Positions 1 through 64,000 of a DNA stretch of 64,000 nucleotides are shown piece after piece. Both the position numbers and the translations under genes were made by a program. The DNA is from Longimicrobium sp. (GTDB lineage: Bacteria > Gemmatimonadota > Gemmatimonadetes > Longimicrobiales > Longimicrobiaceae): the NCBI GenBank assembly GCA_036377595.1, contig DASUYB010000015.1, positions 1 to 64,000 on the forward strand, given 5' to 3'. Under the pieces are notes generated by a model. The model had not been told where the DNA came from. It saw only the letters and a program-made list of their open reading frames with translations, and searched no databases. Each line of letters begins with the position of its first letter. The stretch's first letter is position 1.

Positions 1-255
1 CCCGGCTCGCTGTACGCGCCGTCGCCGCGCGAGCTGCCCGAGCGCGTGCCCGGGCCGGAGTACCCGGCACACTGCATCGTGCGGCAGGTGCGCGCGAACG
101 GCATCCTGTATTTTCGCGACCGCTCGATCTTCCTGAGCGAGCTGCTGATCGGCCAGCACGTCGCGCTGGAAGAGATCGCCGACGGCATCTGGTCGATCTA
201 CTTCTACAAGCTGCTGCTGGCCCGGTTGGACGAGCGCAGCTTCGCGCTGTCCTGA
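1..255 (+). CDS. Transposase C-terminal end (IS481/integrase-core type), truncated by window edge
   Basis: The frame is open from base 1 to a TGA at 253-255, so only the last 84 residues are inside the window. The visible part reads through RQVRANGILYFRDRSIF and ends with a WSIYFYKLLLARLDER-like tail. This matches, from memory, the beta-rich C-terminal tail of DDE integrase-core transposases of the IS481 type, which follows the catalytic domain; the catalytic residues lie outside the window. No terminal inverted repeat was recognised just downstream, so whether the element is complete cannot be judged here. An internal ATG at 46 is probably not a real start, because the homologous-looking segment begins before it. 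Confidence 0.6.
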   Translation, partial: PGSLYAPSPRELPERVPGPEYPAHCIVRQVRANGILYFRDRSIFLSELLIGQHVALEEIADGIWSIYFYKLLLARLDERSFALS

Positions 256-638
256 GCTCTCTTTTCCCGTGGGGCTGCTGACGCGTCCCTCGGGAAAAGT
301 CGAAAAAACGAACCGTGGTGAACCGCGTCAGCACCGTGAGGAGGTGTCAACCATCCTCCCGGTCTGAAGTGTCAAGCGTCATCCCGGTTGCTCAGACGCC
401 GCCGCGCGTGACGTGATGCAGAGAACCGCCGAGATGGCTGGCGCGGCGGTGGCCCGGCGCCGTTGGCCACAGTAGTATCGTGGCCTACGGCGCGCGCAGC
501 CCGTTTTGGCGTCTCAGCGCCAAACACGCCCAAACCTTGCAGTTCTTCCGCTCCATCTCGTGCAAATGCGAAGGGCGGCACCCGGAGACCCGGATGCCAC
601 CCTCGCCACGCTCCCACCCTTCGCCCCAAGCAGACCAG
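256..638. other. Non-coding gap downstream of the transposase and of the DksA-like gene
   Basis: No convincing gene. The two flanking genes converge here. A 7-bp hairpin (TTTGGCG, loop TCTCAG, CGCCAAA) lies near 513-532 without a T-tract on either side, so it is not called a terminator. Open frames in this stretch look like GC-rich shadows. Confidence 0.5.
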
Positions 639-1049
639 TTACGCCGCCTGCTCCTCGCGCATCTTGCAGTCCAGGCAGTACCGGGCGTGCGGGAGCGCCT
701 CGAGCCGCGCGAACGGGATCGGGTTGCCGCACGAATGGCAGATGCCGAACTCCTCGGGGCTGTTGTACAGCCGCCGCAGCGCCTCTTCCACGCGGTACAG
801 GTACCGGCCTTCCTTGCTGGCGAACAGGAACGACTTCTCGCGCTCCATGGCGTCCGTGCCCTGGTCGGCCATGTGGAACGAGTAGCTGGAGAGGTCGTTG
901 TCGGCGCTCTCGCGCGTGAGCTTGCTCTGCTCCGCGAAGCGGCCGAGCGAACGCAGGGTCTTGTCGCGCTCCCGCAGGAGCAGGCGCTCGATCGCTTCGA
1001 GCTCGGTCCGATCCATTCGCTTGTCTCGCTGCAGCGTGTTGCTGGGCAT
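639..1049 (-). CDS. TraR/DksA-family zinc-finger regulator
   Basis: 136 residues. The N-terminal two thirds is a charged helical hairpin (ELEAIERLLLRERDKTLRSL). The C-terminus carries a four-cysteine zinc finger, CHSCG followed 17 residues later by CLDC, the hallmark of the DksA/TraR family. Proteins of this family bind RNA polymerase through the secondary channel and modulate promoters, often with ppGpp. Length and finger fit short DksA-like proteins rather than the 151-residue E. coli DksA; the DxxDxA tip motif is not clearly present, so the function may differ. An in-frame ATG 33 bases further in (MDRTEL) is a plausible alternative start, and neither start has a strong ribosome site. It is co-oriented with the rseP cluster, 249 bases beyond the rseP stop. 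Confidence 0.85.
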   Translation of the reverse strand: MPSNTLQRDKRMDRTELEAIERLLLRERDKTLRSLGRFAEQSKLTRESADNDLSSYSFHMADQGTDAMEREKSFLFASKEGRYLYRVEEALRRLYNSPEEFGICHSCGNPIPFARLEALPHARYCLDCKMREEQAA

Positions 1050-1298
1050 GGATGCGTCTTGGGCGTGGAGGTGCTCGGGCGAGGAGAGGCGCCGCGTGTC
1101 ACGCGCCGGGCTATCCGGGGGAACCCCGAAATCTAGCGAGATTCCGGCGTTATGTACACCGTTGGGTCCAACTGGTTTCCACGCCGTTCACGGTGTTCCC
1201 GACCGGCCGGCGGAGAGCCGCGTCACAGTCCCGACAAACGCCGCGCGCCCGGGCCTCACGAGACCGGGGCGCGCGCTCATTCACCGTCGATCGGCGGC

Positions 1299-2657
1299 TT
1301 ACCGGCCGAAGACGATGCGGGCGATGTCGTTGCCGTTGGCCCAGATCATCAGCGCCACCACGATCACCAGCCCCACCTGCGACAGGCGGATGCGCGCCTC
1401 GATGGAAAGCGGCCGGCCGCGCACCGCCTCGAAACCCAGGAACATCAGGTGCCCGCCGTCGAGGATGGGGATGGGCAGCAGGTTCAGCACCGCCAGGTTC
1501 ACCGAGAAGAGCGCCAGGAAGGTGAGCCACACCTCCAGCCCCATCGCGGCCGTCTGCCCCGACGCCTCGCCGATGGACAGCAGGCCGCCCATGTTGCGCG
1601 GCGAGATCTCGCCGGTGAACAGCTTCTTCAGGATCCCCACGATCAGCACCGACGCGTTCCACGTCGAGCGCGCGCCGATCCGCACCGCCGTGCCCACCGA
1701 CGCGGGGCGATGCTTGTCGGGCATCGGCCCCGGCGCCGCGCCGATCTTCCCCACCGTCACCCGCTCGCCCAGGGCGTTGGTGTCGGGCGACGACGTGGGG
1801 GTGACGGTGAGCGCCAGCGGCTTGCCGTCGCGCTCCACCACCAGCGGCAGCGGCTTGCCGCCGTGGGTGTGGATGATGGCGACCAGCTGGTCCCACGAGT
1901 GCACGGGTTGCCCGCCCGCCTGCGTCACCCGGTCGCCCGGCCTGATCCCGGCGCGCGCGGCCGGCAGCCCGGTGATCACCTCGCCGATGATCGCCGGCCG
2001 GTAGGGGAGGAGCTGGTTCAGCATCTGCCGGCGCGGCTTCCTGGCCGCGGGCAGGTTCAGCGTCACCGGCGCCGCGTCGGAGAAGCGCAGCTGCACCGGG
2101 CCGGCGGGCGCCTTCCGCAGCGCGTCGTACACGTCCTCCCACACCGTCACCGGCTTCGTCCCCACCTGCGTGAGCGTGGCGCCGTCGGGAACCACCGCCA
2201 GCTCGCGCCCCGGGCCCGCCAACTCCGCCGCGGGCGCGATGGAGACGCGCGTCACCGGCGTCACCGGCTCGCCGTAGATCAGTGGGAGGGTGGTGAAGAC
2301 GGCGAAGGCGAACACCAGGTTCATGATCACCCCGGCGGTGATCACCAGCGCGCGCGCCCACAGCGGCTTGGAGTCGAAGGTGCGCTCGGGGTCGACGACG
2401 TAGCCCTCGCCGCTTCCCTCCAGCGCCTCGGCGGCCTCGTCGTCCTCCATCCCCGCCATCTTCACGTAGCCGCCCAGGGGGATGGCGGAGACGACGAACT
2501 CCGTCTCGCCGACGCGGAAGCCGGCCAGGCGCTTGCCGAAGCCCAGCGAGAAGCGGGGCACCTGGATGTTCACCGCCTTGGCGGCGAAGAAGTGCCCCAG
2601 CTCGTGGACCAGGATCAGGAGCGAAAGACCGACGACGGTCGAGACGATTGTCAGCAC
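1299..2657 (-). CDS. rseP: RseP-like site-2 intramembrane zinc metalloprotease (M50)
   Basis: 452 residues from a GTG start. The first membrane segment contains the zinc site VHELGH at residues 17-22; the third ligand region PIPILDGGH lies near residue 398, followed by a last hydrophobic helix. One or two PDZ-like regions lie between (for example AARAGIRPGDRV). The family cleaves anti-sigma factors or signal-peptide remnants within the inner membrane. The start is chosen because GTG at 2657-2655 overlaps the dxr stop by seven bases (GTGCTGA) and puts the HExxH motif in the expected N-terminal helix. The longer open frame upstream is antisense-free shadow of dxr in another frame. It is the last gene of the uppS-cdsA-dxr-rseP cluster, an order conserved in many bacteria. 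Confidence 0.93.
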   Translation of the reverse strand: MLTIVSTVVGLSLLILVHELGHFFAAKAVNIQVPRFSLGFGKRLAGFRVGETEFVVSAIPLGGYVKMAGMEDDEAAEALEGSGEGYVVDPERTFDSKPLWARALVITAGVIMNLVFAFAVFTTLPLIYGEPVTPVTRVSIAPAAELAGPGRELAVVPDGATLTQVGTKPVTVWEDVYDALRKAPAGPVQLRFSDAAPVTLNLPAARKPRRQMLNQLLPYRPAIIGEVITGLPAARAGIRPGDRVTQAGGQPVHSWDQLVAIIHTHGGKPLPLVVERDGKPLALTVTPTSSPDTNALGERVTVGKIGAAPGPMPDKHRPASVGTAVRIGARSTWNASVLIVGILKKLFTGEISPRNMGGLLSIGEASGQTAAMGLEVWLTFLALFSVNLAVLNLLPIPILDGGHLMFLGFEAVRGRPLSIEARIRLSQVGLVIVVALMIWANGNDIARIVFGR

Positions 2658-3799
2658 GGGGCCAGCCTCTGCACGAATTCCTCGGTGGTGCGCCGCGCCC
2701 GGGCGTCTGCCTCGAGCACGTCCTGCAGCGTTCGGGCCTCGGCGACGGGGCAGCGCTCCAGCGCGTCCGCGATCGCCTCGGCGATGCCGGGAAAGCCCAG
2801 CCGCCCGGCCAGGAAATGCTTCACGGCGATCTCGTTCGCCGCGTTGTAGACGGCGGGCGCCGTCCCCCCCGTCCGCCCCGCCTCGACGCCGAGCGCGAAG
2901 GCGGGGAAGCGGTCCCCGCGCACGGGCTCGAAGGTGAGCGTCCCCGCGGCGACGGGATCGAAGCGGCGGCACGCGTACGGCAGCCGCCCCGGATACGACA
3001 GGGCATAGACGATGGGGATCTCCATCGTGGGGAACCCCATCTGCGCCAGCACCGACCCGTCCACCATCTCCACCATGCTGTGGATGATGGACTGGGGATG
3101 GACGACGGCCTCGATACGCTCGTACTCCACGCCGAACAGGAAGTGCGCCTCGACGACCTCCAGCGCCTTGTTGGCCAGCGTGGCCGAGTCGATGGTGATC
3201 TTGGCGCCCATGTCCCACGTGGGGTGCCGCAGCGCGTCCGCCGGCGTCACCCCGGCCAGCGCCTCGGCCGGCCAGTCGCGGAACGGGCCGCCGCTGGCGG
3301 TCAGCACGATCCGCCGCACGTCCTCGACCCGCGCCCCCTGCAGGCACTGCAGGATCGCGCTGTGCTCGCTGTCGACGGGAATGAGCTCTCCCCCGCCCTG
3401 CCGCGCCGCCTCCAGCACCAGCGGCCCGCCGCACACCAGCGACTCCTTGTTCGCCAGGGCGACCCGCTTCCCCGCCCGCAGCGCGGCCAGCGTGGGCTCC
3501 AGCCCCGCCGCGCCCACCAGCGCGTTGAGGACGACGTCGGCGTCGGGGTGCGTCGCCGCGTCCAGCAGCGCCTGCCGCCCCGTCGCCCACTGCGTCCCCG
3601 TCTCGCACCCGGCGGGGAGGTCCCCGTCCACGACGACGGCAAGGGAGGGGCGATACCGGCGCTCGAGCGCCGCCAGCGCGTCGCCGCTGCGGTGCGCGGT
3701 GAGCGCGACGGCGCGGAAGCGGTCGGGGTGCTGGTCCAGCACCGCCAGCGCGCTCCGCCCGATGGAGCCTGTGGCGCCCAGGATGGCAACGCCCTTCAT
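2651..3799 (-). CDS. dxr: 1-deoxy-D-xylulose 5-phosphate reductoisomerase
   Basis: 382 residues, the usual size for Dxr. It catalyses NADPH-dependent conversion of DXP to 2-C-methyl-D-erythritol 4-phosphate, the committed step of the MEP isoprenoid pathway. The N-terminal GATGSIG loop (residues 7-13) is the NADPH site; NKESLV, the metal-binding segment around DSEHSA, and the ASGGPF active-site loop follow in the expected order, with NAANE near the C-terminal domain. The ATG at 3799 is chosen because translation then begins MKGVAILGATG, as in the family. The cdsA stop is only 5 bases upstream, and its 3' end overlaps rseP, so these genes are co-transcribed and probably translationally coupled. 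Confidence 0.97.
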   Translation of the reverse strand: MKGVAILGATGSIGRSALAVLDQHPDRFRAVALTAHRSGDALAALERRYRPSLAVVVDGDLPAGCETGTQWATGRQALLDAATHPDADVVLNALVGAAGLEPTLAALRAGKRVALANKESLVCGGPLVLEAARQGGGELIPVDSEHSAILQCLQGARVEDVRRIVLTASGGPFRDWPAEALAGVTPADALRHPTWDMGAKITIDSATLANKALEVVEAHFLFGVEYERIEAVVHPQSIIHSMVEMVDGSVLAQMGFPTMEIPIVYALSYPGRLPYACRRFDPVAAGTLTFEPVRGDRFPAFALGVEAGRTGGTAPAVYNAANEIAVKHFLAGRLGFPGIAEAIADALERCPVAEARTLQDVLEADARARRTTEEFVQRLAPC

Positions 3800-3804
3800 C
3801 TCGC

Positions 3805-4659
3805 TCAGGGGCTCACCACCAGCATGAAGAACCCGTAGGCGACCGGCAGGGTGAAGAAGAGCGAGTCGAAACGGTCCAGCGCGCCGCCGTGTCCCGGCAG
3901 CAGGCGACCCGAGTCCTTTACCCCCACGTCGCGCTTGAGCAGCGACTCGCCGAGATCCCCCACCTGCGCGGCGACGGAGATCAGCAGCCCGAAGACCGCG
4001 GCCTCCACCATCCCCACCTGCCAAGTCCCGAAGCGCGCCAGCAGGAGAGAGTACCCCACGGCGGTGATCGGGGTGCCGATGACCGCCCCCAGCGCGCCGG
4101 CCACCGTCTTCCCCGGGCTCACCTTCGGGATGAGCTTCCGCTTCCCCCAGAGCCGCCCGGCGAAGTAGGCGTAGGTGTCGCTGAGCCAGGTGAGCACGAC
4201 GGGAAAGAGGAGGATGGCCGTGCCGTGCAGGCTGCTCTCGATCCCCGGGAGATGGCGGAGGAAGAGCGCGAACATCAGCAGCGACGGATACACCGCGCCC
4301 ATGATGGTCACGGCCACGGAAAGGAGCGGCTCGCCCGCCACCCCGCGCTGCCAGATGGCCGCCGTCAGCGCGGCGAGGACGATGGCGACGACGGCGCCGT
4401 ACAGCAGCGGCGTGTCCACCCCCCGCGCCGGCTCGACCGCGGCGACGGCGATCAGCCCGGCCGCGCCGACCATCCCCACCACCGCCAGGCCGAAGGCGCG
4501 CTTGAGCTCGGCCATGCGGAAGAGCTCGCGGGTGGAGAGGACGGCGCAGAGCGCCAGCAGCGCGGCCAGCACCCAGCCGCCCAGGTACATGGCAGCGACC
4601 GCGATGGGAATGCCCACCGCGGCCACCGCAACGCGCGTCGCAGTCTCGGAACGAGCCAA
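3805..4659 (-). CDS. cdsA: Phosphatidate cytidylyltransferase (CDP-diglyceride synthase)
   Basis: 284 residues, with about eight hydrophobic segments. It makes CDP-diacylglycerol from CTP and phosphatidic acid in the inner membrane, feeding phospholipid synthesis. The C-terminal family signature is intact: SLLKRDVGVKDSGRLLPGHG followed by GALDRFDSLFF, containing the catalytic Lys/Asp residues. It lies between uppS (29-base gap) and dxr (5-base gap) in the standard envelope cluster. Its product precedes phospholipid headgroup enzymes that are not encoded in this window. Confidence 0.96.
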   Translation of the reverse strand: MARSETATRVAVAAVGIPIAVAAMYLGGWVLAALLALCAVLSTRELFRMAELKRAFGLAVVGMVGAAGLIAVAAVEPARGVDTPLLYGAVVAIVLAALTAAIWQRGVAGEPLLSVAVTIMGAVYPSLLMFALFLRHLPGIESSLHGTAILLFPVVLTWLSDTYAYFAGRLWGKRKLIPKVSPGKTVAGALGAVIGTPITAVGYSLLLARFGTWQVGMVEAAVFGLLISVAAQVGDLGESLLKRDVGVKDSGRLLPGHGGALDRFDSLFFTLPVAYGFFMLVVSP

Positions 4660-4688
4660 ACCCGGACTCTCCGGAAGTGTCTTGGAAA

Positions 4689-5432
4689 TCAGGTCGCCAG
4701 CACGCGGCCGAAGCGCCGCTCGCGCCGCTGGTACTCGAGCAGCGCCTGGTAGAAGTGCTCGCGGGTGAAGTCGGGCCAGAGGACGGGCGTGACGTACAGC
4801 TCGGTGTACGCCAGCTGCCAGAGCATGAAGTTGGAGATGCGCAGCTCGCCCGAGGTGCGGATCAGCAGGTCGGGATCGGGGTCGCCCGGCGTGTACAGGT
4901 GCTCGGCGAAGAGCGCCTCGTCGATCTCGCCCGGCATCAGCGTGCCCTCGCGCACCCGCTCGGCCAGGCGCCGCGCCGCGTGCACGATCTCGGCGCGCGA
5001 GCCGTAGCTGATGGCGAGATTGAGCTTCAGCTTCGTCCCCCCGCGCGTGTGCTCGACGATGGAGTCGATGGCGGCGCGGGTACGCGGCCCCAGGTGGTGC
5101 AGCTCGCCCACGGCGTGCACCTCGACCCCCTTCTCCCTCAGCTCGCGACGCTCCTTGCGCACGTACAGCTCCAGGAGCGTCATCAGCGCGGCCACCTCGC
5201 CCTTGGGCCGGTGCCAGTTCTCCTGGCTGAAGGCGAAGAGGGTCAGCACCTCCACCCCGGCGTCGCCCGCGGCCTCCACTGCCTCGCGCACGGCGCGCAT
5301 CCCCGCGCGGTGCCCGAACTCGCGCGGGCGGCCGCGCTCGCGCGCCCAGCGGCCGTTTCCGTCCATGATCACGGCCACGTGCCGCGGCACCGGGCCGTTC
5401 AGGCGAAGCTGCTGGAGGAGGTCTGGCGACAT
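4689..5432 (-). CDS. uppS: Isoprenyl transferase (undecaprenyl diphosphate synthase)
   Basis: 247 residues. Cis-prenyltransferase that elongates farnesyl diphosphate with isopentenyl diphosphate to the C55 carrier lipid used for peptidoglycan and O-antigen. The catalytic motif MDGNGRWA is at residues 23-30 (Asp24), and the C-terminal substrate motif appears as RTSGELRISNFMLWQ with the YTELY tail. Context with cdsA and dxr agrees. It is separated from frr by a 179-base junction that contains the GTGCGAAA repeat hairpin, so the cluster may be split into two transcriptional parts there. Confidence 0.97.
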   Translation of the reverse strand: MSPDLLQQLRLNGPVPRHVAVIMDGNGRWARERGRPREFGHRAGMRAVREAVEAAGDAGVEVLTLFAFSQENWHRPKGEVAALMTLLELYVRKERRELREKGVEVHAVGELHHLGPRTRAAIDSIVEHTRGGTKLKLNLAISYGSRAEIVHAARRLAERVREGTLMPGEIDEALFAEHLYTPGDPDPDLLIRTSGELRISNFMLWQLAYTELYVTPVLWPDFTREHFYQALLEYQRRERRFGRVLAT

Positions 5433-5490
5433 GCGGGGAAGATGGACCGGGGCGACGGGTTTGTCAAAGCAAGTAGTCTGCGCAACAGAA

Positions 5491-5600
5491 GTGCGAAAGT
5501 GCGAAAGTGCGAAAGTGCGAAAGTGCGAAAGTGCGAAAGTGCGAGAGTGCGGGGTTCACGCCGGAACCAGCGCACTTTCGCACCTTCGCACTCTCGCACC
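5491..5600. repeat. GTGCGAAA tandem/inverted repeat hairpin
   Basis: Six perfect copies of the 8-bp word GTGCGAAA (5491-5538) are followed by GTGCGAGA and GTGCGGGG. After a 16-base spacer comes an opposite arm of the same word on the other strand (5571-5600). The two arms can fold into a long imperfect hairpin. It occupies the uppS-frr junction, and copies of the word recur at 6249, 12786 and 30085. Confidence 0.85.
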
Positions 5601-5611
5601 GCGCGAAGCGC

Positions 5612-6163
5612 CTAGACCTCCATCACCTCGGCTTCCTTGTGCTTCAGGATCTCCTCGATCTTCGCGATGTACTGGTCGGTCAGCTTCTGCACCTCGCCCT
5701 GCTCGCGGCGCACGTCGTCTTCCGACAGCCCCTCGTCCTTCTGCCGGTGCTTGATCTCGTCGTTGGCGTCCTTGCGCGCGTGGCGCACGGCAACCCGCGC
5801 CTCCTCGGCCAGCTTGTGCAGCAGCCGCACGTACTCCCGGCGCCGCTCCTCGGTCAGCGGGGGGATGGGGATGCGGATGATCTGCCCGTCGTTGCTGGGA
5901 TTGAGCCCCAGGTCGCTCTCCTGCAGCGCCCGCTCGACGGCCTTGATCAGCGAGCGGTCCCACGGCTGGATGGTCAGCAGCCGCGGCTCGGGGGCGCTGA
6001 CGGTGCCCACCTGGTTCAGCGGCACCTTGCTGCCGTAGGCCTCCACGCGCACGGTGTCGAGCAGCGCGGTGCTGGCCTTGCCGGTGCGCACGGCGGCGAA
6101 CTCGCGCCGCAGGGACTCCAGCGCGCCCTCCATCCGCTGCTTGGCTTTCTGTAGGCTGGCCAT
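5612..6163 (-). CDS. frr: Ribosome recycling factor
   Basis: 183 residues against the usual 185. It releases post-termination ribosomes from mRNA together with EF-G. The start MASLQKAKQRMEGALESL, the conserved VRTGKAS segment and the C-terminal helix pattern (HARKDANDEIKH) are all typical. It follows pyrH in the same direction with a 121-base junction, as in most bacteria (tsf-pyrH-frr). Confidence 0.97.
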   Translation of the reverse strand: MASLQKAKQRMEGALESLRREFAAVRTGKASTALLDTVRVEAYGSKVPLNQVGTVSAPEPRLLTIQPWDRSLIKAVERALQESDLGLNPSNDGQIIRIPIPPLTEERRREYVRLLHKLAEEARVAVRHARKDANDEIKHRQKDEGLSEDDVRREQGEVQKLTDQYIAKIEEILKHKEAEVMEV

Positions 6164-6248
6164 GGGATTCGTCGGTCCGGGTCAGTCAGTCGATCGGGAT
6201 GGATTCAAACTCCGGGACTGCACCGAAAGCGCGCGAGGCGCCGCCGGC

Positions 6249-6280
6249 GCACTCACGCACTTCCGCACTCACGCACCGTG
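6249..6280. repeat. Short copy of the CACTC/GCAC word repeat
   Basis: In the frr-pyrH junction, GCACTCACGCAC and GCACTCACGCAC are repeated around TTCC. The word is a relative of the GTGCGAAA family on the opposite strand. No second arm is obvious. Confidence 0.45.
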
Positions 6281-6284
6281 TCGG

Positions 6285-7040
<756 letters not shown>

Positions 7041-7060
7041 GGGGATGGCGGCCGCCCCGC

Positions 7061-7660
7061 TCACTGCTCGCCGAGCGCGAAGCGGGCGAAGCGCCGCACC
7101 TCGATCTTCTCGCCGGTGCGGGCCGACGCGTCGGTCACCAGCTGGCCGACGGTGATGTCGGGGTTCTTCACGAACGGCTGCTCCAGCAGCGCCTGCTCGG
7201 CATAGAACTTCTCCAGCTTGCCGTCGACGATCTTGTTCCAGATCTGCTCGGGCTTGCCGCTCTCCCTGGTCTGCTCCAGGTACACGGCGCGCTCGCGCTC
7301 CACCAGGTCGGCCGGGAAGTCCTCGCGCCGCACCGCCACGGGGCTGGCCGCGGCGATGTGCATGGCGATGTCGCGCACCAGCCCCTGGAAGTCGGAGTTG
7401 CGGGCCACGAAGTCGGTCTCGCAGCCCACCTCCACCAGCACGCCGATCCGGCCGCCCATGTGGATGTAGCTGCCGACCGCGCCCTCCCGGGTCTCGCGCT
7501 CGGCGCGCTTGGCCGCCTTGGCGGCGCCCTTGGCGCGCAGGATGTCGATCGCCCGCTCCATGTCGCCGCCCGCCTCGTTCAGGGCGCCCTTGCACTCCAT
7601 CATCCCCGCGCCGGTGCGGTCGCGGAGCTCCTTCACGTCCTTCGCGGAAATCTCGGCCAT
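7061..7660 (-). CDS. tsf: Elongation factor Ts
   Basis: 199 residues, the short Thermus-like form with a single core subdomain rather than the 283-residue E. coli form. It catalyses GDP release from EF-Tu. It has an N-terminal UBA-like domain (ISAKDVKELRDRTGAGMMEC) and the EF-Tu contact motif CETDFVARN. It follows rpsB as in nearly all bacteria, with a 136-base junction containing a T-tract hairpin. Confidence 0.96.
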   Translation of the reverse strand: MAEISAKDVKELRDRTGAGMMECKGALNEAGGDMERAIDILRAKGAAKAAKRAERETREGAVGSYIHMGGRIGVLVEVGCETDFVARNSDFQGLVRDIAMHIAAASPVAVRREDFPADLVERERAVYLEQTRESGKPEQIWNKIVDGKLEKFYAEQALLEQPFVKNPDITVGQLVTDASARTGEKIEVRRFARFALGEQ

Positions 7661-7721
7661 CCCAGTCCTCGTCCGGTTCAGTCGGTTGGTTCGATCGTCA
7701 GAAAGCCCGCGGGGCGGGCTG

Positions 7722-7762
7722 AAAAAACGGGGCCACGAGCGCGTGAGAGCGCCGGTGGCCCC
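7722..7762 (-). terminator. Rho-independent terminator/attenuator between rpsB and tsf
   Basis: On the minus strand GGGGCCAC and GTGGCCCC (7762-7729) can pair around an 18-base loop; a T6 tract follows at 7727-7722. A further small hairpin (AGCCCGC/GCGGGCT) lies just beyond. Position in an otherwise continuous operon suggests partial termination lowering tsf relative to rpsB. Confidence 0.75.
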
Positions 7763-7796
7763 GGATGCTGCCGCGGTCCGGCCGTCGGCGCGGGCG

Positions 7797-8663
7797 TTAC
7801 TCGGCGGCGCCCTCGTCGGCCCCGCCGGTGGCACCCGGCGCGGCGCCCTCGCGCGGACGGCGCTTGCGGCGCGGGCGGCGGCGGCGGCCGCGGTCGTCGT
7901 CGGCCGGCGCGCTGCTGCCGGTCTCGGTGCTGTACACGGTGACCTCGGCCTCGTCGGCGGCGCGGCGGGCCTCGGCCGGCATGGCGGCGCGGGCCTCGAT
8001 GATCGCGTCGGCGATGGCGCCGGTGATCACGCTGACCGAGCGGATGGCGTCGTCGTTGCCGGCGATGGGCACCGTCAGCACGTCGGGGTCGGCGTTGGTG
8101 TCGGCGATGGCGATGACCGGGATCCCCAGCTTGTTGGCCTCGGAGATCGCGATCTTCTCCTTCTTGGCGTCGACCACGAACAGCGCGCCGGGAACGCGGG
8201 CCATGTCCTTCACGCCGGCCAGGTACTTCTCCAGCCGCTCGCGCTCGCGGTCGAGCATCAGGCGCTCCTTCTTGGTGTAGAAGTCGAAGGCGCCCTCCTC
8301 CTGCCCGCGCTCCAGCTCGCGCATCCGGCGGATCTGCTTCTTCTGCGTGGTGAAGTTGGTGAGCATCCCGCCCAGCCAACGCTCGGTCACGTGGAACGAG
8401 CTCGACCGCTCGGCCTCGCTCTGGATGACCTGGCGGAGCTGCTTCTTGGTGCACACGAACAGCACGCGGTCGCCGCGGCTGATCACGTTGCGCACCAGCT
8501 CCTGCGCCAGCTCGATCTGGCGGAGGGTCTTCTTGAGGTCGATGATGTAGATGCCGTTCCGCTCCGCGAAGATGAACTTGCGCATCTTCGGGTTCCAGCG
8601 GGAGGTCTGGTGCCCGAAATGGACACCGGCTTCGAGAAGCTCCTGGATGCTCGGCTGAGCCAT
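7797..8663 (-). CDS. rpsB: 30S ribosomal protein S2 (uS2) with basic C-terminal tail
   Basis: 288 residues. The core is canonical: N-terminal LLEAGVHFGHQTSRWNPKM, then ERWLGGMLTNF, and the IPVIAIADTNADPD segment. Beyond about residue 230 there is a lineage-specific low-complexity tail, with an arginine/lysine-rich run (GRRRRPRRKRRPRE) ending in acidic/Gly residues. This tail makes the protein about 40-50 residues longer than the E. coli form and could add rRNA contacts; that is inference. First gene of the rpsB-tsf-pyrH-frr group. Confidence 0.97.
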   Translation of the reverse strand: MAQPSIQELLEAGVHFGHQTSRWNPKMRKFIFAERNGIYIIDLKKTLRQIELAQELVRNVISRGDRVLFVCTKKQLRQVIQSEAERSSSFHVTERWLGGMLTNFTTQKKQIRRMRELERGQEEGAFDFYTKKERLMLDRERERLEKYLAGVKDMARVPGALFVVDAKKEKIAISEANKLGIPVIAIADTNADPDVLTVPIAGNDDAIRSVSVITGAIADAIIEARAAMPAEARRAADEAEVTVYSTETGSSAPADDDRGRRRRPRRKRRPREGAAPGATGGADEGAAE

Positions 8664-8694
8664 GGTGCGGTACCTGCACGGATTCGGGTTTGCC

Positions 8695-8716
8695 GGGGCC
8701 GCAACCGTGCGGCCCC
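8695..8716 (-). promoter_or_regulatory. Hairpin in the rpsB leader
   Basis: A perfect 8-bp stem, GGGGCCGC/GCGGCCCC with a 6-base loop, lies about 32 bases upstream of the rpsB start. There is no T-tract, so it is more likely leader RNA structure (S2 autoregulation is known in other bacteria) than a terminator. Function is inferred from position only. Confidence 0.4.
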
Positions 8717-8868
8717 GCCTCCACCGCCGTCATCCGGCGCCCCGACCGCGTGGTTCACGCGGCACCCGCGGCGTCGTCGGGCGGTGTGTGAGTTGGAAGT
8801 GCGACGGGATTCGGCGCCGCGCGGCCGAGCGACGGAAGTCGCCCAGCCGCACAGAGCCACGCTCCCGA

Positions 8869-9261
8869 CTAGCGCTTGGAGAACTGGAACCGCTTGCGGG
8901 CGCCCGGACGGCCGGGCTTCTTCCGCTCCACCTCGCGCGGGTCGCGGGTGAGCAGCTCCTCGGCGCGCAGGCGCGGGCGGAACTCCTCGTTCACCTGCAG
9001 CAGCGCGCGGGCAAGGCCCAGCTGGATGGCGTCGGCCTGGCCGCGGAGACCGCCGCCGTTGACCGTCACCTTCACGTCGAACTGCCCCTCGGTCTCGGTG
9101 GCCGCCAGCGGGCGGGTGGCCGACTGCCGCAGCACGTGGCGCGGCAGGTACTGCTCGAGGGAGCGGCCGTTCACCTCCCAGTTCCCCGTGCCGGGGCGGA
9201 GGTAGACGCGCGCGACCGACGTCTTGCGGCGGCCGATGGCGTGGTACTGTTCGGTAGCCAT
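8869..9261 (-). CDS. rpsI: 30S ribosomal protein S9 (uS9)
   Basis: 130 residues. It contains the family signature near the N-terminus (YHAIGRRKTSVARVYLRPG), the central NGGGLRGQADAIQLGLARAL, and the basic tail ending RKRFQFSKR that reaches the ribosomal P site. The start at 9261 is 10 bases beyond the rplM stop, as expected for the universal rplM-rpsI operon. Confidence 0.97.
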   Translation of the reverse strand: MATEQYHAIGRRKTSVARVYLRPGTGNWEVNGRSLEQYLPRHVLRQSATRPLAATETEGQFDVKVTVNGGGLRGQADAIQLGLARALLQVNEEFRPRLRAEELLTRDPREVERKKPGRPGARKRFQFSKR

Positions 9262-9271
9262 TCCAGGGTGC

Positions 9272-9700
9272 TCAGATGTTGAGGGGTTCCGGGTTCTGCG
9301 CCGCGTGCGGGTGCTCGGGCCCCGCATACACCTTGAGCTTCTGGCGCATCTGCCGCCCCAGCGCGTTCTTCGGCAGCATTCCCTTCACCGCCAGCTCCAC
9401 CACCCGCTCGGGGTGCTTGGCCAGCATCTCCTTGAAGGGGATGAACTTCTCGTGGCCCATGTACCCGCTGTGGCGGAAGTAGGTCTTCTGGTCGGCCTTG
9501 TTTCCGCTCAGCTGCACCTTGTCGGCGTTCACGACGACCACGTAGTCGCCGGTGTCGAGGTGCGGGGTGTAGGTCGGCTTGTGCTTGCCGCGGAGGATGC
9601 GCGCCACCTCGGTGGCCACGCGGCCCAGGATCTTGCCGGCGGCGTCGACCACGTACCACTTGTGCTCGATCTCGCCCGCCTTGACGGAATACGTCTTCAT
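9272..9700 (-). CDS. rplM: 50S ribosomal protein L13 (uL13)
   Basis: 142 residues, exactly the usual length. Recognisable segments include [31 protein letters not shown], and [14 protein letters not shown]. First gene of the rplM-rpsI operon. A consensus-like promoter and a leader hairpin with a T-tract lie upstream, indicating regulated read-through into the operon. Confidence 0.98.
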
Positions 9701-9775
9701 GACACTCCGCTTTGCAGCCGCGCCCCACCGTGCGCGCCGCGCCTGCCGGCCACCGGGCCGGCACTGGATGGTATG

Positions 9776-9808
9776 AAAAAATCGCCGCCCCGGCGTACCC
9801 GAGGGCGG
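9776..9808 (-). terminator. Leader attenuator/terminator upstream of rplM
   Basis: On the minus strand a 6-bp stem (CCGCCC/GGGCGG, 9808-9785) is followed two bases later by T6 (9781-9776). It lies between the predicted promoter and the rplM start 75 bases further on. It could also terminate the upstream accessory gene ending at 9876. L13 leader elements are known in Firmicutes; no sequence match is claimed. Confidence 0.6.
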
Positions 9809-9832
9809 AAGGCGTGGTCGGGACAGACAGGT

Positions 9833-9861
9833 ACGATACCCAAATCTCCCAGTTCTGTCAA
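9833..9861 (-). promoter_or_regulatory. rplM: Sigma70-type promoter for rplM-rpsI
   Basis: Minus strand TTGACA (9861-9856), a 17-base spacer, and TATCGT (9838-9833). Predicted transcription start is near 9826, giving a leader of about 125 bases that includes the T-tract hairpin. Confidence 0.7.
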
Positions 9862-9875
9862 CCCGCGGCGGGCAA

Positions 9876-10484
9876 TCAGGACGCGGAGACGAGCCACTCC
9901 TTCACCAACCGGGTCAGATCGTTGAAGGTGAGTTCCTCCACGCGCAAGTCGGTCTTCGACGCCAGCCTCGGCAAGCGAGCGACGAAGCGGAGATAACGCT
10001 CGTGAACGATCCCACCGCTCGGCATGGGCAACCCCGGCCGCCACGTAGCCAGGGCATCACGAACAGCGCGTATCAGCTCAGCCTCTCCGCCGTTGTGGGC
10101 GCGGATGTCCTGTCCCGCGATGTCGCTGCAGAACTGCTGATAGCGATATCGTTCGCGATCGAAGATGAGGCACGCCTTGGCTCGGTGACGCCCGCCGCCG
10201 TAGTACTTTGCTCCGAGAAACAGGCCGAGTTCCAGCGGCATGTTGAACCGCGGAAGGCCGGATCTCGCGTCCAGTTCCGTGCGCGAGAGGTCGTGGATCC
10301 CGTACCTCGACTCGCCGATCACGCGGACCAGTTTCCCGAACCGTACTTCGCTGCCGTCGTCGAGTTCCAGCGCCGAGCGCGGTACGAATCCACAGTACTG
10401 CACCGCGAAGACGAGCGCCCGGAACAGCGGCTGGTAATCGCCGTCGAATGGGCAGTTGATGAAAACGCTGGCATTGTAATCCAT
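9876..10484 (-). CDS. TIR/nucleoside-deoxyribosyltransferase-like Rossmann protein, probable defence-related
   Basis: 202 residues. It begins [19 protein letters not shown], then LGAxLELDD-type and [10 protein letters not shown] motifs, then [20 protein letters not shown], and [20 protein letters not shown]. The hydrophobic strand followed by NCPFD and a later conserved Glu in the LELG helix resemble the nucleotide-handling fold shared by TIR-like and nucleoside 2-deoxyribosyltransferase-like proteins. From memory, close relatives occur sporadically across bacteria, often near defence genes. The catalytic activity is not established, and NADase or nucleotide-processing activity is inference. 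The gene is flanked by housekeeping operons and preceded by a 71-residue co-directional gene, so it looks like a small accessory insertion. Confidence 0.6.
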
Positions 10485-10563
10485 GCCTCATCACCCGGTC
10501 GCGGAGGATTCATTCTCATCCCATCGGCAAGCTGCGTAGCTGTGTATCTCGCCATGCCGGCAA

Positions 10564-10779
10564 TCACCGCGAGAGGTACAGTTCTACCGCTCCCCTGCCG
10601 GACCGCTCTGCTTTGCGCTCCGTCGCGCGGCGGCTCGTTCGCGCCTTTCTTACCGCCTCGGCGAGTCGGTCCTCCTCCAGCACTTCCAGCACCGCGCGCC
10701 TGGCCTGCTCGACCGTGAAATGCGTCGGCGGACAGGCAGGCTCCAGGATCGGTGCGTACTGCTTCTTCTTCCTCGCCAT
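10564..10779 (-). CDS. Small charged hypothetical protein upstream of the TIR-like gene
   Basis: 71 residues, starting MARKKKQYAPILEPACPP. The rest is strongly charged and probably helical (EQARRAVLEVLEEDRLAEAV followed by an Arg/Lys-rich stretch). No family recognised. The stop is 79 bases before the start of the 202-residue gene, in the same direction, so the two may form an operon. It could be a partner or antitoxin-like protein, but nothing in the sequence proves that. Codon usage looks like that of neighbours. Confidence 0.5.
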   Translation of the reverse strand: MARKKKQYAPILEPACPPTHFTVEQARRAVLEVLEEDRLAEAVRKARTSRRATERKAERSGRGAVELYLSR

Positions 10780-10940
10780 GCACGGCCTCCACGTGGCTGG
10801 TCCGGGAGAAAATCTAAACGAGGTGAATGGCGCTGCGGAAGGCGGCGTGAGAAAGCGGCCAGCGGGGGGACAGACTCGCCGATCGCGTGATGCGCGGATC
10901 GTAGGAATCCAGCTGGGGCGCGGCTTTTCGACCGCGTCGA

Positions 10941-12779
10941 TCACGCCGCGTGTGAGCCTTCCGTGGCGATGGATGCGGGCTCGTCGCCGGCGTGGTCGGG
11001 GGCGGGGGCGGGAAGGGTGAAGCGGATGGTGGTGCCACGGCCGAGCTGGCTCTCGGCGCAGACGGCGCCGCCGTGGCCCTCGACCATGTGCTTGACGATG
11101 GCCAGCCCCAGCCCCGTGCCGCCCTCCTCGCGCGAGCGGGCGGCGTCGGCGCGGTAGAAGCGCTCGAAGATCCGGGGGAGATGCGCCGAGGGAATGCCCG
11201 CGCCATCGTCGCTCACCTCCACCGTCACCCACGCGGGGTGATCGGCGGCGGCCAGTGCGTCCCCGCGGCGGGGGGCCTCGGCGGCGGAGGTGGCGGCGGG
11301 GCGCGCGCGGACGGCGATCTCGCCGCCGTCGGAGACGTAGCGGAGCGCGTTGCTGAACAGGTTGCTCAGGATCTGCCGCAGCGCGGCGGGGTCGGCCCAC
11401 ACGAACTCGGCCTCGTGGGGGACGTCGACGGTGAGCCGGGCCTGCTTGCGGGCGGCGGCGTCGCGGAAGCCGCCCCACGCGTCGGCCGCCATCTCGGCGA
11501 CGGAGACGATCTCGGGCTGCACCCGCCATCCCCCCGACTCCAGGCGCGACAGGTCCAGCAGGTCGTCGACGATGCGCTGCAGCCGCTCGGCGTTGTCCTT
11601 CACCGTCGCCGCGAATCGCCCGCGCAGCTCGGACGGGAGGTCGGGGTCGAGGAGCGTCTCGCTGTAGCCGCGGATGGCGGTGAGGGGCGTCTTGAGCTCG
11701 TGCGACGCGTTGGCCACGAAGTCGCGGCGCACGTCCTCGAGGCGGCGCAGCTGCGAGACGTCGAGGAACACCATCACCGCGCCGCCGGCGGGGAGCGGCT
11801 GGGCGGTGGCGAGCAGGCTCCGTCCGGCCACGGTGAGCTCCGTGGCCGGCACCGCCTCTCCGCCGACCACGCGTCCCACCATCTCCAGGAACCCCTGCCG
11901 CCGCGCCACCTGCTCGGGGGTGATGCCGCGCGGATCGGCGGAGAGCGCGAACATCTCGCGCGCGGCGGGGTTGGCGCGGCGCACGCGCCCCTGCGGGTCG
12001 ACGGCGATCACGCCCTCGGACATGGCGTCGATCAGCGCCTGCATCTCCGCGCGCTCGCCCTCCAGCTGCCCCAGGCGGCGCTGCAGCTCGCCCGCCAGGT
12101 GGTTGAGCGAATCGGCCATCTCCGCCAGCTCGTCGCGGCCGCGGGTGCGGGCGCGCTGGGCCAGGTCGCCGGCCGCCATCGCCCGCGCGGCCTGGGTGAT
12201 CTGGCGCAGCGGGTGGGTGACGACGCGGCTGAAGCCGGCGGAGAGGAGCCCCGTCAGCACCAGCGCGATCACCCCCACGCCGAAGATCCCGCGCTGCACC
12301 CGCGTGACCGCGCGGTTCACCTCGCGCAGGGGAACGGAGACGCGGATGATCATCCCCGTCGACGCGGGGACGGCGAGGTAGAGGTACTCCGTGCCGACGG
12401 ACGCGCTCACGCGCACGGCCTCGCCCATGTGGCCGGCGAGGGCCGCGCGGACCTCGGGGCGGCCGCTGTGGTTCTCCATCGCGGCCAGCGCGGGGCCGTC
12501 CTTCTCCGAATCCCCACGCACCACGCCGTCGCGGCCGATGATGGTGATGCGGCGGCGGGTGATGCCGCCCAGCCAGTCGGCCAGCGAGTCGGGGTCGAGC
12601 TGCGGGTTGGCCTCCTCGAGGGTGCGGACCAGCGCCAGCTCGCGCCCCATGTCGTCGGCCACCATCCCGGTGAGGTGGCGGCGCAGCATGGAGCCCACAC
12701 CCAGCGTCAGCGCCACCACCACGGCGGCGATGACGGCGAGGTAGCTCAGGAAGAGCTTCTGGTCGGCGCGAAGGTGCAC
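10941..12779 (-). CDS. phoR: PhoR-like membrane sensor histidine kinase
   Basis: 612 residues from a GTG. Two membrane helices (about residues 8-30 and 165-190) bracket a sensor domain of about 135 residues. Then come a HAMP linker, a PAS domain (IDAMSEGVIAVDPQGRVRRA), a HisKA domain with the phospho-acceptor in NASHELKTPLTAIRGY, and an HATPase with NLFSNALRY, DDGAGIP and GGTGLGLAIV. This order is that of PhoR/WalK-type kinases. It is downstream of the OmpR-class regulator and separated from it by a 185-base repeat hairpin junction. A PhoR role in phosphate sensing is plausible but not shown; no pst genes are in the window. Confidence 0.88.
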   Translation of the reverse strand: MHLRADQKLFLSYLAVIAAVVVALTLGVGSMLRRHLTGMVADDMGRELALVRTLEEANPQLDPDSLADWLGGITRRRITIIGRDGVVRGDSEKDGPALAAMENHSGRPEVRAALAGHMGEAVRVSASVGTEYLYLAVPASTGMIIRVSVPLREVNRAVTRVQRGIFGVGVIALVLTGLLSAGFSRVVTHPLRQITQAARAMAAGDLAQRARTRGRDELAEMADSLNHLAGELQRRLGQLEGERAEMQALIDAMSEGVIAVDPQGRVRRANPAAREMFALSADPRGITPEQVARRQGFLEMVGRVVGGEAVPATELTVAGRSLLATAQPLPAGGAVMVFLDVSQLRRLEDVRRDFVANASHELKTPLTAIRGYSETLLDPDLPSELRGRFAATVKDNAERLQRIVDDLLDLSRLESGGWRVQPEIVSVAEMAADAWGGFRDAAARKQARLTVDVPHEAEFVWADPAALRQILSNLFSNALRYVSDGGEIAVRARPAATSAAEAPRRGDALAAADHPAWVTVEVSDDGAGIPSAHLPRIFERFYRADAARSREEGGTGLGLAIVKHMVEGHGGAVCAESQLGRGTTIRFTLPAPAPDHAGDEPASIATEGSHAA

Positions 12780-12785
12780 GGGACG

Positions 12786-12957
12786 GAAGTGCGAGAGTGC
12801 GAGAGTGCGAAGGTGCGAGAGTGCGTCGATGCGGTTGTATCCTACACGCCCGAAGGGCCGGCGAGAATCCCGTCGATTCTCCCGGCCCTTGGACTTGTCA
12901 CCTGCGTACGCGCCGGAAGGTACTTTCGCACCTTCGCACCTCGCACTTTCGCAACTC
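12786..12957. repeat. GTGCGAGA/GTGCGAAA inverted repeat with inner hairpin
   Basis: Left arm 12786-12825 repeats GTGCGAGA four to five times; the right arm 12921-12957 carries the complementary CTTTCGCAC words. The loop contains a second, strong hairpin at 12853-12890 (AAGGGCCGG...CCGGCCCTT). The whole element fills the junction between the response regulator and its kinase. Confidence 0.8.
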
Positions 12958-12964
12958 GCCTGCG

Positions 12965-13669
12965 TCAGCGCGGCGGGTCGGTGCGAAAGCGATAGCCGAA
13001 GCCGCGCACCGTCTCCACCCACTCGGCCTGGTCTCCCAGCTTGTTGCGGAGCCGCTGCACGTGCATGTCGACCGTGCGCGTGGCGATGTTGGCCGTGACC
13101 TCCCACACCGCCTCGAGCAGCTGGCGGCGGCTCTGCACGCGGCCGCGGCGCTCCATCAGCGTCAGCAGCAGGCGGTACTCGGTGGGCGTCAGGTCCAGCT
13201 CGCGGCCGTCCACCTCGGCCCGCGCGGCGCCGGTGTCGACGGTGAAGGGGCCCACCCGCACCACCTTGCCGCCCTTTCCCGCCGGCGGCGCCTGCTGCAC
13301 CCGGCGCAGCACCGCGCCCACGCGCAGGATCAGCTCCTGCGGCGAGAACGGCTTGGCCACGTAGTCGTCGGCGCCGAGCCTGAGGCCGGTGATGCGGTCC
13401 TGCTCCTCGCGCCGCGCGGTCAGCAGGATCACCGGGATCTCCTGCGTCTCCGGCCGCCTGCGCAGCTCCTCCAGCACCTGCAGCCCCGACATCCCCGGGA
13501 GCATCAGGTCCAGCACCACCAGGTCCGGCCGCTCCAGCTCGGCGGCGCGGATGGCCTCGGGGCCGCTGGACGCGGTGCGCACCCGGTACGACTCGCGCGC
13601 AAGGTGATAGGCGACGAGCGCGGAGATGTCGGGCTCGTCGTCGACCACCAGGATGTGGGCGTTGGTCAT
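12965..13669 (-). CDS. phoB: PhoB/OmpR-family response regulator
   Basis: 234 residues. The receiver domain has VVDDEPD, the phospho-acceptor Asp in VVLDLMLPGMSG, the LLTAR switch and the DDYVAKPF lysine. The winged-helix output has LTPTEYRLLLTL, RTVDMHVQRLRNKL and ETVRGFGYRF. The ATG at 13669 starts MTNAHILVVDD, directly before the receiver domain, so the longer frame (30 residues more) is not used. It forms a pair with the PhoR-like kinase. PhoB identity is by class; close paralogues such as WalR cannot be excluded. Confidence 0.9.
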   Translation of the reverse strand: MTNAHILVVDDEPDISALVAYHLARESYRVRTASSGPEAIRAAELERPDLVVLDLMLPGMSGLQVLEELRRRPETQEIPVILLTARREEQDRITGLRLGADDYVAKPFSPQELILRVGAVLRRVQQAPPAGKGGKVVRVGPFTVDTGAARAEVDGRELDLTPTEYRLLLTLMERRGRVQSRRQLLEAVWEVTANIATRTVDMHVQRLRNKLGDQAEWVETVRGFGYRFRTDPPR

Positions 13670-13945
13670 CGTGGGCGTATGGGGCCGCGCGGAGCCGGCG
13701 ACACCGATCAGCTGGTCGGGGGCGCCGGGAAGATGCGGCTGGGCCGTGGCGGTCGGCAAGGATCACCTCCTTCGGGTTCGGGGGTGATTCTACCGGCCGG
13801 TTGTAACGACCCTGTCACGTCCGTGGATGGAGGTTGTTACGATCACAGCCGCCAGATCCGGCGCATTATGACTCGATCTCGAAAAAGGAACAGTCATACC
13901 GCTCTCAGGACTTACCGTGCATTCCCATGTTCCTGAACTGAAGAA

Positions 13946-14027
13946 TCTCACACGGAGGGAACCGAGGGAACGGAGAACCTCCGATCGCGTTCAGTTCCTC
14001 CGTTACCTCCGTTCCCTCCGTGTGAGT
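13946..14027. repeat. CTCAC...GTGAG long hairpin, copy 1
   Basis: Imperfect inverted repeat of about 80 bases built from GGAGGGAACC/GGTTACCTCC-like words, beginning TCTCACACGGAGGGAAC and ending GTTCCCTCCGTGTGAG. It lies between the divergent regions of the response regulator and the REC-PAS kinase, downstream of the latter. The 13670-14043 gap otherwise shows nothing but two TTGTTAC/TTGTAAC-like words near 13800-13840. Confidence 0.85.
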
Positions 14028-14043
14028 CATTCTTTCGAGGAGA

Positions 14044-15897
14044 TCAGGGGACGACGTGCACGGTCGGCTCCTCGGGCGCGGGCTCGCCCTCGGCCTCGCC
14101 GGGGGGGATGCGGTCCTTCTTCCGCCGCGCGGGCTCCTGCGTCCCCGCCTCCGCAGCGGCGGGGAGCTCGGGCGGCGGCGGCAGGTCGGCCGCGTCGACC
14201 TGCGGCGCCGCGAAGCCGTTGGGCGAGGGGAAGTCGATCAGCGGCACCCCGCCCACCTCGCTGACCTTGGCGGGAAGGACCAGCCGGAAGGTGCTCCCCT
14301 CGCCCGGCCGCGACGCCACGGTCAGGCTCCCGTCCAGCAGCTTGGCCAGGCGGCGCGAGATGGGGAGCCCCAGCCCCGTCCCCTGGTGCTGGTTGGGCTG
14401 GGAGAGCTGCACGAACTCGTCGAAGATCTTCTCGTGGTCGTCCTCGGGGATGCCGATCCCCCGGTCGGTCACGTCCACCTCCACGCCGCCGTCGTCGCGC
14501 GCACGGCAGGCCACGGTGATCGGCTTCCCCTCGCCGAACTTGATGGCGTTGGAGAGGAGGTTGAGCAGGATCTGCCGCACCCGGCGCGGGTCGGTGATCA
14601 CCGTCACCGGCTCGCCTGCGTACTCCAGCGCCAGCTCGGAGCCGTGCTCGTCGGCCAGGGGGCGCACGGTGACGAAGAGGTCGTGGATCACGCCGGGGAA
14701 CGTCGCCGGCTGGATCTCCAGCTCCAGCTTCCCCGCCTCGATCTTGGAGAGGTCGAGGATGTCGTTCACCAGCTCGAGGAGATGCTTGGCCGCCTTGTTG
14801 GCGCGCTCGATCCCCCGCGCCTGCTCGGGGGTGAGCGGGCCGTAGATGTTGTCGAGGAGGAGCGCGCTGTAGCCCAGGATGGCGTTGATGGGGGTGCGCA
14901 GCTCGTGGCTCATCGAGGCGTAGAAGCGGCTGCGCGCGCTCATGGCCGCCTCCAGCTCCATCTGCCGCGCCTGCAACTGCTCGTTCACCCGCTTCAGCTC
15001 CTCGCTGGTGCGCGCGAGGGAGACGGCCTGCTGCTTCAACGCCTCCTCCGCCCGCCTGCGCTCGGAGACGTCGCGCGCGATCACGGTGAACACGCGCTCG
15101 GCCTCCAGCGCCAGGCAGCTGATCGACGCCTCGGCGGGAAACTCCGCGCCGTCGGCGCGGCGGCCGGTGAGCGCCATCGCCTGCTGGGTGCGCTGCCCGC
15201 CGCGGCGCTCGGGGGTGCTCCGCGTCTCCTTGCACACCCGCTCGAGCTCCACCTCGCCGAACCCGGCGAAGAAGCGGTCGATGGTCCCCGCCAGCGCGTC
15301 GTCCTCGGAGACGCCGAACATCTCCTGCGCGGCCTGGTTGAAGAGCGTGACCACGCGGTCGTCGCCGAAGGTGATGATGGCCTCGAGCGCCGAGTCCACG
15401 ATCTCGGCCATCCGCGCCTCGCTCTCCATGATCCGCGCGCGGTGCTCCAGCTCCAGCTCGCGGCGCTGGCTGCGGCGCAGCCGCTCTTCCTGGTCGCGCA
15501 GCTGCTCGGTCTTCAGGTAGAGGTCGATGAAGACGGAGACCTTGGAGCGCAGGATGTCGGGGTGGAAGGGCTTGAAGATGTAGTCGACCGCGCCCACGGA
15601 GTAGCCCTGGAAGACGAACTCGTCCTCCTTGCTGATGGCGGTGAGGAAGATGATGGGCGTGTAGCGCGAGCGCTCGCGGCGCTTGATCATCTCCGCCGTC
15701 TCGAAGCCGTTCAGCCCCGGCATCTGCACGTCGAGGAGGATGCAGGCGAAGTCCTTGCGCAGCACCGCCCGCAGCGCCTCCTCGCCGCTGGCGGCGCGCA
15801 CCAGCTCGTGCCCCAGCGGCTCGAGGATGGCCTCGAGCGCCATCAGGTTCTCGGGGCGGTCGTCCACCATCAGGATGCGGGCGCGCGGCGCGCTCAT
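14044..15897 (-). CDS. Hybrid sensor kinase REC-PAS-HisKA-HATPase
   Basis: 617 residues, soluble. Domain order: receiver ([18 protein letters not shown], acceptor Asp in [18 protein letters not shown]), a coiled coil, a PAS domain ([14 protein letters not shown]) with a C-terminal PAC region, a HisKA domain ([20 protein letters not shown]), an HATPase ([28 protein letters not shown]), and a Pro/Glu-rich tail of about 80 residues. The ATG overlaps the cheB stop (ATGA), so the three genes are coupled. Kinases of this type are often fused or linked to CheB/CheR in non-chemotaxis signalling modules; here they remain separate polypeptides. Input is unknown. Confidence 0.9.
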
Positions 15898-16499
15898 GCG
15901 GCCCCCTTCCGGCACGGCGGCATGCGGCGCCCCTCGATCCCCGCCAGGTACGGCGCGATCTCCTCCATCGGCAGCACGCACGCCTCGGGAACCGCCTTGA
16001 GCGCCGACTGCGGCATCACCCGCACCTCCGACGTCGCCGGGTCCTGCACGATGGCGTGGCCGCCGCGGTCCACGATCTTCCTCAGCCCCCGCGCCCCGTC
16101 GGAGTTGGCGCCGGTCAGCACGATGCCGATGACGTCGACCCCGTAGGCGTCGGCCGCGGACGAGAACATCACGTCGATGGAGGGGCGGCTGAAGCGCACC
16201 GGCTCGTCGGTGCTGAGCGCGAAGTATCCCGGCTCGACCAGGAGATGGTAGTCGGGCGGAGCGACGTAGACGCGCCCCGGGGCGATGCTCTCCTTGTCGC
16301 TGGCCTCGGCCACGTCGAGCCGCGAGCACTCCTGCAGCAGGTCGCAGAGCAGCTCCGAGTCGCGGCTGCGGTGCTGCACGATGGCCAGGGGGATGTCGAA
16401 GCCGGGGGGGAGGCCCGACACCAGCGTGCGGAGCGCCAGCAGCCCGCCGGCGCTCACGCCCACCGCGATCAGCCGGAACCCCTGCGTGGGCCCCGACAT
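15894..16499 (-). CDS. cheB: CheB-type methylesterase domain protein, no receiver domain
   Basis: 201 residues, comprising only the CheB catalytic domain. The catalytic triad is visible: Ser in VGVSAGGL, His in IVQHRSR, Asp in LTGANSDGARGL. There is no N-terminal receiver domain, unlike chemotaxis CheB, so regulation by phosphorylation must be indirect. Both ends overlap neighbours by ATGA (cheR upstream, REC-PAS kinase downstream). No MCP, CheA or CheW is in the window; the module may act on non-chemotaxis targets. Confidence 0.9.
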   Translation of the reverse strand: MSGPTQGFRLIAVGVSAGGLLALRTLVSGLPPGFDIPLAIVQHRSRDSELLCDLLQECSRLDVAEASDKESIAPGRVYVAPPDYHLLVEPGYFALSTDEPVRFSRPSIDVMFSSAADAYGVDVIGIVLTGANSDGARGLRKIVDRGGHAIVQDPATSEVRVMPQSALKAVPEACVLPMEEIAPYLAGIEGRRMPPCRKGAA

Positions 16500-17446
16500 C
16501 AGGCCACCCTCCGGTAGATCTTCTCCTTCACGTCCAGCGGCTCGTAGCGGTCTTCGTAGGTGGTGAAGCGGAGCGTCTCCTTGTTGCCCAGGCAGAGGAT
16601 GCCGAGCTGCACCAGGGAGGCGTAGAACAGGTCGTGCACGCGGTTCTGCAGCTCGCGGTCGAAGTAGATCATCACGTTGCGGCACAGGATCACGTGGAAC
16701 TCGGCGAACGAGCCGTCGGTGACCAGGTTGTGCTGCGAGAACACCACGTTGCGCGTGAGCGAGGGGCTGAACAGGGCGCCGTCGTACATGGCCGTGTAAT
16801 ACTCGCTGAACGACCGCGTGCCGCCGGCGCGGATGTAGTTCTCGGTGTACTCCTGCATCTTCTCCAGCGGGAAGATCCCGGCCCGCGCGCGATGCAGCAC
16901 CACCTCGTTGATGTCGGTGGCGTAGATCCGCGTCCGGTCGTACAGCCCCTCCTCCTGCAGGAGGATGGCCATCGAGTACACCTCCTCGCCCGTCGAGCAC
17001 CCGGCGTGCCAGATGCGGATGAACGGATAGGTGCGCAACAGCGGCACCACGCGGCTCCGGAACGCGGCGTAGAAGCCGGGGTCGCGGAACATGGCGGTGA
17101 CGTTGATGGAGAGGTCCAGGAGGAGCCGCTCCATGGCGTCCACGTCGTGCAGGATGCGGTCCTGCAGCTGGCTCACCGTCTTCAGCCCCTCGTCGGAGAT
17201 CCGCTTCCACAGCCGCCGCTTGAGCGACGAGTAGGCGTAGGAGCGGAAGTCGAAGCCGTAGTGGCGGAACACCGCCTCCAGCAGCACCTGGATCTCCACC
17301 CGCTCCAGCTCGGGCGAGTAGCCGGTGGGGGTGTCGGGCAGCCCGCCCCCGCCGCGGAGCGCGCCGCCCGCGTCGCCGCGCCGCCGCTTCAGCCGCTCGC
17401 CCTCGGCCGCCGTGCTGCTGCTCGCCTCCTTCTCCGTGGCCGCCAC
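16499..17446 (-). CDS. cheR: CheR-type protein-glutamate O-methyltransferase
   Basis: 315 residues, with an extra low-complexity N-terminus of about 45 residues. The CheR N-terminal helical domain is followed by NVTAMFRDPGFYAAF and the SAM-binding motif WHAGCSTGEEVYS, ATDIN, and CRNVMIYFD. This matches SAM-dependent methylation of receptor glutamates. First gene of the cheR-cheB-kinase operon. The tetrapeptide-tail-binding features of some CheRs cannot be assessed by eye. Confidence 0.92.
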   Translation of the reverse strand: MAATEKEASSSTAAEGERLKRRRGDAGGALRGGGGLPDTPTGYSPELERVEIQVLLEAVFRHYGFDFRSYAYSSLKRRLWKRISDEGLKTVSQLQDRILHDVDAMERLLLDLSINVTAMFRDPGFYAAFRSRVVPLLRTYPFIRIWHAGCSTGEEVYSMAILLQEEGLYDRTRIYATDINEVVLHRARAGIFPLEKMQEYTENYIRAGGTRSFSEYYTAMYDGALFSPSLTRNVVFSQHNLVTDGSFAEFHVILCRNVMIYFDRELQNRVHDLFYASLVQLGILCLGNKETLRFTTYEDRYEPLDVKEKIYRRVA

Positions 17447-17764
17447 TGCGATCCGTGTGTCTCGTGGTGTGCCTCATCAGTTCCCGCGCCGCCGCATGCG
17501 CGCGCGTGCCGGAGAGGCGCACTGCGCAATCCTCCTGCCGTTCGGTCGCGCGAACCCCGTTCGGCGGGACGATTTCCCTTCGGTTCCCATCGATTGGGGC
17601 GAGGTGAACCCGCAGCGACCTCGCCGTCCCCTCTCGTCTACCGCGGGTCGATCACGGGCGATGATGGTGCTCGGTCCCACCCGCGGGTGATCCGGGCATT
17701 CAACCTGTTTCCACCGGGATGATTCGGCCACGGTGAACAGGATGCCTTGCCCGCCCCCGTCTAC

Positions 17765-17820
17765 CCCGGGTTGAAACCCGAGGCTACAACGGCCCGAAGT
17801 CCGCCTTCGCGGACTCCCGC
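17765..17820. repeat. Twin-hairpin REP-like element, copy 1
   Basis: GGGTTGAAACCC forms one small hairpin, GGCTACAACGG links, and AGTCCGCcttcGCGGACT forms a second. A closely similar arrangement is at 38551-38600. From memory this two-hairpin unit recurs widely in genomes of this lineage. Confidence 0.7.
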
Positions 17821-17920
17821 CCGGGCATCGGCGCGAACGGGCGGACATCGCCCCGCGATTCCGACCCGCGGGGTGATGCGGACGCCGCGCAAGCGTCCGC
17901 ATCACCCTCCCCGATCCCCT

Positions 17921-17953
17921 ACTCAGCACTGGGCACTGAGCACTGGGCACTCG
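17921..17953. repeat. ACTGAGCACTGGGC tandem word repeat
   Basis: ACTCAGCACTGGGC is followed by ACTGAGCACTGGGC and ACTCGTCACTTG, ending at the stop of the giant kinase gene. It belongs with the GAGTGCT words at 47491-47558. Confidence 0.6.
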
Positions 17954-25861
<7,908 letters not shown>

Positions 25862-26423
25862 GCTCCTGCGGTGGAGATGTGGATCACGGAACGAGTTCCT
25901 GGCCGCTCCGTCCGGGCTGCGGACGGGCCGGCGGTCGGTGCTGCGCTGATGTACGTCCCCGGGCGATGCGGGACAGGGTCTGTCGTTCCTGGCTGTGCGC
26001 TGATCGTGCGAAGCGCACGGAAGGGCGAGTCCCACCCGTGCGCGTAAGTGCCCCGGTCGCACGAACTTCCGGGGTGTGGCTCAGGCCGTGGAGGCCGCGC
26101 GGATCGCGGGTTCGCGGGATGAGCGGAAACGGAAGACGCAAACCATGGGCCTGCGACGGCAGCAGTTTGCCCCCTGATCATTCCAAACACATGGTGCACA
26201 GCCGCGCCAGGACGATGGAGTCCGCGACACCGGTGCACAAGGCTTCCACTGGCCTTCCTTGATCAGGCAACCAAGGCCATGATGGGTGACTCACGCGATT
26301 GAGGAGCCGGCAGAAAGGACGGCCGCAGAGTAACCCGGTGGCTCCCCTGCGGCCCGTTGCGGCTGCACTTCTGGCCAGTCACGAAGTTGCGAAGAACAGT
26401 TCACACGCGCGGCGAATTACTGC
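25862..26423. other. Intergenic region upstream of the giant kinase
   Basis: 562 bases with no supported gene. A 7-bp hairpin (TGGCCTT/AAGGCCA) lies near 26250-26280 without a T-tract. Open frames here are GC-driven. The promoter of the kinase should lie here, but no convincing boxes were found. Confidence 0.45.
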
Positions 26424-27416
26424 CTACGGACGGAAGAAGACCTTCAACCCGACGGCTCCCCGGCTCGTGAGGGTGACTCCGGGCTGGACCCCCGGGAAGC
26501 GGCGGAGGACGAGTGTGGCCGCGCCCGCTCCCTGCAGCGCACCGGCACGCGTGAGTAGCACGCCCACGAGGGCGGAGACTGTGCCGACGTCCCGGCCCAG
26601 GGAGACGCCCGCCGCCAGAGATTCGGAGCCTCCTGCGTCTACTGCGGTTTCCAGCGCCGCCACCCACCGCCGCTTGCGCATCAGCACTCCACCTCCGGCG
26701 GCTTGGTTGGTGTACACGACGGGGCCCAACCACACCGACGAGGAACTCATCGTCGACGTTTGCCAGTCCTGAATGCTACCCTCGAAGCCGACGATGTGGA
26801 GAATCGCGTTGATCCGGACCACCGTGAGCGAATCGTTCAGCCGCAGTCGCTGATCGGTTCGCGTAATGAACTCCCGGATTCGGCCCAACTCCCATTCCTG
26901 ACGGGCCGCCAGGAACTCCTGATACAGCGACAGAAGACCGAGATGATTGTGCGTCTGCAAGGCGAAACGCATCTGCGCCACAGCCTGGGACATCCCAACA
27001 CGCCGGGCGACTCTCTGGGACAGGATCTTGGCGTCCCCCGCCGCCGTCCGCACATCCTCCATGACCAGGCTTGTGTCACGGTCGGGTGCTGCGCCCGAAT
27101 TCATCCATGTCAGCAGGTCGCGCAGGTTGTCATGAAGTCTCCCCAGTCCAGGACGGTTCGACACGGACGCCTCAAGACGCCTGAGACTGTCACGCTGCTC
27201 TTGCATCTGCCGGGCCTGCCGCGTCGAGTCATAGACGGCCACCGAGCGCACGCCCGCCAGCAGGTGACCGTACAACTGCGCCGCCTTTCCGAAATACGCG
27301 CTGTCGGTATCCTGTGCATGAATGCGAGCCGGGGCGGCAGCACACCCGAGACAGGCCAGGGTAGCCACGAGCAGCCACGTTTCAAGCGGCCCCACCATCA
27401 CACGACTGTGAATCAT
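26424..27416 (-). CDS. Exported protein of unknown function
   Basis: 330 residues. An N-terminal hydrophobic segment (WLLVATLACLGCAAAPA) acts as a signal peptide and contains a Cys that could be lipidated. The middle is helical and charged. The last hundred residues are rich in short alternating hydrophobic/Gly strands (AAGVSLGRDVGTVSALVGVL) and end FFRP, suggesting an outer-membrane-facing beta structure. No family recognised. The ATG overlaps the stop of the upstream membrane gene (ATGA), so the pair is coupled. GC content is visibly lower than in neighbours, consistent with an accessory pair. Confidence 0.6.
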   Translation of the reverse strand: MIHSRVMVGPLETWLLVATLACLGCAAAPARIHAQDTDSAYFGKAAQLYGHLLAGVRSVAVYDSTRQARQMQEQRDSLRRLEASVSNRPGLGRLHDNLRDLLTWMNSGAAPDRDTSLVMEDVRTAAGDAKILSQRVARRVGMSQAVAQMRFALQTHNHLGLLSLYQEFLAARQEWELGRIREFITRTDQRLRLNDSLTVVRINAILHIVGFEGSIQDWQTSTMSSSSVWLGPVVYTNQAAGGGVLMRKRRWVAALETAVDAGGSESLAAGVSLGRDVGTVSALVGVLLTRAGALQGAGAATLVLRRFPGVQPGVTLTSRGAVGLKVFFRP

Positions 27417-29404
27417 TGATTACTCCCCGCTGAATCGCGTAGCTCGGTCAGCACTGCTCCCACCCGCCGCTGCAGGACGGTCCCAACGCTGTCGACGGTG
27501 TGCTTGTACGCGGCCACGTTGTTGCTAAGGGTTTCCACTCTCGCTCGGAGCTCCGGGTCGATGATCGTGTCCTCCGAGACAATGCGCACCGTGTCGTGCG
27601 CGGGTACCGTGTCGACAAGCACAATCGTGTTATTGGTCCGCTCAACGTTGTTCGTCGCCCGGAGCTGCTCGAGTTCTCGTAATCGCTCCAGGGATGTGTT
27701 CGTGTATCGATAGGTGTCGGTTCCCGTCACCGTGGCAGAGACGAAGCTGGGGAGGTGCCACTGCGCCAGCGTGAACGCGTCGAGCGGGTGGGCGGGATCG
27801 ATGTCCTCCGGCTTGATGGGCTTTACCAGCGGGATGAGCATGAAGAGCAGCACGGCAAAGCCCAGCTGATAGGAATTGCGCCTAATCTGGCTGTCCTCAC
27901 TCGCGGATCGGGGCAGCGCAGTGCTGGTGCTACCCGGACCGAACTCATAGAAAAATGCAACCAGAAGCAACGCAACGCTGGCGGTCACGATGAACAGGGC
28001 CCTGAACCGCACGGAGTTGTACAAACGGGCGAGATGATTGCGAGCGAACTTGGTCTTGATGTCGTAAATGTCTGACAGATAAAGCACCGATTGCACGCGG
28101 CGGTTGGCGTACCTCAACTGTGCGTCGGCAACCTGGCTTCCAGCCCCCACCTCTGTCCGTTCCGCCGTGGGCCCACGCTCGGCCGTGGCCGCGGTGCCGC
28201 TCGCAATCCCGGCTGCCGTCTTTGCGTTAGAGCGCTCGCCGGCGTCGGAACCCCGCCGGGCGAGCCGGTCCACGCTGTCGAGCGCCAGGCCCAACGGCGC
28301 GGCGTCTGGGTTCAACGCGGAGATCAACAACCCAAGCCTAGCCGTACTTGCGCTGTCGTGAGCTACGAGCCGTCTCCCCACGCCACGTTGCGCACCCACC
28401 GGCACCTCGAGCATGGCGCGCATTGAATCACGGTGCGCGCGGCTCTCGCGAACAAGCCGGGCGGCAAGCGAAAACGGCGTTTCAGCCGAACCGGGCCGCG
28501 GTGCTGTGGGGCGAGAGTCGTCCGAGGCGAGCCGGATCACCGCTACCTCGCGCAGCCAGTTCTCCCGCGCGTCGTCCAACTGGCGCCCGGCCCTGTGCAC
28601 GACCGGGCTCAGCGCAAAACCCCCTTTGAAATCGCTCAATGTGCTCGGAGGGAACAACCACAGCCATAGGATCGCCGCCACGGGAGCAAGGAGCAGAGCG
28701 GGAAACGCATACCGAGGGCTCTGCTCGACAACTCTGTACACGCGGCGCGCACCTTTCCGCGCACGTTCGCCCAGCTTGCCGGTCGATGAGCCGGAACCAC
28801 CGGGCGGAGGGGAACTATCGGGGACCATTGCGAGGCCGGGATCGGTCTGGGACGTATCGGAGTCGAGCGAAAGGTCGAGTAATCCGCCACCCGCGGCGCC
28901 GGAATCAGCGACCGTCGTCCCGTTGGCGGTGACGGAGTCGCCGCGAGTTGGCGCGGCTGCGTATGCGTCTGCGGCCCCTGCCGGACTCACGACCGTGAAT
29001 ACGTCCGAATCTCCGCTGTCGTCCGACTTGGGCTTCCAGTTCCGGAATAAGAACCAGAGGAACAGGACGTCGGCGATCAGCGCCACAACCACCCACCACG
29101 CTGGACCGAAGTAATAGATGCCTGACACCAGAACGGAGAGAAGACAGGAAAGCACTACAACTGCGCACCGCCGCCAGATGCCCATACGTAGGCCTTGAAG
29201 GGCGACGAAACCCAGTGGAAAGATGAAGTACACGGCGACGAACGAAGCAAACACCAAGGCAGCAAAGGCATAGCCTTGGCCGCGATCGAGCCTGGCGACA
29301 TTCTGAAACAACCAAGGTACCAGCGTAGTGAACAGGGCCGGAAATCCAAGTACCAGGGACAGCGCTTGGGCCTTGCCCTCATCCGTGATTTGATCAGTCG
29401 TCAT
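27413..29404 (-). CDS. Multi-pass membrane protein of unknown function
   Basis: 663 residues. Four hydrophobic helices lie within residues 12-125, and a Ser/Asp/Gly-rich linker follows. A fifth helix (FPALLLAPVAAILWLWLF) precedes a large extracytoplasmic-looking domain, then two more helices (FIVTASVALLLVAFF, LGFAVLLFMLIPLV), and a C-terminal segment of about 140 residues ending in a helical stretch. No family recognised. First gene of the pair with the exported 330-residue protein; the two probably work together at the envelope. Confidence 0.6.
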   Translation of the reverse strand: MTTDQITDEGKAQALSLVLGFPALFTTLVPWLFQNVARLDRGQGYAFAALVFASFVAVYFIFPLGFVALQGLRMGIWRRCAVVVLSCLLSVLVSGIYYFGPAWWVVVALIADVLFLWFLFRNWKPKSDDSGDSDVFTVVSPAGAADAYAAAPTRGDSVTANGTTVADSGAAGGGLLDLSLDSDTSQTDPGLAMVPDSSPPPGGSGSSTGKLGERARKGARRVYRVVEQSPRYAFPALLLAPVAAILWLWLFPPSTLSDFKGGFALSPVVHRAGRQLDDARENWLREVAVIRLASDDSRPTAPRPGSAETPFSLAARLVRESRAHRDSMRAMLEVPVGAQRGVGRRLVAHDSASTARLGLLISALNPDAAPLGLALDSVDRLARRGSDAGERSNAKTAAGIASGTAATAERGPTAERTEVGAGSQVADAQLRYANRRVQSVLYLSDIYDIKTKFARNHLARLYNSVRFRALFIVTASVALLLVAFFYEFGPGSTSTALPRSASEDSQIRRNSYQLGFAVLLFMLIPLVKPIKPEDIDPAHPLDAFTLAQWHLPSFVSATVTGTDTYRYTNTSLERLRELEQLRATNNVERTNNTIVLVDTVPAHDTVRIVSEDTIIDPELRARVETLSNNVAAYKHTVDSVGTVLQRRVGAVLTELRDSAGSNQ

Positions 29405-29732
29405 ACCTCCGCTCCGGAAGAAAGGCCTTCAGGGGCGCAGAGCCGCGCTCCGCGCGAAGGCGGAACGGGGTGCGACCATGCCCCGGCGTGGCAGTGAGGT
29501 GAGGAGATGCTCAAGCAGGGCGAGAATTTTACCTGATCAAAGGGGGGAGAAACGGCGCTAGGCGGAACATGAAGATAAAGCTGGAAGTCGCTTTTCAGCA
29601 CGCTAATTTCATCCCCCTGCTCCGTCAACCGTTTCCATTCACCCGCGGTTGTCAAGGCTTGTCCGGCTGCCTCCCTCGGCCCCTCCGTTCGGAGCCTTGA
29701 TATCGTGTACCGTTTAGTACATACTACATGAC
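29405..29732. other. Intergenic region between divergent genes
   Basis: 328 bases separating the membrane-protein gene (minus) from the XRE gene (plus). Apart from the promoter/operator at its right end nothing is recognised. Confidence 0.5.
29697..29726 (+). promoter_or_regulatory. Promoter with palindromic operator for the XRE gene
   Basis: TTGATA (29697-29702), then ATACTA at 29721-29726 with an 18-base spacer. Inside the spacer TGTAC-N6-GTACA (29706-29721) is a perfect palindrome, fitting an autoregulatory XRE dimer site. The ATG at 29733 is only about 7 bases beyond the -10, so the mRNA would be nearly leaderless. Confidence 0.55.
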
Positions 29733-30086
29733 ATGGCAAGCCTGGGTGAGTTCCTGCGCGAGCGGCGCGAAGCGCTGCGGGAGAAGGACCGGCGGTACTC
29801 GCTGCGGCAGGTGGCGCAGCGTGTGGGCGTCGAGCCGTCGTTCCTGAGCAAGGTGGAGCGCGACGAGACGCCGCCGCCCAGCGAGGACACGCTCCGGCGC
29901 CTGGCCGCGGAGCTGGAGGTGGACGCCGACGTGGCGCTGGCGCTGGCGGGCAAGGTGTCGAGCGACCTGCAGGAGGTCATCCGCCGCCGGCCGCTCCTCT
30001 TCGCCGCGCTCCTTCGCGAGCTGAAGGACCTCCCCGACCACGCCGTTCTCCGCCTCGTCCGCGAGGTCCGAGACGGAGAGTGGTGA
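29733..30086 (+). CDS. XRE-family transcriptional regulator
   Basis: 117 residues. The N-terminal helix-turn-helix is clear: YSLRQVAQRVGVEPSFLSKV followed by ERDETPPPSEDTLRRLAAEL. The C-terminus is a helical tail of about 45 residues (SSDLQEVIRRRPLLFAALL). It resembles ImmR-like or antitoxin-type repressors. A palindrome directly upstream is its likely operator. The next gene, 97 bases on, encodes a conserved protein of unknown function that may be its target. Confidence 0.8.
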   Translation: MASLGEFLRERREALREKDRRYSLRQVAQRVGVEPSFLSKVERDETPPPSEDTLRRLAAELEVDADVALALAGKVSSDLQEVIRRRPLLFAALLRELKDLPDHAVLRLVREVRDGEW

Positions 30087-30110
30087 GTGCGAAAGTGCGT
30101 GAGTGCGGTG
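30085..30110. repeat. Short GTGCGAAA-family copy
   Basis: GAGTGCGAAAGTGCGTGAGTGCGG at the XRE stop, followed at 30140-30178 by a CCTGTCCC-type word repeat. Both are related to the word repeats elsewhere in the window. Confidence 0.5.
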
Positions 30111-30182
30111 TCGAGGCGGGGATGCGGGAGCAACCGCCCGCTGTCCCCCTGTAACCTGTCCCCTGTCCCCTGTGAGGCCGAG

Positions 30183-31193
30183 ATGATCGAGCTGCGCGAC
30201 GACGTGCTGGCCTTCTCCTTCCCCGACGTGCACCCCGACGCGCGGGTGGAGATCGAGCTGCAGCGCACGCTCCGCATCCCCGACGACGGGCGCAACTACC
30301 CGCTGCCGCCGGGGCTGGGCCGCTTCCCGCTCCGCCACGTCGACGACTTCGCCGGGCGCGTCCCCGAAGACTGGCGGCGCCACGGCGGCGTGATGCTGCC
30401 CATGTACCAGGCCGAGGCGCTCTGGCTCAACTTCCGCTCGCCCACCGGCTACCCGTTCGCGGTGAAGATCGCGACGGGGAAGATCAACGCCGTCACCGGC
30501 GAGCAGTGGCGCGAGGGGCTGCACCGCGGGCCGCAGGACTACGTCACCGTCCCCGGGCAGCCGTGGCTCGACGGCTACTGCGTGGAGAAGGGATACATCC
30601 GCCAGTTCGTGGCCATGCCGCTGGGCGCCGGCTACACCGCCGAGGAGCAGGTCACGGGCGAAGCCGAGCACGGCGGGCTGCAGCTGGCCGTCTATCCGAT
30701 GAAGCGCGAGGCGTGGGAGCGCATCCTGGCCGCGCGGCGGGAGATGCCGGTGCCGGCCGCGCCGAAGATGTTCGCCGCGGCGGCCGCGCCCGCGTCGATA
30801 GAGATGGGGCTGGGCGCGGGCGGGCGGATGAAGCAGGAGATCTACGACGACCGCTACAAGTTCGAGGACTGGGACCTGCGCACGAGCAGCCGCTGCTTCG
30901 CGCACATCGCCAACTCGCTGGTGTGGCGTTCCGTCACCGGCCAGCAGCCGCCCACGGTGCCGCCCACCTCGGCCGAGTACACGCGCGCCGGGCTGCCGTG
31001 GTTCGACTACTACGCCGAGGACCGCACGGCGGTGGAGGGGTCGGGCACGCTCGCGCGGCTCAAGAGCATCTTCCAGCTGGGCAAGGAGAAGGGCGACGTC
31101 CCCCTCCCCGAGAACGAGCCGGTCGACACCGCCAACGTAATCGCCCTGAAGGAGAAGCCCTCCCCCGCGACGGTGCGCGAGGGCGTGTTCTGA
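30183..31193 (+). CDS. Conserved protein of unknown function (about 336 residues)
   Basis: 336 residues beginning MIELRDDVLAFSFPDVHPDA. Distinctive segments are RIPDDGRNYPLPPGLGRFPL, GGVMLPMYQAEALWL, FAVKIATGKINAVTG, and GLGAGGRMKQEIYDD. No signal peptide and no membrane helix. From memory, similar proteins are scattered in actinobacteria and proteobacteria without assigned function. The ATG at 30183 is chosen since upstream codons are repeat sequence. It follows the XRE regulator in the same direction and may be controlled by it. Catalytic residues cannot be assigned. Confidence 0.75.
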   Translation: MIELRDDVLAFSFPDVHPDARVEIELQRTLRIPDDGRNYPLPPGLGRFPLRHVDDFAGRVPEDWRRHGGVMLPMYQAEALWLNFRSPTGYPFAVKIATGKINAVTGEQWREGLHRGPQDYVTVPGQPWLDGYCVEKGYIRQFVAMPLGAGYTAEEQVTGEAEHGGLQLAVYPMKREAWERILAARREMPVPAAPKMFAAAAAPASIEMGLGAGGRMKQEIYDDRYKFEDWDLRTSSRCFAHIANSLVWRSVTGQQPPTVPPTSAEYTRAGLPWFDYYAEDRTAVEGSGTLARLKSIFQLGKEKGDVPLPENEPVDTANVIALKEKPSPATVREGVF

Positions 31194-31217
31194 CGCTCAC
31201 CTTTATGATCTAATTTG

Positions 31218-31290
31218 CTCTCACAGAGGGCACGGAGGTCACGGAGAACAGTAACGAACTCCTCCGTGACCTCTGTGTCCTCTGTGAGAG
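31218..31290. repeat. CTCAC...GTGAG long hairpin, copy 2
   Basis: Perfect 12-bp outer stem CTCTCACAGAGG/CCTCTGTGAGAG, then imperfect pairing of CACGGAGGTCACGGAG with CTCCGTGACCTCTGTG. It lies 25 bases after the 336-residue gene and could serve as its terminator, although no T-tract follows directly. Confidence 0.85.
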
Positions 31291-31372
31291 CCTTCTTTGG
31301 TGAGATCTGGTACGAGTTGAAGATTCGCCCGGCGCGCGAACGGCGTGCCCAAGCGATTCATCTTGGCGCGAC

Positions 31373-31401
31373 TTGTTCCCACAGCGGGAGCACCCTAGAT
31401 T
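31373..31401 (+). promoter_or_regulatory. Promoter for higBA
   Basis: TTGTTC (31373-31378), a 17-base spacer, and TAGATT (31396-31401). The ATG of the toxin gene begins six bases later, so the transcript would be leaderless or nearly so. Confidence 0.5.
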
Positions 31402-31407
31402 TAGAGC

Positions 31408-31710
31408 ATGCGGATCATCTCAAGGAGAACCCTTCGCGAGTTCTGGGAGACGCATCCGCGTGGCGCAGAAGCCAAGGTGCCTCTCCAGGTCTGGCACAGT
31501 ACTGTTGAAGAAAAAGACTGGGCGACCCCGGCCGACGTGAAAGCGACCTACGGGGATGCGAGCATCATCGCCGGGAATCGAGTTGTCTTCAACATCGGCG
31601 GGAACAAGTTCCGGCTCGTAGTGAGGATCAATTACCCTTATCGCGTCGTCTACGTGCGGTTTGTGGGGACGCACGAGGAGTATGACGACATCGACGCGGA
31701 GACGATCTGA
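31408..31710 (+). CDS. higB: HigB-family toxin (mRNA interferase)
   Basis: 100 residues. It begins MRIISRRTLREFWETHP, the standard HigB start, and contains the core VVFNIGGNKFRLVVRINYPY with RVVYVRFVGTHEEYDDID at the end. HigB toxins cleave mRNA on translating ribosomes. The stop overlaps the antitoxin start (TGATG), and the toxin-first order is typical of higBA. The expected basic and Tyr/His residues are present near the C-terminus. It is probably regulated by HigA binding at its promoter. Confidence 0.92.
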   Translation: MRIISRRTLREFWETHPRGAEAKVPLQVWHSTVEEKDWATPADVKATYGDASIIAGNRVVFNIGGNKFRLVVRINYPYRVVYVRFVGTHEEYDDIDAETI

Positions 31711-32081
31711 TGCAGATGACGATTCGGCCCATCCACACGGAAGCGGATTATGATGCTGCTCTGGCCGAAGTGGATACGCTGATGGATGCGGTCCCGGGGA
31801 CCCTGGAAGGCGATCGGCTGGATGTTCTCGTCACGCTCATCCAGGCATACGAGGCGCGGCATTGGGCCATTGACGCACCTGATCCGATCGAGGCGATTCG
31901 CGTGCGGATGGAACAGAAGCATCTCCGGCCACGCGACCTCGAAGCGATGATTGGGTCACGCGGCAGAGTATCAGAGGTGCTGTCAAGAAAGCGGGCGCTT
32001 ACGCTGCCGATGATCCGCCGCCTGTCGAAAGGTCTCGACTTGAGCGCCGAGATCCTCATCCAGGAGATCCGGACCGAGTAG
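31710..32081 (+). CDS. higA: HigA-family antitoxin (HTH)
   Basis: 123 residues. The N-terminal half (IHTEADYDAALAEVDTLMDA) is the conserved HigA-type region that includes PIEAIRVRMEQ. The C-terminal HTH is MIGSRGRVSEVLSRKRALTL with MIRRLSKGLDLSAEILI. This is the COG5499-type antitoxin that pairs with HigB. It overlaps the toxin stop by one base. A strong inverted repeat follows its stop. Confidence 0.92.
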   Translation: MQMTIRPIHTEADYDAALAEVDTLMDAVPGTLEGDRLDVLVTLIQAYEARHWAIDAPDPIEAIRVRMEQKHLRPRDLEAMIGSRGRVSEVLSRKRALTLPMIRRLSKGLDLSAEILIQEIRTE

Positions 32082-32107
32082 CAGGCAGCCAGGCGAGAAC
32101 GCCTGAA

Positions 32108-32141
32108 GATTCGCCCCGGCACGACGGCGTGCCGGGGCGAA
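32108..32141. terminator. Bidirectional terminator hairpin
   Basis: Perfect 14-bp stem ATTCGCCCCGGCAC/GTGCCGGGGCGAAT with a 6-base loop, between the converging higA and lipoprotein genes. No long T-tract. Confidence 0.65.
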
Positions 32142-32160
32142 TTCACGATCGCGGTGATCC

Positions 32161-32487
32161 CTACGAGCGCGTGGTGTCGGCGCGGAGGACGAGGACGTTG
32201 CTGGTGGGCGCCGTGTTGCGCCGCAGGAACTTGCGGACCGACGTGAATCCCGCCGCGTCCACCCGCACGTGCGTGCCCAGCGCGAACCAGCTGTCGAAGT
32301 ACATGATGTCGAACTGGCCGGCGCTGTCCGTCTGCACCGTCTCCTGCGTCGCCGGGGTCGACACCGTCGCGTACGGGACGGGGTTCCCCATCGGGTCGAC
32401 GACGCGCCCGCGCACGTGCATGAACCCCTCGCACGCGGCGATCAGCACGAACGCGGAGCAGATGGCGAGAACACGGATGCGGCGCAT
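32161..32487 (-). CDS. Lipoprotein with carboxypeptidase-regulatory-like (beta-sandwich) domain
   Basis: 108 residues. Signal peptide and lipobox LIAAC give a mature protein anchored at Cys19. The body has the pattern RGRVVDPMGNPVPYATVST and DSAGQFDIMYF, typical of the transthyretin-like regulatory domain found in surface proteins. It ends with a short tail. Function is unknown; probably a small periplasmic or outer-membrane lipoprotein. Start chosen as the first ATG before the signal peptide. Confidence 0.75.
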   Translation of the reverse strand: MRRIRVLAICSAFVLIAACEGFMHVRGRVVDPMGNPVPYATVSTPATQETVQTDSAGQFDIMYFDSWFALGTHVRVDAAGFTSVRKFLRRNTAPTSNVLVLRADTTRS

Positions 32488-32548
32488 GGTCGGCCTCGCG
32501 ATTCAGGGGGAGCGCGGGATGCGGATCGCGTCCTTGAGAACGCGCTAT

Positions 32549-33103
32549 TCAGCTGCTTTCGGACTGTTCCGCCGATCCGGTCAGCTTCGCGACCACGTCA
32601 TCGATCTCCCCGTTCCCTTCCAGCACGAACACCACGCCGGGGGTGGGGATGACGTCGGTGAGCGGCGTGCCGGGCGCGAAGCCGTCGGGCAGCGTGTACA
32701 GCCCCTCGTGGTCGGTGCCGAGCTCCAGCTCGTCCGCGGAGCCGAGCATCCCCTCCGACACCTCGCCGCGCAGCTTGCCGCGCTTGATCTTGCGCCCGTC
32801 CGGCAGCGTGACGCCGCCGCGGATGAGAGGGTACGATGCGCCCGCCTGCACGTTGTCAGCGCCGGTGACGATCTGCAGGCGCTGCTCGGTGCCGTCGTCC
32901 ACGCTGCAGACCTTGAGGCGGTCGGCGTTGGGATGCTGCGTCACGCTCTCCACGCGCGCCACCACGACCGGCCGCAGCATCTCCGACAGCGGCACCGCGC
33001 GGGTGACGCGGAAGCCGCGCTCCTCCAGCAGCTTCGCCACGTCGTCGGGGCTCTCGGGGAGTGAGGGGATGCGGGCGCGCAGCGAATTCAGACCGACGTT
33101 CAC
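32549..33103 (-). CDS. Stand-alone PheT N-terminal-like tRNA-binding (EMAP/OB) domain protein
   Basis: 184 residues from a GTG at 33103. The protein matches the first 150 or so residues of phenylalanyl-tRNA synthetase beta: VVVARVESVTQHPNADRLKV, VTGADNVQAGASYPL, KIKRGKLRGEVSEGMLGSAD, and GLYTLPDGFAPGTPL. The rest of PheT is absent, so this is a separated tRNA-binding OB-fold protein similar in concept to YtpR/CsaA. It might bind tRNA or other RNAs in trans. An ATG at 33232 would add 43 residues that do not resemble the family. Neighbouring genes give no clue. Confidence 0.72.
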   Translation of the reverse strand: MNVGLNSLRARIPSLPESPDDVAKLLEERGFRVTRAVPLSEMLRPVVVARVESVTQHPNADRLKVCSVDDGTEQRLQIVTGADNVQAGASYPLIRGGVTLPDGRKIKRGKLRGEVSEGMLGSADELELGTDHEGLYTLPDGFAPGTPLTDVIPTPGVVFVLEGNGEIDDVVAKLTGSAEQSESS

Positions 33104-33278
33104 GAAAGCGGTTCTCCGTCCCGGGTTCCAAATCTCGAAAGTGTGATGGCGGATGATAACGCCTCCCCGCCGCTCCCGCTCGCCCTCGTCCCCATCTGCT
33201 CGAAGAATCTTGCGAATCGCAGCCTGAGACACGCTTCGTTGATCGAATTCGCTCGATCACTTTCAATCCATCTCGACG

Positions 33279-33848
33279 ATGAAAGCGATGTCGATGACGA
33301 TGAGATTTCCCCTCGTAACACTCGCTATCGTCCTGTTCGCCGGATGCGACAAGCCGCGGGCGCCCGAGGAGAAGGATGCCGCGCCGCCACCCGCCGCCGC
33401 GCCTTCATCGCCAGCCAATCAAGCGGTCCGCGACACGGCTCCCGCGGCGACCGACACTTCCGCCCCCGCGCTGGACAGTGCCGTCTTCGCGGTCGCGGAC
33501 AGCGTGGTGGAGCAGACGGTCGCGGTGCGCTGGCGGAAGGAGGACGAGATCGATTACCGCTTCGTCGTGCGCAACAAGCAGAGCGGGAAGACGCGGGAGA
33601 TGGCCGGACGGGCCGCGGCCAACCTCGACGTCGATCCCGAGATGGACGAGGACGAGGAAGGAACGGCCTACTCCGCGAACGAGTTCGTCCACGAGGCCGG
33701 AGACTGCTGGTTCTCGGTCCGCATCGACATGGACAGCACCCCGCCCGAGCGGGTCCGCACCATCGCCTCGTCCGAATGCGGCGCGGAGCCGGACCTGCCG
33801 CTGGTTTCCGTCGGCGTGATGAGACGAAGAGCCGCGGCTCCGAGGTGA
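33279..33848 (+). CDS. Lipoprotein of unknown function
   Basis: 189 residues. Signal peptide ending LFAGC (lipobox), then a Pro/Ala/Thr-rich linker of about 50 residues, then a folded domain with RFVVRNKQSGKTREMAG and an acidic stretch (DPEMDEDEEGT). A single further Cys pair may form a disulfide (GDCWF and SECGA). No family recognised. Any of four closely spaced ATGs could be used. A terminator follows. Confidence 0.65.
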   Translation: MKAMSMTMRFPLVTLAIVLFAGCDKPRAPEEKDAAPPPAAAPSSPANQAVRDTAPAATDTSAPALDSAVFAVADSVVEQTVAVRWRKEDEIDYRFVVRNKQSGKTREMAGRAAANLDVDPEMDEDEEGTAYSANEFVHEAGDCWFSVRIDMDSTPPERVRTIASSECGAEPDLPLVSVGVMRRRAAAPR

Positions 33849-33860
33849 AGCACGGGAAAC

Positions 33861-33893
33861 GAGAAAGGCCCCGCCACGCGCGGAGCCTTTCTC
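33861..33893 (+). terminator. Terminator after the lipoprotein gene
   Basis: GAGAAAGGC/GCCTTTCTC 9-bp stem with a GC-rich loop. It is bounded by A-rich and T-rich ends, so it may work in both directions, including for the tRNA gene on the other strand. Confidence 0.65.
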
Positions 33894-33907
33894 GCATCAC
33901 TTCACAG

Positions 33908-33990
33908 CGGAGGGAGTGGGATTCGAACCCACGAGCCTTGCGGCCGCCGGTTTTCAAGACCGGTGCATTCAACCACTCTGCCATCCCTCC
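33908..33990 (-). tRNA. tRNA-Ser (anticodon UGA)
   Basis: 83 bases. The acceptor stem pairs GGAGGGA (33990-33984) with TCCCTCC, discriminator G. The anticodon loop is CTTGAAA with TGA between CCGG/CCGG stems, and the TPC arm contains GTGGGTTCGAATCCCAC. An extended variable arm fits the class II tRNA shape of tRNA-Ser. CCA is not encoded. Confidence 0.93.
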
Positions 33991-34113
33991 AGGGCGCGGG
34001 AAATATATAGATTCTCCTCGCCGCGCCCAACCCCGCGCGTTGCATCCCGCGCCGATTTCGGGTAAACTTTTGTCGTCTGACGCACGCTTCTCATCTCCAT
34101 CCGCATTTCTCGC

Positions 34114-36732
34114 ATGACAATACCGCCCGCCCGTATCACCCCGCGCTCGCCGCATTCCCGTCCCCGCCGCGCGATTGCCCGCGCCGCACTTGCGCTGCTC
34201 GCCGCCGCGCTGGCCGCGTGCGCCGACCGCACGCCCATGGACCCCGGCGGACAGGCGCCCGGCGAGGTGTCGCGCACGCGGATCGATTGCACGGTGCAGG
34301 TCCGCGAGGCGCGCATGAGCTGCGGCGTGGCGGCGCCCGGCGGCCCGTCGCGCAACCTGATCCTGGGCGGGCAGGAGACCTATCTCCGCCTGGCCAGCAG
34401 CGGCACCCGCTACGACGGCGAATCGCTGCTGGAAAGCACGGTGACCGTGCAGAACCTGCTGGACCAGGAGATGGGGACGCCGGACGGCGCCACCGTCTAC
34501 GGCGTGAAGGTCTTCTTCCAGAACGGGCCGAACGTCACCTCCGGCACGGGAAGCGTGCAGGTGGCCAACCCCGACGGGGTGGAGACCTTCCTGGCCACCA
34601 ACCAGCCGTACTTCCACTACGCCGAGATCCTGGCGCCGCGCGGCACCAGCCAGCCGCGCCTGTGGCAGTTCGAGGTGCCGCCCACCGTCCAGACCTTCTC
34701 ATTCACCCTGCTGGTGGAGACGCGGCTGCGCGCCGAGCAGGGGATCCTGCGCTGGCAGCGGGTGCACGGCCGCTCCAGCGGCTTCATCCGGCTGTACGAC
34801 GTGGGCGGGACGTCGGCTCGCAACGTGTTCGCGGTGGGCGCGGCGGGCACCGTGCTGCACTACGACGGCGCCAGCTGGGCCAGCATGCCGCGCGTCACCG
34901 ACCGCCACCTGATCTCCGTCTGGGCCGCCGACGCGCGCCACGTCTTCGCCGTGGGCGAGGGCGGCGTGGTGGCCGGATACGACGGGAACCGCTGGAGCGT
35001 GCGCGTCCCCGAGGCCGCCGGCCGCACCCTGTGGAACGTGGGGAGCGGCTCGCCCGACAGCGTGTTCGCCGTGGGATGGCAGGCGAACGCCACCACCGGC
35101 CTGGACGACGCGCTGGTGATGCGCTCCACCGACGGCGGCACGGCGTGGACGGTCCAGCCGCTCACCGACACCGTGGCCTCGCGGCTCTACGCCGTGCACG
35201 GCATCTCGCCCGGCGAGGCGTACGCGGCCGGGTACCGCTTCAACCGCGCGCTGGGGCGCTACGAGGCGGTGGTGCAGCACACGACCGACGGGGGAACGAG
35301 CTGGGCGCGGACGATCCTTCCGCATCCCGAGGCCCGGATCCTCGCCGCCGCGTGGGCTGTCGGTCCCGCGGAGGTGTTCGTCGCCGGCTACCAGGTGAAC
35401 CCGGCGTCGCTGCTGACCGAGGGCGTGGTCCTGCGCTCCACCGACGGCGGCGCCACCTGGCAGCCCACGGTGGTGCCGCACCCGGCCAACCGCTGGATCG
35501 AGGCGATGTGGGGCACCTCGGGGACGGACCTGTACGCCGCGGGCGAGCAGGACAACCCCGTCACCGGCGCCCGCGAGGGCGTCGTCCTCCACTCGGCCGA
35601 CCACGGCGCCAGCTGGCAGCCCATCCAGGGCACGTTCTCCGGGGCGATCGTGGGCCTGTGGGGAAGCTCGGCCACGGACGTGTACGCGCCGTCGGGGGTG
35701 CAGCTGCTGCGCTACGACGGGACGGAGTGGAGCGAGACGGACGTGGACGGGAGCGCCGCGGAGATCCTGGTGCAGTCGTGGAGCCCGGACGGCACGCGGG
35801 TGATCGCCGTCGGCCGGAAGCTGAACCCGGCGCGGGGGTGGGACGAGGGGGTGATCGCCCGCTCGGACGACGCGGGCGCCACCTGGAGCATCACCCTCGT
35901 CCCCGGCAGCAAGGGCGTGCACCTGCGCGGCGTGTGGGGCGCCACGGACTCCAGCATCTTCGTGGTGGGCGAGGACGGGGGACTGGGGGTGATGCTGCAC
36001 TCCGCCGACGCCGGAGCCACGTGGACGAACGTGACGCCGCCATACGCGTACGACCGGCAGTACTACGCCGTCTGGGGAAGCTCGCCGGACCGGCTGATCG
36101 CCGTCGGCGACCAGTACAACCCCGGCTCGGGGCGGTACGAGGCGTTCTTCCTCCGCTCCGCCGACGGCGGGGCCACCTGGACCGCGGCGGCCTCGGCCGC
36201 GGGCGGGTTCAACCGCTTCGCCTACTCGGTGTGGGGCGTCTCGGCCACGGTGCTGTACGCCGCCGGAGCGCAGTACGACTTCAACACGACGAAGATCGAC
36301 GGCGTGCTCTACCGCTCCGCCGACGGCGGGGCCACGTGGATCGCGCAGCCCACGGGCACCGCGGTGAGCGAGCACCTGGAGTCGATCTGGGGCGACGCCA
36401 CGGCGGGCGTCTTCGCCGCGGGGTACCGGGTCGACGCGGCGACCGGCCGCCACCTTGGCGTGATCCTCCACTCGCCCGACGGCGCCGCGTGGAGCACCGT
36501 CCGCACCACCTCGGCGGGGCGCAACGACTTCAGCTTCAACGGGATCTGGGGCGCGGGCACGGGCCACGTCTACGCCGTCGGCAGCCTGGGGACGATCGTC
36601 CGCCACGACGGGAGCGGGTGGATGGAGATCACCAGCGGCAGCCGCGACGAGCTGCTGGGGATCTCCGGCACCTCGTCGCGCAGCGCCTGGGCGGTGGGCC
36701 AGCACGGGACGGTGCTGCACGGGGTGAGATAG
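34114..36732 (+). CDS. Beta-propeller (sialidase/YCF48-like) repeat lipoprotein
   Basis: 872 residues. Arg-rich N-terminus, signal peptide and lipobox LAACAD anchor it as a lipoprotein. A beta-rich N-terminal domain of about 170 residues comes first. Then many repeats follow with RSTDGGATW or HSADAGATW-type Asp-box motifs and WGxxxxDVYAVG strands (for example VWAADARHVFAVGEGG), indicating one or two large propellers. Such proteins are usually surface-exposed binding or enzymatic scaffolds; no catalytic site is assigned. It stands alone, ending with a strong terminator, and is followed by two L,D-transpeptidase genes in the same direction. Confidence 0.75.
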   Translation: MTIPPARITPRSPHSRPRRAIARAALALLAAALAACADRTPMDPGGQAPGEVSRTRIDCTVQVREARMSCGVAAPGGPSRNLILGGQETYLRLASSGTRYDGESLLESTVTVQNLLDQEMGTPDGATVYGVKVFFQNGPNVTSGTGSVQVANPDGVETFLATNQPYFHYAEILAPRGTSQPRLWQFEVPPTVQTFSFTLLVETRLRAEQGILRWQRVHGRSSGFIRLYDVGGTSARNVFAVGAAGTVLHYDGASWASMPRVTDRHLISVWAADARHVFAVGEGGVVAGYDGNRWSVRVPEAAGRTLWNVGSGSPDSVFAVGWQANATTGLDDALVMRSTDGGTAWTVQPLTDTVASRLYAVHGISPGEAYAAGYRFNRALGRYEAVVQHTTDGGTSWARTILPHPEARILAAAWAVGPAEVFVAGYQVNPASLLTEGVVLRSTDGGATWQPTVVPHPANRWIEAMWGTSGTDLYAAGEQDNPVTGAREGVVLHSADHGASWQPIQGTFSGAIVGLWGSSATDVYAPSGVQLLRYDGTEWSETDVDGSAAEILVQSWSPDGTRVIAVGRKLNPARGWDEGVIARSDDAGATWSITLVPGSKGVHLRGVWGATDSSIFVVGEDGGLGVMLHSADAGATWTNVTPPYAYDRQYYAVWGSSPDRLIAVGDQYNPGSGRYEAFFLRSADGGATWTAAASAAGGFNRFAYSVWGVSATVLYAAGAQYDFNTTKIDGVLYRSADGGATWIAQPTGTAVSEHLESIWGDATAGVFAAGYRVDAATGRHLGVILHSPDGAAWSTVRTTSAGRNDFSFNGIWGAGTGHVYAVGSLGTIVRHDGSGWMEITSGSRDELLGISGTSSRSAWAVGQHGTVLHGVR

Positions 36733-36757
36733 CGCCTCCCCAACCCTCGATTCACCC

Positions 36758-36788
36758 GCGGACCGGCCCCGGAGAGAGGCCGGTCCGC
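36758..36788 (+). terminator. Hairpin terminator after the propeller gene
   Basis: 11-bp perfect stem GCGGACCGGCC/GGCCGGTCCGC with a 9-base loop, 25 bases after the stop. No T-tract follows. Confidence 0.6.
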
Positions 36789-36928
36789 GCGGCATCGGTC
36801 CCTCGCGCGCGGGGCGGTCCCCCACGACACCGTTGCCCCGGCGGCGGGGGATGCTATCTTTCCGCCCTGCAGGACCCACCCCCGCCGTGCCCGCGGCAGT
36901 CCCATCAGACGCTTCCGCTGAACGCAAG

Positions 36929-38461
36929 ATGATCGTCCCCTCACGTGCCGCACTTCCGGCGCTGACGCTGGCGTGTATCCTGGCCCTCGCCTGCGCGCCC
37001 GCGCGGACGCAGGCGCAGGCACCCGACCCCGACCGCGGCGCGACCGGCTCGTCCGGACTGCTGCAGCTTCCCGCGAACCGCGCCCGTCCGCCCGCGTCGC
37101 GCGTGGGCGCGGACGGGCGGCCGATCGCCCGGCCCACCCCGCTGGTGCGCCGCACGGCCGTCGCGCCGGCGCTGAACCCCGTCACCGCGCTCGACGAGAC
37201 GGCGCAGAAGCCGAACGGCGAGACGGTGGCCCAGATCACCCCCGACGCGGTGAACGGCGGCCGCCAGCTCTTTCCCGTGGGCCGCGGGCTGCGCGGGCCG
37301 TCGGTGCTGCGCGTGCAGGTGCTGCTGGACCGCGCGCTCTTCTCCCCCGCCATGATCGACGGGAGCTGGGGGAAGAACTCCTCCGTCTCCGTCTACTGGT
37401 TCCAGGCGCGCGAGGGGCTGCCGGCCACGGGCGTGGTCGACAGCGTCACCTACGCGCGGCTGGAGCAGGCCGCCGGCCGTCCCCGCGAGTTCGTCGTCCG
37501 CCACGTGCTGACGGCCGACGAGGTGCGCGGGCCGTTCAATGCGCTCCCCGGCAACATCTACGAGCAGGCGAAGCTCAACTGCCTGTGCTACGAGTCGCTC
37601 ACCGAGAAGCTGACCGAGCTCTTCCACGCCCGGGCCGAGCTTCTCCAGCAGCTGAACCGCGGCGTGGCCATCAACCGGCTGAAGGCGGGCGACGCCATCT
37701 GGGTGCCTAACGTGCGCGACGCGGCGGCGGCGCCGGCGGGGGTCGTCTCCACGCTCGTGGTCTCCGGCGCCGACCACTACCTGCAGGCGCTGGATGCCAG
37801 CGGGCGCATCCTCTACCACTTCCCCACCACGCTGGGCTCGTCGTACGACCCGTCGCCCGAGGGAAGCTTCCACGTGCTGCAGGTGACGGAGAACCCGTGG
37901 TGGCACTACCAGCCCGCCATCCTGCACCACGGCAACGAGGACGCGCCCGACGCGCAGATCCCGCCGGGGCCGAACAGCGCGGTGGGGAAGGTGTGGATGA
38001 CGCTCTCCGCCGGGCACTACGGCATCCACGGCACCAAGAGCCCGGAGACGATCGGGTACGCGGTGTCGGCCGGGTGCGTGCGGCTGACGAACTGGGACGC
38101 GCTGTACCTGGGCCGCCGCATCACGCCGGGAACGCCGGTGGTGTTCCGCGGCACCCGCACGCGCGCGCAGCAGCCCGCCACCGCCGCCCGTCCCGGCGCG
38201 CCGACGCCCGCGCGTCCGCCGCTGGCCGGCGTGCGCGTGGACAGCGCCCGCCGCGCCGCGGCCGCCGCGGACTCCGCGCGCCGCGACTCGTCGCGCAGCG
38301 CGCCGCCGCCGGTCCAGGCCGCGCCCGCGCAGCCGCAGCCGACGGTGCCCGCCCCGACGCAGCCGGCGGCGCCGCCCGCCGCCGCGCCGCAGCCCGCCGC
38401 TCCGGTGCCGGCGCCCACTCCGCCGCCGCCCGCCCCGACGGACAGCGCGGCCAGGCCGTAG
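36929..38461 (+). CDS. Exported L,D-transpeptidase (YkuD) with peptidoglycan-binding and LysM-like regions
   Basis: 510 residues. Start at 36929 gives an N-terminal signal peptide (LPALTLACILALACAPART). The peptidoglycan-binding-1-like region (RVQVLLDRALFSPAMIDG and ATGVVDSVTYARLEQ) comes first, then a LysM-like segment (LLQQLNRGVAINRLKAGDAI). The YkuD domain follows with HYGIHGTKSPETIGYA and the catalytic Cys in SAGCVRLTNWDALYL. The last 100 residues are Pro/Ala-rich. L,D-transpeptidases make 3-3 cross-links or attach proteins to peptidoglycan. A paralogue follows 308 bases downstream. Confidence 0.9.
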   Translation: MIVPSRAALPALTLACILALACAPARTQAQAPDPDRGATGSSGLLQLPANRARPPASRVGADGRPIARPTPLVRRTAVAPALNPVTALDETAQKPNGETVAQITPDAVNGGRQLFPVGRGLRGPSVLRVQVLLDRALFSPAMIDGSWGKNSSVSVYWFQAREGLPATGVVDSVTYARLEQAAGRPREFVVRHVLTADEVRGPFNALPGNIYEQAKLNCLCYESLTEKLTELFHARAELLQQLNRGVAINRLKAGDAIWVPNVRDAAAAPAGVVSTLVVSGADHYLQALDASGRILYHFPTTLGSSYDPSPEGSFHVLQVTENPWWHYQPAILHHGNEDAPDAQIPPGPNSAVGKVWMTLSAGHYGIHGTKSPETIGYAVSAGCVRLTNWDALYLGRRITPGTPVVFRGTRTRAQQPATAARPGAPTPARPPLAGVRVDSARRAAAAADSARRDSSRSAPPPVQAAPAQPQPTVPAPTQPAAPPAAAPQPAAPVPAPTPPPPAPTDSAARP

Positions 38462-38486
38462 GCGCGGCTCACGGACAGCGGACGAC

Positions 38487-38518
38487 GAAGCGGCTCCCGA
38501 GCGATCGGGGGCCGCTTC
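38487..38518 (+). terminator. Terminator hairpin after the first L,D-transpeptidase
   Basis: GAAGCGGC/GCCGCTTC stem followed by TCGTTTG, 26 bases after the stop. Confidence 0.6.
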
Positions 38519-38550
38519 TCGTTTGCCGTTGATGGGGGATATTCGAGGTA

Positions 38551-38600
38551 TGCGAGTGAACTCGCGGCTACAACTATACGCAGTCCGCCTCCGCGGACTT
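38551..38600. repeat. Twin-hairpin REP-like element, copy 2
   Basis: GCGAGTGAACTCGC forms one hairpin, GGCTACAAC links, and AGTCCGCctccGCGGACT forms the second. The same layout as at 17765-17820; the link GGCTACAAC and the second stem are identical. Confidence 0.75.
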
Positions 38601-38768
38601 CGATCCGCGGAGACGACGGTTCGTTCAGAGCCCATCCGTCCGAAAACGCACCGCCCATCCTATCCCCCCTGATCTCCCCGATCCGTCCGTTCCTGATCCT
38701 CCGGCCCGAAACCTGCCTTTGTGGCGCGCTCGCACAGGGTTAGCTCAAACAGGCGAAGGCGTGAACAG

Positions 38769-40214
38769 ATGAGAATGATCGCTTGCGCGGCCATCGCGGG
38801 GCTCCTGCTGGCCGCGGGATGCAGGGGAGACGACGGGAAGGACGACGAGAAGCAGGCGCCGCCCGAGCGTGGCGTGGCGCAGGCGGCCGCCCCGCGCGGC
38901 GCGGACCTGCAGTACGCCGACGACCCCGGGCTGACGCCGCAGCAGATCGAGCAGGGACGCTTCGCGACGGACTGGACGGAGGTGGTGAAGCTCGACACCA
39001 CCGGCTCCGGCGCGCCCGTCCGCAATCCCGAGCGGTGGGAGCAGATCACCGCCGAGCGGGTGAACGACGGGCCCATGTTCCTCCCGCTCTCGGGAAGCGT
39101 GTCCGGGCCGTCGGTGGTGCGCGTGCAGATCCTGCTGGACCGCGCGCTCTTCTCGCCCGGCGAGATGGACGGACACTACGGGAAGAACACCGCCAAGGCC
39201 GTGTTCTTCTTCCAGCAGAAGAACGGGCTGCGGCCCACCGCTCGCGTCGACAGCGCCACCTTCCAGGCGCTGGCCCGCGCCGCCGGCTCGCCGCAAGAGC
39301 TCGTCGTCCAGCACCGGCTGACGGCCGACGACGTGAAGGGGCCGTTCATCACCATCCCCGAGAACGTGCAGGCCCAGGCCCAGCTCCCCTGCTCGTGCTA
39401 CAACTCCCTCTCCGAGAAGCTGGGGGAGATGTTCCACGCCAGCCCGGAGCTGCTGAAGCGGCTGAACCCGAACGTGAGCCTCGACAGCCTGCAGGCCGGG
39501 CAGACGATCAACGCGCCGCTGGTGCGCGACACGAACACCCGCGGCGGGCAGGTGGCGGAGATCGTCGTCTCCGGCCGCGGGAGCTACGTGCAGGCGCTGG
39601 ACGCGCAGGGGCGGATCCTCTACCACTTCCCGTCGACGCTGGGGTCGACGTACGACCCGTCGCCCAGCGGCCAGTTCCGGGTGACGCACGTGGAGCAGAA
39701 CCCCAAGTGGCACTACCAGCCGGAGCTGCTGGCCACCGCGCCCGACACCGCGCACGAGGCCATGGTCCCCGGCGGCCCCAACAACCGCGTGGGCGCGGTG
39801 TGGATGGCGCTGTCGGCGCCGCACTATGGCATCCACGGCACCAACAAGCCGGAGACCATCGGCTACGCCACCTCGTCCGGGTGCGTGCGGCTGACCAACT
39901 GGGACGCGCAGTTCCTCTCGCGCCGCATCCGCGAAGGAACGCCCGTGCACTTCCGCGACATCCAGGGGCGCACCGGCGGCCAGTCGTTCGGCGACCAGGG
40001 CGTGGCGGGCGGCGCCTCGCGCTCGAGCGCGGGCCAGGGCGCAAAGGTGGACAGCGCCGCCTCGGCCGCGTCGGAGGAGCCGAGGGCGGGCGCCCGCGGC
40101 ACGCCGGGCACTTCGCGCTCGGGCCGCCGCTCCGGCTCGGACACCAGCACCGGCACGCGCCGCTCCGGCGGTGGTGACACGACGAAGAGCAGCCGCGGCG
40201 CCGCGCGTCCGTAA
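38769..40214 (+). CDS. Second exported L,D-transpeptidase (YkuD), lipoprotein form
   Basis: 481 residues. Lipobox GLLLAAGC gives a membrane-anchored form, unlike its neighbour. The order is the same: RVQILLDRALFSPGEMDG, a PG-binding repeat, a LysM-like segment (LLKRLNPNVSLDSLQAGQTI), and YkuD with HYGIHGTNKPETIGYATSS, catalytic Cys in GCVRLTNWDAQF. A Ser/Gly-rich tail of about 80 residues follows. Clear tandem duplication of the preceding gene with different anchoring, suggesting separate cellular locations. Confidence 0.9.
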   Translation: MRMIACAAIAGLLLAAGCRGDDGKDDEKQAPPERGVAQAAAPRGADLQYADDPGLTPQQIEQGRFATDWTEVVKLDTTGSGAPVRNPERWEQITAERVNDGPMFLPLSGSVSGPSVVRVQILLDRALFSPGEMDGHYGKNTAKAVFFFQQKNGLRPTARVDSATFQALARAAGSPQELVVQHRLTADDVKGPFITIPENVQAQAQLPCSCYNSLSEKLGEMFHASPELLKRLNPNVSLDSLQAGQTINAPLVRDTNTRGGQVAEIVVSGRGSYVQALDAQGRILYHFPSTLGSTYDPSPSGQFRVTHVEQNPKWHYQPELLATAPDTAHEAMVPGGPNNRVGAVWMALSAPHYGIHGTNKPETIGYATSSGCVRLTNWDAQFLSRRIREGTPVHFRDIQGRTGGQSFGDQGVAGGASRSSAGQGAKVDSAASAASEEPRAGARGTPGTSRSGRRSGSDTSTGTRRSGGGDTTKSSRGAARP

Positions 40215-40230
40215 GGCAACGGCAAAGAAA

Positions 40231-40313
40231 GTCTCACGCAGAGTCAGCAGAGTCAGCAGAGAACTGCAGTTCAATCTGCTGACTCTGCTGACTCTGCTGA
40301 CTCTGAGTGAGAC
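40231..40313. repeat. CTCAC...GTGAG long hairpin, copy 3
   Basis: Left arm GTCTCACGCAGAGTCAGCAG with AGTCAGCAG repeated, right arm with CTGCTGACT repeated three times and ending CTGAGTGAGAC. A CTGCAG centre separates them. Seventeen bases after the second L,D-transpeptidase stop. Confidence 0.85.
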
Positions 40314-40442
40314 CTTTCAGTTTTCCGGCCCGCCCGCCACGCGATTGCGTCCCGCGCGCTTGGCCATTGATGGGTGGGGGCGAGACGCGTCATTGAACCT
40401 GGGAGATGAACGAACCGGGGAGATGAACCATACGGGTTTGAA

Positions 40443-40477
40443 GCGGCCGTCCGCGCGGGGATGCGCAGACGGCCGTT
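40443..40477 (-). terminator. Hairpin downstream of dinB-like gene
   Basis: GCGGCCGTC/GACGGCCGT stem directly after the DinB stop on the minus strand. It lacks a T-tract. Confidence 0.45.
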
Positions 40478-40483
40478 TCGCGA

Positions 40484-41008
40484 TCAGCCGCCGCCGAAGG
40501 GCTCGTCGGCCGAGGGGCCATAGAGGCCGGGGACGGGGATGCCGAGCAGGCGCAGGTACACGGTCAGCTGGCCGCGGTGGTGGATCGGGTGGCTGATCCC
40601 CATCAGCCGCAGCGCGGCCGCGCGCGGCATGCTCAGGAAGGTCTGGCCGCGGGCCTTCAGCGACCAGGTCTGCCCCCACGCCTGGGCCGGCGCGGCGTTC
40701 ACCGCCTCGACCAGCGCGGCGGAGGCCTGGTCGAAGGTGCTCAGCAGCTCCTCGCGGTTCGGCGGCGGAGCCGGCAGCCCGCCCTGCCCCACGTTGAACT
40801 CGTCCCGCGTCACCACCGATTGGGCGAGCCAAGGCAGCTGCGCCAGGTGCCCGGCCAGCGCGCCCAGCGACATCGACTTCTCGTGCGGCTTCCAGTGCCA
40901 GTGCTCGTCGGGGACGCGCGCCAGCACCTTGCGCGTGTTGGCCAGCTCGTTCTCCAGGTCGCCGAAGGCGGCGGGGCGCGCGGAGGGCGCGGCGGCGGTG
41001 TCGGTCAT
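40484..41008 (-). CDS. DinB/YfiT-like metal-binding four-helix protein
   Basis: 174 residues from the ATG at 41008. DinB-superfamily four-helix bundle pattern: an N-terminal helix (LENELANTRKVLARVP), a His in SLGALAGHLAQLPWL, and the C-terminal HPIHHRGQLTVYLRLLG that supplies two more metal ligands. Family members are thiol-dependent transferases or stress-induced proteins of unclear role. No clear partner nearby. Confidence 0.85.
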   Translation of the reverse strand: MTDTAAAPSARPAAFGDLENELANTRKVLARVPDEHWHWKPHEKSMSLGALAGHLAQLPWLAQSVVTRDEFNVGQGGLPAPPPNREELLSTFDQASAALVEAVNAAPAQAWGQTWSLKARGQTFLSMPRAAALRLMGISHPIHHRGQLTVYLRLLGIPVPGLYGPSADEPFGGG

Positions 41009-41101
41009 CGGCTGATCGCGGCTGCGGGTGATCGGTAAGAAGACTGCGCTCGCCGAGCATCGTCGCACGCGCGCGTGGCCGCGTCAAGCCGCGCGGCAGA
41101 C

Positions 41102-41518
41102 TCAGCCCGTCCGCGCCTCCGTCATCTCACGGTGATACTGGAAGGTGCCGCGGATGCCGGCGACGAACGCCACGCCGAGCAGCATCGCCGGGCCGACGCC
41201 GGCGGCCACCTCGCGGGTGTGGTAGGCCACCCACAGCTCGACGACGACGTACGCCAGCAGCAGCACGGCGCACACGCGGCTGCGGCGGTACAGCCCGTAG
41301 GACAGCAGCAGAATGAGCGTGGGATCGAGGAGCCAGAGCAGCTCTTCGCCGTCGGAGAAGCGCGAAAGCCAGAGCGCGGAGATCAGCCGCACGCCCGCCC
41401 ACAGCGCGGCGACGGTCCACGCCACGTCGATCATCCGGTCCGCGCGGTCCAGTCGCGCCGCCAGCCATCCCGGCCGGGCGTCGTTGGGGGGACGCCGCAG
41501 GCGCGAGAAGAGCTCCAT
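41102..41518 (-). CDS. Small multi-pass membrane protein
   Basis: 138 residues with three to four hydrophobic segments (VAWTVAALWAGVRLISALWL, LDPTLILLLSYGLY, VCAVLLLAYVVVELWVAY, GVGPAMLLGVAFVAGI). No family recognised. The start overlaps the rsmI stop (ATGA), so it is translationally coupled to rsmI. Confidence 0.65.
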   Translation of the reverse strand: MELFSRLRRPPNDARPGWLAARLDRADRMIDVAWTVAALWAGVRLISALWLSRFSDGEELLWLLDPTLILLLSYGLYRRSRVCAVLLLAYVVVELWVAYHTREVAAGVGPAMLLGVAFVAGIRGTFQYHREMTEARTG

Positions 41519-42366
41519 CACCCTTCCCCCGACGCTTCCTGGGCGATGCGGTACGCGTCGTTGCGCGCAATCCCCAGCCGGCGGCGCAGCTCCTTCGCCA
41601 CGGCGCTGGGCGGCTGCCCCTTCGCCAAGAGCGCCTCGGCGATGGAGCGCGCCGCGAGCGCGTCGACCTCGCCCTCCGCCTGCTCGTCCCTCGCCCTCCC
41701 CTCGACGACGACGACGATCTCGCCCAGCACCTCGCCGGCGGCGAAGTGGCGCGCGGCGTCGGCCAGCGTGCCGCGGAAGAACTCCTCGTGCAGCTTGGTC
41801 AGCTCCCGCGCCACGGCGACCCGCCGCGACGGGCCGCACGCCTCCGCCAGGTCCTCCAGCAGCCTGGCGACGCGATTGGGGGATTCGTAGAGCACCGCCG
41901 CGCGCGGGCTCGCGGCCACCTCCTCCAGCAGCTCCGCGCGCTCCGGCCCCTTGCGCGGGGGGAAGCCGAGGAAGGTGAACGTCTCCGCCTCGATTCCCGA
42001 CGCGACCAGCGCCGCCAGCAGCGCCGACGCGCCGGGGATGGGGATCACGGCGAAGCCCGCGTCCACCACCTCGCGCACGATGCGCGCGCCGGGGTCGGAG
42101 AGGAGCGGCGTCCCCGCGTCGCTCACCAGCGCGACCCTCTTCCCCTCGCGCAGCATGGCGACGACGGCGCCGGCGCGCGCGGCCTCGTTGTGCTCGTGCG
42201 CGGAGAGCAGGCGCGTGTGGATGTCGAGGTGGCGCAGGAGGATGGAGGTGCGGCGCGTGTCCTCGGCCAGCACCACGTCCGCGCGCCGCAGCACCTCGGC
42301 CGCGCGCGCGGTGATGTCGCCCAGGTTGCCGATCGGCGTGCTCACCACGTACAGCCCCGGCCCCAT
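41518..42366 (-). CDS. rsmI: 16S rRNA (cytidine-1402-2'-O)-methyltransferase
   Basis: 282 residues. Tetrapyrrole-methylase-fold enzyme that 2'-O-methylates C1402 in the ribosomal P site with SAM. Motifs: GLYVVSTPIGNLGDIT at the start, LAEDTRRTSILLRHL, LVSDAGTPLLSDPG, PIPGASALLAALV, LGFPPRKG, and ARELTKLHEEFFRGTL. The ATG at 42366 places VVSTPIGN eight residues in; a longer frame upstream adds non-homologous sequence. Confidence 0.95.
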   Translation of the reverse strand: MGPGLYVVSTPIGNLGDITARAAEVLRRADVVLAEDTRRTSILLRHLDIHTRLLSAHEHNEAARAGAVVAMLREGKRVALVSDAGTPLLSDPGARIVREVVDAGFAVIPIPGASALLAALVASGIEAETFTFLGFPPRKGPERAELLEEVAASPRAAVLYESPNRVARLLEDLAEACGPSRRVAVARELTKLHEEFFRGTLADAARHFAAGEVLGEIVVVVEGRARDEQAEGEVDALAARSIAEALLAKGQPPSAVAKELRRRLGIARNDAYRIAQEASGEG

Positions 42367-42691
42367 CTCCGCTCCGCTCACATCCTCTCCCGGTCCCCAG
42401 ATCCACATCCTCGCGCGACGGAATCGGCGCTGCGCGGCCGAGGCCCCTCATCCCCCCGACCCCCTTCTCCCGAACTGCAGGAGAAGGGGGAGAAAAGACA
42501 TTCCCTGCACGGTTGCAGGCTCGAAGCGCGAATGCCCGCCTCGCAGTCCCGAAGGGACTTTGTGCCGTTGTTGCCGTGAATTCATTCGCCCGGCCAGACC
42601 GCCCGGCAAGCGCCGCCAGCCGGCGTGCAGGGCGCGCGCCAGCGGTCGGGAAGCCTCGGTTGTCGGGGAAAGGAGGATGGGGCGCGGGCGG
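42367..42691. other. Intergenic region with CCCCTTCTCC hairpin
   Basis: 325 bases with no gene. CCCCCTTCTCC/GGAGAAGGGGG (42460-42490) is a perfect 11-bp stem with a 9-base loop, followed by AGAAAAG. From memory this hairpin type recurs in related genomes. A second small hairpin (AGTCCCgaaGGGACT) lies near 42555. Confidence 0.55.
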
Positions 42692-43672
42692 TCAGAGCGC
42701 CAGCGCCCAGGGGAGGCGGGCGAAGAAGCCGTGCTCGGCCAGCACGAAGCGGCTGTCGCGGGCGGTGCGCTCCACGATGGCCGCGGGGTCCACGCCGTGG
42801 TGGTCGGAGGCGTTGATCAGCACCTCGGTGACCCACGCCGCCACGCCGTCGGTCAGCCCCTGCGGCGTGTCGACCGGGTCGCCGGAGATGCGCCCCTCGT
42901 CGGTCACCTTGAACGCGCCCACGCTCGCGTGGTGCTCCGCCGCGACGCGCTGCGCCCGGCGCACGATCCCCATCGCCGTCTCGCGGCCGGTGGACTGCGA
43001 CAGGTCGCGCATCACCCCGCCGATGATGCGGCGGTAAAGGTCCACGAAGCCGGGGCCCGCCTGCACCGGCATCTCCTCGAACGCGGGATAGAGCGCGCAC
43101 CGCAGCCCCGGCCCCGCGGACGCGAACACCGAGCGCATGAAGTCCGCCGCGGGCACCGCCGGGTCGCGGTCGCTGAACCACCCCGCGCGGTAGGCGCCGT
43201 CCTCCATCCGCACGTAGTGGAAGCGGCAGGCGTCCCACAGCTCCAGCACCCCGGTGAAGCGCCGCTCGCGCAGGTACGGGAAGAGGAGCTCGGGGCGGCA
43301 GGCGTCGGGCGAGCCGTCCATCTCCGCCGGCTCCTGCAGCAGGGTGGCCAGCATGGCCTGCAACTGCCCGTCGGAGGCGCCGAAGTAGCCGATCTGCCCC
43401 GCCTCGCCGCGCTCGATCTCCGTTCCCACGATGCGCAGCACCTCGCTGAGCGCCGCGGGGCCGCGCGAGCCGGGCTGCAGCCGCGCGGAGTTGAACGGCT
43501 CGCCGTTGCGCATGAACACCAGGAAGCAGCGTTCGCCCAGCTGGATCGACACGAACCCCGACACGCGCCCGGCGCGGTCGCGCTTGCCGTCGCTCAAAAT
43601 GCCGGGAAGGTTGACGTACGAGAGCTTGGTGCGCGGGAGGAACGCGGTCTCGTGCGGGAACTGGTAGGTCAT
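42692..43672 (-). CDS. Conserved protein of unknown function
   Basis: 326 residues, starting MTYQFPHETAFLPRTKL. No signal peptide or membrane segment. Two alpha/beta regions can be seen: an N-terminal part with SGFVSIQLGERCFLVFMRNG, which loosely recalls DUF4388-like (PATAN) signalling domains, and a C-terminal part with VDLYRRIIGGVMRDLS and DGVAAWVTEVLINASDHHG. No confident family. It may be linked to local signalling, but neighbours (rsmI, trxA) do not help. Confidence 0.6.
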   Translation of the reverse strand: MTYQFPHETAFLPRTKLSYVNLPGILSDGKRDRAGRVSGFVSIQLGERCFLVFMRNGEPFNSARLQPGSRGPAALSEVLRIVGTEIERGEAGQIGYFGASDGQLQAMLATLLQEPAEMDGSPDACRPELLFPYLRERRFTGVLELWDACRFHYVRMEDGAYRAGWFSDRDPAVPAADFMRSVFASAGPGLRCALYPAFEEMPVQAGPGFVDLYRRIIGGVMRDLSQSTGRETAMGIVRRAQRVAAEHHASVGAFKVTDEGRISGDPVDTPQGLTDGVAAWVTEVLINASDHHGVDPAAIVERTARDSRFVLAEHGFFARLPWALAL

Positions 43673-43816
43673 GCCGTGGGGTGGACGGGGCGCGTGGACC
43701 GGCTGCAAATCGGTGCGGAAGAGTACAGGAAGCGTGCCCCTACGCAAGTGTTTGCCGCGCAAGGCGAACGCACGCGCGGGCTTGCGGCGGGCGCGGCAGA
43801 CGGCAAGGCACCCGGC

Positions 43817-43855
43817 AAAATGCGGCGGGCCGGGGATGCCTCCCCGGCCCGCCGC
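43817..43855 (-). terminator. Terminator after trxA
   Basis: Perfect 14-bp stem GCGGCGGGCCGGGG/CCCCGGCCCGCCGC followed on the minus strand by ATTTT, 15 bases beyond the thioredoxin stop. Confidence 0.8.
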
Positions 43856-43870
43856 CCGTCTGTCCCGCGG

Positions 43871-44215
43871 TTACGCCGCGGCGCCGTTCAGGTGCTGCTG
43901 GATCTTGCGCTCCAGCACCGGGCGCGGCACCGCGCCGATCACCTGGTCCACCAGCTTCCCCTCCTTGAAGAAGAGGATGGTGGGGATGGAACGCACGCCG
44001 AACTGCGCCGGCGTGCGGGGGTTGGCATCCACGTCCATCTTGCCGACGGTGAGCTTGCCGGTGTAGTCGTCGGCGAGCTGCTCCACGATGGGCGCCACCA
44101 TGCGGCACGGTCCGCACCACACGGCCCAGAAGTCCACCATGCTCAGCGTGGGGCCGCCGGTGATGTCCTGGAAGTTCTGGTCGGTGATCTCGACCACGTT
44201 CGCGCTGTCCGCCAT
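43871..44215 (-). CDS. trxA: Thioredoxin
   Basis: 114 residues. The active site WCGPCRM sits in VDFWAVWCGPCRMVAPIVE, followed by KMDVDANPRTPAQFGVRSIPT with the cis-Pro, and LFFKEGKLVDQVIGA. Typical length for a cytoplasmic thioredoxin; no signal peptide. The longer open frame upstream is not used because MADSANVVEI is the normal start. It is transcribed divergently from the epimerase gene. Confidence 0.96.
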   Translation of the reverse strand: MADSANVVEITDQNFQDITGGPTLSMVDFWAVWCGPCRMVAPIVEQLADDYTGKLTVGKMDVDANPRTPAQFGVRSIPTILFFKEGKLVDQVIGAVPRPVLERKIQQHLNGAAA

Positions 44216-44318
44216 TGGGCTCCCTTTCCTGTTCTGCCGGTAGCCGATCCACCCGGTGCGGGCTAGCTTACCGGCCCTGTATCTCTCAACCGAACATCCA
44301 CTTGCACGAAGGGGACCG

Positions 44319-44729
44319 ATGGACGCCCGGGCGCTGGACCACGTGGGAATCGCGGTGCACTCGCTGGACGAATCGCTTCCCCTGTTCGAATCTATCACGG
44401 GTGGCAAGGGGTACGGCCGCGAGACCGTGGAGCAGCAGGGCGTCGAGGTGGTGTTCCTGGGCACCGGCGACGGCCGCCTGGAGCTGCTGGCCCCCACCCG
44501 CGAGGACTCGGGCGTGGCGAAGTTCCTCGCGAAGCGGGGGCCGGGGATGCACCATCTGTGCTACCGCGTCGCCAGCATCGAAGACGAGCTGGAGCGCTAC
44601 CGGGCGCAGGGCGCGCAGCTGATCGACGAGCACGCACGGCCGGGCGCGGCGGGCCACATGGTCGCCTTCATCCACCCGAAGTCCACCGGCGGCGTGCTGG
44701 TCGAGCTGCTGCAGGCGTCGGGGCACTGA
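44319..44729 (+). CDS. mce: Methylmalonyl-CoA epimerase (VOC family)
   Basis: 136 residues. VOC-fold enzyme that interconverts (2R)- and (2S)-methylmalonyl-CoA in propionate and branched-chain breakdown. The pattern DHVGIAVHSLDESLPLFES, a metal ligand in LDHVGIA, and the C-terminal GMHHLCYRVASIEDEL with AFIHPKSTGGVLVELLQ are characteristic. The ATG at 44319 is chosen because it directly precedes the first VOC strand. Mutase genes are not in this window. Confidence 0.9.
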   Translation: MDARALDHVGIAVHSLDESLPLFESITGGKGYGRETVEQQGVEVVFLGTGDGRLELLAPTREDSGVAKFLAKRGPGMHHLCYRVASIEDELERYRAQGAQLIDEHARPGAAGHMVAFIHPKSTGGVLVELLQASGH

Positions 44730-44745
44730 GACGAAACGGCAAAAT

Positions 44746-44813
44746 CCTCACGCGAGAGGAGCAGAGGCGGCGGAGATGAGTTTCTCTGCTGCCTCTGCTT
44801 CTCTGCGTGAGAC
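44746..44813. repeat. CTCAC...GTGAG long hairpin, copy 4 (terminator-like)
   Basis: Arms beginning CCTCACGCGAGAGGAGCAGAGG and ending GCGTGAGACCC, with CTCTGCTGCCTCTGC in the right arm. TTTT follows at 44816. It lies 17 bases after the epimerase stop and just before the VWA gene end, so it may terminate both. Confidence 0.8.
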
Positions 44814-44840
44814 CCTTTTCCGAAAATGGGGGGACACCGC

Positions 44841-46496
44841 CTACGGGATCACCCGCACCGCGTCCGTGCCGCGGATGTACGTGCCGTCACCCAGGCTCCC
44901 GCGCAGCACGAGGAAGGTGGTGGCCGGCGTCAGGTCGCCGTTGGCCAGCAGCGCCAGGCGCGAGAAGTGGAGCACCAGGTCCGGCCGCCCGTCGCCGTTC
45001 ACGTCCGACACCGACGCGAACAGCGTCCCGTTGTTGCGCGTGTCCACCGGGGTGTCGGCGCCGCTCTCGTCGCCCAGCGTCACCGTCGACGGCACCACCT
45101 TCGTGGCGTCGAACGACGCGTCGGAGAGCACGGCCACCGCGATGCGCGCGTCGCCCACGGCGTTCAGCTTGATGCTGTTGGGGTCGCTCCCCGGCTTGAT
45201 GTCGATGCGCACCGGCACCACGTTGCGCACCACGATGGTCACGTCCTGCCGCCCGAACTCGGCGCCGTCGCCCACCACGCACACCGCGAAGTGGTACACG
45301 CCGTCGGCCGTGCCCGCGGGCGGGCCGAGCGTCAGGTCGAACTCCTTCGTGGCCGGGAGCGTCACCCCGGTGTACGCGCCCGGGCTCGTCCCCCGGATCC
45401 ACGGCGCGAACGCCTCGCTCCCGGGACACACCTGCAGCGTGAGCGAGTCCACCGTGCTCACCTGCGCCTGGATCAGCCCCGCGATGGCCGTGGCGATGTC
45501 GGTGCCGCCGGGGATGGTGCCGTCGGGGTTGATCACGAAGTTCGTGCCCCCGACGCGCGCCGCGTAGGCGTTCCAGAGCGAGATCCCGAACGCGTCCGGG
45601 TTGCTGTACAGGTTGATCAGCGTGATGTCGTGCGCCTTCATCCCATCCAGCACGTCCAGGATGGGCAGGTCGTCGGCCGTGCTCACCACGCCGTCGCGCC
45701 CGGGGTCCCGCCCGGTGGAGAAGCCCGGCGAGCCCACCGGGCCGCCCACGTCGCAGTCGTGGGGGATGTTGTCGGCGAAGTTCACCACGATGCGGGCCGC
45801 CCCCGGCCGCCAGCCCAGCGGGCCGTCGGTGCCCGCGCCGGCCGGGGTGAGCTCGGCGTACGTCTCGTACAGCGCGCGGCTGTACGACTCGGGGCCGTCG
45901 AAGCCGTTTCCCAGCGAAAGGGCCGAGATCGACGACGCCACGTTCGCGGGCACGGCGGTCAGCGGGCGGCTCACCCGGAAGGGCCGGTCGCCGCTGGAGC
46001 CGTACTGGGAGGCGTAGCCGCACGAGGAGTAGAACGCCGGATAGTCCTCGTAGCTGGTCACGCCGAAGCGCACGTCGCCGATCACGCCCGACACGGCGTT
46101 CATGATGTTGACGGCGTTCGTCTTCATGTTGTTCAGCTCGCCGCCCATGCTCCCGGTCAGGTCCATCGAGAACACCACGTCGCCCTTCGGCGGCGCGGCG
46201 GGAAGGGTGGCCACCTTGTGCTCGGTGATGGTCTCGCCGGCCATCATCGTGTCGACCAGCGTGGCGGGCGTGAGCGAGCCGGCGGCCGCCGCGGCCAGAT
46301 GCAGCGGGCCCGCCGGCGCCCGGGCCTGCAGCACCGGCGGGGTGAGCGCGCCCCACGACTCCGGCGCGGGGTTGGCGGCGCGCACCAGCGGCTGGGGCCC
46401 GCCCTGCGGAACCGCGGCGGGGCCGCCGGAGTGGTCGGCGCAGGCGGCGAGCGCGGCCGCGCCGGCGAGAACGAGAATGCGATGGCGTGTGATCAT
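44841..46496 (-). CDS. VWA-domain lipoprotein
   Basis: 551 residues. Signal peptide ending AAALAAC (lipobox). A VWA/integrin-I-like domain starts near residue 105 with VVFSMDLTGSMGGELNN, where DLTGS replaces the usual DxSxS; a loop with ARIVVNFADNIPHDCDVG follows. The C-terminal part (PVRIDIKPGSDPNSIKLNA and VSDVNGDGRPDLVLHFS) resembles calcium-binding dockerin or FG-GAP-like repeats. This looks like a surface or periplasmic metal-dependent adhesion-type protein. The first gene of its unit; a long AT-richer region precedes it. Confidence 0.82.
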   Translation of the reverse strand: MITRHRILVLAGAAALAACADHSGGPAAVPQGGPQPLVRAANPAPESWGALTPPVLQARAPAGPLHLAAAAAGSLTPATLVDTMMAGETITEHKVATLPAAPPKGDVVFSMDLTGSMGGELNNMKTNAVNIMNAVSGVIGDVRFGVTSYEDYPAFYSSCGYASQYGSSGDRPFRVSRPLTAVPANVASSISALSLGNGFDGPESYSRALYETYAELTPAGAGTDGPLGWRPGAARIVVNFADNIPHDCDVGGPVGSPGFSTGRDPGRDGVVSTADDLPILDVLDGMKAHDITLINLYSNPDAFGISLWNAYAARVGGTNFVINPDGTIPGGTDIATAIAGLIQAQVSTVDSLTLQVCPGSEAFAPWIRGTSPGAYTGVTLPATKEFDLTLGPPAGTADGVYHFAVCVVGDGAEFGRQDVTIVVRNVVPVRIDIKPGSDPNSIKLNAVGDARIAVAVLSDASFDATKVVPSTVTLGDESGADTPVDTRNNGTLFASVSDVNGDGRPDLVLHFSRLALLANGDLTPATTFLVLRGSLGDGTYIRGTDAVRVIP

Positions 46497-46948
46497 GAAA
46501 TGCCTCCAAGGGAGTGGACCCGGGTGGGTGTGCCGCAGGAGAGCCGCGGCGAGGCCGGGCGCGGGTTTGGCTCAGGGGGACGGGGGAAGATTCAGGGTCC
46601 CCGGAGAGGATTCGCCTGGCGCGTTACGGAGGCGGCGGTCGCGGCAGCAGGGAGAGGGAGCGCATCGAGGAACGGGGCAGGAGGATGAACGATGGAACAT
46701 TGCTGAACCACGGTATCGTTCCTCATGCGCCAATTGCAATCAGCATACCTCCCTGTCGGATGTTGCAAATCATTATGGAGATTAGATTTAGACTCCTGCA
46801 GACTCGGATGCGCCATTTATCGTGAGACACGCGTGCCCCGCATCTGGGCCGCGGATGGGACGGCGCGACAGAGACCGGGATACGGCGAACGCGCGCGGCG
46901 ACCATCGGCCGCCGCGCGCGTTCGTGCAGGCTCGTCGCGGGATTTGTG
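46497..46948. other. Intergenic region upstream of the VWA lipoprotein gene
   Basis: 452 bases. An AT-rich patch at about 46730-46830 stands out from the GC-rich surroundings and probably carries a promoter, but no clear -35/-10 pair could be fixed. At 46887-46923 a perfect 14-bp stem (GAACGCGCGCGGCG/CGCCGCGCGCGTTC) follows the next lipoprotein gene and may terminate it. Confidence 0.45.
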
Positions 46949-47413
46949 CTACTGCCGCTTCGTCACGGCCTCCAGGTCGACCTGCTCCACCAGCCACCCC
47001 CCCTCGGCGGTGCGGACGACGACGAAGGGGACGTCGACGGTGCGAGTTTCCTGCGTCAGTTGCACGGTGATCTGCTCGGCGTCGGAGCGGCCGGGGATGG
47101 CCTGCTCGCCGCGGATCACGAAGCGGGTGTTCTTCAGGATCTCGGCGATGGCGTACATCCGCCGCTCCACCTGCTGCTGCGGGTCGCGCGAGGCGATCGG
47201 CCCCTCGCGCGTGCCGAAGACGGCGCCCATCCGCGCGTAGTCCTTCGCGGCCACCAGCCGCATGAACTGCTCGACCACCTGCGCCGGCGCGCCCGCGGGG
47301 CGCACGCCGCCGGTGGAGCCGGTGCGGCCGCCGCACGCGGCCACGGCGGCGAGCAGCACGAAAGCGAGCGAACGGATTCGCCAGGAACGCAAGCGGACCT
47401 CCGGGTGTGGCAT
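46949..47413 (-). CDS. Small lipoprotein, possible SnoaL/NTF2-like fold
   Basis: 154 residues from the ATG at 47413. The N-terminus has a signal peptide with lipobox LAAVAACGG. The rest (VVEQFMRLVAAKDYARMGAVFG near the N-terminal helix, then QITVQLTQETRTVDVPFVVV and GGWLVEQVDLEA) has the cadence of small alpha/beta lumazine-like or NTF2-like secreted proteins. Function is unknown. Confidence 0.65.
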   Translation of the reverse strand: MPHPEVRLRSWRIRSLAFVLLAAVAACGGRTGSTGGVRPAGAPAQVVEQFMRLVAAKDYARMGAVFGTREGPIASRDPQQQVERRMYAIAEILKNTRFVIRGEQAIPGRSDAEQITVQLTQETRTVDVPFVVVRTAEGGWLVEQVDLEAVTKRQ

Positions 47414-47490
47414 GGGAATTCGGGGAGTGTTCGGCGGTCCGCGAATGTTGGCGCGGCGGACGGGGGATGTCAAGCTGGACGGAGGTTAGG

Positions 47491-47558
47491 AAGTCCTGAG
47501 TCCTGAGTCCCAAGTCCTAAGTGCTGAGTGCTGAGTGCTGAGTGCTGAGTGCTGAGTG
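47491..47558. repeat. GAGTGCT tandem word repeat
   Basis: Words GAGTCCT, GAGTCCC and then five consecutive GTGCTGA units (47521-47555). It sits between divergent genes, directly upstream of the decarboxylase gene. Confidence 0.8.
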
Positions 47559-47677
47559 GGGATGGTTCAGTCGCATCGAAGAGTCAGGGTGGTACATCGG
47601 GAGATTCGATTGCGCGCCGCCACTCGTGCCGCTTCTAATTCTGATCTCCATCGTCCTTTCCTCGTTCTGTTCGACAG

Positions 47678-49138
47678 ATGGCGATTCCAGTGAATGAGTC
47701 GGCTGCCGCGCGCGACGTGGGCACCGGGTGGACGGCGGACGAGGTGCGGCGCGTCGGCGAGCGCGTGGCGGAGATCGTCGCCGGCTATCTCGGCGCGCTC
47801 CCGGACGGGCCCGTGTTCCGCCCGATGCCGCGCGACGCTGTCGCGGCCATGCGCGGCGCCTCCGCTCCCGCGGAGGGCATCCCGGCAGACGCGCTGCTGG
47901 ACGAGTTCGTGGAGACCGTGGCCGCATACCCGTTCGGCAACGGGCACCCGCGCTGGTTCGGCTGGGTGAACTCGCCGCCGGCGGTCATGGGCATCTTCGC
48001 CGAGGCGCTGGCGGCGGCGATGAACCCCAGCGTAGCCGGCGGCAACCACGCGGCGGTGCACCTGGAGCACCAGGTGGCCGGCTGGCTCAAGGAGATGACC
48101 GGCTTTCCCGCGGACGGGATGGCGATGCTGGTCAGCGGCGGCTCCGCCAGCGCGCTCACCGCCCTCACCGTCGCCCGCTTCGTGGCCGCACGGCGCGCCG
48201 GGTGGGACGTGCGCCGCGACGGGATGCGCGGCTTCCCCGCCCCGCTCCTCGTCTACCGCACCTCCGAGGCGCACGGCTGCAACCAGAAGGCGGTGGAGAT
48301 CCTGGGCCTCGGCTCCGCCGCCCTCCGCGAGGTTCCCGCCGACGCCGCGCTGCGCATGGACGCCGCCGCGCTCGACGCCATGATCCGCGCCGACGCCGCC
48401 GCGGGCGCCATCCCTATGGCCGTCGTCGCCAGCGCGGGGACGGTGAACACGGGCGCGATCGATCCGATCGAGGACATCGCCCGCGTCTGCCGCGAGCACG
48501 GCACGTGGCTGCACGTGGACGGTGCCTACGGCGCGCCGGCCATCCTCAGCGCGCGCTATGGGGACGCGCTGCGCGGCCTGGCGCTGGCCGACAGCGTGGC
48601 GATGGACCCGCACAAGTGGATGTACATCCCCGTCGAGGCCGGCGTGGTGATGGTGCGCGACGCCGGGGCGATGCGCGAGGCGTTCAGCCTGGTCCCGCCC
48701 TACCTGCGCACGGACGACGACGAGGCCGGCGTGCAGGGGCCGCCATGGTTCAGCGAGTTCGGCATCCAGCAGACCCGCGGCTTCCGCGCGCTGAAGGTGT
48801 GGATGGCGATGAAGAGCTTGGGCCTCGACGGCTACCGGCGGCTGATCGAGCACGACCTGGCGCTCGCCGGCTACCTGGCCGCACGCGTCGCCTGCGAGCC
48901 GGCGCTGGAGACGTGGGAGCCGCGCGGCCTGAGCATCGTCTGCTTCCGCCTGCGCGGCGACGACGCGCTGAACCGCGCCGTCCTGCGCGACGTGCAGCTC
49001 GGCGGCCGCGCATTCATCACCGGCACCGTGCTCGCCGGACGGTTCTGGCTGCGCGCCTGCATCATCAACCACCGCGCGACGGAGTCCGACGTCGACGCGA
49101 TGGTGGACGCGGTGCTGGAGGCGGCGGGACGCGCGTGA
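47678..49138 (+). CDS. PLP-dependent group II amino-acid decarboxylase
   Basis: 486 residues. Type I-fold PLP enzyme of the aromatic-amino-acid/glutamate decarboxylase group. Motifs: ending GNGHPRWFGWVNSPPAVMG, ALAAAMNPSVAGGNHAAVHL, and SGGSASALTALTVAR. The PLP-binding Lys is in SVAMDPHKWMYIPVEAG, with VDGAYGAPA for the Asp pocket. Substrate is not determinable here; aromatic L-amino acids are the closest guess. It stands alone downstream of the GAGTGCT repeat. Confidence 0.88.
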   Translation: MAIPVNESAAARDVGTGWTADEVRRVGERVAEIVAGYLGALPDGPVFRPMPRDAVAAMRGASAPAEGIPADALLDEFVETVAAYPFGNGHPRWFGWVNSPPAVMGIFAEALAAAMNPSVAGGNHAAVHLEHQVAGWLKEMTGFPADGMAMLVSGGSASALTALTVARFVAARRAGWDVRRDGMRGFPAPLLVYRTSEAHGCNQKAVEILGLGSAALREVPADAALRMDAAALDAMIRADAAAGAIPMAVVASAGTVNTGAIDPIEDIARVCREHGTWLHVDGAYGAPAILSARYGDALRGLALADSVAMDPHKWMYIPVEAGVVMVRDAGAMREAFSLVPPYLRTDDDEAGVQGPPWFSEFGIQQTRGFRALKVWMAMKSLGLDGYRRLIEHDLALAGYLAARVACEPALETWEPRGLSIVCFRLRGDDALNRAVLRDVQLGGRAFITGTVLAGRFWLRACIINHRATESDVDAMVDAVLEAAGRA

Positions 49139-49182
49139 TTCGTGAGAAGCGGTAACCGCGGAAAGAGCTTCCAGGAACGGGC

Positions 49183-49686
49183 ATGCCGAGAACGAGTGCC
49201 GGCCTGCTGATGTACCGCCGGGCTTCCGACGGTCTCGAAGTCCTGCTCGTTCATCCAGGCGGGCCGTTCTGGGCGAAGAAAGACGCGGGCTCCTGGTCGA
49301 TCCCCAAGGGCGAGTACGATCCGTCCGTGGAGAACCCGCTGGACGTCGCACGGCGCGAGTTCGAGGAGGAAACCGGGATCCCGCCGTCCGGCGAGTTCCT
49401 GGAGTTGGCGGCGATCAAGCAGCCGAGCGGAAAAGTCATCACCGTGTGGGCATTCGAGGGAGATTGCGACCCCGACGCCATCCGGAGCAACACGTTCACG
49501 ATCGAATGGCCGCCGAAATCCGGCAAACAGCGGGAATTTCCAGAGGTCGACCGCGCCGGGTGGTTCGATCTTGCTGCAGCCGCCGGCAAGATTAACCGCG
49601 GCCAGCTTGGATTCCTGCAGAAGCTTGCCGAAGTTCTGGATGCCGAAGTTCCAGTTGCCGACGCGGATCAGCCCGGGCCGGACTGA
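49183..49686 (+). CDS. NUDIX hydrolase
   Basis: 167 residues. Nudix box: GEYDPSVENPLDVARREFEE followed by ETGI. The N-terminal RTSAGLLMYRRASDGLEVLL and the later FPEVDRAGWFDLAAAAGKIN fit the DNA/RNA-repair or dinucleotide-hydrolysing group with a C-terminal wing. Substrate unknown. It begins 44 bases after the decarboxylase stop; a terminator follows. Confidence 0.9.
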   Translation: MPRTSAGLLMYRRASDGLEVLLVHPGGPFWAKKDAGSWSIPKGEYDPSVENPLDVARREFEEETGIPPSGEFLELAAIKQPSGKVITVWAFEGDCDPDAIRSNTFTIEWPPKSGKQREFPEVDRAGWFDLAAAAGKINRGQLGFLQKLAEVLDAEVPVADADQPGPD

Positions 49687-49715
49687 ACAGGAGACCGTGT
49701 TCGACCGGAGATTCG

Positions 49716-49754
49716 CGAAGGCCACCTCACATGCGGGAGATGGCCTTCGTTTTT
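49716..49754 (+). terminator. Rho-independent terminator after the Nudix gene
   Basis: CGAAGGCCA/TGGCCTTCG 9-bp stem followed by TTTTT. Confidence 0.85.
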
Positions 49755-49895
49755 GCCTGCATTTTCGGACCTCCTCCGCTTGCGCGCGCCTCCATCCTCA
49801 ACCCGCCGCGCAACCAACGCCGACGTTCACCCCATGGTGGGACGCCGTGCCGAAGGCGGCGCTACGATTCGAGGGAATGGGACTCGGAACGGGGA

Positions 49896-50465
49896 TTAAA
49901 GATCGCTCCGTAATTGGCGGAGTCTTTCCGCGGTCTTCTCGAGCCCGGAGTGGTCGAGCTTCTCGATGTACTCATCCCGGGAAAACGCCGGCCGCGTCAG
50001 CGCCGCACGGTGGGCGCGAAAGGCGGCAAGCACTTCCGTCGGTGCCTGCCGCAGCCGATCGATCAGGAAATCGTCGGGATGACGGGCCTCCACGCGCCAC
50101 GGCGAAAGGATCGCATGCGGAAAGTCGCGACCGTTGAATGTGACGATGATCTCCGCACCGCTCTCGATCGCCGCCGCCAGGACGTGCCGGTCATCGGGAT
50201 CGGGCAGGCAGATGGCGGTGATCCGGTGCTCGTAGCCTTCGACCAGCGCGCCGGGGACGGCGGCCTCCATCAGCTGCCGTACTCGCTGCAGCTTCTCCAG
50301 GCTCAGATCGTTCCTGCGAGCCAGGACGCCGCGGATCCACTCATCGTGAATGCGGTCGGTCCATCGCGGTGAAACGGCGCCGGCACGTGCGAGGCGCAGC
50401 AGCAGGTCCCGCAGGAATGCGGGATAAAGCACGTTCGCGTCGTACACCGCGACCGGCCGGCTCAC
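49896..50465 (-). CDS. PIN-domain ribonuclease toxin
   Basis: 189 residues from a GTG overlapping the antitoxin stop (GTGA). The N-terminal VAVYDANVLYPAFLRDLLLR carries the first acidic residue of the PIN active site; later acids are in TDRIHDEWIRG and CLPDPDDRHVLAAAIES, with IIVTFNGRDFP. This is the class of PIN proteins paired with MerR/excisionase-type HTH partners. The expected PIN length is about 130-140, so the C-terminal 50 residues are an extension. Confidence 0.8.
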   Translation of the reverse strand: MSRPVAVYDANVLYPAFLRDLLLRLARAGAVSPRWTDRIHDEWIRGVLARRNDLSLEKLQRVRQLMEAAVPGALVEGYEHRITAICLPDPDDRHVLAAAIESGAEIIVTFNGRDFPHAILSPWRVEARHPDDFLIDRLRQAPTEVLAAFRAHRAALTRPAFSRDEYIEKLDHSGLEKTAERLRQLRSDL

Positions 50466-50926
50466 TCGTAGAGCCCGAGATCCTGCGACAGCGAGACGAG
50501 TTCGGAATACGCATGCTCTGCGTCGGCCTCCAGCCGCGCGCGATACCGCAGCACATCGGCGTAGCGCACGCGCCGGTGCGTTCCGACCTTCCGGAACGGC
50601 ATCTTCCCGGATTCGAGAAGCTTGACCAGGTACGGGCGCGACACGTTCAGGAAGTCGGCGGCCTTCTGCGTCGAGAGCTCGCGATCGAGCGGCGCCACGG
50701 CAACGCTGTTCCCATCGGCTACTTCGTCGATGATGAGGACCAGCATGTCGAACACCTGCCCGGGGATCGAGAACTCCCCCTTGTCCGCTCCGCGGGTGAC
50801 GACGAAGGTGACGATGCTGCCCCGCCGCTTCATCCGTCCAAGCCTGGACGCGCTTTCGCGCGCCACCCGCACATCTTCGTCGGTGGGCTGGATCGGCGCC
50901 GGCAATACGCTGCTGATGAAGTTCAT
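50462..50926 (-). CDS. HTH (excisionase/MerR-like) antitoxin partner
   Basis: 154 residues from the ATG at 50926. N-terminal IPGQVFDMLVLIIDEVADGN region, then a clear excisionase-type helix-turn-helix: LSTQKAADFLNVSRPYLVKL with LESGKMPFRKVGTHRRVRY. A helical tail (ADAEHAYSELVSLSQDLGLY) probably binds the PIN toxin. The four-base overlap with the toxin gene indicates coupled translation. Confidence 0.82.
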   Translation of the reverse strand: MNFISSVLPAPIQPTDEDVRVARESASRLGRMKRRGSIVTFVVTRGADKGEFSIPGQVFDMLVLIIDEVADGNSVAVAPLDRELSTQKAADFLNVSRPYLVKLLESGKMPFRKVGTHRRVRYADVLRYRARLEADAEHAYSELVSLSQDLGLYE

Positions 50927-50993
50927 GGCTCTGATCGCTGGTGAACGCCTGCCGAAGGATACCCAATAATCGAAATAAACGCAACGGGGACCG

Positions 50994-51030
50994 AAAAACG
51001 AGCCGCCCTTCGCCGGGAAGGGACGACTCG
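50994..51030 (-). terminator. Terminator on the minus strand after the secreted-protein gene
   Basis: CGAGTCGTCCCTTC...GAAGGGCGGCTCG imperfect stem followed by T5 (50998-50994). It lies just beyond the clpB-tail fossil. Confidence 0.7.
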
Positions 51031-51053
51031 CCTGGTCGATGACCGACAGTGGA

Positions 51054-51125
51054 TCACACCCCCGCGGCCGCGGGCTCCTCGCGCGGGGCCTCGCGGCCGG
51101 CGGCGCGGAAGGCAAGCTGGGCAGG
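51054..51125 (-). pseudogene. Fossil copy of the clpB 3' end
   Basis: On the minus strand, a short open stretch reads [13 protein letters not shown] and ends in GV and a TGA at 51056-51054. The true clpB (stop at 51878) ends [13 protein letters not shown]...AAV with nearly the same DNA. The match covers about 70 bases and stops before any start codon, so it is a duplicated, degraded 3' tail. Confidence 0.75.
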
Positions 51126-51159
51126 ATGATGCGCCGCCGCCGACGGTTCTGTGTGTGCG

Positions 51160-51618
51160 CTACTGGATGCGCCTGGGCGTCACCCGCTCCACGTCCATGG
51201 TGGAGATGCTGCCGCCCGGCGCGGCCGCGGAGTACACCGCCACCACGTCCAGATCGGAAGCGCTCTGGATCACCAGGAACCCGTCCAGGCTCGTGACGCC
51301 CGCGATCCGGGTGATTTCGCGGCAGGTGATCGCGATCACGCGGTCGGGCCCGATCGCCTGGGCCTGAAAGCCTGTGACCGGTCCACCCGATCCGCTTCCG
51401 ATCGGGCCAGCCTGCGCCACCTTGAAAACGAATCGGGTGTTCTCGCGCAGGCTGTTGTGGATGTTCACCGTGGTGGCGACGGTGGCCGGCACCGTGAACG
51501 GCTCGCCGCGGCCGCACACCACCTTCACGGCCCACTCGTTCTGGGCGGCGACGGCGCGCGGTGCGAGCCCGCATGCGGCGGCGATGAAGACGGCGGCGAT
51601 GATCCGGCTGGGTCGCAT
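51160..51618 (-). CDS. Exported hypothetical protein
   Basis: 152 residues from the ATG at 51618, which has AGGAGG-like CAGGAGG eight bases upstream. Signal peptide IIAAVFIAAACGLAPRAVAA (cleavage after AVAA). The body is beta-rich and contains two Cys (VVCGRGE, ITCREIT) that may bond. No family recognised. It lies between the clpB fossil and clpB itself, as if the two clpB copies flank an insertion. Confidence 0.65.
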   Translation of the reverse strand: MRPSRIIAAVFIAAACGLAPRAVAAQNEWAVKVVCGRGEPFTVPATVATTVNIHNSLRENTRFVFKVAQAGPIGSGSGGPVTGFQAQAIGPDRVIAITCREITRIAGVTSLDGFLVIQSASDLDVVAVYSAAAPGGSISTMDVERVTPRRIQ

Positions 51619-51818
51619 GGTGGCCTCCTGTGGATTGGAGAGATGAACCGGCGGGACGCCGATCGCCCTCGCATGCGCCATGCACGTGCGTTCCGTCGCG
51701 CGCTCTTCTTACGCTGCAAGCACTTGGCAAATCCCAGGGAGATCGGCGGGCACCGCAGGCGGGGCGCTCCCGCCCCACCGATGGGACATACCGTCACACG
51801 TACATGCATCGGACAAGC

Positions 51819-51850
51819 GGCCCCGCTCCTCGCGGACGAGGAGCGGGGCC
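51819..51850 (-). terminator. Strong hairpin downstream of clpB
   Basis: Perfect 14-bp stem GGCCCCGCTCCTCG/CGAGGAGCGGGGCC with a CGGA loop, 28 bases after the clpB stop. No T-tract. Confidence 0.65.
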
Positions 51851-51877
51851 GTTCGCCGACGGAGAGCGAGAGGACGG

Positions 51878-54520
51878 TCAGACGGCCGCCGGCACCTCTT
51901 CCTCCCGCGGGGCCTCGCGGCCGGCGGAGCGGAAGGTGAGCTGGGCGGCGCCGGGGTCGCGGTCCACCACCACCGTGTCGCCCTCCTCGAACTCGCCCTC
52001 GAGCACGCGGACGGCGAGCGGGTTCTGCACCAGCCGCTGGATGGCGCGCTTCAGCGGCCGCGCGCCGTACGCCGGGTCGTATCCCTCCTCGGCGATCAGC
52101 TCCTTGGCCGCATCGGTCACCCGCAGCGTCATCTTCCGCTCGGCCAGCAGGCTTTCCAGCCGGCGCAGCTGCAGGTCCACGATGGTCTTCAGCTCGGCCC
52201 GGTCCAGCGGCTTGAACACGATCACGTCGTCCACGCGGTTCAGGAACTCGGGACGGAAGTGGCGCCGCATCTCGGCCAGCACCTGCCGCTCCACCTCCTC
52301 GCGCGTCTCCGGGCGGTCCATCCGCGGCGCGTACTCCAGGATCAGCGTGCTGCCGATGTTGCTGGTCATGATGATGACCGTGTTGCGGAAGTTCACCGTG
52401 CGCCCCTGGCTGTCGGTCACCCGCCCGTCGTCCAGGATCTGCAGCAGCACGTTGAACACGTCCGCGTGCGCCTTCTCGATCTCGTCGAACAGGACGACGG
52501 AGTAGGGGCGCCGCCGCACGGCCTCGGTGAGCTGGCCGCCCTCCTCGTAGCCCACGTATCCCGGCGGCGCGCCGATCAGCCGGCTGACGGCGTGCTTCTC
52601 CATGTACTCCGACATGTCGATGCGCACCATCGCGTCCTCGTCGTCGAACAGGAACTCGGCCAGGGCGCGCGCCGTCTCCGTCTTCCCCACGCCGGTCGGT
52701 CCCAGGAAGATGAAGGAGCCGATGGGGCGATTGGGATCCTGCATCCCCGCGCGGCTGCGGCGCACGGCGTTGGCCACCGCCTCCGTCGCTTCCGGCTGGC
52801 CGATCACCCGCTGGTTGAGATGCTGGTCCAGGTGCGCCAGCCGCTCGCGGTCGCTCTGCAGCATCCGGCTCACCGGGATGCCGGTCCACCGGGCGACGAC
52901 CTCGGCCACGTCGTCGGCGTCGACCTCCTCCTTCAGGAACTTGCTCTGCTTCTGCAGCTCGGCCAGCCGCGCGTCGCTCCCGGCGATCTCCTTCTGCAGC
53001 GCGGGGATCTCGCCGTACTGGATCTGCGCGGCGCGCTCCAGGTCGCCGGTGCGCTGGGCGCGGTCCAGCTCCACCTTCAGCTCGTCGAGCCGCTCCTTCT
53101 TCGCCCGGATCTCCTGGATCGCCTGCTTCTCGCTCTGCCACCGCGCCTTCATCCCGCTGCTCTTCTCGCGCAGGTTGGCCAGCTCCTCCTCCAGCCGCTG
53201 CAGCCGCTCCTTGCTCTCGGGGTCGGACTCGCGCGACAGCGCCTGCCGCTCGATCTCCAGCTGCATGATGCGGCGCTCCACCTCGTCGATCTCCTGCGGC
53301 ATGCTGTCGATCTCGATGCGCAGCCGGCTGGCGGCCTCGTCGATCAGGTCGATGGCCTTGTCCGGCAGGAAGCGATCGCCGATGTAGCGGTTCGACAGCG
53401 TGGCGGCGGCCACGATCGCCGGGTCGGTGATGCGCACGCCGTGGTGCACCTCGTAGCGCTCCTTCAGCCCGCGCAGGATGGCGATGGTGTCCTCGACGCT
53501 GGGCTCGCCCACGAACACGGGCTGGAAGCGCCGCTCCAGCGCCGCGTCCTTCTCGATGTACTGGCGGTACTCGTCGAGCGTCGTCGCACCGACCACGCGC
53601 AGCTCGCCGCGGGCCAGCGCCGGCTTCAGCATGTTCCCCGCGTCGGGCGAGCCCTCGGTCTTCCCCGCGCCCACGATGGTGTGCAGCTCGTCGATGAACA
53701 CGATGAACTGCCCGTCGCTGCTGGTGATCTCCTTCAGCACCGCCTTCAGCCGCTCCTCGAACTCGCCGCGGTACTTGGCGCCGGCCAGCATGGCGCCGAT
53801 GTCGAGGGAGATGAGCGTCTTGTCGCGCAGCCCCTCGGGGACGTCGCCGTTGATGATGCGCTGGGCGAGGCCCTCGACGATGGCCGTCTTCCCCACCCCC
53901 GGCTCGCCGATCAGCACGGGGTTGTTCTTGGTCCGGCGCGAAAGCACCTGCACCACGCGGCGGATCTCCTCGTCGCGGCCGATGACGGGGTCGAGCTTTC
54001 CCTGCCGCGCGCGCTCGGTGAGGTCGGTCGAGAAGCGCTGCAGCGCCTGGTACTTCTCCTCGGGATTCTGGTCGGTCACGCGGTGGGCGCCGCGCACCTG
54101 CTCCAGCGCCTCGAGCAGCGTCTTCCGGTTCGCGCCCTGCGCCTTGAGGAGCGACGCCGTGGCGAACCCCTTCTCCGCCAGGCCGAGGAGGAAGTGCTCG
54201 GTGGAGACGTACTCGTCCTTGAGCTCGCGCGCCTCCTTCTCGGCCTGGTCGAGCACCGCGTTCAGCTCGCGCGAGATGTGCGGCGTGGCGCCGCTCTGCT
54301 TCGGCAGACGCTCGGCCTGCGCGTCCGTCTCCGTCCGCAGCCGGGTGACGTTGACGCCCACCTTCTGCAGGATGGGCACGACGATCCCCTCCTCCTGCTC
54401 GAGCAGCGCCATCAGCAGGTGGAGGTCTTCGATCTGCGGGTTGCCGGCGCGCTGGGCGCGGCTCATGGCGTCCTGCAGCGCCTCCGCCGATTTGACAGTC
54501 AGACGATCGGGATTGATCAT
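51878..54520 (-). CDS. clpB: ClpB AAA+ disaggregase chaperone
   Basis: 880 residues, the expected length. The N-domain begins [23 protein letters not shown]1 has the Walker [19 protein letters not shown] and Walker [21 protein letters not shown]. The coiled-coil middle domain is present. NBD2 has [19 protein letters not shown], then [19 protein letters not shown], and sensor motifs. There is no ClpP-binding IGL loop, so it is a disaggregase working with DnaK, not a protease partner. SD AGGGAG lies seven bases upstream of the ATG. Usually heat-induced; no CIRCE-like operator was seen. Confidence 0.96.
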
Positions 54521-55001
54521 CGGATCTCCCTAAGTTGTTGATTTATCTAGATCTACCTTGCGCCCTGGATACGGCGGAACCGCGGGGGGATCCGCCTTCC
54601 GCACGGAGAGGATGCATTCGCACGGCGGACGTCGCTGGCCGGGAGAAAGGGAACTTTCGTGCCCGGATTTCCGTGCCAAATCGTCAGTTTCCCCGCCGAA
54701 TGCGCGGTGTGTTCCCGGATGCGGCGGACGCAGGCGGCCCCGCCGGTCGCGCAGGTGGTGGGAGCAATCGAAAGCCATCGGCAGGTTTCCGGCCGGGGGA
54801 TGAAGAACGAGGAGCACCTCGATCTCCTTCGATCCCCTTCTCCCCATCAACAATCGCCCTGAAAGGGAATCGAAGTAGATGGGCTCATCCCTGGATCTCC
54901 ATACTTGCGGGCAATCAGATCTCCCTATTCTATTCGTCTCACGTCGTGAAAGACGCGCTATCTCAGCAGACTCGGTCCCTCACCCTGACGGGAGGAGTGC
55001 A
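54521..55001. other. Intergenic region between clpB and the small secreted peptides
   Basis: 481 bases. A weak promoter candidate for the first peptide gene is TTGCGG (54905-54910), a 17-base spacer, and TTCTAT (54928-54933). The left part must hold the clpB promoter, but no clear box was seen. Confidence 0.4.
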
Positions 55002-55244
55002 ATGCCCCGGAACTCCGCTGTTCGCCGCGCCGCGCTTGCCGTGCTGACCGCGGCCTCGCTCGCGTTCGGCGCGCGCGCGGCGCTGGCCAGCCCCGCGCCG
55101 ATGCAGACGTGCACCGACCCCGCCAACTCCGTGGGCTCGTGCAGCTCGACGTCGGACTGCCGCAAGATCTGCAACCGGCTGTCGAACGGGCTGATCCCCG
55201 TGTGCGACACGCGCACGCACTGCTGCAGCTGCCAGAAGCTGTGA
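55002..55244 (+). CDS. Small exported Cys-rich peptide (8 Cys)
   Basis: 80 residues, with GGAGGAG six bases upstream of the ATG. The signal peptide (AALAVLTAASLAFGARAALA) is followed by a mature part of about 50 residues with eight cysteines (QTC, GSC, SDC, KIC, PVC, HCCSC) and several charged residues. This resembles a disulfide-stabilised secreted peptide, such as a toxin, pheromone or small inhibitor, but no family is recognised. A second small Cys peptide gene follows after a hairpin. Confidence 0.7.
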   Translation: MPRNSAVRRAALAVLTAASLAFGARAALASPAPMQTCTDPANSVGSCSSTSDCRKICNRLSNGLIPVCDTRTHCCSCQKL

Positions 55245-55250
55245 CGGTGG

Positions 55251-55279
55251 GCGCCGCCCGAGGGGCGGGCGGCGCGCGT
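55251..55279 (+). terminator. Hairpin between the two small peptide genes
   Basis: GCGCCGCCCG/CGGGCGGCGC 10-bp stem with an AGGGG loop, then GCGTTT. It could partially end transcription before the second gene. Confidence 0.6.
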
Positions 55280-55300
55280 TTCCCTCACGCAGGAGGCACC

Positions 55301-55510
55301 ATGCCCAGGACGGCTCGCATCCGGAACGTGCTGTTCGGCGCCGCCGTGTGCGCCGCGCTCGGGTTCGGCGCCGCGTCGGCGGCGGCCCACCCGCGCTCGG
55401 CGAGGTCGCCGATCATGGACTCGGCCGCGGAGTGCACCCAGTACTGCACGGCCATCGGCAAGGTGCACTCGAGCTGGGACCCGGTCACCGGCGCGTGCCG
55501 CTGCTGGTGA
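55301..55510 (+). CDS. Small exported Cys-containing peptide (4 Cys in mature part)
   Basis: 69 residues, with AGGAGG upstream of the ATG. Signal peptide VLFGAAVCAALGFGAASAAA. The mature part of about 35 residues has four Cys (AECTQYC and GACRCW). It shares the MPRxxRxR start and the signal peptide pattern with the previous gene but not its Cys spacing, so the two may be remote paralogues. No family recognised. Confidence 0.65.
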   Translation: MPRTARIRNVLFGAAVCAALGFGAASAAAHPRSARSPIMDSAAECTQYCTAIGKVHSSWDPVTGACRCW

Positions 55511-55554
55511 GCGCGGACCCGCGAGCCGGCTCAGGACCCGGTGAGCAATGAATG

Positions 55555-55583
55555 CGGCGGCACGCCAGAAAGCGTGCCGCCGC
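55555..55583 (+). terminator. Terminator after the second peptide gene
   Basis: GCGGCGGCACGC/GCGTGCCGCCGC 12-bp stem, followed by TTCGTTGTTCTT. Confidence 0.7.
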
Positions 55584-55608
55584 TTCGTTGTTCTTGCGAT
55601 GGCGATGC

Positions 55609-56104
55609 TTACTGCCGCTGCATGGCCAGCCCGTAGCCGTATCTCCCGTTCTCCAGCCGCGCGGGAGAGATGGGAAGCATAACGCGGCGCCCGTCCGGCA
55701 GCGTCCACACGCGGCCGCCGTCCTCCGTCGCCGGTGCGCCGTGCCTCGCGGCGAGCGCGGCCGCGGCGCGGTCAAGGTCGCGCTGCACCGCCGCGGAGTC
55801 GCCCTCGGCCGAATAGAACGCGTGCCAGAGCACGCGGCTGCGGAAGCGGGCCCGGAGCACGGCGCGCACGCCGGCGCGCCGCGCCTCGAACACCAGCGTC
55901 GAATCGGGCGTCGGCGGGTCGGCCGCCGGCGTGAACCCGAGCCGCGCGAGGCGGGCGCGAACGGCGCCGACGGGCGCATTCCACCGGCATCTCGCCGGGC
56001 GTGGGCGCCTGCGCCGCCGCTGCGCGAGGGAGCGCCAGCAGGGCGGCGGCCAGGAGTGACGGCAGGAGTCGGCGGAGGGGGAGGATGCTCATGAGCCCCA
56101 TCAT
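55609..56104 (-). pseudogene. Frameshifted exported protein
   Basis: The minus strand reads a signal peptide from ATGs near 56104-56092 (PLRRLLPSLLAAALLALP, then AAAAQAPTPGEMPVE). The coding pattern then jumps to another frame: APVGAVRARLARLGFTPAAD, LVFEARRAGVRAVLRARF, and ends YGYGLAMQRQ with TAA at 55611-55609. One extra G near 55980 in GTGGAATGCG would explain it. The C-terminal part looks like a normal small periplasmic domain. Sequencing error or true pseudogene cannot be told apart. Confidence 0.65.
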
Positions 56105-56309
56105 CCTGGTGATCACAAAATGTCCGTGAAAGCGCCCGCCGGACGTTACCAGTGAAGATAACGGGTGGCAAGCACCCGGTGTGACGCCAGATCCGTCCAC
56201 GTGTGTAGACGGCGTGCTCGTTGTCCTGAATCACTTGCGCAAGGGCGCGCACCTGATTTTGATTGGCGGATAGGGACCCTCCGCTTCGCCCCACCGATCC
56301 GCGCTCCAG

Positions 56310-59300
56310 ATGCCCTCCATCTCCCGCCCTTCCCTCCTGTTCCGCAGCGTCCTGGCGCTCGCCTCGATCGTCGCGCTGGTGGGGATGGTGCCGCAGCGGG
56401 CGCGCGCGCAGTGCCCGTTCACCGACCCCAACTGCACCGGCAGCGGCACGGCGCCCACGGTGTCGATCGACCCCGCCGGCGGCGCGGTGAGCTCGTCGAG
56501 CGTCCCGGTGACGGTCTACTGGAGCTCGTCGGGGGCGGGGCTGAACGCCTCGTCGCGCCGGATCGTCGTCAACGGCGACACCGTCACCACCTCGTTCACC
56601 TACGAGGGGATCGACACCGACAACGCCGTCTCGCAGGGCACCGTCTCACTGACCGGGAGCGCGTCGGTGACGGTGTCGGCGCGCATCTGCGACCTGCAGT
56701 CCCGCTGCTCGTCGTGGACCTCGGCCACGTACAGCTACCGCCCCTCGCCGCAGGTGCTGGGCACCGGGCAGGTTACCCGCTCGAGGGGCGAGGCGCAGAT
56801 GGAGAACTTCCGCATCGTGAACCGGAGCACCTTCGTCACCGAGACGTATACGCTGGAATCGGTGTGCGACGGCACGACGTCGTGCTCGCCCAGCACGGCG
56901 CGGGTGACGGTGGCCGCCGGCGACACCGCGATCGTCGGCGTGAGCTATCGGCTCGGGACTGGGAGCCTGGAGACGGTCGGCCTGGTGGCCACCGAGACGC
57001 TGGCGGGCGGGCGCGGCTCGTCGAACACCATCGTGGTGGCCACCACCGCCGCGCCGCCGCCAGGCGCCGTGGGCGACCGCGCCGACCTGACGCTGGTGGA
57101 GCGGTCGATGTGCGTCACCGTGTCCGCGGGCCCGGGCGCGGCGTACGAGTGCGGCGACCTGCGCCTGGTGGCGCCGCTGCCGGGAACGCGCGTGCTGAAC
57201 CGGGCGCGCACGCCGGCGCTGATCTACAACAGCCAGCACGCGAAGCCGTATCCCATCGTCGCCGCGCACCTGCTGCGCGACCTGTCGATGCCGCGCCCCG
57301 ACTCGCTCGAGGCGAAGCTGGCGATCAACGGTACCACCATCGCCACCCGGCACTGGGCGGGCTTCCCCGCGGGCGACTCGGCGCGAGTGGCGCTGGGGTT
57401 CGACGCCTCGGGGACGGCGTATCCCACCGGCGCGTACGCCTACCACTTCGAGGTGCGCGCCTTCTACGCCGGCGGCGCCAGCGGCCTCATCTACACGCGC
57501 GACGGCAAGCTGGCGATCGTGAACCGCGGCCTGAGCGACTTCGGCAACGGGTGGTGGCTGGCGGGGCTGGAGCAGCTGCTGCCGGTGAGCGCGCAGGAGA
57601 AGCTGTGGGTGGGCGGCGACGGGAGCACGCGCCTGTACACGCTGGCCTCCGACGGCGTCTCGTGGCTCGGCCCGGCGTTCGACCGCCCCGATACCATCCG
57701 CGCGTCCGCCGGCGAGCTGGTGCGCACCCTTCCCGGCGGCGCGAAGATCTACTACGACGCGAACGGCCGCCACCTGCGCACGGTGAACCCGCTGGGCCAC
57801 ACCACCGCGTTCCGCTACACAGGGAGCCAGCTCGCGCGGATCGTCATTCCCCTGTCGGGCGACAGCGTGGCGTACACCTTCAACTACAGCGGCGGATCGC
57901 CCTCCGCGGCGGCGGGGATGCTGGCCGAGGTGGTGGCGCCGGGCGCGCGCGGGCTGGCCGACTCGGCGCGCGTCGTCCGCCTGGAGACGGTGGGCCGCGA
58001 GGTGACGCGCATCTACGAGCCGCAGTACCGGGGGAACGCGCCGTTCGGGAGCGCGCTGAACACCGCGAAGCCGCACGTGCTCTACACCACCACCGGCGGA
58101 CGCATCACCGCGCGCACCAACCCGCTGGGCGTGCCGAACCTCTTCCGCTTCGACGCCGCGGGGCTGCTCGCCGGCACCGCGCTGCCGCTGGCGCCGGGCG
58201 ATTCCATCAGGCTCGCCTTCCGCCCCGCCGAGTCGCAGGGGATCACGGGACCGGTGGCGCCCTCCGCCGTCTACACGCTACTGGACGGCCCGCGCACGGA
58301 CGTGGGAGATACGGTCCGGTACGTGCTCGACCGCTGGGGCGCGCCCGTGCGCGTGGTCGATGCGCTGGGGTTCGCGACGCAGATCCGCCGCGGCAATGCC
58401 GGCCTCCCCGCCCTGGCGACCTCCGTCGTCTACGCGAACGGCCGCGAGGTGACGGCCACCTACGACGCGCGCGGCAACCTCACCGGCACCACCGACTGGT
58501 CGCACGTGGCCCCCGGCGGCCGCTACGCGGCGAGCGCCTACGCCTACGACGCGCGGTGGGACCAGGTCACGCGCAGCACCAGCGCCGAGGGTCGGACGAC
58601 GGCGACCGCGTACGACAGCCTGGGCCGCCCGCGATGGACGCGGATCGGGCCCGACACCGCGCGGCGGGTGACCTTCCAGTACCGCCCGGGAACGGGCACC
58701 GCGCCGTCGATGGTGGCGTCCGTCACCCAGCCGGCGGCGGGCTCCAATCCGGCGGCGGTGGAATCGTACGACTACGACGCGCAGGGGAACCTGAGCCTCG
58801 TCGTCTCCCCGCTCGGCGTGCGCACGGAGACGCTGTCCGACGCGGCCGGGCGGCCGGTGCGCGTGCGGCAGCAGATCGACCTCCCGCCCGCCACGCCCGT
58901 CTACCAGAGCGATTCGACCATCTACGACGAGCTCGGCCGCGTCGCGCGCACCGAGAGCATCGGCCCGGCCATCGCGGCCTCGCGCGTCGGGCGTCCAGCC
59001 TCGCCCGCGCAGCGGCTGGTGGCGGTCAACACCTACGATTCGGCCAGCCGGCTGCGCACCGTATCCCGTATCTCCGCGCCCGACGAGGCCTCGATCGACA
59101 CCGTCACCACGCGGTTCGAGTACGACGCCGCCGGCCGCAAGATCGCCGAGATCGCGCCCGACACCACGCCGGCAAGCCTGCTCGACAACCCGGTGGACTC
59201 CACCTTCTACGACGCCGCGGGGAACGTCGTCCGCACCCGCAACCGGCTGGGCGAGGTGGTGACGATGCAGTACGATACGCTGAACCGCCTGCGCCGCCGC

Positions 59301-61805
59301 TTCGTCCCCGCGGTCACGCGCACGGGGACGACGGCGCAGATCCTGTCATCGCCCACGTGGTACTTCCCCCTGTTCCGCGACAACGGGACGGGGGCGCTGG
59401 AGACGGCGAACACGACCGCGGCGCTCTCCTTCGTCCTGCGTGGCGACACCGCGGTGTTCACCTACGACGAGATGGGGAACCTGCGCTCGGCGGTGAACCA
59501 GGACGCGTCCGTCACCCGCACCTGGTTCCCATACGGGCTGATGCAGGGCGAGACGCAGCGCATCCGTACCTACGTGGGAACCGACACGACCACGCACGCG
59601 TATCCCCTGCAGTACGCGTACGACCTGGAGGGGCGGCGCGTCTCCCTGACGCTGCCGACGAATCTCGCCCCGTCCACGTCGCAGACCACGCAGACTTACG
59701 CGTGGGACGGCGGCACCGGCGAGCTCCTCGACATCGCCGACGTGCTGGGGACGCACTACCAGTACGCGTATGACACGCGCGGCCGCATCACCACCTTCAC
59801 CCGCAACGGCGTGCAGGAGCGCTACAGCTACGACAACGGCGGGCGGATGACCACCCGCTACGAGGAGCACCTGGCCACGCACCAGGTGCTGCACAACGAC
59901 GTGATGAGCTACGACGGGCGGGGGAAGCTGGCCACGGTGCTCGACCTGGCGACGCCGTCGTTCCCCGACACGGTGCAGAACGAGTACAGCGGCCTGGGCG
60001 CGCTGGCCGGCACCTACCGCATGCGCCAGACGATCGCGGTGAGCGACGAGCGCTTCCACAACGACGCGCTGGGGAACCGCTATGCCGCCGTGCAGCGCAG
60101 CCAGGAGGGCTTCAAGTACACCGAGCCGCCGAACACCAGCGCCAGCCGGTACGAGCGTTACACCGGCCGCATGCGCGTCACCCTCGGCCCGGCGACCACC
60201 GACACGTCCACGTACGACCGCGCGGGAAACCGCACCTTCGTCCTCCGTCAGCAAACCACCACTACGCCGTACGATGCCAACTGCAACGCGAGCTCGTGCC
60301 CGAGCAGCGTGGAGGCCACGCTCATCGACGAGACGGTGCAGTTCTACGGCGCCGAGGGGCGGCTGCGGATCGCGGACCGGCGGGCGTGCCTGAAGTTCAG
60401 CGGCAACGCGAACCAGTGCGACACCAGCCGGCTGCCGCTGGGCAACCAGCGCTCGTCGTTCGAGGAATACCGCTACGACGCGCTGGGCCGGCGGGTGCTG
60501 GTCCGCTCGCGCCAGGCGTACCTCTGCCAGATCAACTGCCAGAACCTCGTCCGCCGCACCGTGTGGGACGGAGATCAGGTGCTCGCCGAGATCCAGGCGC
60601 CGGCAGCCACGGGTACGGCCGCATCGACCATGGAGAACGACCAGTTCCGGCCGAGCGTCAATGCCAACTCGGTGGTGATTCCGTCCGGCCTGCGCGACAC
60701 CGCCGACGTGGCGCCGACGGACACGGTGCCGCAGGCGCAGACGTACGGCGGCTTCCACTTCGGCCGCGTCGTCTACACGCATGGTCCGGGGATCGATGCG
60801 CCGCTCTCGCTGGTACGAATCGCGTATAGCGACTCCATCCCCGCACCGCAGCTGGTGGTGCTGCACAACGACTGGCGCGGTGAGTACGACATCGGCAGTT
60901 ATGCGTTCGGCTCGCTGGCCAAGCCGTGCGTGCGCATCACCCGCAGCTCGCAGTTCCAGACGATCGTGCCGGGCGGACAGGCCTCCGACTGGCCCAAGGC
61001 ACCCAGCCCGCAGAACACGAGCTGGTACCACTGCGTGGAGGTGGAGTGGCCCGCCCCGCACGTGTTCATCACGCGCGAGACCAGGAACCGCAGCCTGAAC
61101 GGCCCCAACGCCTGGGTCGGCACGCTGATCGACGGCATGCGCGACAACAGCGGCCAGATGTACATGCGCAACCGCTACTACGATCCCGCCAGCGGGCGCT
61201 TCACGCAGGAGGATCCGATCGGGCTCGCGGGCGGGCTGAACGTGTACGGGTTCGCGGAGGGGGATCCGGTGAGCTATGATGATCCGTATGGACTAAAGGT
61301 GTGCCTCAGGGGCTCGGCCGCAGAAGTGCGGTATCTCCGCAACATTCTCTCGACCACGGTAGGAGCCTTCCTATCTCTCGACAGGCAAAACTGCATTTCG
61401 TTCATCGGAGCATCGAGACGTTCATCACTACGTGGCCTACGGGATCGGCTCGCATTCATGAATTCCCGCACCCAGGTCTATTCTGTTCGATTCATGTTCA
61501 CGGAAGATACCACGCTCAAAAACGGGTGTATAAACGCAGAATCACACTTCTGTCCACCTGACCTTACAACGGTGATCGACCAGTCGGACTCCGGACGACA
61601 TTTCAATGCAAAATTCTTCGGTTGCAAAGTATCGATGGTGGGGCCGCAAGTCACGGAATCGAGCACTTCGATTGCTGCACATGAACTTCTTGGCCACGCT
61701 TGGGCACACGCTGCCCAATTGGACCCATTCGACGAGCGGATCGCCCACAGCGCGGAAAACGTCTTTCGACGCGCTTTTGGGTTGACACAGCGATGCGGAG
61801 GCTGA
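56310..61805 (+). CDS. Secreted Rhs/YD-repeat protein with HExxH metallopeptidase-like tip
   Basis: 1831 residues. The N-terminus is a Sec signal peptide (VLALASIVALVGMVPQRARA), so it is exported, not a T6SS-type Rhs. A beta-rich N-domain of about 400 residues is followed by many YD repeats (for example YDARGNLTGTTDW), and then the Rhs core motif (MYMRNRYYDPASGRFTQEDP near residue 1620 with GLAGGLNVYGF). The tip, about 165 residues starting after DPYGL, has HELLGH at residues 1791-1796 and AENVFRR near the end, as in Rhs-associated metallopeptidase toxins. Tip DNA is clearly AT-richer than the core. A putative immunity gene overlaps the stop. Confidence 0.9.
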   Translation: MPSISRPSLLFRSVLALASIVALVGMVPQRARAQCPFTDPNCTGSGTAPTVSIDPAGGAVSSSSVPVTVYWSSSGAGLNASSRRIVVNGDTVTTSFTYEGIDTDNAVSQGTVSLTGSASVTVSARICDLQSRCSSWTSATYSYRPSPQVLGTGQVTRSRGEAQMENFRIVNRSTFVTETYTLESVCDGTTSCSPSTARVTVAAGDTAIVGVSYRLGTGSLETVGLVATETLAGGRGSSNTIVVATTAAPPPGAVGDRADLTLVERSMCVTVSAGPGAAYECGDLRLVAPLPGTRVLNRARTPALIYNSQHAKPYPIVAAHLLRDLSMPRPDSLEAKLAINGTTIATRHWAGFPAGDSARVALGFDASGTAYPTGAYAYHFEVRAFYAGGASGLIYTRDGKLAIVNRGLSDFGNGWWLAGLEQLLPVSAQEKLWVGGDGSTRLYTLASDGVSWLGPAFDRPDTIRASAGELVRTLPGGAKIYYDANGRHLRTVNPLGHTTAFRYTGSQLARIVIPLSGDSVAYTFNYSGGSPSAAAGMLAEVVAPGARGLADSARVVRLETVGREVTRIYEPQYRGNAPFGSALNTAKPHVLYTTTGGRITARTNPLGVPNLFRFDAAGLLAGTALPLAPGDSIRLAFRPAESQGITGPVAPSAVYTLLDGPRTDVGDTVRYVLDRWGAPVRVVDALGFATQIRRGNAGLPALATSVVYANGREVTATYDARGNLTGTTDWSHVAPGGRYAASAYAYDARWDQVTRSTSAEGRTTATAYDSLGRPRWTRIGPDTARRVTFQYRPGTGTAPSMVASVTQPAAGSNPAAVESYDYDAQGNLSLVVSPLGVRTETLSDAAGRPVRVRQQIDLPPATPVYQSDSTIYDELGRVARTESIGPAIAASRVGRPASPAQRLVAVNTYDSASRLRTVSRISAPDEASIDTVTTRFEYDAAGRKIAEIAPDTTPASLLDNPVDSTFYDAAGNVVRTRNRLGEVVTMQYDTLNRLRRRFVPAVTRTGTTAQILSSPTWYFPLFRDNGTGALETANTTAALSFVLRGDTAVFTYDEMGNLRSAVNQDASVTRTWFPYGLMQGETQRIRTYVGTDTTTHAYPLQYAYDLEGRRVSLTLPTNLAPSTSQTTQTYAWDGGTGELLDIADVLGTHYQYAYDTRGRITTFTRNGVQERYSYDNGGRMTTRYEEHLATHQVLHNDVMSYDGRGKLATVLDLATPSFPDTVQNEYSGLGALAGTYRMRQTIAVSDERFHNDALGNRYAAVQRSQEGFKYTEPPNTSASRYERYTGRMRVTLGPATTDTSTYDRAGNRTFVLRQQTTTTPYDANCNASSCPSSVEATLIDETVQFYGAEGRLRIADRRACLKFSGNANQCDTSRLPLGNQRSSFEEYRYDALGRRVLVRSRQAYLCQINCQNLVRRTVWDGDQVLAEIQAPAATGTAASTMENDQFRPSVNANSVVIPSGLRDTADVAPTDTVPQAQTYGGFHFGRVVYTHGPGIDAPLSLVRIAYSDSIPAPQLVVLHNDWRGEYDIGSYAFGSLAKPCVRITRSSQFQTIVPGGQASDWPKAPSPQNTSWYHCVEVEWPAPHVFITRETRNRSLNGPNAWVGTLIDGMRDNSGQMYMRNRYYDPASGRFTQEDPIGLAGGLNVYGFAEGDPVSYDDPYGLKVCLRGSAAEVRYLRNILSTTVGAFLSLDRQNCISFIGASRRSSLRGLRDRLAFMNSRTQVYSVRFMFTEDTTLKNGCINAESHFCPPDLTTVIDQSDSGRHFNAKFFGCKVSMVGPQVTESSTSIAAHELLGHAWAHAAQLDPFDERIAHSAENVFRRAFGLTQRCGG

Positions 61806-62371
61806 CCGTGACGAAATTGCGCCGATCACCCGTGCTGGGTCCGGCCTTCGTGGCAGGGCTCTGCACGCCTTTTTGCCTAGCGGTCATCGGGAATCTGACC
61901 CTTCAGAACGGTATCTTCTATTCGCTCGCAGCGTTCGGAGTAATCGGCGCCGCAGTGCTCTGGGGGCGATCGCGAGCTTTCACGGTTGGATGGAGCCTGA
62001 TGCTGCTCGTGTGGTTCAGCCTGTTGGGCACGACAGGATCCAACGCCCAGTGGAATATTACTGCCATTCTCAGACTGATTTCTGACGGCTTTGTGCTATG
62101 GTGTTCAATGGCACTCCCCCTCGCGGGCGCACACTATGTGTATTTGCTCTTGTCTCACTCTTCAATCCAGCGCCGGACACTGTTCCTCATGCTGGGTATC
62201 TGGTTGATCGTCTTCGTCGCATCTTCTCGTCTGTCACGATTTGCGCCCGATGTCGGTGCAAACCCGCGCTACCATCCATTCGTCACTTGGATCGGGGGAC
62301 CTGCGCTCGTGGTTCTCCCGCTCGTTTTCTCGGTCTGCTTGATGATCATTTCATTGCAGGACCGGTCGTAA
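61793..62371 (+). CDS. Multi-pass membrane protein, probable immunity to the Rhs tip
   Basis: 192 residues with about five membrane segments (LGPAFVAGLCTPFCLAVIGN, IFYSLAAFGVIGAAVLWG, WSLMLLVWFSLLGTTG, VLWCSMALPLAGAHYVYLLL, LMLGIWLIVFVASS, ALVVLPLVFSVCLMIISL). The ATG at 61793 overlaps the rhs stop by 13 bases; GTG at 61808 is an alternative. Immediate position after a variable tip and low GC fit an immunity protein, but no known family is recognised. Confidence 0.55.
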   Translation: MRRLTVTKLRRSPVLGPAFVAGLCTPFCLAVIGNLTLQNGIFYSLAAFGVIGAAVLWGRSRAFTVGWSLMLLVWFSLLGTTGSNAQWNITAILRLISDGFVLWCSMALPLAGAHYVYLLLSHSSIQRRTLFLMLGIWLIVFVASSRLSRFAPDVGANPRYHPFVTWIGGPALVVLPLVFSVCLMIISLQDRS

Positions 62372-62584
62372 CCCAGCGACTGGGAATCGCTCTCGTAATC
62401 CCCTGTCTCCGCAGCCTGCCCGGGGCTTATCGCGGGATCCAGGGCTCTCTCGCACCTCACTTCCCTGGACACCTGGTAAGTGGGGAGCAGCCGGATCGGG
62501 AAAACTCCACCGCGGCCGTTTCATTCTCCGACGGACAGAATAGCCCTCCTGATGTAGCCCCCCACTTGAACACGTAGATGCAGA

Positions 62585-62616
62585 AAGCCCCGCCGAGATG
62601 ATCTCCGGCGGGGCTT
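62585..62616. terminator. Bidirectional terminator hairpin
   Basis: 11-bp perfect stem AAGCCCCGCCG/CGGCGGGGCTT between converging genes, the immunity gene (plus) and the peptidase remnant (minus). Confidence 0.7.
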
Positions 62617-62642
62617 CGTCGTCGTTCACGCCACAACCGGCC

Positions 62643-62850
62643 TTACGGTCCCAGCAGGATGGCGTTCAGCAGGAGCGGCTGGCTGGAGCGCCAGAACAGG
62701 TGGAAGAGCGGGTCGTCGGCGAAGAGGATGATGCTGCCACGGCCCATCTCTTTCGTCACCAGCCATCCCTCCTGCCCCAGCCGCCCCACGTTCTCGGGCG
62801 AGATCACGCCGGAAAGCCGCTCCGGCGCATGCGGGAAAGTAGACGACCGG
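62643..62850 (-). pseudogene. C-terminal remnant of an M14-like carboxypeptidase
   Basis: Minus-strand translation reads HAPERLSGVISPENVGRLGQ, then EGWLVTKEMGRGSIILFADD and FWRSSQPLLLNAILLGP, with TAA at 62645-62643. Tails of this kind (...GRGxVxLFADDPxFRxFW...NAILLGP) are common at the C-terminus of M14-type metallocarboxypeptidases in this lineage, from memory. The 5' part has been replaced by the displaced rhs fragment, so this is a remnant. Confidence 0.5.
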
Positions 62851-62930
62851 ACGGCAGCCTGTTTCCACGCGCAGTAACAACTTCATCCCCGCGCCGCAGC
62901 TGGTGGTGCTGCACAACGACTGGCGCGGCG

Positions 62931-63710
62931 TGGCCCGCGCCGCACGTCTTCATCACGCGCGAGACGCGGAACCGCAGCCTGAACGGCCCCAACGCCTGGG
63001 TCGGCACGCTGATCGACGGCATGCGCGACAACACCGGGCAGATGTACATGCGCAACCGCTACTACGACCCTGCGAGCGGCCGCTTCACGCAGGAGGATCC
63101 GATCGGGCTCGCGGGCGGGCTGAACGTGTACGGGTTCGCTGCGGGGGATCCTGCGAACTATGCTGATCCATTTGGTTTGTCCTGTCAGGACAGCCGTGGA
63201 CGACAGATTCCATGTCCACCGAACGTCGGTGAGCTTGGCCTTTCAGTTGTGATCACGTATCCAGATGGTACTATCGCTATTCGAACGGGAGGAACGCGGG
63301 CATGGCGCAACAACAATCCTGGAAATCTTCGCTCTGGCAGCTTTGCACGGTCGCAAGGAGCGATCGGAGAAACGCACAACGGCGGTAACGGTGATTTTGC
63401 AGTGTTCCCCGACTTCGAAACAGGCGAGCGTGCGCAGATGACCCGTATCACCACAGGGGTCTATGCAGGACTAAGTCTCGACGCGATGATTGCCAAATAC
63501 GCTCCGCCTTCAGAGAACAATACCCCGGCATACCAAGCTCATGTGCGAAACGCGACCGGACTAAGCGGAGACGTCACCGTTGACCAACTTCCTCCGGATC
63601 AACTACGATCGGTGGTAAAGGCCATGCAAAGCCATGAGCACTTCAGAGCTGGCAAGATCCGCGTATATTCCTGCCATGGAATCTTGGGTCCGTGCTTGGG
63701 AGCGAACTGA
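62931..63710 (+). CDS. Displaced (orphan) Rhs tip with muramidase-like C-terminal domain
   Basis: Homology to the preceding rhs core resumes at WPAPHVFITRETRNRSLNGP and continues to MYMRNRYYDPASGRFTQEDP. There is no start codon of its own; the open frame extends back to 62598 as unrelated sequence, and an earlier fragment (PQLVVLHNDW) lies in another frame. The variable part after GFAAGDPANYADPFGL is AT-richer and carries RAWRNNNPGNLRSGSFARSQ, GAIGETHNGGNGDFAVFPDF, ETGERAQMTRI, and SLDAMIAKYAPPSENNT. This resembles the lysozyme-like domain of phage structural protein P5 used in polymorphic toxins. It would only become expressed by recombination into a full rhs gene. Confidence 0.7.
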   Translation, partial: WPAPHVFITRETRNRSLNGPNAWVGTLIDGMRDNTGQMYMRNRYYDPASGRFTQEDPIGLAGGLNVYGFAAGDPANYADPFGLSCQDSRGRQIPCPPNVGELGLSVVITYPDGTIAIRTGGTRAWRNNNPGNLRSGSFARSQGAIGETHNGGNGDFAVFPDFETGERAQMTRITTGVYAGLSLDAMIAKYAPPSENNTPAYQAHVRNATGLSGDVTVDQLPPDQLRSVVKAMQSHEHFRAGKIRVYSCHGILGPCLGAN

Positions 63711-63711
63711 T

Positions 63712-64000
63712 ATGAACCACATGCCTCGTGCACTACTGGTGATCAACGCCATTGTGATCTCTGTTTTGGGCTGTAGGCCAGATCAACCCCAAACTGGTCA
63801 GAACAAGGTGGCGCAGGCCGATTCGTCGTAGCAAGTTCAGACGATCTCACACGAACACCCGTGTGTTCCCTTCGAGCCGAGCGTCGTCACATTGAGCGGA
63901 CAGTTGGTCATTTCCCCGAGATTTGGACCTCCAAATTTCGGAGAAACGCCTGACGAGGACGAGAAACTGCAGATTCCTTTCCTGATCCTGGAGCACGAAG
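63712..64000 (+). pseudogene. Lipoprotein immunity gene (DUF4431-like) split by an in-frame TAG, running off the window
   Basis: ATG one base after the orphan tip stop gives MNHMPRALLVINAIVISVLG followed by the lipobox Cys (VLGC). A TAG at 63829-63831 ends translation after 39 residues. The same frame then stays open to the window end (56 codons): HEHPCVPFEPSVVTLSGQLV, FGPPNFGETPDEDEKLQIPF, LILEHE. From memory, this fits DUF4431-like lipoproteins (CxxxEPxxVxLxGxL...FGPPNFGE). The most likely reading is an immunity lipoprotein for the muramidase-like tip, inactivated by a nonsense change, or a readthrough or sequencing error. Confidence 0.65.

Follow-up and report, generated by a model that had tools for sequence, protein, structure and literature searches.

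Organization of the Rhs locus

The window, a 64,000-nucleotide stretch of Longimicrobium sp. DNA, carries a complete Rhs open reading frame (positions 56310-61805, plus strand; 1,831 amino acids), followed by a gene for a 192-residue membrane protein and by displaced pieces of Rhs sequence (Table 1). A sequence-only reading of this DNA had described a secreted, non-T6SS-like Rhs protein, and that description was borne out in part. RHS repeats and an Rhs-associated core were detected above family cut-offs, with PF05593 (RHS_repeat) in Pfam at E=1e-29 and TIGR01643 and TIGR03696 (Rhs_assc_core) in NCBIfam, and the first 33 residues read as a Sec-type signal peptide with ARA/Q cleavage and a hydrophobic peak of 2.53 at residue 13. 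Several Rhs proteins of the same genus have similar exported N-termini. Neither a PAAR nor a VgrG domain was reported for the Rhs protein, and the description as not T6SS-like thus stands for the protein itself; the genome nonetheless encodes a T6SS sheath protein (VipA, at G000:C150:82172-82630), on another contig and far from the Rhs locus.

Repeats and core, combined with a variable tip behind a DPxGL junction, place the protein among the Rhs polymorphic toxins, and motifs of the DPLGL kind are sites of aspartyl self-cleavage in Rhs proteins (PMC8636562). With described Rhs toxins that have displaced tips (PMC3482391, PMC8636562) the locus shares the YD-repeat shell, the autoprocessing junction, the variable tip, the downstream partner gene, and the orphan tips; those toxins carry PAAR or VgrG, whereas the protein studied here carries a Sec signal peptide. 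The locus most likely belongs to a polymorphic-toxin system in a bacterium of Longimicrobium type (Gemmatimonadota). No RHS_repeat gene was found above threshold elsewhere in this genome, and up to 17 Rhs junctions were counted in congener genomes. Upstream of the Rhs gene lie two adjacent small open reading frames (54999-55244 and 55300-55510), each encoding a signal peptide and a cysteine-rich end, CTDPANSVGSCSSTSDCRKICN...CCSC in the first and CTQYCTAIGK...CRCW in the second.

Table 1. Features of the Rhs locus, in window positions
Feature	Positions	Strand	Basis or remark
Sec-type signal peptide	56310..56408	+	Residues 1-33; N-terminus MPSISRPSLLFRSVLALASIVALVGMVPQRARA/Q; ARA/Q cleavage; sequence reading
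Rhs body (N-terminal region, RHS/YD repeats, Rhs-associated core)	56310..61295	+	Pfam, NCBIfam, comparison with G312
Autoprocessing motif DPIGLAGGLNVYGFAEGDPVSYDDPYGL	61212..61295	+	DPLGL-type aspartyl autocleavage motif
C-terminal tip, 169 aa, putative HExxGH zincin toxin domain	61296..61802	+	Homology break with G312, GC3, tip-family membership
HELLGH (HExxxH), putative zinc and catalytic motif	61680..61697	+	H129, E130, and H134 invariant in 7 homologues
E147-x-x-A ... E154-N155-x6-G-x3-R166, putative third ligand and [DE]N motif	61734..61793	+	Motif pattern comparison
Candidate immunity, 192-aa membrane protein, about five TM segments	61793..62371	+	187 aa if GTG 61808 is the start
Duplicated Rhs core end ahead of orphan tip 2	62880..63179	+	93-96% identical to 60832-60880 and 61043-61285 (blastn)
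Orphan tip 2, lysozyme-like cell-wall hydrolase (NPGNLR...FAVFPDFETG)	63180..63710	+	phmmer; junction DPFGL
Lipoprotein start, presumed immunity to orphan tip 2	63712..63831	+	Cut by in-frame TAG 63829-63831

The tip as an exchangeable cassette

The Rhs body had a third-position GC content (GC3) of 0.95, the tip one of 0.58, and the following gene one of 0.67, in agreement with the AT-rich tip noted earlier. In a congener (G312), the Rhs protein shares 70.5% identity with the window protein over residues 1-1665 before passing into an unrelated tip, and nucleotide homology between the two stops at 61291, with the tip starting five bases further on. As the body is common to both and divergence sets in precisely at the tip, the latter is regarded as a cassette, as had been proposed; the natural swap in G312 and the orphan tips that carry copies of the core end both corroborate that proposal.

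The earlier account had passed over two displaced orphan tips downstream, one at 62880-63831 and one just past the window. The first, orphan tip 2, matched two PDB entries in a phmmer search (9vvp, Gp29, E=1.5e-9; 7q47, endolysin, E=0.006). Behind it, the interrupted lipoprotein gene continues in frame beyond the end of the window, and this remainder exceeded the cut-off of DUF4431 (PF14485, E=1.5e-5). A third copy of the core end (contig 64402-65364, outside the window) leads into orphan tip 3, a homologue of the window Rhs tip with a lipoprotein gene behind it. The core-end copies ahead of orphan tips 2 (62880-63169) and 3 are 93-96% identical to the core end of the full Rhs gene. The DNA behind orphan tip 3 (L061, 5920-6160) has a nearly identical counterpart at 62600-62830, so the orphan units were apparently inserted with flanking DNA attached, and the open reading frame 62598-63710 begins in flank DNA rather than at a true gene start. 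The tip cassette is probably exchanged by recombination with such displaced orphan tips, which carry copies of the core end. A congener array (L069; G032 C13:135000-152000) holds one full Rhs gene and several orphan tips, some with HExxH and exported partners, which makes it rich material for comparing types of tip with types of partner.

A tip family with an HExxxH motif

As a lone query against genome contigs, viral contigs, and plasmids, the window tip found no close relatives, and the family was reached only through a three-tip profile combined with whole-genome searches. Profiles built from three tips (A2) and then from seven (A4) were run on 395 Gemmatimonadota genomes and recovered nine copies in seven genomes, three of them degenerate or cut; minus-strand matches in one further scan were mostly unrelated chance matches. 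Wherever the context was readable, family tips lay directly behind an Rhs junction, and the window tip matched three other members in pairwise BLASTP at E=4e-6 to 7e-7 (small database). Cys3, Cys33, a mid-tip cysteine, and a C-terminal Arg-Cys recur in each of the six complete tips, and these four conserved cysteines suggest two disulfides.

The tip matched no known peptidase in Pfam, NCBIfam, or the PDB by HMM or profile; a PDB match to MccD (E=0.5) and other weak PDB profile matches were judged to be chance. Since these searches gave no match and the profile comparison with peptidase family M91 also failed (see below), the tip was assigned to a new family, which on present sequence evidence occurs only in Gemmatimonadota and is not described in the sources searched. 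The novelty, as judged here, lies in the tip family and not in the kind of system, of which it appears to be a variant among the metallopeptidase tips of polymorphic toxins.

The hexapeptide HELLGH had been read earlier as HExxH. That spacing was contradicted throughout the family: the second histidine stands at +5 in all seven readable tips (HELLGH, HEVLGH, HELIGH, HELNHH, HELTHH, HELFRH, and HEIYHH), and this histidine, the first histidine, and the glutamate are invariant at identities down to approximately 20%. Three tips (HExxHH) have an extra histidine at +4, and the classical spacing is therefore possible in those three, whereas only the +5 position is common to all seven. The downstream AEN motif was found as described (AENVFRRAFG, 61752-61781), and every complete family tip has, after the zinc motif, an E-x-x-A followed by [ED]N-x6-G-x3-R. 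E147, in the helix after the zinc motif, is the probable third zinc ligand.

HExxxH, though rare, is an established zinc motif. It occurs in dipeptidyl peptidase III (M49), whose hexapeptide is likewise HELLGH (PMC5667867); in TldD, where the additional residue distorts the helix (PMC5810440); in tubulin carboxypeptidases (TMCP; PMC10499314); and in some peptidases of phage polyvalent proteins (PMC5512222). An AlphaFold2 model of the tip built from two sequences had a pLDDT of 40, and its weak secondary structure placed HELLGH and E147/E154 on two successive helices. A small metallopeptidase of the zincin type, its zinc helix expanded to HExxGH, is the most likely identity of the tip.

The membrane protein and the partners of related tips

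No Pfam or NCBIfam family was found for the multi-TM protein, as had been stated, and searches of 395 genomes at E below 1e-3, of plasmids, and of viral contigs returned no homologue outside its own genome. Its start codon is probably GTG 61808, which lies six bases after a GGAGG (61797-61801) within the last codons of the Rhs gene and 2 nt past the Rhs stop, rather than ATG 61793. With GTG 61808 as the start, the 13-nt overlap with the Rhs gene disappears; the overlap reported earlier thus holds only if ATG 61793 is used.

In the loci compared, the next gene encoded a lipoprotein, a signal-peptide protein, or a TM protein behind all 12 zincin-like tips (tip-family members or HExxH tips) and behind 8 of 17 other tips (Fisher p=0.003; partners classified by eye), a trend rather than proof because the sampled tips are related and not fully independent. 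In one branch (G200, G025, and G026) the toxins are homologous and so are the exported partners (E down to 5e-49), as expected of cognate pairs. The envelope partners and the four conserved cysteines together suggest that the tip acts in the envelope. Related non-zincin tips in two further loci from two genomes (L066, ending at 6281, and L073, ending at 6507), with motifs HQMGQC/HQYGQC ... TADLHEAE-like, each have a lipoprotein gene behind them, the two genes being similar in sequence, and constitute another envelope toxin pair.

The window partner is polytopic, whereas the partners of related tips are lipoproteins or signal-peptide proteins. Position and envelope location favor the earlier proposal that the membrane protein is the immunity, and its missing homologues and the different partners of related tips count against it. 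The same two observations would suit a toxin whose true immunity lies elsewhere or has been lost, the 192-residue protein being something else; we consider this rather unlikely in view of a gene that sits directly behind the Rhs stop and a GGAGG, is as AT-rich as the tip, and encodes an envelope protein like the other partners, and in view of the varied anchoring of metallopeptidase-toxin immunities (PMC6899460). The precedent is VgrG2bC-ter/PA0261, in which a metallopeptidase toxin acts in the periplasm and the immunity family includes periplasmic, lipoprotein, and TM-anchored forms (PMC6899460). Like that pair and Tpe1/Tpi1, the locus would combine a metallopeptidase or metallopeptidase-like toxin with an envelope immunity that differs in anchoring among relatives (PMC6899460); VgrG2bC-ter and Tpe1 differ from the tip in having HExxH and in T6SS delivery on VgrG, and the tip gave no credible match to any solved structure in the PDB. 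That the 192-residue protein is the cognate envelope immunity is plausible and the most likely assignment.

Comparison with known metallopeptidases

Comparison of the tip with the Tox-MPTase and M91-like families had been suggested earlier. Tox-MPTase1-5 are defined by HExxH (PMC3482391), and membership was unsupported for a tip that has HExxxH and matches no Pfam model. Membership in M91 was likewise unsupported by HMM or profile: none of the seven family members matched PF14891 (Peptidase_M91) above the cut-off, hhalign of the tip family against an M91 set gave probabilities of 2-34% from thin profiles and aligned the motif helix at most, and all readable members have HExxxH in place of the HExxH of M91/Tox-HopH1. 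The second motif is nonetheless shared. Among 102 sites (distinct HExxH or HExxxH occurrences in six-frame open reading frames of the compared loci), the occurrence of [DE]N-x6-G-x3-R within 55 residues was confined to members of the tip family and two M91-type proteins. PF14891 had identified one of these two in a relative's genome, and similarity to it had led to the other, in Paraburkholderia; shuffled tails yielded the pattern at 0.0007-0.004. Tox-HopH1 was described by Zhang et al. as 'HExxH, [DE]N' (PMC3482391). Tox-HopH1/M91 resembles the tip in having a metallopeptidase motif and, behind it, [DE]N-x6-G-x3-R with the same spacing. A remote common origin of the tip family and M91 is possible.

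This shared spacing, found in no other HExxH or HExxxH frame of the compared loci, and the agreement with the published Tox-HopH1 signature are also what would be expected if the tip were a divergent HopH1/M91-type protease acting in the target cytoplasm, with the membrane protein blocking uptake or being unrelated. We regard that as quite unlikely, given the HExxxH of the tip, the lack of overall similarity in hhalign, and the conserved cysteines and lipoprotein or exported neighbors, which point outside the cytoplasm and set the tip apart from Tox-HopH1/M91.

The window tip agrees letter for letter with the HExxGH hexapeptide (HELLGH) of dipeptidyl peptidase III. Membership in M49 was rejected, the EExR(K)AE(D) second motif being absent (the tip has E-R-I-A...E-N instead) and M49 models and structures showing no sequence match to the tip; M49 is, moreover, a large housekeeping exopeptidase, whereas the window feature is a 169-residue toxin domain. 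TldD, TMCP, and the phage polyvalent metallopeptidases share the HExxxH zinc motif with the tip and no sequence similarity.

Proposed mode of action

In the model that we favor, Sec would export the Rhs protein, the YD-repeat shell is expected to hold the 169 C-terminal residues inside, and the tip would be released through aspartyl autoproteolysis after DPYGL. H129 and H134 would bind zinc, with E147 as the probable third ligand and E130 as the catalytic base. The released tip, stabilized by disulfides, would probably be active in the envelope of a rival cell, its entry into that target being presumed, and the 192-residue protein, translated from the Shine-Dalgarno sequence inside the last codons of the tip, would most likely neutralize it there. 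We judge this whole model, a Sec-exported Rhs protein with a freed zincin-type envelope toxin, a membrane immunity, and a swappable cassette, to be moderately probable. Counted against it are the pLDDT of 40, the lack of matches to known peptidases, the polytopic orphan nature of the partner, and the T6SS sheath gene elsewhere in the genome.

The rarity of HExxxH and a fold that was not predicted with confidence would fit a motif that is not catalytic, in a tip that kills otherwise or has lost its activity; H, E, and the +5 H, together with E..A..[ED]N, are invariant across seven tips whose identity drops to about 20%, which makes that very unlikely. A cell-surface Rhs adhesin with a nontoxic tip, as Sec export and the absence of a dedicated delivery domain in the Pfam and NCBIfam searches might suggest, is highly improbable beside an autoprocessing junction, tip swapping, and orphan tips with adjacent genes, all hallmarks of polymorphic toxins, and beside an orphan tip that is a cell-wall hydrolase with a lipoprotein gene behind it.

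Significance of the tip family

A literature search found no work devoted to the weapons of Gemmatimonadota as such, and these are little studied. Rhs tips are a large reservoir of unknown antibacterial enzymes, and in a 2012 survey nearly all metallopeptidase tips were without a listed immunity protein (PMC3482391). The family described here is coherent, with recognizable envelope partners and a rare HExxxH zinc motif. We suggest, tentatively and with somewhat more doubt than confidence, that it constitutes a new family of antibacterial zincins, so far confined to Gemmatimonadota, which would act in the periplasm through a zinc helix of the form HExx[GHR]H as in dipeptidyl peptidase III and whose envelope immunities would have switched class, from lipoprotein to polytopic, between relatives. 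With this tip family one can test directly whether zincins with an expanded helix are able to act as antibacterial toxins, and also how immunity class shifts within one toxin family.
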